Source of the DNA: a virus
DNA length: 37,599 bases
IMG/VR virus record: IMGVR_UViG_3300034284_000889
Coordinates: 1-37,599 of that record
Direction: 5' to 3' (one strand)
Positions 1-37,599 of this stretch are shown here, piece by piece (the stretch's first letter is position 1; every line of letters starts with the position of its first letter). A model generated the notes under the pieces. It saw nothing but the letters and a program-made list of their open reading frames with translations, made no database searches and was not told the DNA's origin. The position numbers and the translations under genes were made by a program.

Positions 1-1
1 T

Positions 2-976
2 GATTACGTTGAAGAAGAAGAAATGTGCGAATCATGTGGTGGAGAAATGAGAGAAGGTGAAATGTACGAAGGTGAAACTTGTGAATCATGTGGCGGAGAA
101 ATGACAGAAGGTGAATGTATGGAATGTAGTAATATGTATGAAGGAGAAGTAATGGAAAAATTATACGGTAACCAAAAAAGAATTGATAAGAACCACAATA
201 ATAAGATTGATAGAGAAGACTTCAAAATGTTAAGAGGTAAAAAAGAAGACGTTAATGAAAATGTATTCTATGAGTTAACAACTGATGTAAATGGTAAGAG
301 AGAAAAACTTTTATTTACTGAAGGTCAATTTGAAGAAATTATTGAAAACATTGTTTTAAAAGAAGAAGGTAAATTTAATAAAGGTAAAACACCAGCAGGA
401 TATGCTGAATATGAGAGATCTGTTAAAAAATCAAAAAAAGAAGGTGATGACTATATGAAAGATCTATCTGAAAAAATGAAAGATTATTTAAAAGACGGAT
501 CTAAAGGTAAATATGAAATGTCACCTAAACATTTCCCAAAAGGAAATGGTGAATTGGAAAAGATGGATAAAAAGGCTTATGTTGCTTCAGGAGCAATTGA
601 AGATTATATTGATAACTTCACTGCGGCTGGTTTAGAGAACTTAGATTACGATGAAATCCATCCTGATGAAGATTGGGTGACTGATAACGTTGAAGGGGCT
701 TCAAGAACAGGAAATAACCCTGAATGGGCAAACGCAGTTGAAACACCAAACAACAAGAAAAGAAACAAAATTAGAAAAGATAATTTATTGGCTAAGATTA
801 AACGTAAGGCTTACAATAAAGCACCTCAACCAATCTTTAAAGATCAAGCGGGTGAAAATGAAGGTGATAAAATCATGACTAAGTTAGAATCTATTGATGA
901 AAAGAAAAAACAAAAGATTAATGAGGATTTTACACGTATAATGGATTTAATGTCTTATAAGAAAAACACTCAATAA
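2..976 (+). CDS. EF-hand and CxxC-repeat protein, 5' partial
   Basis: The frame is open to the left edge, so the true start lies outside the window; 324 residues are visible. The N-terminal part carries an imperfect repeat of about 18 residues built on CESCGGEM followed by EGE, then CMEC, so there are three CxxC pairs that could bind metal. It is followed by a canonical-looking EF-hand loop, DKNHNNKIDRED, at about nt 185-220, which suggests calcium binding. The rest is highly charged and Lys/Glu rich, and the C terminus (INEDFTRIMDLMSYKKNTQ) resembles the tag helix seen at the N terminus of the 30571 protein. A virion or head-associated role is plausible but unproven. A strong terminator follows. 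Confidence 0.8.
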   Translation, partial: DYVEEEEMCESCGGEMREGEMYEGETCESCGGEMTEGECMECSNMYEGEVMEKLYGNQKRIDKNHNNKIDREDFKMLRGKKEDVNENVFYELTTDVNGKREKLLFTEGQFEEIIENIVLKEEGKFNKGKTPAGYAEYERSVKKSKKEGDDYMKDLSEKMKDYLKDGSKGKYEMSPKHFPKGNGELEKMDKKAYVASGAIEDYIDNFTAAGLENLDYDEIHPDEDWVTDNVEGASRTGNNPEWANAVETPNNKKRNKIRKDNLLAKIKRKAYNKAPQPIFKDQAGENEGDKIMTKLESIDEKKKQKINEDFTRIMDLMSYKKNTQ

Positions 977-1002
977 TTTACAATTACGTAACTTACTATT
1001 AC

Positions 1003-1039
1003 ATTGTCCATAGGTATTAATCTATGGACAATTTTTTTA
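1003..1039 (+). terminator. Strong hairpin terminator overlapping the next start codon
   Basis: An 11-bp perfect stem (ATTGTCCATAG, 1003-1013, with CTATGGACAAT, 1022-1032) and an 8-nt loop are followed by seven T. It would end the transcript of the upstream EF-hand gene. The ATG of the next gene (1024-1026) lies in the 3' arm, so the hairpin would also hide that start codon in any read-through RNA. Confidence 0.8.
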
Positions 1040-1491
1040 ACTACATATCAAAACAATTAAGACAGGAGGATATTGAAGTTTGGTTTAACATCAACAATAT
1101 TATTCCTGAGAAGATGGAATTGTATTACGATTTCTCGGTATCCATTCATAAATTGATTTTAGAAACTTATCTTGGGGATGATGATGGGTTTGATGAGACA
1201 AAAGTCTCAATGAGTGAGGAAGACAAAGTAAAACACTTTGATTGGTGTTGGGATAAAACAATAGAAAGTTTTAATTTAGAAAACATTATTTTCAACAACA
1301 GGGGAGATCATTATGAGTACTTCCAATCATTTTTTTCTGAAATTTATTATAACCAATCCGATAAAAAAATTAAAGATTCTATCAGTGTTTTTTTCAGAGA
1401 TGTCTTTGATTTAGACAAACCATTTACACAATCTGATCTTGATATGATACTTAACATATACAGAAGTTTGGATAAAAATTTAGTCCTATAG
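1024..1491 (+). CDS. Conserved-looking phage protein of unknown function
   Basis: Encodes 155 residues, acidic and rich in aromatic residues (WFNINNIIPEKMELYYDF near the N terminus). I do not recognise a family. No signal peptide or membrane segment is seen. The ATG at 1024 lies within the stem of a terminator hairpin, and the T-tract forms codons 3-5, which is unusual; a later start is possible, but the next Met codon (residue 31) would remove a well-structured N terminus. No promoter was recognised directly upstream. Confidence 0.65.
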   Translation: MDNFFNYISKQLRQEDIEVWFNINNIIPEKMELYYDFSVSIHKLILETYLGDDDGFDETKVSMSEEDKVKHFDWCWDKTIESFNLENIIFNNRGDHYEYFQSFFSEIYYNQSDKKIKDSISVFFRDVFDLDKPFTQSDLDMILNIYRSLDKNLVL

Positions 1492-1555
1492 TATTTACTA
1501 AGATAAGGTAGTAAGGTATCATTTAGGTACATAAACAATAAAATACATTTAAGAA

Positions 1556-1729
1556 ATGGAAACTTTAGAACAAATTAAAATTCTTGTTGAGCAATTAAGT
1601 ACTGACACAACTAAGTTTTTTGGTGGTAATAAAAGTGCGGGAACTAGAGCGAGAAAAACATCTCAAGAGTTAAAGGCTTTATTACAAACATTAAGAGGTG
1701 AAATCTTAGACTCAAAGAAAAATGACTAA
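1556..1729 (+). CDS. Small histone H1/Hc1-like DNA-binding protein
   Basis: A 57-residue protein with the core FFGGNKSAGTRARKTSQELK. The G-N-K-x-A-G-T-R-A-R-K signature is typical of the small histone H1-like (Hc1) proteins of Bacteroidota, normally about 55-65 residues, thought to bind DNA non-specifically. An N-terminal helix (METLEQIKILVEQL) precedes the basic core. It overlaps the next gene by 8 bases, which suggests coupling. In a phage it could compact genome DNA or mimic a host nucleoid protein. The family assignment is from memory of the motif. Confidence 0.7.
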   Translation: METLEQIKILVEQLSTDTTKFFGGNKSAGTRARKTSQELKALLQTLRGEILDSKKND

Positions 1730-1916
1730 TATTGATACAATATATCTATTTATTTTCATTTTTTCAATTCTGTCAGTTTTCAGAGTTGTTGTAAAATTTA
1801 TATTTTCCCTATTACAAACATCACCTGAAAGATTGGTGATGGGTAATAGGGAGATATTATTTCAAGGTGTTGCATTGTCTTATGTCATAACTTACACAAT
1901 ACAAAATTTTTTATGA
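1722..1916 (+). CDS. Small two-helix membrane protein
   Basis: A 64-residue protein with a hydrophobic segment at about residues 5-30 (IYLFIFIFSILSVF) and a second, weaker one near the C terminus (LFQGVALSYVITYTI). No signal cleavage site is seen. The start overlaps the histone-like gene and its stop overlaps the next start in ATGA, so it sits in a tight translationally coupled cluster. Function unknown. Confidence 0.6.
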   Translation: MTNIDTIYLFIFIFSILSVFRVVVKFIFSLLQTSPERLVMGNREILFQGVALSYVITYTIQNFL

Positions 1917-2341
1917 GTTTTTTTACAGAATTTAATACTTTATCACCTTACTTACAATCAGTAAGAAAGTTGAAAACATATCTTTCATTTGACATTCATT
2001 TTCCTAACACATGGAAAATACCAAAAAAGTTTGTTGATGAAGAAACATTATTAGAAAATGAATCTACTGAAACAGGTAAAAGATTCTTTTCATTTGTTAG
2101 TACTTTTAATGAGGAAGAAGTTGAGAAGATCTTTAATAATCTTAGAAACATTATTAAATATAATAAAGACAGAGAGGAAAAGGATAAGTTATTCCAAACT
2201 AAGGTTAATGAGTTAAAATCTATTTTTGAAAAACAAAACTTAGATAATTTACAAGCATTAAAATTTGAAATTTCCGAAGATCAAAAAATTGAATTAGAAG
2301 ATGGAGAAGAAAATACAGACCCAGTTAGAAACTCAAATTGA
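1913..2341 (+). CDS. Unknown protein with C-terminal coiled coil
   Basis: 142 residues. The N-terminal half (LSPYLQSVRKLKTYLSFD, then PNTWKIPKKF) looks globular; the second half is a long charged helix (about 75-120) likely to form a coiled coil. It starts in an ATGA overlap with the membrane protein gene and overlaps the following small coiled-coil gene by 41 bases. I recognise no catalytic motif. Confidence 0.65.
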   Translation: MSFFTEFNTLSPYLQSVRKLKTYLSFDIHFPNTWKIPKKFVDEETLLENESTETGKRFFSFVSTFNEEEVEKIFNNLRNIIKYNKDREEKDKLFQTKVNELKSIFEKQNLDNLQALKFEISEDQKIELEDGEENTDPVRNSN

Positions 2342-2501
2342 GTGGTTGAATAACGAATTAGAGAAAGATAGATTAGAGGTTGAAAGAGATAAGAATAAGT
2401 ATATCAACCAAATCAAACAATTAAAAAAAGAAGACATTGTAAAAGTCAATGTTGAAAAATTAACATTATGGAAGAGAATAAAGAAAGTGTTATTGGGGTG
2501 A
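2301..2501 (+). CDS. Small coiled-coil protein
   Basis: 66 residues, almost entirely helical and charged (NNELEKDRLEVERDKNKYI), ending in a basic tail (WKRIKKVLLG) that might contact a membrane. It overlaps the previous gene by 41 bases in another frame and ends in a TGATG junction with the next gene. The basic amphipathic tail resembles the tail of the next protein (LIKRLIKSYLK). Function unknown. Confidence 0.5.
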   Translation: MEKKIQTQLETQIEWLNNELEKDRLEVERDKNKYINQIKQLKKEDIVKVNVEKLTLWKRIKKVLLG

Positions 2502-2794
2502 TGGAAAAATTGGCAATGATCACGGACGCCACCCAGTCTTTATTCCCTAACGGTAAATCTGTTATAGTGTTTGAATTACCTGAGAACGATTTTAGAGAAG
2601 TTCAAAAAAACTTTAGAGAAATTGATAAAGATTTTAATAAATTTAAAATTGATATTTCAGGTGTTGAATTAATATTCATTTTAGAAAATTCATATGTTGA
2701 AGAAAAACCTGTTGAGGAAAAACCTATTGAAGAACCAATTGTTGTTAAAAAAGAAGGTTTGATTAAAAGGTTAATAAAAAGTTACTTAAAATAA
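2501..2794 (+). CDS. Unknown small acidic protein
   Basis: 97 residues from the ATG in the TGATG overlap at 2501; an in-frame ATG at 2468 would add 11 residues but overlaps the previous gene more. Residues 1-65 look like a small alpha/beta domain, followed by a Glu/Pro linker with VEEKP and IEEP repeats and a basic tail (LIKRLIKSYLK). It ends with no gap against the convergent gene at 2795. Function unknown. Confidence 0.55.
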   Translation: MEKLAMITDATQSLFPNGKSVIVFELPENDFREVQKNFREIDKDFNKFKIDISGVELIFILENSYVEEKPVEEKPIEEPIVVKKEGLIKRLIKSYLK

Positions 2795-3430
2795 CTACCT
2801 TTTATAAGTTGTATAAGTCCTATATAACTTTGATTTAGGGATCCCCCCTTTTTCTAAAATATCATAAATGTATTTCTTTTGTGACTTACTTGAATCAGGA
2901 ACTAAGATGCAATCCATTCTATTTTTATCTTGTAAAAATTTACCTAACACGTCAAGAAACCTACCGGATTCATTAACGGACTTCAAAGAGAAGCAATTAA
3001 AATCATCATCATTTTGAACTACAATTTTGTTGTTAATTTTAGATACAAGTTTCAATCCATCTTTAGGTAGATAGTTTTTAACAAACTTATCAAATGAAAT
3101 TTTAGATGAGGTTTGTATGTCATAAATAAACTCTTCTACTAAAAATTCAGATACCGAAAGTATTGTGTAATCACTACTATCCAACTCTACTTTTATCTGA
3201 CGACCCATGTCATCCTTAATGAAGTATGAGTTAAAGTTTTTAGAATCCTTTTCAAGTAGACCTATTTCAAAAGAACATGATTTACCGTTTTCAAATAACG
3301 TATTGAATCTTATGTCTTTATTGCCCAATATTTTATTGTCGTAAAACTTTTTAGCGTTATCGTAAGTCTTAAACGACTTTATTATTTTTTTTCTTTCTTT
3401 ATTTTTGAATAGTACGATTAAATAGCTCAT
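2795..3430 (-). CDS. Unknown protein, minus strand
   Basis: 211 residues from the ATG at 3430 (MSYLIVLFKNKERKK). A GTG 12 bases upstream is also in frame, but the ATG is preferred. The N terminus (YLIVLFKNKERKK, then a helix with YDNAKKFYDNK) suggests a small alpha/beta domain; the C terminus (SKSQKKYIYDILEKGGIPKSKLYRTYTTYKR) is basic. No catalytic motif recognised. It is transcribed divergently from dnaJ across a 45-base gap. Confidence 0.6.
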   Translation of the reverse strand: MSYLIVLFKNKERKKIIKSFKTYDNAKKFYDNKILGNKDIRFNTLFENGKSCSFEIGLLEKDSKNFNSYFIKDDMGRQIKVELDSSDYTILSVSEFLVEEFIYDIQTSSKISFDKFVKNYLPKDGLKLVSKINNKIVVQNDDDFNCFSLKSVNESGRFLDVLGKFLQDKNRMDCILVPDSSKSQKKYIYDILEKGGIPKSKLYRTYTTYKR

Positions 3431-3433
3431 ATT

Positions 3434-3443
3434 AGTGATCACT
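3434..3443. promoter_or_regulatory. Perfect 10-bp palindrome in a divergent promoter gap
   Basis: AGTGATCACT is a perfect inverted repeat in the 45-base gap between the minus-strand gene and dnaJ. It contains GATC, so it could be an operator or a methylation-sensitive site, but a chance palindrome of this size is possible. Confidence 0.25.
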
Positions 3444-3475
3444 CTTTAATTAAGTATATTAATATTTTTTTATAA

Positions 3476-4384
3476 ATGAATAATGATAACTATTATGATG
3501 TTTTAGGTGTTGATGAAAAGGCGACACAAGAAGACATCAAGAAGGCATATAGAAACTTAGCAAAGGAAAATCACCCTGATAAAGGTGGTGATGAAGAAAA
3601 GTTTAAGAAGATTACTGAGGCGTATGATACGATTGGAGACGCAAATAAACGAAACCAATACGATAATCAGAGGAGTAATCTATTTGGTGGTAATTTTGCG
3701 GATATGTTTCATGCATTCAACCAACAAAGACAAAGACAAGAAAACCATACTAGTGTAATAACGGTAAACATAAGTGTCTTGGATTCTTACTTAAGTAGAA
3801 ACAAACAAATCACATATAAACGAAAGACTAATTGTAATGTTTGTAGTGGTACTGGAGGTGAAAAGAAGGTGTGTCATACCTGTAATGGAGTTGGTAGTAT
3901 AATTAAACAAATGGGTACAGGGATGTTCGTACAAGTTGTTAATATGACCTGTGAGACTTGTTCAGGTACTGGTAAAATTACGGTGAATGCTTGTTATAGT
4001 TGTAATGGATCTGAAACAAAAGATGAGATGAAGACGTTGGATATTAAAATACCACACGGTATTGAGGATGGACAATTTATACGAATGTCAAACGTTGGTG
4101 ATTTTAAAAATGGTAGATTTGGGGATTTGATTATGAGAATTAATCTAACTGAAGAAAATGGTTTCTTTAAAAACGGACCACATTTAATTTACAATTCATA
4201 TCTCAAATACGAAGACCTTATGAAAGATGAGGTGACGATACCTCATCCTGATGGTGAATTAAGTATAAAATTACCTAAAATAATGGATACTTCAAAACCT
4301 TTAAGAGTTAAAGGTAAGGGATTTAAAGTGGACCAGATTGGGGATCTTATGATTAATCAGATCGTTAGGTTTGTTAGACCTTAG
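3476..4384 (+). CDS. dnaJ: DnaJ-type co-chaperone (Hsp40)
   Basis: 302 residues. An N-terminal J domain (about 1-65) has the HPD motif at 33-35, which stimulates the ATPase of DnaK. A shortened linker is followed by a zinc region at about 120-178 with [16 protein letters not shown] and CETCSGTG; the fourth repeat is degenerate (CYSCNGSE). The C-terminal substrate-binding domains follow ([20 protein letters not shown]). It is shorter than typical bacterial DnaJ (about 375) and lacks a long G/F region. It probably directs host DnaK in phage assembly or replication. It converges on, and overlaps by 4 bases, a minus-strand membrane protein gene. Confidence 0.93.
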
Positions 4385-4554
4385 AATAAAGACACAATGT
4401 CCTTATATAAGGAAACTGCTCCGTATATTGATAGCGCAAACATGATACCACCAGTAATAAAAACAAATCTTTGTGTTTTTCCCGTAGTTTGATTACATTT
4501 TCTACATCCCTTAACTTGGGTCGCTTCAGTTTTGACTTCTTTAAATTCTTCCAT
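4381..4554 (-). CDS. Small CxxC membrane protein
   Basis: 57 residues from the ATG at 4554 ([13 protein letters not shown]); a longer upstream frame has no plausible start context. It has a CRKC pair at about 17-20 and one transmembrane segment (about 31-50, [20 protein letters not shown]). A TATTTATA motif lies on the minus strand 11 bases upstream of the start, as for other genes of the putative late set. Function unknown. Confidence 0.6.
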
Positions 4555-4565
4555 AATATTTTTTA

Positions 4566-4573
4566 TATAAATA
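4566..4573 (-). promoter_or_regulatory. TATTTATA motif (putative phage promoter)
   Basis: The octamer TATTTATA, read on the minus strand, ends 11 bases before the ATG at 4554. The same octamer precedes many other start codons in this window. Confidence 0.45.
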
Positions 4574-4613
4574 ATTATACGACCAAACAATTTATAAGTG
4601 AAGAATTTTTGAA

Positions 4614-4644
4614 TTGACATATCATTATAAAATTCGTATATTTC
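4614..4644 (+). promoter_or_regulatory. Host-like promoter for the Dam-like methylase
   Basis: TTG at 4614-4616 and TATATTTC at 4637-4644 are separated by 20 bases, close to the Bacteroidota TTTG/TAnnTTTG consensus (last base of the -7 element is C rather than G). It lies 14 bases before the ATG at 4659. Confidence 0.45.
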
Positions 4645-4658
4645 TAATAAAAAACAAA

Positions 4659-5498
4659 ATGCTGAGTTATATTGGAGGTAAAAGTAAAATTGGAAAGTGG
4701 ATAGTGCCTTTCTATGATAAAGACATGGAGACATATGTTGAAACATTTGGTGGAATGTTTTGGTGCTTCTTTAACATGGACTTAGAACAGTTTCCAAACC
4801 TAAAGAAAGTTGTTTATAATGACTTTAATCCACTCAACTATAATCTTTTTCAATGTATACAGGATCCTGTGAGACTATTGGAATCAATAAATGCGATACC
4901 TTGTCAACAATTTGGTGAGGAAGTAACACCTTCAATCTATAAAGAACAATTTGTAAGGTTTCAGGCTGAAATATTTGATGAGAATTTCAGCGTAAAGGCT
5001 TACGATTATGAAGTGGCGGCAAAATATGCTTATGTTTTAACACAAGTGTTCTCAGGGTCTAAACCTGAAAAAAGTTCTTTCATTGACTTAAAAGGTAAGT
5101 ATAAATCAAAATATCTTACATTTAGAGATAAATTGTCTAAACCTGATTGGGTTGAACATTTCCTAAGAATAACTGAGGTGGAGAACATGGACTTTGCCGA
5201 GGTAATAGAAAAGTATGATTCACCAACAACCTATTTCTATGTGGATCCACCTTATTGGAAAACTGAGAATTATTACTCCAACCATGACTTTGATAGAAAT
5301 GACCATGAAAGACTTTCGGAATCGTTAATAAATATGGAAGGTAAGTTCAGTTTATCTTATTATGATTTTGAACTTTTACATGAATGGTTCCCTGAGGATC
5401 AATATAAATGGGAGAAGAAAGAATTTGCAAAGGCTGCGGCGGCAAAAAAAGGAACTAAACAAAATATGGGTGAAGAATTATTAATAATGAATTATTGA
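4659..5498 (+). CDS. D12-class adenine-N6 DNA methyltransferase (Dam-like)
   Basis: 279 residues from the ATG at 4659. The N-terminal MLSYIGGKSKIGKWI is the GGK motif of D12 methylases, TYVETFGGMF corresponds to the SAM-binding motif, and YFYVDPPYW carries the catalytic DPPY. Family members transfer a methyl group from SAM to N6 of adenine, often in GATC. A phage copy would protect its genome from host restriction or mark it. The length matches single-domain D12 enzymes. Target specificity cannot be read from the sequence. Confidence 0.9.
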   Translation: MLSYIGGKSKIGKWIVPFYDKDMETYVETFGGMFWCFFNMDLEQFPNLKKVVYNDFNPLNYNLFQCIQDPVRLLESINAIPCQQFGEEVTPSIYKEQFVRFQAEIFDENFSVKAYDYEVAAKYAYVLTQVFSGSKPEKSSFIDLKGKYKSKYLTFRDKLSKPDWVEHFLRITEVENMDFAEVIEKYDSPTTYFYVDPPYWKTENYYSNHDFDRNDHERLSESLINMEGKFSLSYYDFELLHEWFPEDQYKWEKKEFAKAAAAKKGTKQNMGEELLIMNY

Positions 5499-5519
5499 TT
5501 ATTTTTTACACTACGAGAA

Positions 5520-5527
5520 TATTTATA
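5520..5527 (+). promoter_or_regulatory. TATTTATA motif (putative late promoter)
   Basis: The octamer lies 14 bases upstream of the ATG at 5542, a gene that encodes a tagged protein. Confidence 0.5.
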
Positions 5528-5541
5528 ATAAAAACTTTACT

Positions 5542-7434
5542 ATGGAATTACTTAAGGTATTAACATCTGTCATAAAAGAAAACACAAACGGTAAACGTAT
5601 TGTAAATGAGGCAATGTCTGAAAAAGTCGTTAAATTTTTAATTGACAAATATAAACCAACAACTAAAGATACGGAAGCTCAAATTATAACGGTAATAAAT
5701 GCGTTTGATAAATATAAAAACGGATTACCTGAAGACCAAAGAGATATAACTAAATTATCTTACGGTGTGGTTAAAAATATTGTATTAGGTAAAGAGATCA
5801 AGAAACAGGAAAAAAATGTATTCAAGAAATACATGGAGGCTAATAAAGGGGCTGACAAAAATGCGGTTAAGATGGCATTACGTAAATTCTACGAGTTATA
5901 TCCTATTTTACCGGCTAATCAAAGAGATGTGAACAAAATGCCTTATTTGAAACTTACTGAGTTTTTACAGAGTAAGTTTAATACTATGTTAACTGCCGCG
6001 GCTCTTAAGAAATTTAAAGATGAAGGAGCTAATGTAACACCTGAACAATTAATTTATTATGTGTCAACATACTTGGATCTATATCATAGATTACCTGCGA
6101 CTTTACCACCATTGTTGTTCATGACTTTTGATGAACTTGAACATACATTGGATGGTATGGGAGATTTAACGGATGACATTAAAGATAAAAAGGATGATTA
6201 TACTGATATTGAAACAATATATGACGATGAAAATTTATTGATTTTTAAACCGAGTGGTAAAGAACAATGTATTAGATTGGCTAACGGAAGAAGTTGGTGT
6301 ATATCTAAATCAGGTGGTGGTAATATGTATTACAATTATCGTTTAGGTCACAATTTAACAATCTATTATGTAATTGATAAAGATAAACCATTTGGGGATC
6401 TTAACTATGCGGTTGTTATCTTAGTTGAACCTTATGGTGGTGGTAAGAGAATTGCTGATGGTCAAAATATGGCTGGTGGTTATTCAGGACACAAGAGAGA
6501 AGCTTGGACTACAATTGTAAGTAAAGTACCAAAGTTGAAAGGTAAAGAACATTTATTTGTTGCCGACCCACTATCTCAAGAGGAACAAAGAGAATTAAAT
6601 GACTACAAGAATACTACAATCAATAAAGATGCGATAAAAGAACTTGGAAGTGAACAAGCAGCGGAAATGTGGCTTGAGATTGCAAGTCCTGATTTAACGT
6701 ATAGAGGTAATGGTAATGAAATTTATAGTAACTTCACTGAGAACCTTAGACACAAATATTTAGGATTGGGAATGGACTTGACTGCGGAAATGATTAATAA
6801 TTCTGAACCTAGTGTATTAAAATATTACGCGGCAAGAAAACTTCAAGGATTAATGGAAAAAAGTTTAGGTCAATTGAATGATACTGACATTGCATTCATC
6901 AACAGTCCTATAATGAGAGAGAATAAGAAAAAATTAAAAGAAAAATTCTCAGGTCAATTAGGTGGAGTTAGTAATAGTGGTTATGTTGGATTAGAATATC
7001 CAAAAGATGATAACTCTAAGTATGTGGCATTATTTGGATTTGATGATTTCTTTGAACACATCCCAACTAACACAACTATGATCCAAATGGAAAATACAAG
7101 TAAAAGTCCAATTGCTTTGGATATACCAGAAAGTATTGGTAAATTAACCGAATTAAAAACATTGATTATTGATAATATGGTTAAATCAATTCCTGAGAGT
7201 ATTGGTAATTGTAGTAAATTGAAATTCATAAACTTACCTAATAACCCACAATTAGAAAGTATTCCGGAAGCGTTTGGTGAGTTATATTGTTTGAACTTCT
7301 TCTCAACAGAGAATTCAAATCCTAATATGAGAATACCTGCAAAATTAGAGGAATATATGACTGAGGATGAAGGGTTTTGGTTTATTAATTTCCCTCCTGA
7401 ATTGAAGAAACATTGTGGACCTATAAGATCTTAA
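5542..7434 (+). CDS. Tagged protein: helical repeats, WCIS domain and leucine-rich repeats
   Basis: 630 residues. The N terminus (LLKVLTSVIKEN, then RIVNE before AM) fits the tag shared by other putative head-packaged proteins here. Three helical repeats follow at about 50-205, each with a YxxxLP core (YKNGLPEDQRD, YPILPANQRD, YHRLPATLPP). The central domain (about 225-340) has RSWCIS at 250-255 and IYYVIDK, matching the KWCTA domain of the 29300 protein. The C terminus has leucine-rich repeats of the IPESIG type (about 520-600). The function of the WC domain is unknown to me; LRRs usually bind proteins. A TATTTATA motif precedes the start. I infer a virion protein acting on a host target. 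Confidence 0.8.
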   Translation: MELLKVLTSVIKENTNGKRIVNEAMSEKVVKFLIDKYKPTTKDTEAQIITVINAFDKYKNGLPEDQRDITKLSYGVVKNIVLGKEIKKQEKNVFKKYMEANKGADKNAVKMALRKFYELYPILPANQRDVNKMPYLKLTEFLQSKFNTMLTAAALKKFKDEGANVTPEQLIYYVSTYLDLYHRLPATLPPLLFMTFDELEHTLDGMGDLTDDIKDKKDDYTDIETIYDDENLLIFKPSGKEQCIRLANGRSWCISKSGGGNMYYNYRLGHNLTIYYVIDKDKPFGDLNYAVVILVEPYGGGKRIADGQNMAGGYSGHKREAWTTIVSKVPKLKGKEHLFVADPLSQEEQRELNDYKNTTINKDAIKELGSEQAAEMWLEIASPDLTYRGNGNEIYSNFTENLRHKYLGLGMDLTAEMINNSEPSVLKYYAARKLQGLMEKSLGQLNDTDIAFINSPIMRENKKKLKEKFSGQLGGVSNSGYVGLEYPKDDNSKYVALFGFDDFFEHIPTNTTMIQMENTSKSPIALDIPESIGKLTELKTLIIDNMVKSIPESIGNCSKLKFINLPNNPQLESIPEAFGELYCLNFFSTENSNPNMRIPAKLEEYMTEDEGFWFINFPPELKKHCGPIRS

Positions 7435-7730
7435 TGATGAACGTAGATATAGAAATTTATATAAGTCAACTAAAGACTTTCTTTGAAAACAACCCAGGTG
7501 ATTTTATGGATCTTGTTGGAGAAGTACAAAAAGAAGAATTCTTTCAAAAGATGAAGGAAAAATCTATTGAGAACTATGAGAAAGGTAATGACTTTATATT
7601 GACTAAACAACAGATTATTGATGTTGTTGTTGATCTTAAAGCTCCTGAGTTAAATCAAAAATTGAACTACGCTAGTAAAGTTGAAGGGTTTATCCAAAAG
7701 ACTAAGTTTGGTGATATCATATTAAATTAA
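7434..7730 (+). CDS. Unknown small helical protein
   Basis: 98 residues from the ATG that overlaps the previous stop by one base (TAATG); two adjacent ATG codons are possible starts. It is helical and acidic (ISQLKTFFENNPGDFMDLVGEVQ), without catalytic motifs or membrane segments. Coupling to the LRR gene suggests they are made together. Function unknown. Confidence 0.6.
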   Translation: MMNVDIEIYISQLKTFFENNPGDFMDLVGEVQKEEFFQKMKEKSIENYEKGNDFILTKQQIIDVVVDLKAPELNQKLNYASKVEGFIQKTKFGDIILN

Positions 7731-7748
7731 TTTTTTTCATTTAAAGGC

Positions 7749-7778
7749 TTGTGGAATCCAAAAAAATTCCTATCTTTG
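7749..7778 (+). promoter_or_regulatory. Bacteroidota-type promoter for the DUF932 gene
   Basis: TTG at 7749-7751 and TATCTTTG at 7771-7778 with a 19-base spacer match the host-type consensus. The leader to the ATG at 7800 is about 15 nt and A-rich (CTAAAAAAAACATT). Confidence 0.75.
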
Positions 7779-7799
7779 TAATGAACTAAAAAAAACATT

Positions 7800-8555
7800 A
7801 TGATCTATACACCAGAATTAATCAAGTCAACTGCCCCGTCAATCTTCGCAACATCTCCATCGTCAAAAATGACAAACAAATATGAGTTTGTCCCAACAGA
7901 CAAGATCATGGAGTTCTTTGATAGAGAAGGGTGGGAAATTTCATCTGTTAAACAAAATGGTAGAGGTATTCATGCCCTACACGAAGTAAAGTTCCGTAAT
8001 GGACAACTTCCTGCGGTTGGTGATACTTTGGTTGAAGCAATCATCAGAAACTCACACAATGGGATGTCAGCATTCTCAATGAGTGCAGGTCTTCACAGAT
8101 TGGTATGTAGTAACGGATTAACCGTACCAACATCAGTGGCGGACAAATTTAGTATCCGACACAAAAACTTTGAACTTGATGACGTTAAGATCTTAACTGA
8201 GAGTTTCGCAAAAAAATTACCAATGATCCAACACTCAGTTGGACAAATGATGGAACGTCAACTTACTATGGATGAGAAAGTTGAGTTTGTTCAAAAAGCA
8301 TCTAAAATTAGATGGGCAACAGGTTCGGTACCATCAACACTTGATTTGGTGGACTTGTTGACACCTAACCGTAAGGAAGATGAAGGAGATGACCTTTGGA
8401 AAGTCTTCAACGTAGTACAAGAGAAATTTGTACGAGGTGGAGTTGAGTACAAATCACAAAGTGGTCGTAAGACAGGGTTGAGAGGTTTGAAAAACATTAT
8501 GGCGGTAAACGCAATCAATACAAAACTTTGGGAGACTGCTGAGTCAATGATCTAA
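7800..8555 (+). CDS. DUF932 family protein
   Basis: 251 residues. The segment SAGLHRLVCSNGLTVPT and a preceding VGDTLVEAIIRNSHNGMSAFSM core fit the DUF932 (phage/plasmid YfjQ-like) family, whose biochemical role is not established; members are abundant in phages and plasmids. It has one of the clearest host-type promoters in the window and its own terminator, so it is a single-gene unit. Its codons are richer in C-ending forms than the neighbours, which suggests strong expression. Probably an early, highly expressed protein. Confidence 0.8.
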   Translation: MIYTPELIKSTAPSIFATSPSSKMTNKYEFVPTDKIMEFFDREGWEISSVKQNGRGIHALHEVKFRNGQLPAVGDTLVEAIIRNSHNGMSAFSMSAGLHRLVCSNGLTVPTSVADKFSIRHKNFELDDVKILTESFAKKLPMIQHSVGQMMERQLTMDEKVEFVQKASKIRWATGSVPSTLDLVDLLTPNRKEDEGDDLWKVFNVVQEKFVRGGVEYKSQSGRKTGLRGLKNIMAVNAINTKLWETAESMI

Positions 8556-8560
8556 AATAA

Positions 8561-8592
8561 ATGTGGGGTGAATAACCCCACATTTTTAATTT
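8561..8592 (+). terminator. Terminator after the DUF932 gene
   Basis: A 9-bp stem ATGTGGGGT/ACCCCACAT (8561-8569 and 8575-8583) with a 5-nt loop, followed by TTTTTAATTT. Confidence 0.85.
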
Positions 8593-8601
8593 ATATATAG
8601 T

Positions 8602-8925
8602 ATGTTTAGACGAGAAAATGATTTTATAGATATCTTAACACAAAGACATGAAAAATTATATGGTATCATAAAAGTTAATAGTGCTATAGGGTTAACACCT
8701 AAGATATTAATAGAAAAGAAATTTGAAATTGAATATTTGGATAGTGTTGAGTTTGAATTTGAACTTAATCATTTAGAATCAATTCTTAAACATAAATCTG
8801 GGTTTTACTTATATTTATCTAAAATGGAGGTCGCGGATGTATCGTATCAGATGAAAATCTATTATGATATTGACCAATTAAACGAAGTATCATTCTTCAT
8901 TAAAAACTTATCAAAAATTAAATAA
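8602..8925 (+). CDS. Unknown 107-residue protein
   Basis: 107 residues with alternating beta-strand and helix character (KFEIEYLDSVEFEFELNHLESIL). No motif recognised. It starts just after the DUF932 terminator; a relaxed TATTTATA-like sequence (TAATTTATATATAG) lies directly upstream. It sits two bases before the thioredoxin gene, so the three genes to 9522 probably form one operon. Confidence 0.6.
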   Translation: MFRRENDFIDILTQRHEKLYGIIKVNSAIGLTPKILIEKKFEIEYLDSVEFEFELNHLESILKHKSGFYLYLSKMEVADVSYQMKIYYDIDQLNEVSFFIKNLSKIK

Positions 8926-8927
8926 AA

Positions 8928-9242
8928 ATGGAAATTACAAGTGTTGAGTTACAAGAAAAGATTAACTCAGGTAAAAAAGTTATTGTAGAATTTTGGGCGG
9001 AATGGTGTGGTCCGTGTAAAATGATGAAACCTATATTTGAAAGAGTATCAAAAACTAATACATCTAATGTTGAAATGTATACCATGAATGTAGATCTAAA
9101 CCGTGAAATTGCTATGTCACTTGGGATCCGTAGTATTCCAACAACCAAAGTTTTTAACTCAGGTGAGAACATAGATACCAAAATTGGTGTTCTACAAGAA
9201 GAACAAATAAAAGGAATGGTAAATGAGTTGGTAAATGGATAA
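8928..9242 (+). CDS. trxA: Thioredoxin
   Basis: 104 residues, the standard thioredoxin length. The active site WCGPCK is at 26-31 after a beta strand (VIVEFWAE), and the cis-proline segment SIPTTKVF follows at about 69-76. It is a dithiol reductant, in phages usually serving ribonucleotide reductase or redox folding. It overlaps the glutaredoxin-like gene by 8 bases. No ribonucleotide reductase gene lies in the window. Confidence 0.95.
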   Translation: MEITSVELQEKINSGKKVIVEFWAEWCGPCKMMKPIFERVSKTNTSNVEMYTMNVDLNREIAMSLGIRSIPTTKVFNSGENIDTKIGVLQEEQIKGMVNELVNG

Positions 9243-9522
9243 GTTAGCAATCATATTTTCAATGAAGTCATGTCCTCATTGTAAAATACTTAAGGAAATG
9301 TTAGATAAAGAAGACATACCTTATGTTGATAGAGATATTGACGAACATAGTGATGAATACGATATGTTTGTATCAATTACCAAGAATGAGTATGTACCGG
9401 CATTTATGTTAATTGAATCGCCAGGTAAAGAAAATTCTAAAACTGAGCTTTACGCACCTGAAAGAGATTTCAGTGAACTTGATGAAGGTGTTACGATCAT
9501 CAAAGAGTTCTACGAAAGATAA
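9235..9522 (+). CDS. Glutaredoxin-like protein
   Basis: 95 residues with a CPHC active site (C13, C16) in SMKSCPHCKILKEML and a cis-proline segment YVPAFM at about 62-67. The insertion after the cis-proline makes it unlike classical Grx or NrdH; it could bind a redox partner other than glutathione. It is translationally coupled to thioredoxin, so the pair probably supplies electrons to a common enzyme. A bidirectional terminator follows. Confidence 0.8.
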   Translation: MDKLAIIFSMKSCPHCKILKEMLDKEDIPYVDRDIDEHSDEYDMFVSITKNEYVPAFMLIESPGKENSKTELYAPERDFSELDEGVTIIKEFYER

Positions 9523-9526
9523 TAAA

Positions 9527-9557
9527 AAACCCCACCTTGTAAGTGGGGTTTATTTTT
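9527..9557. terminator. Bidirectional terminator between convergent genes
   Basis: The stem AACCCCAC/GTGGGGTT (9528-9535 and 9543-9550) is flanked by A-runs on the left and T-runs on the right, so it can end both the thioredoxin operon and the minus-strand gene at 9556. Confidence 0.85.
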
Positions 9558-10245
9558 AAAAGATTATTACATCTTCTAATCGGTCCTGTACCAAGTATGG
9601 TTTATATCCCTCAGGATCCAATATATCTTGGGTAAGGTCATAAGACTCCATTCTATCAGAGAAGTCCTCCAAATCAAAGTCAAATACGTCTAAAATCAGT
9701 GATCTGATTGTTTCAGGGTTGTATCTTGAGTTAACAATGACACTAATGTCTACTTCATTATCTACTTTAGGTAAAAAGTGAATAAACATATTATCTGATC
9801 CTATTGTTGATGAAATTTGGTTAAGTATGTAATGTGAGTAGTAAACCATAGATCTACCTGTACGTAAACTATATCCATAGGGGAACTCAGAATTAATTGA
9901 TATTTCATCAAATGACTCATCTTCTTCAACGAATACTTTTTTGTTGGTGTTTATTAAACCCGTCTCAATGTTAGGGATATCAACACCGTATTTGATTATA
10001 TTGATAACATTGAAATGTTCTAAACCTAATGATTTAAGAATGTCTTTATAGGTTTCATTGAATTCATTTTTTAACTCATCAATGTTAAGTTCTGTTTCAC
10101 TTGTGGTCTGACCATTAACGACCATGAATACTTCACAATCTGTGATTTGTATAATTGATCTTTCTTTTGGGTCAATTTTAGAAACGATGAAATCGGCAAA
10201 TAAATTTACTATACCTCGTCTTGAATTTTTATTGAATAATCTCAT
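9556..10245 (-). CDS. Unknown 229-residue protein
   Basis: 229 residues with a basic N terminus (MRLFNKNSRRGIVNLF) and a C-terminal acidic helical part (LEDFSDRMESYDLTQDILD). An alpha/beta fold is suggested by strands such as MFIHFLPKVD and DISVIVNSRY. I recognise no family. The probable start is ATG 10245. A minus-strand TATTTATA lies 37 bases upstream, farther than for other genes of that class. Confidence 0.6.
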   Translation of the reverse strand: MRLFNKNSRRGIVNLFADFIVSKIDPKERSIIQITDCEVFMVVNGQTTSETELNIDELKNEFNETYKDILKSLGLEHFNVINIIKYGVDIPNIETGLINTNKKVFVEEDESFDEISINSEFPYGYSLRTGRSMVYYSHYILNQISSTIGSDNMFIHFLPKVDNEVDISVIVNSRYNPETIRSLILDVFDFDLEDFSDRMESYDLTQDILDPEGYKPYLVQDRLEDVIIF

Positions 10246-10282
10246 ATCTTTTTTTGTAATGAATATGAGTTTTAAATGAATA

Positions 10283-10290
10283 TATAAATA
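10283..10290 (-). promoter_or_regulatory. TATTTATA motif upstream of the 10245 start
   Basis: The octamer, read on the minus strand, lies 37 bases before the ATG, in the gap between two minus-strand genes. Confidence 0.4.
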
Positions 10291-10296
10291 GTTTAG

Positions 10297-11391
10297 TTAA
10301 ATATAGTCTCCGAATATATCATTTATATCTTTGGTAACTAAACCGTAATCTGGGTAATCAGGTATTCTAAAGTCTAACCAATCATATTCACCATCATCCA
10401 TTAGTTGTTTCATCATAGTTGTATAACTACCCTCGTAATTTAATTTATCTTCACTATATTCACTACCCAAACGATTAGAAAGAAATTTTTCCACATCACC
10501 TTTGAAGTCACGTATTTTAACATACTGTAACCATTTAGTTTTTTCACCTGACTGAGTTTGTTCGTCAATTACCCTACCAACAAAGTGTGTGTCCAATTCT
10601 GACCAAATTAAACCATATATTTCACTTTGGTATGCCCCATTATATGCATTACTATGAATATTGTATAATTCACTTTTTAAGTCACTTAAATCATCACTAA
10701 GAAGTTGTTTCATGGCATCTTCATCCTTTATTAATTCATCTAAATCTTCTTCTTTGATTATGAAATAACCTTCAGTTCCTTGTTCTTCAGATAAACCTTC
10801 AAAAAACTCTGAGTCATATTTTTCTAATGAAAACTCAACATTACCAATTTCTCTGAATATATAATTTCTTAATTTTATAACGTTTTCAACATCTAATTCT
10901 TCAATTACATCCTCATAAACATTATTGGTTGAATCGTAAAAATCTTCATGGTAATCCTCGCCTAAAACACGTTCTGCAACATCTTTTGCCGTAGTATTAC
11001 GACCACTATCATCAAATAGTTCAGCAAGTTCCGTACGGTCTCTTAAGAATAGGTAATAACCATCTGATCTTTTTTCAACATCAGTTAGAATTTTTCCGGT
11101 TAACCATTCTAACCAAACTTCAGGATCCTGTTGTATTTTATATAAGAGAAAATCATTCTCAAGAACTTCTGGTATAGATTTATAATCAAATTTATCCAAA
11201 AGTTTTGTTTTAACTAAAAAATCAAATGAGGGTACATTATTGTGAGGTATATTACTTAAATCTAATTCATCTATTAAACCTTTTCTAAGTACAAAACTTA
11301 AAAACACCTCAATCCTATTATTGAATATTTTGGAAATTGATTGCCAATTACCATCATTAAATTCTTCTATTATTTCTTCAATATCATTCAT
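10297..11391 (-). CDS. Unknown acidic 364-residue protein
   Basis: 364 residues, strongly acidic, mostly helical with many Asp and Glu ([20 protein letters not shown]). No catalytic motif, signal peptide or membrane segment is visible. The composition and the pairing with the acidic 11679 protein across a short region suggest a related role, but I see no convincing alignment. A TATTTATA motif ends 4 bases before the ATG, so its mRNA may be almost leaderless. Confidence 0.65.
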   Translation of the reverse strand: MNDIEEIIEEFNDGNWQSISKIFNNRIEVFLSFVLRKGLIDELDLSNIPHNNVPSFDFLVKTKLLDKFDYKSIPEVLENDFLLYKIQQDPEVWLEWLTGKILTDVEKRSDGYYLFLRDRTELAELFDDSGRNTTAKDVAERVLGEDYHEDFYDSTNNVYEDVIEELDVENVIKLRNYIFREIGNVEFSLEKYDSEFFEGLSEEQGTEGYFIIKEEDLDELIKDEDAMKQLLSDDLSDLKSELYNIHSNAYNGAYQSEIYGLIWSELDTHFVGRVIDEQTQSGEKTKWLQYVKIRDFKGDVEKFLSNRLGSEYSEDKLNYEGSYTTMMKQLMDDGEYDWLDFRIPDYPDYGLVTKDINDIFGDYI

Positions 11392-11395
11392 ACCT

Positions 11396-11403
11396 TATAA
11401 ATA
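11396..11403 (-). promoter_or_regulatory. TATTTATA motif 4 nt from the ATG
   Basis: Minus-strand octamer directly before the start at 11391. It abuts the T-tract of the upstream terminator, so transcription of one gene ends where the next promoter begins. Confidence 0.5.
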
Positions 11404-11432
11404 TAAAAAAAGGTGGAAAATACTTCCCACCT
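11404..11432 (-). terminator. Terminator of the 46-residue gene
   Basis: On the minus strand AGGTGG/CCACCT (11411-11416 with 11427-11432) forms the stem, followed by a run of T (A-run 11405-11410 on the plus strand). Confidence 0.75.
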
Positions 11433-11454
11433 CAACTTTTTAACCAATCACCGA

Positions 11455-11595
11455 TTACTTTTTGTTGTAATACTTCTCAACAATTTTCTTTACCGACTCT
11501 TGAACCGTAGATTGATTCGCCGCTGGTTGTTGTGGAGCTTGTTGAGGTGACTGAGCATTTTGTTGATTTGCTTTATTCTTACATCCGCATCCCAT
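11455..11595 (-). CDS. Small GCGCK protein with Gln/Pro linker
   Basis: 46 residues from ATG 11595. It begins MGCGCKNK, continues with a Gln/Pro/Ala-rich flexible stretch (PQQAPQQPAANQ), and ends in a helix (STVQESVKKIVEKYYNKK). The two cysteines after Met-Gly could bind metal or be modified; no hydrophobic leader precedes them, so it is not a typical lipoprotein. It has a TATTTATA motif 29 bases upstream and its own terminator, which supports a real single-gene unit. Function unknown. Confidence 0.65.
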   Translation of the reverse strand: MGCGCKNKANQQNAQSPQQAPQQPAANQSTVQESVKKIVEKYYNKK

Positions 11596-11624
11596 AATAT
11601 TTGTTTTTAATAGGTTTATTTAAT

Positions 11625-11632
11625 TATAAATA
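11625..11632 (-). promoter_or_regulatory. TATTTATA motif for the 46-residue gene
   Basis: Minus-strand octamer 29 bases before the ATG at 11595, in the divergent gap shared with the 11679 gene. Confidence 0.4.
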
Positions 11633-11665
11633 TCAGAGAAGTTTCATATTTTGTAAACCATTAAA

Positions 11666-11673
11666 TATTTATT
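11666..11673 (+). promoter_or_regulatory. TATTTATT variant motif before the 11679 start
   Basis: One mismatch from TATTTATA, 5 bases before the ATG of a tagged protein. Confidence 0.4.
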
Positions 11674-11678
11674 GTAAT

Positions 11679-13214
11679 ATGAAAAAAGTTGTTAGAATTA
11701 ATGAGGGTGAATTAATTGGATTAATAAAGAATATTATTATTGAACAAGATGATAATGTTGAATATGAAGATTTCACTCCAGAAGAATATATGGATCTATT
11801 AAAGTCTGTTAACTATAAGGCACAGGCCATTCCTAAGTTTCCTGACTTTAGAGGTAAAAAAATAAGAGTAAATGGTAACTTATCCTTAATGGGTTTAAAA
11901 CAAATAACTAATTTGGGTGAGTTAATCGTAACTGGTAATTTAAATGTTCGTTCCTCAGGTATTGTAAGTATTGAGGGTATTACAGTTGGTGGTACTTTTA
12001 GTTATTGGGACACACCATATAGCATAGAACTTGAGAGAAGAAAAGAAATGGCTTTGAGACAAGAGGCGAAACAAAGACGAGAAGATGATGAGTGGAACTT
12101 AGATAATCCTGAAATTGATAAAGAAGGTATAATGGCAAATGTGGTATTTGAATATATGACCCAACAGGGAGATATTGGATATTTAACTGATTCAGAACGC
12201 GAAGAATTAAAAGAATTTGAAAAAAGAATGGAGGAACTTGAGGAAAGGATAGATAACGAGGAAGATCCTGAGGTTCTTGACGAATTGGATATGGAACGTA
12301 GTGATCTTCAAGATGATATAGATAGACTTAAAGGAAATGATAACGATGTGTATGATTTAATACCTGACGGTAAACATTACGATATGGATACATTTAGATC
12401 CGTACATGATGATAGTGGGGGTAATATTTATGCGGTTGGAACTGAACGTGATGCTGATAGCTCTGTGGAAGAGTATTATGAAGAAATGATAAACGATTTA
12501 AATAATTTTAGTAGAAGTACTTTATCGGACCATATTGATGGTGATGATGTTGCGGATTATTATGAAGATATGATTCGTGAATGGGTTACTGAAGATCCTG
12601 ACAATTATGGTGTTACTAAAGAAACTAGTCTCAGACAAGATAAAGAAATTGAACAATTAAATAACAAAAAAAGGTCTCTTGAGATAGAAACGTATTTGAT
12701 TAAAAATGGTGCTAGATCTCCTCTTATTGAGGAAGAGATTGAAAGCATGAAGTACTTTAAGTTTAAAGATTATATGGATAATTTATTAATTGTTGAATGG
12801 TCTGAAAATAAATGGCAAATTTACCAAAACGGTAAAAAAGTTGATGAAGTATACTATGAAGATGAGGATGAAGATGGTGAACATGAATCGGATAATGACT
12901 CAAGGATTGATGAAATTGAAAGTGAAATAGAAGACATTGATGTTGAAATACAAGATATAAAAGATTATCCTGATGGTGATTTAAATGATGATGAGGTTGA
13001 AGAAGCGGTTGATGATAAGTTACAAGAAATTAGAGATGACCCGGCAAGTTGGTTAAATGATATGGGTGATGAACTTGAAAATTTTGTTAATAAAAGATCA
13101 TTACTGGAAAGTTTAGTTAATGATGGTGATTATGGTTCAATAAATGGGTATGATGGTTCATATGATACAGATTTAGTTAACGATACAACTTTTGTTGTAA
13201 TGAGAATTGAATAA
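11679..13214 (+). CDS. Tagged acidic protein with beta-repeat and coiled coil
   Basis: 511 residues from ATG 11679; an in-frame ATG at 11601 would add 26 residues that include the promoter region and is rejected. The N terminus (VVRINEGELIGLIKN, then IIE before Q) fits the shared tag. Residues about 55-110 contain short beta repeats (GNLSLMGLKQITNLGELIVTG) like a small beta-helix. A long charged coiled coil (about 165-215) and very acidic segments follow. The C-terminal segment (NGYDGSYDTDLVND) resembles a small domain I associate with phage proteins but cannot name. A TATTTATT motif precedes the start. Inferred to be a packaged virion protein. Confidence 0.75.
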   Translation: MKKVVRINEGELIGLIKNIIIEQDDNVEYEDFTPEEYMDLLKSVNYKAQAIPKFPDFRGKKIRVNGNLSLMGLKQITNLGELIVTGNLNVRSSGIVSIEGITVGGTFSYWDTPYSIELERRKEMALRQEAKQRREDDEWNLDNPEIDKEGIMANVVFEYMTQQGDIGYLTDSEREELKEFEKRMEELEERIDNEEDPEVLDELDMERSDLQDDIDRLKGNDNDVYDLIPDGKHYDMDTFRSVHDDSGGNIYAVGTERDADSSVEEYYEEMINDLNNFSRSTLSDHIDGDDVADYYEDMIREWVTEDPDNYGVTKETSLRQDKEIEQLNNKKRSLEIETYLIKNGARSPLIEEEIESMKYFKFKDYMDNLLIVEWSENKWQIYQNGKKVDEVYYEDEDEDGEHESDNDSRIDEIESEIEDIDVEIQDIKDYPDGDLNDDEVEEAVDDKLQEIRDDPASWLNDMGDELENFVNKRSLLESLVNDGDYGSINGYDGSYDTDLVNDTTFVVMRIE

Positions 13215-13255
13215 TACCTTTACAGAATACAATTATATTATTATGTTTATGTTTA

Positions 13256-14044
13256 ATGGCAAGAAATAAAAAAATAGAATTTGTAATGGACACCGATTGG
13301 ATGTTTGAAAGGCCAATTGATAGGGAACATAAAGAATATAAGTTATTATCATATTTCCAACGTATGGGACAAAAGTTAGATAACATGGAACTTTACCCTG
13401 GATTTATAGAATTATCATTACATTTAGCAAACATACAAACACTTATCAGAGATAAGAAAATCATATATACGAATAAGAAATTCAATTCAGTTGACGACGA
13501 ATTATTAGTTAAGGACCTTAAAATTAAAAATGTTCCTGATATGTCATCTGATGAGTATGAGGAGTTTACAAAAATTTTACAATACACTGCACCAAGAATG
13601 TTGGAGTACTTCAACATTGCAAAATCTGTATGGACAATAGTTTTTGATAGTATTGAAACAAAATACAGGAAGAACAAAAAGGAAATTTTATCCAACAAAG
13701 GTTTCTTCTTCCATTTGGATAAAAGAGACAACAAGTATTATGTTTGGGAATATGGGGTATCTCCGGCAGCAAAAAAATCACCTGAAAGTAAGACAAGTGT
13801 TAAATTAATTTATTGTGATGATAAAACCAAATTGACAATACCAAAAATAATAACTACATTTTCTGATACTGAAAACAGAACAAAATTACCGGTATTAGAA
13901 ATGATTAGTAAAGGTGATTTCCCAATTGAAGAAACCTTATTACCGTTATTCAAAAGAAAAACAATAATGTTAATTAATCAAGCAAGAAATTACAATAATG
14001 ATCAAGAGGATAAGAAAATAGAAAAAGAATTTTTAGAAGATTAA
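13256..14044 (+). CDS. Conserved-looking phage protein of unknown function
   Basis: 262 residues with MDTDWMFERPIDREHKEYKL near the N terminus and a helical body (LSLHLANIQTLIRDKK). It may belong to a morphogenesis or neck-protein group, but I cannot assign it. No membrane segment. It is followed after 2 bases by a 60-residue gene and then the sugar operon; a transcription unit covering 13256-17514 is likely because no terminator is seen before 17501. Confidence 0.65.
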   Translation: MARNKKIEFVMDTDWMFERPIDREHKEYKLLSYFQRMGQKLDNMELYPGFIELSLHLANIQTLIRDKKIIYTNKKFNSVDDELLVKDLKIKNVPDMSSDEYEEFTKILQYTAPRMLEYFNIAKSVWTIVFDSIETKYRKNKKEILSNKGFFFHLDKRDNKYYVWEYGVSPAAKKSPESKTSVKLIYCDDKTKLTIPKIITTFSDTENRTKLPVLEMISKGDFPIEETLLPLFKRKTIMLINQARNYNNDQEDKKIEKEFLED

Positions 14045-14046
14045 AC

Positions 14047-14229
14047 ATGGGTTTTAACAAAAGATTTTTAAAGAAAGAAAATATTCTTATTCACTTAAAT
14101 GATATTATGACTTATTTAAATACCGACGCAGTGTTGTGTACGGATGAATTTTCACGTAATGTCTATAGGATGTTTACTGAAGGAAAAGACAAGAAAGAAA
14201 TAACAAATTATATAAATAAAAATAAATGA
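14047..14229 (+). CDS. Unknown small basic protein
   Basis: 60 residues, basic and helical (MGFNKRFLKKENILIHLNDI). No motif. It begins 2 bases after the 13256 gene stop, so it is coupled to it. The next real gene starts 19 bases downstream. Confidence 0.55.
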   Translation: MGFNKRFLKKENILIHLNDIMTYLNTDAVLCTDEFSRNVYRMFTEGKDKKEITNYINKNK

Positions 14230-14248
14230 AAGTTAAGTTAGAATACGT

Positions 14249-14893
14249 ATGGCAAACGGAGTACACAAAATAACAGAAGATTTTGAAAAAGCGTTGTGTG
14301 ATTACACGGGATCACCATACGCTATTGCATTGGATAATATGAGTAACGCTTTATTTTTGGCGTTATATTATGAAAAAAATATAAAGAAAAGTTTGGATAC
14401 GGATATGATAGATTGTCCATCTAAAACTTACCCTTCGGTTCCTTGTGAAATAATTCACGCTGGTTTTAAAGTTAATTTTACTCCTGTTGTCGGAGATATG
14501 ATTAAAGGGGCGTACCAACTATCACCAAGTAATGTTTGGGATTCCGCATTGAGTTTTACTGCCGATATGTATATTCCAAAATCACATATGTGTCTTTCAT
14601 TCACAGGACCATATAAAACATTAAAACTTAGTAAGGGTGGTGCAATTTTAACTGATGACCATAAGGCTATGTTATGGTTCAAAAGAGCGAGATTTAGTGG
14701 TAGAAGAGAATGTTCATATCATGATGATAATTTTGATATGTTAGGGTGGAACTTTTATATGATGCCTGAGTTGGCAGCGAGAGGATTACTTATGATGAGT
14801 CAGTTTTATAATTTGGATGGTTCTAAGAGACATAATCAAGATTTAGAGTTACCATACCCTGATCTATCTAAATATGACATTTATAAACAATGA
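14249..14893 (+). CDS. Minimal DegT/DnrJ-type PLP aminotransferase
   Basis: 214 residues, against about 370 for typical DegT/DnrJ/EryC1/StrS sugar aminotransferases. Family marks remain: SPYAIALDNMSNALFLAL (substrate/PLP loop), PSKTYPSVPCEI, WDSALSFT (the D-x-A-x-S-x PLP contact), SFTGPYKTLKLSKGGAIL with the candidate Schiff-base Lys in YKT, and GWNFYMMPELAARGL. The usual C-terminal small domain is missing. It would aminate a dTDP-4-keto-6-deoxysugar made by the RmlB encoded downstream. It overlaps the acyltransferase gene by ATGA. It could be a degenerate sugar-binding derivative. Confidence 0.75.
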   Translation: MANGVHKITEDFEKALCDYTGSPYAIALDNMSNALFLALYYEKNIKKSLDTDMIDCPSKTYPSVPCEIIHAGFKVNFTPVVGDMIKGAYQLSPSNVWDSALSFTADMYIPKSHMCLSFTGPYKTLKLSKGGAILTDDHKAMLWFKRARFSGRRECSYHDDNFDMLGWNFYMMPELAARGLLMMSQFYNLDGSKRHNQDLELPYPDLSKYDIYKQ

Positions 14894-15465
14894 TTAAAGC
14901 ACTAATTGGTAATGGTGGTCACGCAAGAGAAGTGATGGCTCAAATGGGAATCAAACTCGTTAGGTTTGTCGATGATCAATATATGAGTAATGATACATTA
15001 CCATTATCTGAATTAGATATAGAGAAATATGAGGTAATGGTTGCTATTGCGGATCCAAGAGATAGGTACGATACAATCCAAAGACTACCTAAGGGTGTAA
15101 GATTTTTCACATTTGCACACCCAACCGCATTAATAATGGATGATGTTGAAATTGGTGAAGGTAGTTTTATTGGGGCAAATTCTATTTTAACAACAAATAT
15201 TAAAATTGGTAAACACGCAATATTAAATAGAGGTAATCATATTGGACATGATTGTGTGATTGGAGATTTTTTTAGTGCAATGCCAGGATCGGTAGTATCA
15301 GGAAATGTTAGAATTTATGACCTTGTATATTTAGGAAATAATTCAACAATTAAAGAAAAGTTATCAATCCATTCTCTAACTACGATAGGTATGAATGGTG
15401 CGGTGGTTAAACATATAGGGGAATCTGGAACATACGTGGGTGTACCTGTAAAAAAAATAAAATAA
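14890..15465 (+). CDS. NeuD/PglD-like sugar O/N-acyltransferase
   Basis: 191 residues. N-terminal nucleotide-binding half with GNGGHAREV and DD segments, then a left-handed beta-helix of hexapeptide repeats (IGEGSFIGANSILTTNIKIG, IGHDCVIGDF) and a C-terminal GVPVKKIK. This is the architecture of PglD/NeuD acyltransferases, which acetylate an amino sugar nucleotide using acetyl-CoA. H in GNHIGHDC matches the catalytic histidine region. It is coupled to the aminotransferase (ATGA overlap) and directly abuts the DUF3310 gene, which supports action on the aminated sugar. Confidence 0.88.
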   Translation: MIKALIGNGGHAREVMAQMGIKLVRFVDDQYMSNDTLPLSELDIEKYEVMVAIADPRDRYDTIQRLPKGVRFFTFAHPTALIMDDVEIGEGSFIGANSILTTNIKIGKHAILNRGNHIGHDCVIGDFFSAMPGSVVSGNVRIYDLVYLGNNSTIKEKLSIHSLTTIGMNGAVVKHIGESGTYVGVPVKKIK

Positions 15466-15738
15466 ATGGAAAAAGAATGTGTATGTGGAGCTAACGTACT
15501 TTGTATGTGTCCTCCACCAAAAATGGAACAAGTAAATCACCCCCAACATTACGGAGGAGAAGATAACCCTTATGAGGCAATCAAAGTAATTGATGCTTGG
15601 GAATTAGGATTCTCATTAGGAAATACGGTAAAGTATATATCAAGAGCGGGAAAGAAAGATTCGGATAAAGAATTACAAGATCTTAAGAAAGCTTTATGGT
15701 ACTTAGAACATCATATAGAAACATTAGAAAAAAAATGA
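15466..15738 (+). CDS. DUF3310 family protein with Cys-rich N terminus
   Basis: 90 residues. VNHPQHYGG, a GNTVKYISRAGKK core and DLKKALWYLEHHI match DUF3310, a phage family sometimes annotated as nucleotide kinase, though no P-loop is seen here. The N-terminal extension has CVCGANVLCMCPP, four cysteines that may bind metal. It lies between two sugar genes, overlapping RmlB by ATGA, so it is co-translated with them. Its role is not established. Confidence 0.85.
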   Translation: MEKECVCGANVLCMCPPPKMEQVNHPQHYGGEDNPYEAIKVIDAWELGFSLGNTVKYISRAGKKDSDKELQDLKKALWYLEHHIETLEKK

Positions 15739-16664
15739 AAATAATAGTAACAGGAGGTGCGGGTTTTATAGGTTCCGCTTTTATAAATTACTTATTAGAT
15801 AACTTTGAATGTGATGTTCTTTGTATTGATAAACTGACATATGCTGGACGTAAAACGAACATTAAACATAATGTTTCATTCTTACAAAAAGACATTTGTG
15901 ATGTAACCGCAGATGAATTAGGTGAATTTGATTATATTGTTCACTTCGCAGCAGAATCTCATGTTGACAATTCAATCACAAACGGACTTCCATTTGTTAA
16001 AACAAATGTTGAAGGGACTTTTAACCTTTTAGAGATATCAAGAAATAATAAAAGGTTAAAGAAGTTTATTCATATTTCAACCGATGAGGTTTATGGTGAT
16101 ATGGACGAACACTTCTCAAGTAATCATACGGCAACTGAAGATGATAATTTAAAACCTAGTTCATATTATTCCGCAACTAAAACGGCATCTGATATGTTAG
16201 TTTTATCTGCTAACAGAACTTATGGTTTACCATATATTATTACAAGAACTTGTAATAACTTTGGTGAACACCAATTTGAGGAAAAGTTCTTACCTACAAT
16301 CGCTAGATCAATTAAAGAAGGTAAAGAAATTCCTGTGTATGGTGATGGTAAACAAGTTAGGGAATGGATGTATGTTTACGATAACGTAAAAGTAATCTGT
16401 GATTTAATGTTTGATGATGAGATTATTAACACTATATTTAATATCGGTACATCATTTAGGGTAACAAACTTGGACATTATAAATAAAATATCCTATATTT
16501 TAACAACAGACGTAAAAATTAAAAACGTTGAGGATCGTTTAGGTCACGATAGAAAATACGGATTAAATTGTTTAAAAATGAGGGATTATTATCTTAAAAC
16601 CAAAGGTGAGATACCAAAGTTTTTAAATTTATTTGAATACTTAGAAACACAATATAAAAAATAA
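15735..16664 (+). CDS. rmlB: dTDP-glucose 4,6-dehydratase
   Basis: 309 residues from ATG 15735 (ATGA overlap with the previous stop); the in-frame upstream ATG is not used. An N-terminal Rossmann motif GGAGFIGSAF, SHVDNSI, STDEVYGD and the YSATK catalytic Tyr/Lys pair identify an NAD-dependent extended SDR of the RmlB type. It turns dTDP-glucose into dTDP-4-keto-6-deoxyglucose, the substrate for the upstream aminotransferase. Slightly shorter than host RmlB (about 340-350). The glycan product may decorate virion or DNA. Confidence 0.92.
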   Translation: MKIIVTGGAGFIGSAFINYLLDNFECDVLCIDKLTYAGRKTNIKHNVSFLQKDICDVTADELGEFDYIVHFAAESHVDNSITNGLPFVKTNVEGTFNLLEISRNNKRLKKFIHISTDEVYGDMDEHFSSNHTATEDDNLKPSSYYSATKTASDMLVLSANRTYGLPYIITRTCNNFGEHQFEEKFLPTIARSIKEGKEIPVYGDGKQVREWMYVYDNVKVICDLMFDDEIINTIFNIGTSFRVTNLDIINKISYILTTDVKIKNVEDRLGHDRKYGLNCLKMRDYYLKTKGEIPKFLNLFEYLETQYKK

Positions 16665-16665
16665 C

Positions 16666-17514
16666 ATGATAGAAACAGGAAAAATTATAAAGGGAGATTG
16701 TGTTGAGGTAATGAAAAAATTACCTGAAGGATCTGTTGATTTAATCGTAACATCACCACCTTATGGGGTTGGGATTGAGTATGATGTACACGATGATGAT
16801 GTTGAATTTGATGAGTATTTGGTATTTGCTAAGAATTGGTTAACCGAAGCGTATAACGTATTGAAGGACGATGGACGTATTGCTCTTAACATTCCTTATG
16901 AGATTAACAGACAAAAGAAAGGTGGTCGTATCTTCTTTGTTTCTGAAATGTATCAGATAATGAAGGAAATTGGATTTGGATTCTTTGGTATTGTTGACTT
17001 GGAAGAACAATCACCACATAGATCTAAAACTACTGCGTGGGGTTCTTGGATGTCACCGTCAAGTCCTTACATCTATAATCCAAAGGAATGTGTTATTTTA
17101 GCTTACAAAAAACATCACATCAAAAAAGTTAAAGGTGAACCACAATGGAAAGGAGTTCCAACTGAAATTGAACAGGAAGATGGAACATTAAAGAAAAAAG
17201 TAGTGTATGAGGAAAAAGATAAGAAAGAGTTTATGGAACTTGTGTTTGGTCAGTGGAATTACTTTGCGGATACTAAATCACTCACCAAGGCGACTTTCTC
17301 CATGGATATACCAACCAAAGCGATTAAAATACTATCCTACAAAAACGATGTAATATTGGACCCATTTGCTGGATCAGGAACAACATTAGTAGCTGCTCAA
17401 ATATTAGAACGTAGATGGTTAGGAATTGAATTAAGTGAAAATTATAAAAAGATTGCTGAGACAAGGATTAATTATTTTAAAGCTTTAGAACAAATAAAAG
17501 AACTTCCACTATAA
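16666..17514 (+). CDS. Beta-class DNA methyltransferase (N4-cytosine or N6-adenine)
   Basis: 282 residues. The motif order is TSPPYG (motif IV) near residue 30 followed by DPFAGSGTT (motif I, SAM binding) near residue 235, so it belongs to the beta class, like N4-C and some N6-A methylases. SPPY is more common in N4-C enzymes, but specificity is not certain. It ends the 14047-17514 operon, with its stop inside the loop of the terminator hairpin. No cognate restriction enzyme is adjacent, so it is an orphan phage methylase. Confidence 0.9.
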   Translation: MIETGKIIKGDCVEVMKKLPEGSVDLIVTSPPYGVGIEYDVHDDDVEFDEYLVFAKNWLTEAYNVLKDDGRIALNIPYEINRQKKGGRIFFVSEMYQIMKEIGFGFFGIVDLEEQSPHRSKTTAWGSWMSPSSPYIYNPKECVILAYKKHHIKKVKGEPQWKGVPTEIEQEDGTLKKKVVYEEKDKKEFMELVFGQWNYFADTKSLTKATFSMDIPTKAIKILSYKNDVILDPFAGSGTTLVAAQILERRWLGIELSENYKKIAETRINYFKALEQIKELPL

Positions 17515-17531
17515 TGTGGAAGTTTTAGTTT
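17501..17531 (+). terminator. Terminator after the sugar/methylase operon
   Basis: Stem AACTTCCAC/GTGGAAGTT (17501-17509 and 17516-17524) with the methylase stop codon in the loop, followed by TTAGTTTTT. Confidence 0.8.
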
Positions 17532-17538
17532 TTAATGG

Positions 17539-17546
17539 TATTTATA
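17539..17546 (+). promoter_or_regulatory. TATTTATA motif before a 17-codon reading frame
   Basis: The octamer lies 14 bases before an ATG at 17561, the same spacing as before 5542. Confidence 0.4.
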
Positions 17547-17560
17547 ATAAATTGAATACC

Positions 17561-17614
17561 ATGGAAGACGAATACGACAATATGTTTGGAGATCACGCAA
17601 TATGTGAATTTTAA
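17561..17614 (+). CDS. Possible 17-residue peptide
   Basis: The frame encodes MEDEYDNMFGDHAICEF, an acidic peptide. It has a TATTTATA motif 14 bases upstream and sits just after a terminator and before the DHH gene. It could be a genuine micro-gene or a leader; there is no further support. Confidence 0.3.
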   Translation: MEDEYDNMFGDHAICEF

Positions 17615-17632
17615 TTTTTTATACCCAAAAAA

Positions 17633-17640
17633 TATTTATA
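17633..17640 (+). promoter_or_regulatory. TATTTATA motif 3 nt from the ATG
   Basis: Ends at 17640; the ATG of the DHH gene is at 17644. If it is a -10-type element, transcription would begin at or within the start codon, giving a leaderless mRNA. Confidence 0.55.
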
Positions 17641-17643
17641 AGT

Positions 17644-19050
17644 ATGAATAAAAAATTAATAACAGAATCGGGAATAAGAAATATCAGAGAATTATCCAGA
17701 AGATATCCTGAGGCTAAAATATACTTTCACCAAGATTTAGATGGGGTTACCACTGCGTTGGGTATGAAAAATTACTTAGAAGAAAACGGTATAAAAGTGG
17801 TTGACGCTGAGATTATCCAATATGGTGATAAGGAATTTGCGATTAAGAAATTAGATGCCGAAGGTGATGTTATGCCAGTGTTAGTTGACTTTGCTCATGG
17901 TAAACCAATGTTTGTTATTCACACGGATCACCACGACACACAAGCTGGTGTTGAACAAGGTACCGCAACTAATTTTAAATCTTCAAGGTCAAATGTTGAA
18001 ACAATATCTCAAACCGTATCTCCAAGAGACATTTTCCCAACAGATGATATTACTTTGATTTCAACTGTAGATTCTGCAAACTATGCTCAACATGATATTA
18101 GTCCTGAAGAAGTAATGAACTATTTGTTTAAGGTTGATAAAGATCAATCCTTACAAAGAAACAAAATGGTAATGGGTATGGTAACTAATAAGTTATTGTT
18201 GGCATTCAAAAACAAACCAGGGTTCTTGGAAAATATTGTAATGAATGCGAATCCATCTTTATTAAGTATATTATTAAACATCAGATCTCAGATAAAAGAA
18301 AAGAACTATGCGGATGTTGAATCTTTGGAAAAAAACAAAGAGAACTATGTTCAAACAATGAAGACACATAAGAATGTTAACGTTGATGATAATGTTATTG
18401 TTCAGTATGGTGGTGGTAGTATGATGAAACCAGGATCCTACGATAGATATACACCATTCAGAAATAATCCTGAGGCTGACTTCTTAGTAATTGCTTGGCC
18501 TTTAGGGTTGGTACAAGCGTCTTGTAACCCATTTAAGAAAGAAAGGGCACTTAAAGGTGTGAACTTAGGTGAGATTAAAGATGAGGTGTTAAACAAGTGG
18601 AAATCACAATTACAGGACAAGGATATTCCTCTATCAACAATCAAATGGATATCAGAATCGGGAAAAGATTTTGGTGAGCAATCAGTTGGTTTTACATTCA
18701 GAGATTTCAATGCGTTATATGGTAAAGAATTTAAAAAAATGATTGATGGGGAGGACATTCTTAATGATGTTGATAAGATAATGAAAAAACCATTCAGTGA
18801 ATTAAGAGACGAAGAAATGAAATTGTTAGATTCAATTAGTGTGAACGCTTGGGACCTTATTCAATCTAATAGCGGTGGTCACAAATGTATTACAAATATT
18901 TCTGGGTTATCTTACTTAGGTAGATCTAAACGACCACCTGAGGGTAAATACAAATATAACGCTGAGTCAGATGATTCACCTTATGTAAAATTTACAAAGA
19001 TGGTTCAGAATGAGTTTGTGAGAGTATTGAAAGAAAAAATGAAAGATTAA
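17644..19050 (+). CDS. DHH-family phosphoesterase with head-packaging-like tag
   Basis: 468 residues. After an N-terminal tag-like stretch (KLITESGIRNIRELSRRYPEA), IYFHQDLDGVTTALG (about 27-40), DFAHG (82-86) and HTDHHDTQ (93-100, containing DHH) form the metal-binding motifs of DHH phosphoesterases (RecJ, NrnA, GdpP relatives). Such enzymes hydrolyse phosphodiester bonds in single-stranded DNA, nanoRNA or cyclic dinucleotides with Mn. A GGHKCITNISG segment near residue 420 may correspond to the DHHA1-type GGH motif. Preceded by TATTTATA 3 bases before the ATG. The substrate is not clear from sequence. Confidence 0.88.
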   Translation: MNKKLITESGIRNIRELSRRYPEAKIYFHQDLDGVTTALGMKNYLEENGIKVVDAEIIQYGDKEFAIKKLDAEGDVMPVLVDFAHGKPMFVIHTDHHDTQAGVEQGTATNFKSSRSNVETISQTVSPRDIFPTDDITLISTVDSANYAQHDISPEEVMNYLFKVDKDQSLQRNKMVMGMVTNKLLLAFKNKPGFLENIVMNANPSLLSILLNIRSQIKEKNYADVESLEKNKENYVQTMKTHKNVNVDDNVIVQYGGGSMMKPGSYDRYTPFRNNPEADFLVIAWPLGLVQASCNPFKKERALKGVNLGEIKDEVLNKWKSQLQDKDIPLSTIKWISESGKDFGEQSVGFTFRDFNALYGKEFKKMIDGEDILNDVDKIMKKPFSELRDEEMKLLDSISVNAWDLIQSNSGGHKCITNISGLSYLGRSKRPPEGKYKYNAESDDSPYVKFTKMVQNEFVRVLKEKMKD

Positions 19051-19394
19051 TCTTGTAAAATAATAGTATCGCCTTCAGCTATATCGTATTTAATACAAGT
19101 ACCACCTTTAAGTTCTAATACCATATCTCCATTACCTGTGTAACGATCGCATTCAGGTGCGTCACACGGTTTACAGTTATTATGTATTTTGTTAATTTTA
19201 TTATCTTTTATAAAAATTATATCTAAAGATATGATACAGTTCTTCATCCAAAAAGAATGATCACCATCCTTCATTATGAATAACATACCATCAAAACTTT
19301 TATCAAATTTTTTATCCATCATACCGTTTTGTATGTCTTTACTGGTTATAACACATTTGACATTGAATAAATTATTGTTTACTATTAATTCCAT
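19047..19394 (-). CDS. DUF192 family protein
   Basis: 115 residues. FDGMLFIMKDGDHSFWMKNCIISLDIIFI followed by CDAPECDRYTG and VLELKGGTC matches DUF192 (COG1430), small beta-barrel proteins of unknown role; the FWMKN core is its clearest signature. It overlaps the DHH gene by 4 bases at the 3' ends. It shares a 23-base divergent promoter gap with the Nudix gene. Confidence 0.85.
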   Translation of the reverse strand: MELIVNNNLFNVKCVITSKDIQNGMMDKKFDKSFDGMLFIMKDGDHSFWMKNCIISLDIIFIKDNKINKIHNNCKPCDAPECDRYTGNGDMVLELKGGTCIKYDIAEGDTIILQD

Positions 19395-19399
19395 ATACT

Positions 19400-19407
19400 T
19401 ATAAATA
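19400..19407 (-). promoter_or_regulatory. TATTTATA motif in a 23-base divergent gap
   Basis: On the minus strand it ends 5 bases before the DUF192 ATG. The plus-strand reading is TATAAATA followed by TATTCTTATAATG, which could serve the Nudix gene. Confidence 0.45.
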
Positions 19408-19417
19408 TATTCTTATA

Positions 19418-19828
19418 ATGAAATCAGATAGAAGTTCAGGTGTAATATTAAAATATGGTAATAAAGTTTTGTTATGTAAACGAGCTGACCATGAAACTTA
19501 TGCGGGTAAATGGTTTATTCCATCAGGGCATATGGAAGCAAACGAAACTCCAAGAGATTGTGCTTATCGTGAGTTTTATGAAGAGACAAACATTAAGATT
19601 GAAGACGAAATAAGTTTGGTTGGGTTCATAACAAAAAAAGATGATGATGGAGATCCGAAGGGTTTAATTTATGTGTATCTATATGAATCTGACAAGAAAA
19701 TGACACCAAACTTGGATAAAGCAAAAGATGGGCATGAACATTCAGATTTTGGGTTTTTTACGTTAGAAGACCTTCCAATTGGTAAAAATGAAGAATTATA
19801 CAAGATTTTAACAAAAATTTTAAATTAA
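19418..19828 (+). CDS. Nudix hydrolase
   Basis: 136 residues. The Nudix box GHMEANETPRDCAYREFYEE (37-56) fits G-x5-E-x7-REUxEE; upstream LLCKRADHETYAGKWFIPSG is the usual substrate strand. These enzymes hydrolyse nucleoside diphosphates linked to another group, such as sugar nucleotides, capped RNA or damaged dNTPs. The order of the C-terminal loop does not identify the substrate. Starts 23 bases from the divergent DUF192 start. Confidence 0.92.
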   Translation: MKSDRSSGVILKYGNKVLLCKRADHETYAGKWFIPSGHMEANETPRDCAYREFYEETNIKIEDEISLVGFITKKDDDGDPKGLIYVYLYESDKKMTPNLDKAKDGHEHSDFGFFTLEDLPIGKNEELYKILTKILN

Positions 19829-19863
19829 AAGTAAATTTTTTTGACTTTTACTAAAGTATTATA

Positions 19864-19871
19864 TATTTATA
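19864..19871 (+). promoter_or_regulatory. TATTTATA motif with no downstream ORF
   Basis: The octamer precedes a gap with two hairpins and no convincing reading frame, rather than a start codon. A transcript would begin near 19878. Confidence 0.4.
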
Positions 19872-19877
19872 TTACAC

Positions 19878-19968
19878 AAAAAAACAACCAATACCCTTCC
19901 TTTCTACGAATTAATTGGTTTATCAATATTAATCCCATGTTTTTTGAGAAAAAAGTATGGGATTTTTT
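19878..19968 (+). ncRNA. Candidate small structured RNA
   Basis: About 91 nt between a TATTTATA motif and a strong terminator. The 5' hairpin has AACCAAT/ATTGGTT (19886-19892 with 19914-19920) and a pyrimidine-rich loop (ACCCTTCCTTTC). The 3' hairpin is AATCCCAT/ATGGGATT with an inner TTTTTT/AAAAAA stem, then a T-run. No known RNA family is recognised; it could instead be the 3' UTR of the Nudix gene. Confidence 0.4.
19931..19968 (+). terminator. Long-hairpin terminator
   Basis: AATCCCAT (19931-19938) pairs with ATGGGATT (19957-19964), with an inner six-pair T/A stem and GAG loop, followed by T to 19968. Confidence 0.7.
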
Positions 19969-19989
19969 ATGCCATGTCATTTTTATTTG

Positions 19990-19997
19990 TATATTTG
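19990..19997 (+). promoter_or_regulatory. TATATTTG -7-like element
   Basis: Matches TAnnTTTG and lies 17 bases before the ATG at 20015; a good -33 TTTG is not seen at the usual distance. Confidence 0.45.
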
Positions 19998-20014
19998 TAA
20001 AAACAAAAAAACAT

Positions 20015-20347
20015 ATGGGTAGTTACATCAATACATTCAAGAAAAAATTCAACAAGAAAGCAACCCTTGATGGGCAAGAAGTAATTGTTGGACAAGCAAC
20101 ATTTTTATGTAGACAAGATTGGTCAGGTATTTACACACCATCTGAAAGTAGAGAAATGACAAGAGCATATGCTTTGACTGAAAATGATCAACCTGATTAT
20201 ATTATATTTGAAGGTGAAACGGTTTATAAAAATAATAAACGTGGCGTTTGGTCTGATGGTTCTGGTTTTTGGTCAGGTATTGATCCTCAAAAAGATTTTG
20301 TTGGTACACTAAAAAAAGTGGGTAAAAAATTTGTAATTGAGAAATAA
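20015..20347 (+). CDS. Unknown small protein
   Basis: 110 residues from ATG 20015 (MGSYINTFKKKFNKKATLDG). A longer in-frame start at 19841 is rejected because it would translate the terminator and promoter. The body contains aromatic Gly/Trp-rich segments (WSDGSGFWSGID) and ends in a basic stretch. No known family. It has its own TATATTTG promoter element, and the next gene's promoter is embedded in its 3' end. Confidence 0.65.
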   Translation: MGSYINTFKKKFNKKATLDGQEVIVGQATFLCRQDWSGIYTPSESREMTRAYALTENDQPDYIIFEGETVYKNNKRGVWSDGSGFWSGIDPQKDFVGTLKKVGKKFVIEK

Positions 20348-20360
20348 TTAACTATATTTG
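20330..20360 (+). promoter_or_regulatory. Consensus Bacteroidota-type promoter
   Basis: TTTG (20330-20333), 19-base spacer and TATATTTG (20353-20360); overlaps the end of the upstream gene. Confidence 0.8.
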
Positions 20361-20364
20361 TTAT

Positions 20365-20640
20365 ATGAATAAGACGGGTTTCAACATAAAAGTAGTAAGT
20401 GATAAGTTCGGTGATTTAATCAACGAGACATTCATGGATCAGACACAATTCAGAATCTTTTTGAAGATGGTACACGGAGCATTGGTATTAGAAGAAGACT
20501 TGAGTTTCTTCAACGGAGATACATTCTTGGTTCACATCCCAAATAAGGTATTGAAAGATTCGGTTATCGTTACTAACGTTAAGGAAGTTTCATTAACTGA
20601 ACAAGTTAAAAGTAAGATTGAGGCGTTGGTAACAAACTAA
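20365..20640 (+). CDS. Unknown 91-residue protein, probably early
   Basis: 91 residues (MNKTGFNIKVVSDKFGDLIN) with a beta/alpha pattern and no recognised motif. It has a consensus host-type promoter whose -7 element ends only 4 bases before its ATG, and a structured 3' region ending in a UUCG-loop terminator. Its codons use more C-ending forms than most neighbours, as in the DUF932 gene. This suggests strong early expression. Function unknown. Confidence 0.65.
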   Translation: MNKTGFNIKVVSDKFGDLINETFMDQTQFRIFLKMVHGALVLEEDLSFFNGDTFLVHIPNKVLKDSVIVTNVKEVSLTEQVKSKIEALVTN

Positions 20641-20646
20641 TTGTTT

Positions 20647-20728
20647 CCTTGTTTAGAAAAACAAGGTGGTGGAGTCAGACATTTATCCAATGTCGGGCCT
20701 AAAATGGGAACTTCGGTTCCCTTTTTTT
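20647..20728 (+). ncRNA. Structured 3' RNA with three hairpins
   Basis: Three stem-loops follow the stop codon: CCTTGTTT/AAACAAGG (20647-20654, 20659-20666), GACAT/ATGTC (20678-20682, 20690-20694) and a UUCG-capped terminator. It may be a stabilising 3' UTR or a processed small RNA. I recognise no Rfam family. Confidence 0.35.
20706..20728 (+). terminator. Terminator with UUCG tetraloop
   Basis: GGGAAC/GTTCCC (20706-20711, 20716-20721) around TTCG, followed by seven T. Confidence 0.9.
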
Positions 20729-20751
20729 ATTTATTTTTTATTATATAGGTA

Positions 20752-20759
20752 TATTTATA
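20752..20759 (+). promoter_or_regulatory. TATTTATA motif before the 20789 operon
   Basis: The octamer lies 29 bases before the ATG of the first of two tagged peptidoglycan-binding protein genes. Confidence 0.45.
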
Positions 20760-20788
20760 TAATAAAATAAATTTAAGACACAATACTT

Positions 20789-21001
20789 ATGTTGCATAAA
20801 TTAAAATTAACGGAAAGTGAGATCAGAGACATACTAAGCAAACATGGGGTAAAGACCAATGTTTTGGTTGAGCAGACTCAGGATTACACCATTTTAGATA
20901 TACAGAATTGGTTAAATACCAATAAAAATGCGGGTTTAGATGCCGACGGTAAATTTGGTCCTTTGACGGCTAAGGCCATAAAAAAAGCTATAATTGGATA
21001 A
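20789..21001 (+). CDS. Tagged small peptidoglycan-binding protein
   Basis: 70 residues. The first part (KLKLTESEIRDILSKHG, then VLVE before Q) is the clearest copy of the shared N-terminal tag. Residues 31-70 form one PG_binding_1-type domain (DIQNWLNTNKNAGLDADGKF, GPLTAKAIKKA). If the tag is removed at VLVE, the mature protein would be just this domain. It lies 3 bases before the large 21005 gene. Such domains bind the glycan or peptide of cell-wall murein, which suits a role during infection. Confidence 0.8.
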   Translation: MLHKLKLTESEIRDILSKHGVKTNVLVEQTQDYTILDIQNWLNTNKNAGLDADGKFGPLTAKAIKKAIIG

Positions 21002-21004
21002 GAC

Positions 21005-23344
21005 ATGAAAAGAATTACAGATAGTTTATTAAAAAGAATTGTTAGACAAAGTCTAAATGAAAGTTATGGTTTGTTAAATGAGAGTTACGACACTGGTAAA
21101 GTAACAGTTGGTGATAAAACATATGATAATATTAAAATAGAGTTCAACCCATGTGTTGATGGTGGTTTTTGTATTGGGGCTGATGGTGCTAGTTACTGGC
21201 TAGCTAAAAATGCTCAAACAGAAATTGCAAGTATTAGTCGTAGTAATCTTGATTTAGCGGTAGATGAATTATCGAAAAAATGTAATACTTTAAAAATGGG
21301 TAAACCTCTAAGTTCAAATATTGAACAAGTAGTGGAGGATCTTATTACTCAGTACAGAGCGACAGATACGGTAGAGGATAAAGTTAGAAGTATAATTTAT
21401 CAGTTAGATTTCCCATCATGGTGTGCTACTGTAAAAAGAGGAGAGGACCTTGGATATGGTAATATATATAGAGCGTCGGTTGCTAATGTTGGATCAGATG
21501 ATTATTCTTATTATGTTGCTCAAGCTTCAATACATTCATTAACTAAGTCAATTGATTTAACAGAGGCTAAACGTGACGAATATTGGAAATCTGTTGGTGA
21601 TAGTATTGAAAATACTAAAAAAAGTGAAGAAACATTGAACGACACATTATTAGCAAATGCTAAAAAATGTGGATATGATACAATTGAGGCATATAGAGCG
21701 GGTAGTGATGGGGAAGCATGGAAATGTGTGGGTCGTAAATATACCCCTCATACTGGTGATGGAGAAATTGGTTCTTATCAAGTATCGTTTGAAGGTTATT
21801 ACTGTATAGACCCTAATTCTCCAAGACGTAATCCGGCATTAGTGAATAAACCGAAACAAATACCTGGAGGTGTTGGGTATCAATTAAACACAGGTAATCC
21901 TATTATTGATAAGTTTGTTTATGGTGTTGCAAAAGACCAAAGAGGTACTGATTACACAGATGTAGGGGTACAAATGGATAGTAATAAAGTTATAACTGAG
22001 TTTGATTGTAATGATAAAAAAATACAATTTTCACTATCAACTAATGCTTGGAGTTATGATGATATAGTACCATATATTAACCCTGAATATTTTAGTTGGG
22101 CAATTCCAGGACCGGAACAAAATAAAATAGTTTTAACTACAGATCCCGATTTTAATGATAATGGTAAAAGTGACAATAGTATCCAAGGTGCACCTAATCG
22201 TAATTTATTAGAAGATAGTGTAAGTAACAATAGAATCAGAGGTTTTAGACATAATTTATTAACTGAAGAACAAACTTTATGGATAGGTGCGGAAGACCCT
22301 GATGTTGGGTTGATACAAAAGGCATTAAAGTTAAGACCTGTTGATAACAAATTTGGAAAAGACACTCAAAAAGCGGTAATTAAATTCCAAACAACTGAAG
22401 GAGCTAAACTTCCAACACCATTAAGAACTGATGGAGTTGTTGATGATGCAACTTTAGAGGCAATAATAGGTACTGAAGCCTTTAACGCACGGAATGTTTT
22501 ACCCGCATCTGCAACAGAATTACCCGCATCTGCAACAGAATACACAAGACCTTTAACGCTTAAAAGTACGGGTCCTGATGTTGTTGCAATACAAACAAAA
22601 TTAGGTATTAGTACTAAAGGTGGTTATGGTCCTGAAACGCAAAAAGCGGTATTAGCTTTCCAACAAAAAGATACTAACTTGGAAGATACGGGTGATGTTG
22701 ATGAGTTAACATTTAAAAAAATTATGGCTTATGATGCTGCATCACCTATAAAGTATTCGGGTAGAAAACATAATTATACGACAAAGGATGAAGGTAAATG
22801 GATTAAAGTATCTCCTAATACTAGTGATACACAACTAAGTGATAATAATGGGTACTTTAAAATTTTAAATGTTTTAGATGAATATAATGTAGTGATTGAT
22901 GCTGAATATAAAAACGTTGGTGGTGGTGGATCAACACAAAAAGTTTTATTTGGTGAAGACGCAAAAGAGGGTACTGACCAGGTTATTAGAGGTGGTGGTT
23001 CAGGTGGTTCAGGTGGTACAGGTGGTACAGGTGGTACAGGTGGTACAGGTGGTAGAGGTAGAAGAAGTGGAGTAGTAGGTGGTGGTGGAGGAGGAGGAGG
23101 TAATGTAGATCCTGAAAGACAAAGACAAAGAGATTTACGTAAAAAAGAAATGTGTGATGCTTTAAGACAAGTAAAACAATATTTAAATAACACTAAAGAT
23201 GCGGGATTAACCGTCGATTGTAAAAGAGATCAAAATACAAGAAATCAAATTATGATGGCTCTTACAGGTGGATCTTCAACTGGAGGGGGAGGAGCTGAAG
23301 AACCAAAGGTATCAACACCGGGAGGAAATGTAAGAATATATTAA
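21005..23344 (+). CDS. Tagged large protein with peptidoglycan-binding domains and Gly-rich linker
   Basis: 779 residues. The N terminus (RITDSLLKRIVRQSLNES, then LLNE before S) fits the tag. An unassigned domain (about 35-180) is followed by an AKKCG...WKC motif (about 216-243) shared with the 30571 protein. Two PG_binding_1-type domains follow (IQKALKLRPVDNKFGKDTQ and IQTKLGISTKGGYGPETQ), separated by a tandem duplicated PASATEL linker. After a Gly/Ser/Thr repeat and poly-Gly tract, a third degenerate domain occurs (QVKQYLNNTKDAGLTVDC). It shares the promoter with 20789 and has its own terminator. I infer a virion murein-binding protein. Confidence 0.82.
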   Translation: MKRITDSLLKRIVRQSLNESYGLLNESYDTGKVTVGDKTYDNIKIEFNPCVDGGFCIGADGASYWLAKNAQTEIASISRSNLDLAVDELSKKCNTLKMGKPLSSNIEQVVEDLITQYRATDTVEDKVRSIIYQLDFPSWCATVKRGEDLGYGNIYRASVANVGSDDYSYYVAQASIHSLTKSIDLTEAKRDEYWKSVGDSIENTKKSEETLNDTLLANAKKCGYDTIEAYRAGSDGEAWKCVGRKYTPHTGDGEIGSYQVSFEGYYCIDPNSPRRNPALVNKPKQIPGGVGYQLNTGNPIIDKFVYGVAKDQRGTDYTDVGVQMDSNKVITEFDCNDKKIQFSLSTNAWSYDDIVPYINPEYFSWAIPGPEQNKIVLTTDPDFNDNGKSDNSIQGAPNRNLLEDSVSNNRIRGFRHNLLTEEQTLWIGAEDPDVGLIQKALKLRPVDNKFGKDTQKAVIKFQTTEGAKLPTPLRTDGVVDDATLEAIIGTEAFNARNVLPASATELPASATEYTRPLTLKSTGPDVVAIQTKLGISTKGGYGPETQKAVLAFQQKDTNLEDTGDVDELTFKKIMAYDAASPIKYSGRKHNYTTKDEGKWIKVSPNTSDTQLSDNNGYFKILNVLDEYNVVIDAEYKNVGGGGSTQKVLFGEDAKEGTDQVIRGGGSGGSGGTGGTGGTGGTGGRGRRSGVVGGGGGGGGNVDPERQRQRDLRKKEMCDALRQVKQYLNNTKDAGLTVDCKRDQNTRNQIMMALTGGSSTGGGGAEEPKVSTPGGNVRIY
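22501..22542 (+). repeat. 21-nt tandem direct duplication
   Basis: Two adjacent copies of ACCCGCATCTGCAACAGAAT plus one base encode a repeated PASATEL linker between two peptidoglycan-binding domains; the copies are nearly identical at the DNA level, so the duplication is recent. Confidence 0.8.
22991..23101 (+). repeat. GGTGGTWCA-type 9-nt repeats and GGN tract
   Basis: Tandem GGTGGTTCA and GGTGGTACA units encode Gly-Gly-Ser/Thr repeats, then GGT/GGA runs encode poly-Gly. It is a flexible linker and a possible site of repeat-length change. Confidence 0.85.
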
Positions 23345-23368
23345 TAGTTAAAACTAAAAATTTATTAA

Positions 23369-23391
23369 GGGAGAGAGATCTCCCTTTTTTT
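23369..23391 (+). terminator. Terminator after the 21005 gene
   Basis: GGGAGA/TCTCCC (23369-23374, 23379-23384) around GAGA, followed by seven T. Confidence 0.88.
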
Positions 23392-23403
23392 ATGATATTT
23401 TTT

Positions 23404-23434
23404 TTTGTATATTCCAATTAAAGCGTTATATTTG
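23404..23434 (+). promoter_or_regulatory. Consensus Bacteroidota-type promoter
   Basis: TTTG (23404-23407), 19-base spacer, TATATTTG (23427-23434), 4 bases before the ATG at 23439. Confidence 0.8.
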
Positions 23435-23438
23435 TGGT

Positions 23439-23651
23439 ATGAAACTAACAAAGAAAGAACAATTATTTATGGAACTCTTGGAAAAAGAAGGGGTTGTTTG
23501 GGTTTTTGATCACATTTTGTTAGATACTAAAGATAAAAAAGGATATGACAAGGTTATTGGGTATAAGGCTTGGAACATTGCGTATGACTTGTTAAAGAAA
23601 GGTTTGATAAAAGTTAACCCTGACAATAAATCTGGTTGGGTAAAAAATTAA
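23439..23651 (+). CDS. Unknown small protein, possible winged-helix fold
   Basis: 70 residues (MKLTKKEQLFMELLEKEGVV), helical with a short beta-like tail (LIKVNPDNKSGWVKN). The helix pattern recalls a small winged helix but there is no firm motif. It is the first gene of a host-type promoter unit that continues into the kinase and phosphoesterase genes. Function unknown. Confidence 0.6.
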   Translation: MKLTKKEQLFMELLEKEGVVWVFDHILLDTKDKKGYDKVIGYKAWNIAYDLLKKGLIKVNPDNKSGWVKN

Positions 23652-23654
23652 GTT

Positions 23655-24056
23655 ATGGAAAAAATATTATATATTGTTAGAGGTGTGCCTGGATCAGGTA
23701 AATCTACGTTTGCTAAATCATTAGGTGGTGCTCATTTTGAGACTGATATGTTCTTTATGGATAATGGTGAATATAAATTTGACTTCACCAAAATAAAGGA
23801 AGCACATAAGTGGTGTCAAGATAGTGTTAATACTGCGATGATATTAAATCATACCGCAAATATTAATAACGTAATTGTTGTTTCAAACACATTTACTCAA
23901 GAATGGGAAATGAAACCGTATTTTGATATGGCGGAAATATTTGATTATAAAGTGTTTTGTTTGATTGTTGAGAATAGACATGGTGGGATTAATCAACACG
24001 GAGTCCCTGAAGATAAGATACAGTTAATGAAAGATAGATTTGAAATTAAAATTTAA
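23655..24056 (+). CDS. P-loop polynucleotide-kinase-like protein
   Basis: 133 residues. Walker A GVPGSGKST (9-17) follows a beta strand; ETDMFF, a KEAHKWCQDSV helix and VIVVSNTFTQEWE match AAA_33/N4BP2-like P-loop kinases, many of which phosphorylate nucleic acid 5' ends. The C terminus HGVPEDKIQLMKDRFE is typical of the group. It lies 3 bases before a metallophosphoesterase gene, with an RNA ligase 2.7 kb downstream. A role in RNA end repair is inferred; a small-molecule kinase is possible. Confidence 0.8.
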   Translation: MEKILYIVRGVPGSGKSTFAKSLGGAHFETDMFFMDNGEYKFDFTKIKEAHKWCQDSVNTAMILNHTANINNVIVVSNTFTQEWEMKPYFDMAEIFDYKVFCLIVENRHGGINQHGVPEDKIQLMKDRFEIKI

Positions 24057-24059
24057 GAA

Positions 24060-24713
24060 ATGAAATTTGATAAAATATTAACGACAGGTAGAGTGTGGGT
24101 CACATCAGATCCCCACTACAACCATAAAAACATTTGTAGAGGTGTAACTGATTGGAGAACTACTGATGGGAAAGTGCCAGACCATAGTACAAGAAATTTC
24201 CCAACGTTAGAACTAATGAATAACGCATTGGTTGATAACATCAACTCTAAAGTTGGTCAAGACGACACTTTAATTATGTTGGGTGACGTTGCTTTTGGTG
24301 GTTTTGAGTTTATTAGAATCTTCTTGGACCGATTGGTATGTAAAAACATTCACTTGGTTCTTGGTAATCACGATCACCATATCAAAAACAATAGAGATGG
24401 CATTAAAGATATGTTCTTATCTGTTAGTGATTACCTACAGGTTAACATTGGTGGAGAAAACTTTGTGATGACTCACTATCCATTTGAAAGTTGGAATGGT
24501 CTTAATAAAGGGGTGGTTCACCTTCACGGACACGTTCACTTACCGGCAAGTAGAAAATGGGGTAAAGGTAAAAGATTGGACGTTGGTGTGGATGGAAACA
24601 ACCTCCAACCATATAGTATTACCGAGATTGTACACATGATGGATAAAAGAAATATTGTCTCTGAGATGAACGATGATCACCATTTAGATGATATTGTTGG
24701 GGTTGTGGGTTAA
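24060..24713 (+). CDS. Calcineurin-like metallophosphoesterase
   Basis: 217 residues. SDPHYNHKN (metal-binding DxH), GDVAFGG, GNHDHH, THYPFESWNG and HGHVH give the full metallophosphoesterase set. The THYPFESW block resembles COG4186-type predicted phosphoesterases. Directly follows the P-loop kinase, so the two are co-transcribed; together they could act on nucleic acid ends, like the kinase and phosphatase halves of Pnkp. The real substrate is unproven. The next gene has its own TATTTATA motif. Confidence 0.88.
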   Translation: MKFDKILTTGRVWVTSDPHYNHKNICRGVTDWRTTDGKVPDHSTRNFPTLELMNNALVDNINSKVGQDDTLIMLGDVAFGGFEFIRIFLDRLVCKNIHLVLGNHDHHIKNNRDGIKDMFLSVSDYLQVNIGGENFVMTHYPFESWNGLNKGVVHLHGHVHLPASRKWGKGKRLDVGVDGNNLQPYSITEIVHMMDKRNIVSEMNDDHHLDDIVGVVG

Positions 24714-24728
24714 ATTACAACTCCAACA

Positions 24729-24736
24729 TATTTATA
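24729..24736 (+). promoter_or_regulatory. TATTTATA motif 3 nt from the ATG
   Basis: Same tight spacing as before 17644; predicts a leaderless transcript for the zincin gene. Confidence 0.55.
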
Positions 24737-24739
24737 TGT

Positions 24740-25975
24740 ATGAAGATTATATTAACAGAAACACAATACAAAATACTTAACGAAGCGTTAGGGGTTCCTG
24801 AAGGTATTTTAGATACTGCATCAGATTTATATGAAATAGTTGAAAATTTAATTAAGGGAATTGATTATAAAAAAGACGAATATATTTTTAACCAAAGTGT
24901 TGATTTAACTATTTCGGATTATCAGATTGATTCACTTGATCTTCATGTTAATGTTGAGCATATTCCAGGTTATGATGGGAAGGCTGAACTTGCATCTATG
25001 GCTATGGGTCAAAATTTTAATTATAATAGAAAAATACAATTAAAAGTTCAGTTATTAGATACTGAAATAGAATTACATATAACATTTGTCGTTGGTAATG
25101 AATGGGAACCTGAAGATTTATATGAAAGATTTACACAAGATCGTGTTGAAACTGAATCCACTTTGGCTCATGAGTTAAAACATAAGTACGACAAACAGAA
25201 AAAACAATTTGATTTAATTGGTAAAGACGCTCAATACCAAACTTACTCTAAAGGAAATTTAAGGTTTGGAATACCTGAGATTGACCATAAGTTTATGAGG
25301 TACAATTATTTTATGCAAGTTGCCGAAAGTTTAGTTAGACCAACTGAACTTGCGTCAAGAATGAGACAAAGGAAAATTTTAAAATCTAAGTTTTTAAATT
25401 TCCTTAAAGAAGACAGATCATTTAAAGAGATTTTAGAAATTAGGGATTATAGTTTTGAAAAGTTAATTGATGGTTTAAAAGAACAAATGGATAGAGTGGA
25501 TGCGTTAATTAAACATATTGGACAATATAATGAAAATTTAACTGAAGACGAAAAGATTAAAATAACATTAAAATTAGTTTATGTGAACTTGGTGAATAAT
25601 AACGTTGAGTTATTTGATCAAATGACATCAACACCTTTAGACAGATATGGTATTAGGGCTTTATTTAATAATGCATTTGGTGGTGGATTACTTCCGCAAG
25701 ATGAAGAAGAAAAAAACTTACAAAAAGTAAGACAAAAATTCATCAACTATTTGACAAAGTATGATGATGATCCTATTATGTTCTTTAAAGATATATGTAA
25801 ACAATTATCTGACGACGCAAACAAAATTATTAAAAAACTAGGTAAACTTTACGCAATGGCAGAAGACGATCAACCAATGAATGAATCTATAATCAATTGG
25901 GAACTTCATCAACAACTGATGGAAAAAAAATACGGTAAAAGAAAAATAGAAACCGAATTTAAATTCAAAAAATAG
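24740..25975 (+). CDS. Tagged HExxH zincin-like metallopeptidase candidate
   Basis: 411 residues. The N terminus (MKIILTETQYKILNE before A) is a short copy of the shared tag. ESTLAHELKHKYD contains HELKH at 144-148, an HExxH zinc site; a downstream Glu in AESLVRPTE may be the third ligand, as in gluzincins. The C-terminal half is helical. If active, it would cleave proteins. With the tag and TATTTATA promoter it is a candidate packaged protease that could act on virion or host proteins. Confidence 0.72.
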   Translation: MKIILTETQYKILNEALGVPEGILDTASDLYEIVENLIKGIDYKKDEYIFNQSVDLTISDYQIDSLDLHVNVEHIPGYDGKAELASMAMGQNFNYNRKIQLKVQLLDTEIELHITFVVGNEWEPEDLYERFTQDRVETESTLAHELKHKYDKQKKQFDLIGKDAQYQTYSKGNLRFGIPEIDHKFMRYNYFMQVAESLVRPTELASRMRQRKILKSKFLNFLKEDRSFKEILEIRDYSFEKLIDGLKEQMDRVDALIKHIGQYNENLTEDEKIKITLKLVYVNLVNNNVELFDQMTSTPLDRYGIRALFNNAFGGGLLPQDEEEKNLQKVRQKFINYLTKYDDDPIMFFKDICKQLSDDANKIIKKLGKLYAMAEDDQPMNESIINWELHQQLMEKKYGKRKIETEFKFKK

Positions 25976-26007
25976 TTTGTCAAATCCAAATTAATTTATT
26001 ACCTTTG
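25976..26007 (+). promoter_or_regulatory. Bacteroidota-type promoter
   Basis: TTTG (25976-25979), 20-base spacer, TACCTTTG (26000-26007), 5 bases before the ATG at 26013. Confidence 0.75.
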
Positions 26008-26012
26008 TTTCT

Positions 26013-26246
26013 ATGTGGACAACTAAAGAAACTAAAAGGGAATATCGTGGTGTAATAATCACAAAGTTTGAAGGATCAAAAGTCAAAGATTATTTCAGAC
26101 GTAGAGACCCGCGCACATTTCAGAAAGACGATAAGAGATTCACTAAGTGGCAATCATATGTTGTTAACATTAATGATGTTAAATATGACTTTGAAAAGTT
26201 GAAAGATGCAAAAGAATATGTTGATTCAATCTTAGATAAGAAATGA
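26013..26246 (+). CDS. Unknown small basic protein
   Basis: 77 residues, basic (YFRRRDPRTFQKDDKRFTKW) with a probable beta-strand core (SYVVNINDVKYDF). First gene of a host-type promoter unit that runs through the RNA ligase. It overlaps the next gene by ATGA. Function unknown. Confidence 0.65.
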   Translation: MWTTKETKREYRGVIITKFEGSKVKDYFRRRDPRTFQKDDKRFTKWQSYVVNINDVKYDFEKLKDAKEYVDSILDKK

Positions 26247-26425
26247 AAAAACCCTGTAAAGAATGTCCTCATACCATTCGTAACCGACATAATGATATGA
26301 TTGTAGAGTTTGGTAAAAGAACGGGAAAGAAACATAATTGTCATATGACGGAAGGAAAAAAAGATTTGTGGAATATAACTAATAAAAAATTGGAATGTTA
26401 TGGATCAAAAGAAGAGAGAAACTAA
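26243..26425 (+). CDS. DUF6283-like small Cys/His protein
   Basis: 60 residues with KPCKECPHTIRNR at the start, HNCHM in the middle and ECYGSKEER at the end. This spaced CxxCP/H.CH/C pattern fits the small DUF6283 family, likely a structural zinc site. Its job is not established. Tightly coupled to both neighbours (ATGA overlap upstream, 26-base overlap downstream). Confidence 0.75.
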   Translation: MKKPCKECPHTIRNRHNDMIVEFGKRTGKKHNCHMTEGKKDLWNITNKKLECYGSKEERN

Positions 26426-26771
26426 ATTTGGAACTTATATAGAAATGGAAACAGAAACTAATGTAAAGAAAACCGGTGATAAGATCACAAGGTTTGTTGA
26501 AAGATTGAAAAAAATTGGAATTGAAGTTAAACTTTCAGGTAATTACCCGTGGGTTTATATTGATGAAATCTGTGGTATCAGAGTAAAAGAAAAGTTTGCG
26601 GGAAATCACGGATTTACTATAATTTTTCTTCCTGTGAGAAACGATACACCACCATCTGATTTTACAGATATCAAAGAGACGTTCAAGTTAATTAGAAAAT
26701 ATAGTAGAGAGGCTCTTTTGATAAAAATGATGGAAGAGGATCAAAAAAACGGATTGTATGATATTAATTAA
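26400..26771 (+). CDS. Unknown 123-residue protein
   Basis: 123 residues if ATG 26400 is used (26-base overlap); ATG 26445 is an alternative that avoids the overlap. Core: GNYPWVYIDEICGIRVKEKF and NHGFTIIFLPVR, suggesting a compact alpha/beta fold. I have no family for it. It lies 10 bases before the RNA ligase gene, so it is probably co-translated with it. Confidence 0.65.
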   Translation: MDQKKRETKFGTYIEMETETNVKKTGDKITRFVERLKKIGIEVKLSGNYPWVYIDEICGIRVKEKFAGNHGFTIIFLPVRNDTPPSDFTDIKETFKLIRKYSREALLIKMMEEDQKNGLYDIN

Positions 26772-26781
26772 AAAATAAGAA

Positions 26782-27915
26782 ATGGAAAATTTAAATAGTG
26801 TATGTTATGTTGGAATAATCGGAGAGATTATACCAATAGAAGGTGCGGATAACATTGAACTTGCATTGGTTGGTGGTTGGCAAGCCATTACTAAGAAAGG
26901 TGAATACAGTGTTGGTGATAAGGTTGTTGTTGCAACTACCGATGCGGTAATCCCCGTTGAATTATCTGATTTAATGGGTGTAACTAATTACCTAAGAAAA
27001 GGTCAAAGAGTTCGTACCGTTAAACTTCGTAAAGTTTACTCTGAGTGTTTAATTATGAGTAAGAATACTATTCCTGCTTTAAGAAAATACCCCACTCTTA
27101 CAGAAGGAGAAGATTTAATGGAACTATTAGGTATCACCAAATACGAACCACCAGTTAAGATGGTTGAGATGAGTGTTGGGGGTAGAAAATTCAAGTACCA
27201 CCAAAACCCTAACTTCCACGTTTACTACAAATTCCCAAATATGAAAAATGTACCGGATATGTTTAATGAGGACGATGAGGTATGTATTACTCGTAAATTA
27301 CACGGGACCAATGCTCGTTACGGAATTGTAAGGAAGAAAAAACTTTCATTCTTAGATAAGATTCGTGGATGGTTTGGTAATCAATGGATTGGATATGAAT
27401 ATGTTGTGGGTAGCCATAATGTAGAAAAAGGTTCTGATTCACAAGGATTTTATGATAGAAATGTGTGGGAAGACATAGCAATAAAATACGATATTCGTAG
27501 AAAACTTTGGGATCACGTTAAAGATGTTTATTCACCTGATGGGATAGGTTCTGGTTTTATTATCTATGGTGAGATCTTCGGACACGGAATCCAAAAGAAT
27601 TATGATTATGGTTTAACGGAGATTCGTTTTGCTGGTTTTGATGTTGAGGTTGATGGACATTATGAAGATAATTTAAGTCAAACAACACACTTCCAATGTT
27701 TAGAATTAGATGAGGTTGAAACATTATATTCAGGTCCTTGGTCAAAAGAAAAACAAGATAAATACGTGTTCGGTAACTATATTCAAGGGACTAAAGTTCC
27801 TCACGAAGGTGTTGTTGTTAAATCTTTGGATGGTAGTAGACACAAAATTGCTAAAATCATTAACCCTGATTATTTGATAGCAAGTGAGAAAAATAATTAC
27901 GGTGATTCACATTAA
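26782..27915 (+). CDS. RNA ligase, DraRnl/Rnl5-like
   Basis: 377 residues. An N-terminal OB-like domain (about 1-120) precedes the nucleotidyltransferase domain. The nucleotidyl lysine is K172 in TRKLHGTNARYG (motif I), followed by FIIYGEIFGHGIQ (motif III region), HEGVVVK (motif IV) and KIAKIINPDY (motif V). An N-terminal OB domain plus a KxHGTN motif is the architecture of DraRnl (Rnl5), which seals nicked RNA using ATP. It would repair tRNA or other RNA cut by host defence nucleases. Upstream kinase and phosphoesterase genes could prepare its ends. Confidence 0.88.
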   Translation: MENLNSVCYVGIIGEIIPIEGADNIELALVGGWQAITKKGEYSVGDKVVVATTDAVIPVELSDLMGVTNYLRKGQRVRTVKLRKVYSECLIMSKNTIPALRKYPTLTEGEDLMELLGITKYEPPVKMVEMSVGGRKFKYHQNPNFHVYYKFPNMKNVPDMFNEDDEVCITRKLHGTNARYGIVRKKKLSFLDKIRGWFGNQWIGYEYVVGSHNVEKGSDSQGFYDRNVWEDIAIKYDIRRKLWDHVKDVYSPDGIGSGFIIYGEIFGHGIQKNYDYGLTEIRFAGFDVEVDGHYEDNLSQTTHFQCLELDEVETLYSGPWSKEKQDKYVFGNYIQGTKVPHEGVVVKSLDGSRHKIAKIINPDYLIASEKNNYGDSH

Positions 27916-27954
27916 AATATATTAATTTATATTAGTTTTTTTCTATTAGTAATA

Positions 27955-27962
27955 TATTTATA
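27955..27962 (+). promoter_or_regulatory. TATTTATA motif 4 nt from the ATG
   Basis: Precedes the 56-residue gene at 27967 with the same close spacing seen at other starts. Confidence 0.5.
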
Positions 27963-27966
27963 TTAT

Positions 27967-28137
27967 ATGGGACGATTAAAAAAATACAAAACGGAAGAGG
28001 AGAAAAAAGAGGCTCAAAAAAAATGGGCTAATCAGTATTACCATCGTAACAAAGAACGAATAAATAAAATTGCTATGGAGAAATATTATGAACTACAAAA
28101 AAGTGTACGACCAGATAATCCTGAGGGCGAAGAGTGA
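27967..28137 (+). CDS. Small basic helical protein
   Basis: 56 residues: MGRLKKYKTEEEKKEAQKKW followed by NQYYHRNKERINK and an acidic end. The YYxxNKExI pattern is common in small phage and giant-virus basic proteins, sometimes next to HNH nucleases; it may bind nucleic acid. It has a TATTTATA motif and overlaps the start of the HNH gene by 50 bases in another frame. Function unknown. Confidence 0.6.
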   Translation: MGRLKKYKTEEEKKEAQKKWANQYYHRNKERINKIAMEKYYELQKSVRPDNPEGEE

Positions 28138-28810
28138 AAATAGAATTAAAAATTGTGGGGTATACTATGAATCACACCACATAATCCCAAAATGTTTGGG
28201 TGGTGAAGGAAAAACTGTAGAGTGGAAAACACACCCAAACATTGTATTATTAACAGCAAAGGAACATTTTATTGCTCATTTATTACTTTGTGAGATACAT
28301 CCTGATGAATACAAATTGAAATTTGCGTTATGGGGTATGTGTAACCAAGATAGGAATGGTATGAGATATAAAGTAAACTCAAGACAATACCAAAGGATCC
28401 GAAACGAGTTCTCAAAGTTAATCTCAAAAAAATACAAAGGTCGTCCTGCTCATAATAAAGGAAAACCAAATCCAAAAACCGCATTATCTAAAATAGGCAT
28501 ACCAAGACCAGATTTATCGGAAAGAAATAGGTTAAGAAAGGGAACACCTAAAAACATTCCTGAGGGATATGTAAGCCCTTTAAAAGGTGTAAAACAAAGT
28601 GATGATTTAATAAAAAAACGATCGGAGTCAAAAAAGAGAAATGGTAAATGTGTTCTACAATTTGATTTAGATGGTAATTTTTTAAAAAAATATGATTGTA
28701 TGACTGATGCCTTTAATTGGATGAAGGACAATAATATTAAAGGTGATATTAAATCTAATTTATCAAATAAAACAAAAAAATCGGGCGGATTTATTTGGAA
28801 GTATGAATAA
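28088..28810 (+). CDS. HNH homing endonuclease with NUMOD-type repeats
   Basis: 240 residues from ATG 28088 (MNYKKVYDQIILRAK). YESHHIIPKCLGG and NIVLLTAKEHFIAHLL form the HNH core. GKPNPKTALSKIG and SPLKGVKQSDDLIKKRSESK are NUMOD3-type DNA-binding repeats, and VLQFDLDGNFLKKYDCMTDA near the end is NUMOD1-like. Free-standing homing endonucleases of this kind spread between phage genomes by cutting sites that lack the gene. No intron was identified around it. It starts inside the upstream small gene. Confidence 0.88.
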   Translation: MNYKKVYDQIILRAKSENRIKNCGVYYESHHIIPKCLGGEGKTVEWKTHPNIVLLTAKEHFIAHLLLCEIHPDEYKLKFALWGMCNQDRNGMRYKVNSRQYQRIRNEFSKLISKKYKGRPAHNKGKPNPKTALSKIGIPRPDLSERNRLRKGTPKNIPEGYVSPLKGVKQSDDLIKKRSESKKRNGKCVLQFDLDGNFLKKYDCMTDAFNWMKDNNIKGDIKSNLSNKTKKSGGFIWKYE

Positions 28811-28837
28811 TTTTACTTATTATTAAAAAAATAACAG

Positions 28838-29110
28838 ATGGCTTGGATAAATGTTAATATTGATTTAGATGATATCTATGACGAAATGGATCGTCAAGAT
28901 AAAATGGGTATGGCGGAATTGTTATATGATGATGGTATTTTAGATGAACATATAAATCCTAATATACGTAAAGTAGTTAGAGGAGAACAAGAATCGCCAG
29001 GTGAAGAAGAGTTGAGAGACAACTTAACCAAGATATGGAACTCATATCATCAATTAACAAACGAAGAGGAAGAATTGATTAAGAAAATTGCAGATAGATT
29101 ACCTTTATAA
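28838..29110 (+). CDS. Unknown acidic 90-residue protein
   Basis: 90 residues (MAWINVNIDLDDIYDEMDRQ), acidic and helical. The beginning fits a recurrent phage small protein, but I cannot name the family. Its stop overlaps the ATG of the next membrane protein gene. Function unknown. Confidence 0.6.
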   Translation: MAWINVNIDLDDIYDEMDRQDKMGMAELLYDDGILDEHINPNIRKVVRGEQESPGEEELRDNLTKIWNSYHQLTNEEEELIKKIADRLPL

Positions 29111-29310
29111 TGAAACAGGAGTTAAACACGTTTGCATTCTTTTCAAAGAACCTTTTATTTTACGCCATTATGATATGGATTGAAAAAGATTACAATCCAC
29201 TTAATTGGTGGTTATTCAGTGGATTCTTTCAAATTGTAATAACAATAGTTTTTGAATTATATATACTTGGAACATCATTAGAAGAAAAAAATATAGAAAA
29301 TGGGAATTAA
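29110..29310 (+). CDS. Small membrane protein
   Basis: 66 residues with two hydrophobic segments (about 8-23, FAFFSKNLLFYAIMIW, and 34-53, WLFSGFFQIVITIVFELYIL). No signal cleavage site. It is coupled to both neighbours (1-base overlap upstream, 11-base overlap downstream), so it is made with the WCTA protein. Could be a holin-like or membrane anchor protein, but there is no specific evidence. Confidence 0.6.
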   Translation: MKQELNTFAFFSKNLLFYAIMIWIEKDYNPLNWWLFSGFFQIVITIVFELYILGTSLEEKNIENGN

Positions 29311-30295
29311 AAAAATTAAAAAAGAAAACGAATTAGTTAATATTAGTTTAATTGATTTGATGGGTAAACTAGATACTAGTAGTACTAAAAAATACACTCA
29401 ATTTTTGGTTAAAATACTTATAAAAAGTTTTAACAACGATTCGAAATATGTACTTAAAGAAGCGTCACCAAGAGAAAGAAAACTTGATGAGGTTTTAGGT
29501 GATAATAGTTTTGATAGTTGGATGACAAAGAGATTGATTGGACACCTGTATGGTTGGGATGAGATGAATTTATTTGTTGAGTTTTGTGACTATATGGAGA
29601 GAGGTTTAACTAATGAAAAAGACATTAGTAAATACGATAGTTGGGATATGGTCTCAAGTGAGGTGTATATGGCTAAGAATCGTGATCTATTTAAAAAGGC
29701 AAAAAAAGAAGTAAAAGTTGTTTATGAGGATGATCAATATTTATGTATTAAACCATTAACATATGAAGCATCTGTATCTTATGGGTATCAAACAAAATGG
29801 TGTACTGCTTCAGTTCATGACCCTAGTTACTTTTATAATCACTCAAGAGATGGAGTACTTGTATATGTAATTGATAAAATAAATAATTTTAAATTTGGGT
29901 TTTTCCATGGTAAACAACAAATTCATATCTACGATCAAAAAGATGATAGAATAGATTCAATGGAGACAGGACTTCCGTTTGAATTATTACATAAGTTGTT
30001 TAGTGAAATAAAATCTGATGTTAAAGATAAAAATTTTAACTATAAGTTATTTAGTGAAAGTGAATTGGAAAAGTTAAAAAAATATCGTGGGTATGAGGAG
30101 CCGGAAGAAGAAATGGTTGGTCGTGAAGAACCAATACCGGTAGAAATGATGGGGGAGGGGATAATAAATCATGTACAAGAAAGAACCAATGACCTGGGCA
30201 TTATTCAAGATGAAGGGTTAGAATATTTAAGACAAAGATTACAGACATTAAGACCAAGAAACCCTATTGAGGTTGGTGATGATTTACCAATTTAA
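29300..30295 (+). CDS. WCTA-domain protein
   Basis: 331 residues. The central domain (about 138-240) contains YEDDQYLCIKPLTYEA, KWCTAS at 166-171, FYNHSRDGVLVYVIDK and KFGFFHGKQQIHIYD. It resembles the WCIS domain of the 5542 protein in order and spacing (DDEN/FKP, WCIS, YYNY, YVIDK). The N-terminal part is helical; the C-terminal part is acidic. No tag is evident here. I do not know the domain's function; conserved Trp-Cys and a DK end could form a binding or catalytic site. Confidence 0.72.
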   Translation: MGIKKIKKENELVNISLIDLMGKLDTSSTKKYTQFLVKILIKSFNNDSKYVLKEASPRERKLDEVLGDNSFDSWMTKRLIGHLYGWDEMNLFVEFCDYMERGLTNEKDISKYDSWDMVSSEVYMAKNRDLFKKAKKEVKVVYEDDQYLCIKPLTYEASVSYGYQTKWCTASVHDPSYFYNHSRDGVLVYVIDKINNFKFGFFHGKQQIHIYDQKDDRIDSMETGLPFELLHKLFSEIKSDVKDKNFNYKLFSESELEKLKKYRGYEEPEEEMVGREEPIPVEMMGEGIINHVQERTNDLGIIQDEGLEYLRQRLQTLRPRNPIEVGDDLPI

Positions 30296-30306
30296 AAAAA
30301 TATAAT

Positions 30307-30498
30307 ATGAAAACATTTACATTAGATGATGATCAGGTTAAAAAATTGGATGAGTGGAAAGAACACATAAAGGTTATCTACGGTGAATATGGTCAGTATG
30401 AATATAAATTCACCTCAAATGGTATTGGACAAATAGTAGAGGTCTATAGTAAATTAGCAAATGCAACTTTAGATCTTACAGATGTGAGTAAATGGTAA
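30307..30498 (+). CDS. Unknown small protein
   Basis: 63 residues (MKTFTLDDDQVKKLDEWKEH), helix followed by a beta-rich end (YEYKFTSNGIGQIVEVYS). No motif recognised. It follows the WCTA gene by 11 bases and ends the unit before a strong terminator. Confidence 0.6.
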   Translation: MKTFTLDDDQVKKLDEWKEHIKVIYGEYGQYEYKFTSNGIGQIVEVYSKLANATLDLTDVSKW

Positions 30499-30509
30499 AA
30501 CAAATTATA

Positions 30510-30544
30510 AAACCCCCTTCATTTTGATGGGGGTTTCTATTTTA
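30510..30544 (+). terminator. Terminator before the 30571 gene
   Basis: AAACCCCC/GGGGGTTT (30510-30517, 30529-30536), then a T-rich tail. Confidence 0.85.
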
Positions 30545-30549
30545 TCACA

Positions 30550-30557
30550 TATTTATA
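30550..30557 (+). promoter_or_regulatory. TATTTATA motif for the 30571 gene
   Basis: The octamer lies 13 bases before the ATG of a tagged virion-like protein, just after a terminator. Confidence 0.5.
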
Positions 30558-30570
30558 TTAAAAACATTTT

Positions 30571-32067
30571 ATGAAAGATAAAAAACTTATACTTGAGGAG
30601 TTAAATAGGATTAAAAACCTTATGGGTTACGATCGTTCTAAGACATTAAATGAACAAGAAGGTTATGAAGGTTATGCTGATATATTAAAAAGTTTAGATA
30701 GTGATTCCGGTACTAATATTTATGGGACTTCAGATGGTAAACCAAGAAGATTTAGGACACCAGATGGTGATATTTTTGATTCTGCCGTTGATAAAGGAAA
30801 AACACCTAAAGGTTCAAAATGGATTAATAAACCTGAAAAGGTTATTGATGCGGTAAAAGATGTTGCGTCTAATAAAAACGTTCAAACTGCAACAAACACT
30901 GTTGGAGGAGGTAAAGTAGTAAAATCAGTCACAGGTATAGGAAAAAATGCTGCGTCAAGTGCTGAAGTTGCAGGAGCCGAATCTGCGGTAGGTGCTGAAG
31001 TTGCGGGAGCGGAAGCTGCGGTAGGAGCGGAAGCTGCGGTAGGAGCAGAAGCTGCGGCGGTAGGTGCGGAAACTGCGGCGGTAGTAGGAGGAGCGGAAAC
31101 CGCGGCAGTAGTAGGAGGAGCGGAAGCTGCGGCGGTGGTAGGAGGAGCGGAAGCTGCGGCGGTGGTAGGTACTGAGGTCGCGGTAGGGGCAGGAGCGGCC
31201 GCTGCGGTTGGTGGTGGTGAAGCGGCAGCGGCTGCGGCTACTTTTTTAGGTTTAGGTCCTGTTGGTTGGGCAATAATTGGTGTTGCGAGTATCGCGGCTT
31301 TAGGTGTTTGGGCGTACACAAAAGACGATAAAATGGGTATGGTTGAAAAATTATTTGATATTTGTCAATCAAGTAGTGACAAGGATAAGTGGAAAAGATA
31401 TATGAGTGATACAGAGGTTAAAAAGAATTCAGGGATATTATATCATGCCATGGAAGGTTTGGGTACAGATGAAGAAGCGGTTTACGGTGTATTCAAATCA
31501 TTTAAAAGTCCTGGTGATTTTTGTGCGGTAGGTGAAAAATATGAAAATACATTTGGAGAATCTTTGTTAGAGGCGTTAAATGGTGATTTTGATTATGGTT
31601 GGGAAGGCATTGCTGAACCATTAGTTGATATGACTAAAAAATACGCACAAACTGAATCTGAAGAATATTGTAAAGATCACGTTGAAGAATGTGCTGAGAA
31701 TTTAAAAAAATATTGTAAAAAAATACCTAACGATCCTAAATGTAACGTTTTACAATCAGAAGATTTATTAGTAAAGGCTAAAAAATGTGGTCATAAATCT
31801 GTGGAAGATTATAAAAACTCTGATTGGAAATGTGATCCAAGTTCATCAGGTGGTGGTAATGACGGGACAGGAAAAAGTGAGTATGTGAATTGTAATGGTG
31901 AATATCATAAAGGATGTAAAGGACCAAGAATAGTGCAATTACAAAAATGTTTAGGTGTTGGTGTTGATGGTAAGTTCGGAGAAGAAACGGAAAAGGCATT
32001 AGAAGAAAAAACAAAGAACAAAACCATCAATGACGAAGATGTTAAGAAAATATGTGGTAAAAAGTAA
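30571..32067 (+). CDS. Tagged Ala-rich membrane protein with annexin-like and peptidoglycan-binding domains
   Basis: 498 residues. The N terminus (KLILEELNRIKNLMG, then TLNE before Q) is the shared tag. Residues about 129-222 are Ala/Gly/Val/Glu repeats (AEAAAVVGGA units); 223-247 is a likely transmembrane helix (GPVGWAIIGVASIAALGVWA). Residues about 291-345 contain MEGLGTDEEAVYGVFKS and a following helix pattern like one annexin repeat, whose GxGTDE loop binds calcium and lipid. An AKKCG...WKC motif matches the 21005 protein, and the C terminus is a PG_binding_1-type domain (IVQLQKCLGVGVDGKFG). I infer a packaged protein that meets the cell envelope on entry. Confidence 0.78.
   Translation: MKDKKLILEELNRIKNLMGYDRSKTLNEQEGYEGYADILKSLDSDSGTNIYGTSDGKPRRFRTPDGDIFDSAVDKGKTPKGSKWINKPEKVIDAVKDVASNKNVQTATNTVGGGKVVKSVTGIGKNAASSAEVAGAESAVGAEVAGAEAAVGAEAAVGAEAAAVGAETAAVVGGAETAAVVGGAEAAAVVGGAEAAAVVGTEVAVGAGAAAAVGGGEAAAAAATFLGLGPVGWAIIGVASIAALGVWAYTKDDKMGMVEKLFDICQSSSDKDKWKRYMSDTEVKKNSGILYHAMEGLGTDEEAVYGVFKSFKSPGDFCAVGEKYENTFGESLLEALNGDFDYGWEGIAEPLVDMTKKYAQTESEEYCKDHVEECAENLKKYCKKIPNDPKCNVLQSEDLLVKAKKCGHKSVEDYKNSDWKCDPSSSGGGNDGTGKSEYVNCNGEYHKGCKGPRIVQLQKCLGVGVDGKFGEETEKALEEKTKNKTINDEDVKKICGKK
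30955..31237 (+). repeat. GC-rich repeat region encoding AEAAAVVGGA units
   Basis: Imperfect tandem units of about 15-33 nt (such as GGAGCGGAAGCTGCGG) form a local GC-rich island in an AT-rich genome. The unit count probably varies. Confidence 0.85.
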
Positions 32068-32084
32068 AATATTAACACATTTTT

Positions 32085-32117
32085 AAACCCCATCTTACCA
32101 GGTGGGGTTTTTTATTT
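32085..32117 (+). terminator. Terminator after the 30571 gene
   Basis: AAACCCCA/TGGGGTTT (32085-32092, 32103-32110), followed by TTTATTT. Confidence 0.85.
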
Positions 32118-32130
32118 GGAATTAATTCAC

Positions 32131-32138
32131 TATATTTG
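32131..32138 (+). promoter_or_regulatory. TATATTTG -7-like element
   Basis: Matches TAnnTTTG, 4 bases before the ATG at 32143; no clear TTTG at the usual -33 position. Confidence 0.5.
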
Positions 32139-32142
32139 CAAT

Positions 32143-32256
32143 ATGGTAGGACTTATACTTTTTTTGTTAATCATAATAATCTCTGTTTTTATGGGGAAAA
32201 TTAATAAAGATAAGGACCATCCATTTAATAAGTTTATAAATGATAGGAGAAAATAA
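32143..32256 (+). CDS. Single-pass membrane micro-protein
   Basis: 37 residues: a strongly hydrophobic start (MVGLILFLLIIIISVFMG) and a charged tail (KINKDKDHPFNKF). It has a TATATTTG promoter element directly upstream and overlaps the next gene by 17 bases. It is likely a membrane-inserted peptide. Function unknown. Confidence 0.55.
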   Translation: MVGLILFLLIIIISVFMGKINKDKDHPFNKFINDRRK

Positions 32257-32515
32257 AATATTTGTTATTTTAAATTTTTTAGATACACATTATGGTGAAT
32301 TAGTGTGTAGTCCAAAAAATCTTTGTTATCATAAAGAAGGTGAGATTTATTTTAGATTTAACATAAAAGAAAAGGTTATATATTTGGAATATAAAAATTT
32401 TGTTCAACCAATATGTAAAGCGTTAAACATTGATGATGAAATGTTAGATGACTTATATGAGATAATTGAAGAATGGATTGAATATGTTTTTAAAATTAAA
32501 GGATCAATAATGTAA
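32240..32515 (+). CDS. Unknown 91-residue protein
   Basis: 91 residues (MIGENKIFVILNFLDTHYGE), beta-rich at first (IYFRFNIKEKVIYLEY) with a helical acidic end (EMLDDLYEIIEEWIEYVFKI). Overlaps the upstream micro-protein by 17 bases and precedes the HAD gene by 2 bases. No motif recognised. Confidence 0.6.
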   Translation: MIGENKIFVILNFLDTHYGELVCSPKNLCYHKEGEIYFRFNIKEKVIYLEYKNFVQPICKALNIDDEMLDDLYEIIEEWIEYVFKIKGSIM

Positions 32516-32517
32516 TT

Positions 32518-33102
32518 ATGAAAGTATTAGTTCTAGATAACGATGGTGTAATTTGTCTCTCCAACAATTGGGGTGGACGAACAAAGAAATGGGCGAAATA
32601 TCGTTCAGCAAATCCTGATTCAAGTAAGGAACGTAAAGATGCTCCGGTATCTGTAAGATTTGATGACTTTGATAAGAAAGCGGTTAAAATCCTTAATGAG
32701 ATCCTTGAAGAGACAGGTGCTGAAATTGTTGTATCGTCTGATTGGAAATTACACGCAACTCTTGAAGAACTTGGTGACTACTACGAAAGTCAGGGGATCA
32801 TCAAACGACCAATTGCGGTAACTACTAATCTTGGTCAGTGTACTTGGTATAACGATCAAGTTTGGGTTTGGTCACCAAGATGGAATTTGGAAATGACTCG
32901 TGTTATTGAGATTACCCAATACCTACACGATCACCCTGAAGTAACACATTGGGTTGCGGTTGACGATCTTAATATGGGTAAGAATGGTGAGGACTGGAAA
33001 AACTGGGGAATTGATAATTTTGTTTTAACTCCAAAAAGTAGTGAAGGTATTAAACAATTAAGTATTAAAGAAAAAATATTAAAGTTTCTGAGAGATGAGT
33101 AA
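32518..33102 (+). CDS. HAD-family phosphatase, SAK-like
   Basis: 194 residues. The N-terminal LDNDGV (Asp7 and Asp9 as nucleophile and acid), a VVSSDWK motif near residue 75 and VAVDDLNMG near residue 145 fit the HAD superfamily, closest in my reading to the HAD domain of Swiss Army Knife RNA-repair proteins (HAD_SAK_2). These may remove phosphates from nucleic acid ends. It overlaps the following gene by 8 bases. Its codons are richer in C-ending forms than its neighbours. Confidence 0.75.
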   Translation: MKVLVLDNDGVICLSNNWGGRTKKWAKYRSANPDSSKERKDAPVSVRFDDFDKKAVKILNEILEETGAEIVVSSDWKLHATLEELGDYYESQGIIKRPIAVTTNLGQCTWYNDQVWVWSPRWNLEMTRVIEITQYLHDHPEVTHWVAVDDLNMGKNGEDWKNWGIDNFVLTPKSSEGIKQLSIKEKILKFLRDE

Positions 33103-33481
33103 AGATGAAATGAATGAATTTCTTGAATCTATAGGCGGGCTTGAGAATGGGTATTACTCAGACAGACCAACTATTAAACACTGCGAGGTGTTTGATGTTG
33201 ATAGTGGATGGTACCCATTGATTAAAGAACTGATTGAAGATCTAATAAAACTTGGTTGGGACAAACAATTATGTCAGGTTAAAGAAAAGTTTGGTGGGTT
33301 AAGATTTTACATCAATGCCGGATCTGATGAAATTTTTAAAAGAATAACATTGGCTGAAAATCAAAGTTATGAGATTTGTGAAACCTGTGGGGAAAAGGGA
33401 GATATGAGAACAGATATTGGTTGGTATAGAACATTATGTAATAAACATTATGAAGAACATAAATCAAATATTCAGAAATAA
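33095..33481 (+). CDS. Unknown protein with C-terminal zinc-ribbon-like motif
   Basis: 128 residues. SGWYPLIKELIEDLIKLGWD and QVKEKFGGLRFYIN are recurrent segments in phage proteins of unknown function. The C terminus has CETCGEKG, then GWYRTLCNKH, which could bind one zinc with two Cys pairs. No catalytic motif. Coupled to the HAD gene (8-base overlap). Confidence 0.72.
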   Translation: MSKDEMNEFLESIGGLENGYYSDRPTIKHCEVFDVDSGWYPLIKELIEDLIKLGWDKQLCQVKEKFGGLRFYINAGSDEIFKRITLAENQSYEICETCGEKGDMRTDIGWYRTLCNKHYEEHKSNIQK

Positions 33482-33491
33482 TAAACATCTA

Positions 33492-33764
33492 ATGGATGAA
33501 CCTGAAGTTCAAGAACTTGTTGAGTACACAAGAGAACTTGAAGACGAGGTACTTCAAAGGAAGATTGAGGATTCATACGATAAAGAACATATGTTAAGAT
33601 CTATGTTATTGGATATATTAACAAGTTGTCGTGACATGGAGGAAACAAACGAATTATCAAAAAGATATCCTGGTATGTACGAAAAATGTGATTCTGAATC
33701 TTTAATTAAAAATTTAAAGAATTATATTATGGATATGAACGCAAAAAATGATTTAAGGATATGA
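33492..33764 (+). CDS. Unknown 90-residue helical protein
   Basis: 90 residues from ATG 33492 (MDEPEVQELVEYTRELEDEV); an earlier in-frame ATG at 33417 would overlap the previous gene by 65 bases and is less likely. It is acidic and helical with one CRD and one EKCD. Overlaps the next gene by ATGA. Function unknown. Confidence 0.6.
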   Translation: MDEPEVQELVEYTRELEDEVLQRKIEDSYDKEHMLRSMLLDILTSCRDMEETNELSKRYPGMYEKCDSESLIKNLKNYIMDMNAKNDLRI

Positions 33765-34072
33765 ATAAGATTGGTTTAAGTGAAAATTGTTTTGGTGTTG
33801 ATGTTGAGATAGATGATGAATCATTATTTATCCATGAGTACGACAATAGGAGTCCTGAGATAATAAATGATTTGCAGGATAAATTGATTGATAACCTAAG
33901 ATCAATAAAAAATAAATTAAGTATGAATGATTGGACAGAGATTGTTCATTTGATTCTCAATCATGGAGATGAGTTTGAGTATGATGTTGAGAATTCAACG
34001 GATTACGAATCTTGTGATCAGTGTGGTAATTGGAATCATAATCATATATATAACAGAAAAAAAAATGAGTAG
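33761..34072 (+). CDS. Unknown acidic protein with CxxC
   Basis: 103 residues (MNKIGLSENCFGVDVEIDDE), acidic and helical, ending in CDQCGNWNHNHIYNRKKNE, a CxxC followed by His residues that may bind metal. Coupled to both neighbours: ATGA overlap upstream, 8-base overlap with the next ATG. Function unknown. Confidence 0.6.
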   Translation: MNKIGLSENCFGVDVEIDDESLFIHEYDNRSPEIINDLQDKLIDNLRSIKNKLSMNDWTEIVHLILNHGDEFEYDVENSTDYESCDQCGNWNHNHIYNRKKNE

Positions 34073-34367
34073 AGTAAAATTATTTGTAATTGATGAGAAA
34101 CCTTATCTTGGATCAACGGAAGAAATTTTTGTTGGGGATGACGCTATTGTAACGGTAAACGGACAATATCCAATGATTGTTAAGTGTGAAAACGAAACAG
34201 TATTAAATTTGATTAAGGATCCAAAATTAACCTTAACAAAAAGTTTTAAGATCCATGCAAGACCAGATAAGTTGAAACTAACCCCTGAGGATATTGATAG
34301 AATATTATCTATTGATGAAGGTGTATGTGAGGTTGAAAATTTTGAAGGTAGTATTAGGTTTATCTAA
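34065..34367 (+). CDS. Unknown 100-residue beta-rich protein
   Basis: 100 residues from ATG 34065 (MSRVKLFVIDEKPYLGSTEE); the earlier ATG at 33963 would run through the upstream gene and is rejected. The strand pattern (DDAIVTVNGQYPMIVKCENE) suggests a small beta domain. No motif known. Confidence 0.6.
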   Translation: MSRVKLFVIDEKPYLGSTEEIFVGDDAIVTVNGQYPMIVKCENETVLNLIKDPKLTLTKSFKIHARPDKLKLTPEDIDRILSIDEGVCEVENFEGSIRFI

Positions 34368-34377
34368 AAATAATTCA

Positions 34378-34385
34378 TATCTTTG
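34378..34385 (+). promoter_or_regulatory. TATCTTTG -7-like element
   Basis: Matches TAnnTTTG and lies 13 bases before the ATG at 34399; the -33 element is weak. Confidence 0.5.
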
Positions 34386-34398
34386 ATAAAAATAAGAT

Positions 34399-34623
34399 AT
34401 GGTGAAAAAAGCTGAAATATTGAGTCAGGAGTTTAAACTCACGTTTGCGCAAGATTCGGACTGCCTTAGTACGGAAGATCAATTCTTAACAATCAAAACT
34501 GATAACGGTGGTGGTGGTGACTTCTTTGTAATTGAAACAGAAAGATGGTCGTTTGATTCCTTTGATGAGTTAATTGAGTTGTTTAATAAGTTTAAAGAAA
34601 AACACGAAAAAATCAAAGAATAA
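34399..34623 (+). CDS. Unknown 74-residue protein
   Basis: 74 residues, acidic (MVKKAEILSQEFKLTFAQDS), with an alpha/beta look and a glycine run (DNGGGGDFF). It has a TATCTTTG promoter element upstream and precedes two lipoprotein genes by 5 bases, with which it is probably co-transcribed. Function unknown. Confidence 0.6.
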   Translation: MVKKAEILSQEFKLTFAQDSDCLSTEDQFLTIKTDNGGGGDFFVIETERWSFDSFDELIELFNKFKEKHEKIKE

Positions 34624-34628
34624 AATTT

Positions 34629-34874
34629 ATGAAAAAATTAATGTTTATTATGTTATTGGGTATAACTTCCTGTACCATGAAAGAATATAAGTATGAAATT
34701 CATGGTAAAGTTAATGTTTCTACTTCAGGTTCAAACCAAATGAGAGATGCGATATGGTTAACGGACACAATTAGTTTTGATGGTGATACCGCATATTACT
34801 TTAATAGTGACGGGTCTCAGGTAAGAATTAGTCCACCATATACTTTAATTAACAAATCTTTAAATAAAAAATAG
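34629..34874 (+). CDS. Small lipoprotein
   Basis: 81 residues. Signal MKKLMFIMLLGITSC has the lipobox ITSC, so cleavage and lipidation at Cys15 are predicted. The mature part (TMKEYKYEIHGKVNVSTSGS) is beta-rich. It would be anchored in the host envelope, perhaps modifying the surface or blocking superinfection. Tandem with a second lipoprotein gene. Confidence 0.75.
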   Translation: MKKLMFIMLLGITSCTMKEYKYEIHGKVNVSTSGSNQMRDAIWLTDTISFDGDTAYYFNSDGSQVRISPPYTLINKSLNKK

Positions 34875-34878
34875 TAAA

Positions 34879-35142
34879 ATGAAAAAAGTTTTTTTAGCAA
34901 TTTTAATGGGTGTTATGATAACATCTTGTACAGAAAATTCAAGAGTTAGAAACTTTGGAGGGGATGGAACCCTTAGATTACCAAAAGGACAAAAGTTGGT
35001 TAATATTACTTGGAAAGAAACTCAGCTTTGGTATTTAACAAGACCAATGACATCAAAGGACTCTTGTCAAACATATACATTTCAGGAAGAATCGTCTTTG
35101 GGTTTGATAGAAGGAACGTACACAATAATTGAAACTAAGTAA
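34879..35142 (+). CDS. Small lipoprotein
   Basis: 87 residues. MKKVFLAILMGVMITSC has a lipobox with Cys17 lipidated. The mature part contains FGGDGTLRLPKGQKLVNITW and LWYLTRPM, a core I recall in other phage proteins that lack a signal peptide. Here it has been given a lipoprotein signal, which is unusual. Tandem with the previous lipoprotein gene, 4 bases apart. Confidence 0.75.
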   Translation: MKKVFLAILMGVMITSCTENSRVRNFGGDGTLRLPKGQKLVNITWKETQLWYLTRPMTSKDSCQTYTFQEESSLGLIEGTYTIIETK

Positions 35143-35143
35143 T

Positions 35144-35878
35144 ATGAGTTTATTTAAAATTTATGAGGTAGGTGGAAAAGTTAGAGATGAGATCTTAGGT
35201 CTTCAATCTAAAGACGTTGACTATGTTGCGGTTCCAAGTGATACGTTATTGGAAAAGTACAAAAGTGCTCATGAAATGTTTGTTATTTTGGAGACATTCC
35301 TTACTAATGAAAAGTTTGAGATATTTCTTTCAACTCCTGATTGTTTCACTGTTAGAGCTAAGTTCCCTAAGGATCACAAATATCAAGGTGTTGCAGACTT
35401 TGTAATGGCTCGTAAAGAGATTGGGTATGTGGAAGGTACAAGAACACCTATCGTTGTTCCAGGAACCCTTAAAGATGATTTGGAACGTAGGGATTTCACT
35501 GTTAACGCAATGGCAAAAGATGATGATGGTGAGATTATAGATTTGTTTGATGGAATGAAGGATTTAGGGAAGATGGTTTTAAGTACACCACTACCAACAA
35601 AACAAACATTTGATGATGATCCACTTCGTGTCTTAAGAGCAATTAGATTTGCAATCACAAAAGGGTTTAGTTTGAAACACTTGGATTACTACATCAACAA
35701 CTACAATTACGAAACAAAGATGAAGGTTGTTTCTTCTGAAAGAATCCGTGAGGAGTTGTTGAAATGTTTCAAACACGACACCATGTTGACTTTGGATATG
35801 TTAAACGATTACCCAACGTTAAAGAGATATATTTTTGAAAACAAATTAATGTGGTTAAAACCCACAATGGAAATTTAA
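35144..35878 (+). CDS. CCA-adding/poly(A) polymerase-type nucleotidyltransferase, short form
   Basis: 244 residues from ATG 35144 (MSLFKIYEVGGKVRD); an ATG 15 bases earlier overlaps the lipoprotein gene. GGKVRDEILG with KDVDYVAV, then ERRDFTVNAMA and IIDLFDGMKDL, match the head domain of class II CCA-adding enzymes and poly(A) polymerases, and DDPLRVLRAIRFA the neck. The usual C-terminal body and tail domains are missing (family about 400 residues). It may repair CCA ends of tRNA after nuclease attack or add A residues to RNA. Confidence 0.87.
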   Translation: MSLFKIYEVGGKVRDEILGLQSKDVDYVAVPSDTLLEKYKSAHEMFVILETFLTNEKFEIFLSTPDCFTVRAKFPKDHKYQGVADFVMARKEIGYVEGTRTPIVVPGTLKDDLERRDFTVNAMAKDDDGEIIDLFDGMKDLGKMVLSTPLPTKQTFDDDPLRVLRAIRFAITKGFSLKHLDYYINNYNYETKMKVVSSERIREELLKCFKHDTMLTLDMLNDYPTLKRYIFENKLMWLKPTMEI

Positions 35879-35884
35879 TAAATT

Positions 35885-36124
35885 ATGGAAAATAGAAGTA
35901 AACATTACGGAGACGTAGACAAATGGGTAAGAAAAGTAATTGATTCATGTGAGACATATGAACAAACTTTTGGTGTAAGAAGTTTGATACTTAATTTTGA
36001 GGGTCAAATGTGTCGTAATAAAGTTGATCATAATTTAATTTGGTCTGTTAGATCTTCTTTAGATTTAGAATTGAAATTTAAACGAGATGAACTAAGAAAA
36101 AAACAATTAGAGAATGAAGTTTGA
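35885..36124 (+). CDS. Unknown 79-residue protein
   Basis: 79 residues (MENRSKHYGDVDKWVRKVID), helical and charged, with a long basic end (KFKRDELRKKQLENEV). No motif. It follows the nucleotidyltransferase gene by 6 bases, so it is likely in the same operon. Function unknown. Confidence 0.6.
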   Translation: MENRSKHYGDVDKWVRKVIDSCETYEQTFGVRSLILNFEGQMCRNKVDHNLIWSVRSSLDLELKFKRDELRKKQLENEV

Positions 36125-36152
36125 AATTATATAAAATGGAAAGTAATAGAAT

Positions 36153-36770
36153 ATGAATTTTACGAATAGAGAACAGATTGGTGATTTCATTAAGTTTCAT
36201 AACTTAAATGGAATTGGTGTTGAATTAGGATCCTTCAAAGGGCAATTTGCGAACACAATATTAAACAATTGGGGTGGAACCTTATTGATGGTTGATGTAT
36301 GGAGAGAATTACCTCATCAGGAGTATGATGATGTCTCAAACCATAGAGAACACATTGACGCATATTCTCAGGCTATGGATAACATTAAGGGATTTGAAGA
36401 TCGTGCTTATATGTTAAGAATGAAGGGTGAACACGCTTGTAATTTCATTGAGGATAAATCATTAGATTTTGTGTATATTGATGCTAACCACACATATCAG
36501 GCAGTTAAAGAAGATATTAGATTATGGTACCCTAAGGTTAAGTCGGGTGGTTTGATTATGGGTCATGATTATTTATCTGATTATTTTTATGAGGGTCAAA
36601 TTGAAAAGGATCAACCTTTATATACTTTCCCTGATGGACAACCTGAGAAGTCAACATATACAGGAATGTTTGGTGTTAACCCGGCAGTGGATGAATTCTG
36701 TCTTAACAACGGATATAAAGTAAATAAAACCGATGAGTTTCTTGCCAGTTGGTGGTTCATTAAAAAATAG
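36153..36770 (+). CDS. Class I SAM-dependent methyltransferase
   Basis: 205 residues. GVELGSFKGQFA (about 22-33) is motif I; a VDVW acidic loop follows, then LDFVYIDANHTYQAVKEDIR and KSGGLIMGHDY, typical of the Methyltransf_24 group, many of which methylate sugars or small molecules. It lies 3 bases before a glycosyltransferase gene, so it may methylate a glycan. It is not a DNA methylase by its motifs. Confidence 0.85.
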   Translation: MNFTNREQIGDFIKFHNLNGIGVELGSFKGQFANTILNNWGGTLLMVDVWRELPHQEYDDVSNHREHIDAYSQAMDNIKGFEDRAYMLRMKGEHACNFIEDKSLDFVYIDANHTYQAVKEDIRLWYPKVKSGGLIMGHDYLSDYFYEGQIEKDQPLYTFPDGQPEKSTYTGMFGVNPAVDEFCLNNGYKVNKTDEFLASWWFIKK

Positions 36771-36773
36771 TTT

Positions 36774-37599
36774 ATGGAAAATAGGATATCAATTATACTT
36801 CATTGTACTGAGAATTATTTACAGAACTCTTTGAATTTAGTTAAGTCATTAAATCTATATCATAATAATTTAGATTTTTATTTATACACACTTAATTTTA
36901 AATATAATTCTGAAATACCAAACTTAACCACGGTTCCTGTTGAATCATTAAGTATTGAAAACAATATGAGTTTTGTTGGAAACAAAAATGATGTATCCAA
37001 CAAGAATATGTTTAAGTCAGTGTTCTTCAAAAGTAAGGTAGTATTACATACGTTAGAGCATCTTAATTTAGATCAGGCAATCTACATTGATTCTGATATG
37101 GTACCTACAGGTGATATATCTGGACTATTTAAATATTTTGATCAGGTTGAGGATTATCCGTTAATCCAACAGGGGTTGTTTGAATATCAAATAAATTACG
37201 GTAGAGGTAATCCATTCCACAATGGAGGTTTTGATGAGACAAATATTTTGGAATATCCATTAATGAAAATGAACCACATACCGGTAAAAAATAGAACGCA
37301 TTATTCTGTTACATCGGTAATGGTTTACAATAAAAATTGTAAACAATTCCTCAAAGAATACGATTGGTTAAACGAGTTTGCATTTAATTTGGATCTTGAA
37401 GAAATTAAGTTTTACTATCCATTTAGTGATGAGACAACCATGAATGTTTTATTGTGGAAATACAAGTACAACAAAAGATTACCATTTTTACAGATGAACA
37501 TTGATGATATTAATAATGTTAAAGAATATTATGAATCAAACTATGAGAATGAAAAAGAGGTGACATCTTATGTTAGAGTTCCTAGTAAAGAAAAGAGAA
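36774..37599 (+). CDS. GT-A glycosyltransferase, GT8-like, 3' partial
   Basis: 275 codons to the right edge, no stop seen. MENRISIILHCTENYLQNSL begins a Rossmann-like strand and AIYIDSDMVPTGDI (about 102-115) carries the DSD metal-binding motif of GT-A glycosyltransferases, close to GT8. It should transfer a sugar from a nucleotide donor, perhaps the one made by the RmlB/aminotransferase/acyltransferase set. The C-terminal part is missing from this window. Confidence 0.8.
   Translation, partial: MENRISIILHCTENYLQNSLNLVKSLNLYHNNLDFYLYTLNFKYNSEIPNLTTVPVESLSIENNMSFVGNKNDVSNKNMFKSVFFKSKVVLHTLEHLNLDQAIYIDSDMVPTGDISGLFKYFDQVEDYPLIQQGLFEYQINYGRGNPFHNGGFDETNILEYPLMKMNHIPVKNRTHYSVTSVMVYNKNCKQFLKEYDWLNEFAFNLDLEEIKFYYPFSDETTMNVLLWKYKYNKRLPFLQMNIDDINNVKEYYESNYENEKEVTSYVRVPSKEKR

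Follow-up and report, generated by a model that had tools for sequence, protein, structure and literature searches.

A leucine-rich repeat protein of a phage and its place in a viral WC-domain family with capsid-targeting-like N-termini

We analysed a 37.6-kb stretch of DNA (the window, 37,599 nucleotides) that makes up virus record IMGVR_UViG_3300034284_000889, and found that its gene at 5542..7434 (+ strand, ATG start, 630 aa) encodes an N-terminal tag, helical repeats, a WC domain, a helical linker and a C-terminal leucine-rich repeat (LRR) region. In our reading, to which we give somewhat better than an even chance, this is a modular ejection protein from the inside of the head of a large, T4-type phage. 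Its N-terminus would be a capsid-targeting sequence (CTS) at which a gp21-type protease cuts, and the protein would leave the head together with the DNA and bind a partner through its LRR. What the earlier note had claimed for one unusual protein thereby becomes a claim on a large family, still without a name, for which a delivery route is probable. If true, hundreds of unannotated phage proteins would be tied to one delivery route, sequences could serve to list what uncultured jumbo phages probably inject, and a viral domain without a Pfam model could be tested in a cultured system (PA5oct, Paride or SCTP-2). Paride is reported to kill dormant P. aeruginosa (PMC10761892).

Domain layout and predicted structure

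The open reading frame at 5542-7434 and the parts first described in it are real, as judged by the ORF call, the orthologs, the profiles and the AF2 model. All parts lie on the + strand. The N-terminal tag (residues 1-23; 5542..5610) has the sequence MELLKVLTSVIKE/NTNGKRIVNE/A. It is followed by three helical repeats of about 61 residues (24-85, 86-147 and 148-212) with a short linker (5611..6186), delineated by shuffles and AF2; by the WC domain (residues 216-345; 6187..6576), located by hhalign and HMM comparison to the WC profile; and by a helical linker region with no family assigned (residues 346-479; 6577..6978), in which AF2 predicted helices with a block pLDDT of 71-91. The C-terminal LRR region (residues 480-630; 6979..7431) was identified through Pfam, NCBIfam and a structure match, and carries IPESIG-type repeats at about residues 524-600.

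Structure prediction had been proposed as a check of this layout, and the AF2 model of the 630-aa protein, built from a 40-row alignment, showed the helical repeats (residues 27-205), an alpha/beta domain (223-345), helices (346-470) and an LRR (480-620), preceded by a low-confidence tag helix (pLDDT <50 at residues 1-3 and 7-24). Because the mean pLDDT was 70.9 and the pTM 0.47, the relative domain placement is unreliable, and it is the single domains that are readable. YxxxLP-type motifs read from the sequence are spaced by 61 residues (55-63, 116-124 and 177-185), and the order of helices is similar across the three units of the model. Repeat units 1 and 2 were related beyond chance (score reached by 2/5000 shuffles), the relation between units 2 and 3 was marginal (336/5000), and that between units 1 and 3 was not significant (3411/5000). 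Since pLDDT also falls below 50 at residues 167-219, the third of the three YxxxLP repeats claimed earlier is weak by both sequence and model, while the first two hold. A PADLOC match to PDC-M35B at residues 350-404 (E 0.003) was judged coincidental, as was one to LmuB at residues 444-510 of L082 (E 2.3e-7).

A family of viral WC-domain proteins

The WCIS motif noticed earlier occupies residues 252-255, encoded at window 6295-6306. When six WC sequences were used for a scan, at least 600 matching stretches were listed, 486 of them encoding relatives, which gives at least 486 viral-contig loci; the best 80 of these were kept, and 36 segments from the retained loci were built into a WC profile without window sequences. 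This profile matched residues 170-308 of the window protein by hhalign (probability 97.9, E 5.3e-13), and the corresponding HMM matched window 5965-6432 (E 4.8e-12). Profile comparison, the only route by which the relationship was reached, thus places the LRR protein in the WC family (phrog_17056-type). In the 36 members the invariant columns are YG, WC, F, Y and D. The window domain keeps W252-C253 and Y266, has Y263 at the invariant Phe and L246-A247 in place of Tyr-Gly, and sets N309 on the Asp column (D306 is near). The window clade is therefore a divergent WC member without the invariant Tyr-Gly and Asp, and if WC is an enzyme elsewhere, this loss could mean altered or lost activity here.

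Sixteen records, picked as known WC carriers, gave 1 to 8 WC HMM matches each; two of them, G015 and G016, are probably one lineage because many of their matches have equal frame length. Phages often carry several WC paralogs, with exchangeable C-termini (LRR, DUF4116, DUF6745, GH19). No Pfam model was common to the 42 WC members scanned at E 0.001: DUF6745 was found in three, LRR_14 in two, and GH19, TPR_9 and FlxA in one each. DUF4116 was detected in two of the four WC ORFs scanned from Salicola phage SCTP-2 (E 3.1e-17 in one; E 1.9e-5, slightly short of the cut-off, in the other). The same phage that carries the LRR protein encodes a second WC-domain protein at 29300..30295 (+ strand, 331 aa; phrog_17056 E 2.2e-12; WC HMM E 1.4e-38), in which we found no LRR match in Pfam and no obvious CTS.

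Two further arrangements were observed among the relatives. L080/L236 (G010 86207-88474) holds a CTS-like tag, WC and a GH19 chitinase/lysozyme-like domain (E 5.1e-13) in one polypeptide. At L097 and L189/L191 (contig G013 and near relatives), adjoining WC paralogs are followed by WYLNGKLHREDGPA-type repeats (in L091, DUF6745 is over its cut-off), which by eye seem to differ in number between the paralogs.

Two scans of cellular genomes returned 13 and 2 pattern matches and no WC relatives, each scan depending on one short pattern that divergent copies can escape. In a viral-protein structure library, the WC model matched phage proteins including the PA5oct structural protein (rank 4) and, by names alone, Marseillevirus LCMAC201/202 proteins, one of which is named an ankyrin repeat protein. 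A Foldseek search of the PDB gave nothing with E <0.6, which does not exclude a known fold, and the WC profiles compared with sequences of solved structures reached at best E 0.025 (profile including window rows) and 0.042, in unrelated molecules. A GNAT or polo-box fold scored Z of just 4.1-5.6 and was not taken as homology. Because these matches are unconvincing and a link to PcfJ (see below) is weak, no catalytic activity can be named for WC. Literature searches found no publication on the WC domain, and one may still exist; as far as the libraries and literature searched go, the domain and its exchangeable modules are undescribed.

Orthologs and selection on the window gene

A search for the same domain order in related phages, as the earlier note had suggested, found it kept in 16 close viral loci (89-100% identity) and in three loci with 38% identity over residues 1-625 (L022-L024); L026 (864 aa) shares with the window protein the N-terminus and WC domain only. 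L022-L024 all have the same score and are therefore probably one lineage, from which L022 was read (694 aa, domain order as in the window protein). L025 is a fragment ending at its contig end, with 71% identity over residues 1-119, and one locus shows 17% identity over residues 224-399. A tblastn search of phage records with the window protein gave nothing at E 0.1.

Selection on the gene is purifying, with dN/dS of 0.097 (12 sequences, 64/66 pairs used). For this calculation and its alignment we took 12 of the 17 close sequences (the 16 loci and the window), omitting L002, L006, L007, L009 and L016 by choice; pairs with dS <=0.05 or saturated were dropped, so that 55-64 of 66 pairs were left. 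By part, dN/dS was 0.074 in the repeats, 0.085 in WC, 0.150 in the linker and 0.069 in the LRR, and 0.436 in the tag, a value that rests on just 23 codons. Per-column variability was not significantly higher in the tag (7/23) than elsewhere (115/607; p 0.18). The strong purifying selection on the LRR gives no hint of an arms race on the surface that would bind a partner.

The LRR part and recurrence of the WC-LRR combination

LRRs can act as binding modules. The IPESIG-type LRRs described earlier were recovered by Pfam LRR_14 at residues 527-592 (E 4.4e-5, under the curated cut-off), by LRR stretches of the NCBIfam models XopAE, XopL and XopAC (E between 9.5e-8 and 4.6e-5, with scores that fall far short of the cut-offs) and by structure comparison of the modelled C-terminus, for which LRRC8A was the best match (Z 8.1, rmsd 3.1 A, 106 residues) and the sole chain of 993 with Z >=8. 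LRR_14 was likewise under the curated cut-off in the 38%-identical ortholog L022 (E 1.9e-8). The best structural match of the full model among viral proteins was a phage 'Leucine-rich repeat' protein (E 2.4e-11, TMq 0.20). An effector that binds a host protein is a plausible reading of these sequence features.

The earlier description of this domain combination as unusual holds only in part, since WC proteins are frequent and WC also occurs together with LRR or LRR-like repeats in other phage ORFs. By eye, such repeats follow WC in L093 (contig G014) and form the C-termini of four WC ORFs of 494-550 aa in G016 (L099 among them). Among these four, one has support from Pfam through LRR_4 (8.6e-5, below cut-off) and through LRR_14, which shares a 552-codon frame with WC (E 3.6e-4 in G016 and 5.4e-4 in G015). 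A second has weak support through Recep_L (0.0035), and the remaining two gave no Pfam match at 0.01. Since WC and LRR are joined in the window type, in L093 and in G015/G016, the combination seems to have arisen, or persisted, more than once.

Capsid-targeting-like N-termini

As described in PMC9026906, T4 gp21 cuts after Glu at L/I-X-E, and the 10-19-residue propeptides of the T4 internal proteins (IPs) are capsid-targeting sequences. The window tag has a T4-type L/I-X-E site at I11-K12-E13 and a second Glu site at E23, which precedes a conserved A-M-S/A-E-K-V and reads V-N-E in the window protein. Across the window clade this site is V-x-E; L022 has L-S-E there and L026 has L-T-E. All three ortholog groups conserve the N-terminus, including a Glu-Ala site ahead of the same EKV helix. 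The tag fits a short N-terminal propeptide ending in L/I-X-E, a motif that is weak by itself.

Many other WC proteins open with a short peptide that ends in a T4-gp21-like cleavage motif, like the T4 capsid-targeting sequences; examples are MDFLKLIQE-G, MRVTEFIAE-G, MKFSEIILE-S and MSLSFLIE-G. After removal of sequences with identical first letters, the motif [LIVMF]xE[GASNQ], which was chosen only after reading the WC N-termini, was found in residues 6-32 of 43/58 WC proteins versus 22/178 other ORFs of the same loci, and after clustering at 50% identity in 15/26 WC versus 14/119 control clusters (p 1.9e-6). It is absent from 11 of the 26 WC clusters, and at least two of the 15 positive ones (L111, 286 aa, and L134) are by eye of an untagged MGxKxLK type. 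The strict L/I-X-E occurred within the same residues in 22/26 WC versus 48/119 control clusters (p 3e-5), and also in 13/26 internal windows of the WC proteins themselves. Seven WC HMM matches were found in SCTP-2, and 7/7 of these ORFs start with a peptide holding L-F-E or L-L-E. The WC protein of CcrBL9 has L/I-X-E at residue 20, though this genome shows no gp21 match. Some motif-carrying control ORFs also look like tagged proteins. T-even internal proteins are described in PMC3012670 as diverse defence proteins with only the CTS in common.

Protease, capsid and further tag-like ORFs in the phage background

Among eight ortholog records, a gp21-type protease together with a gp23-type capsid was found in one, the L026 contig (G009). 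The window record and six of the other seven ortholog records yielded neither gene, but as all of them are fragments, absence does not follow from this. In 20 further WC contigs, the protease was over cut-off in 6/20 and the capsid in 5/20, and three of four WC-carrying isolate genomes (PA5oct, Paride and SCTP-2) had the protease over cut-off. Both genes are also present in G023 (287 kb), which has blastp matches to 19/58 window ORFs.

Tag-like starts were then counted with patterns written after the sequences had been read, and compared with shuffled sequences (maximum of 200 shuffles). The window has 8/58 such ORFs versus a shuffled mean of 2.2 (maximum 6), and G023 has 39/355 versus 11.3 (20), with 16 of the 39 falling at 111-140 kb. 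Counts also exceeded all shuffles in G007 (12/156 versus 4.5, maximum 11), G009 (12/141 versus 4.0, maximum 10), G001 (12/102 versus 3.5, maximum 8) and G004 (11/104 versus 3.8, maximum 10); the sole genome within its shuffles was G003 (7/92 versus 2.9, maximum 8). Given this excess and the kinship with G023, the window phage may be part of a lineage with a large set of packaged, tagged proteins.

G023 contains at about 111000-140000 (loci L163-L177) a block of ORFs that start with MKIIITESQLKxII..E or MNLQENIQRIKxMMGL..E; these are two shared N-terminal tag classes on seemingly unrelated proteins, which probably form a packaged cargo set. In the window, another tagged ORF at 11679..13214 (+ strand) starts with MKKVVRINEGELIGLIKNIIIEQ, and its C-terminal half resembles by eye that of tagged WC proteins such as L083. 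Tag-like N-termini are also found at window 21005-23344, with two stretches of peptidoglycan-binding domain (E 3.4e-12); at 24740-25975, with a weak peptidase M76 match (E 0.038) and a HELKH motif; and at 30571-32067, with an Ala/Gly/Val-rich low-complexity segment and an annexin-like match below cut-off (E 2.3e-4). The acidic protein at window 23-976, which has relatives at G007 117277-118752 and G023 234029-235510, carries by eye tag-like segments in mid-protein (e.g. LLFTEGQFEEIIENIVLKEEG) and a C-terminal NExxRIMxLMSY segment, and looks as if several tagged pieces had been strung together for protease cutting. Bacteroidota-type promoters were not significantly enriched in the window (5 versus 3.1 expected).

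Virion evidence and alternative readings

The idea that the tag leads the protein into the virion gained support through relatives, namely the enrichment of CTS-like N-termini among WC proteins and an annotation in Pseudomonas phage PA5oct. In this phage the WC protein EST35_0205 (QCG76086.1), which starts with MKLFEVFTLYE-D, is recorded in GenBank as 'structural protein' with the note 'ESI-MS/MS'. The same note stands on 9/14 complete CDS around it, and its homolog in Paride adjoins the terminase gene. For the WC family, though not for its LRR member in the window, we regard this as moderate evidence. The MIJ3 study names four proteins identified by MS: gp144, gp142, gp386 and gp411.

These surroundings of EST35_0205 and of its Paride homolog would also suit a part of the prohead core or scaffold, which would be targeted and cleaved as T4 core proteins are and serve head size or maturation with no host task. 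Strong purifying selection outside the tag points the same way, and tag and protease logic fit core proteins equally well (PMC9026906). We nevertheless hold this reading to be unlikely, since the multiple paralogs (up to 8 WC matches per contig) and the changing C-terminal modules, GH19 among them, look like cargo.

A similarly low probability attaches to a protein that is made once infection has begun and works in the cytoplasm, in host takeover or regulation, and whose N-terminal helix would be no packaging signal. The second WC protein of the window and several others seem untagged, and the gene neighbours of the LRR protein appear non-structural by eye (DnaJ, methylase and thioredoxin-like genes, no head cluster). 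Moreover, EST35_0207 and EST35_0210 of PA5oct are likewise annotated 'structural protein, ESI-MS/MS', and their counterparts Paride_0004 and Paride_0007 are annotated as a single-strand DNA binding protein and a UvsX-like recombinase (genes of PA5oct, L160, and Paride, L161, were paired by order and length only); the MS list behind the virion location may therefore hold carried-over, non-structural proteins. However, the conservation of the N-terminus with its Glu-Ala site before the EKV helix in three ortholog groups, as well as the tag enrichment across the WC family, argues against this reading. It is very improbable that the protein serves in the tail or in adsorption, with its LRR attaching to the host surface as LRRs in general could, given that the window protein had no tail family match, that its LRR is not diversified (dN/dS 0.069) and that its WC relatives bear head-type tags.

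Proposed mode of action

As the simplest account, we infer processing, packaging and ejection of the window protein, its partner and any activity as follows. As a CTS-tagged internal head protein, it would be brought into the prohead core by its N-terminal peptide, acting like a T4 capsid-targeting sequence, and the gp21-type prohead protease would cut after Glu13 (I-K-E) or Glu23. The mature protein would be packaged and would enter the host along with the DNA. In the host, the LRR would bind a partner from the bacterium (or the phage), which the WC domain, bearing the invariant Trp-Cys, would then act on or block.

A wider proposal, tentative and rather doubtful at present, is that WC forms the constant core of a virus-only, virion-delivered effector family. 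Its members would combine a tag for packaging and an adaptor made of helices with the WC 'warhead' and with repeat modules that can be exchanged (LRR, DUF4116, DUF6745-like and perhaps ankyrin in Marseillevirus-like giant viruses), and large phages would deliver sets of paralogs aimed at different partners. Under this proposal, and with the same reserve, the paralog sets might be compared in logic to bacterial type III effector sets.

Comparison with known systems

The Xanthomonas effectors XopL, XopAE and XopAC resemble the window protein in LRR type alone (XopL LRR Z 6.7), and their matches, in the LRR part alone, reached 22-31 bits versus cut-offs of 450-600. PcfJ (PF14284) shows by eye a His-Cys-Val / Trp-Cys-Thr-like core followed by an aromatic pattern similar to that of WC. 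In the structure search, PcfJ-like proteins come after the WC family, at rank 21 (E 3.5e-3) and at ranks 26, 27, 33 and 49. PF14284 matches four other WC domains with E of 2.8e-4 to 1.6e-3 per genome, but their 14-17 bits fall short of its 25-bit cut-off. The window protein itself gave no PcfJ match at E <= 1 and none at the 25-bit cut-off of PF14284. When the WC profile was compared by hhalign with two small PcfJ alignments, the probability was 0.1, and homology was kept as a lead only; the link between PcfJ and WC is suggestive only. In G023, the protein encoded at 199818-201773 (L187) passes the Pfam cut-off for PcfJ (E 3.1e-13), and this phage also encodes several WC proteins.

The WC domain is held by two families of unknown function, phrog_17056 and phrog_28193, both matched by SCTP-2 gp37; unlike for that protein, neither is among the matches listed for the window LRR protein. 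EST35_0205 of PA5oct and its homologs (Paride, MIJ3 and others) share with the window protein a tag-like N-terminus, a helical part and WC, but they have no Pfam LRR match and a different C-terminal half.

A CTS-tagged internal protein is a kind already known from T4. The matches listed for the window protein include no IP or Alt family. The window protein is larger and modular, with WC and LRR, and its packaging and ejection are predicted, whereas the T4 proteins are CTS-tagged, processed by gp21 and ejected. Like the window protein, IPI, IPII, IPIII and Alt have a short N-terminal peptide with L/I-X-E; phages with a gp21-type protease and a gp23-type capsid are found among the window relatives, and in T4, as in the WC family, varied cargo stands behind a similar tag.
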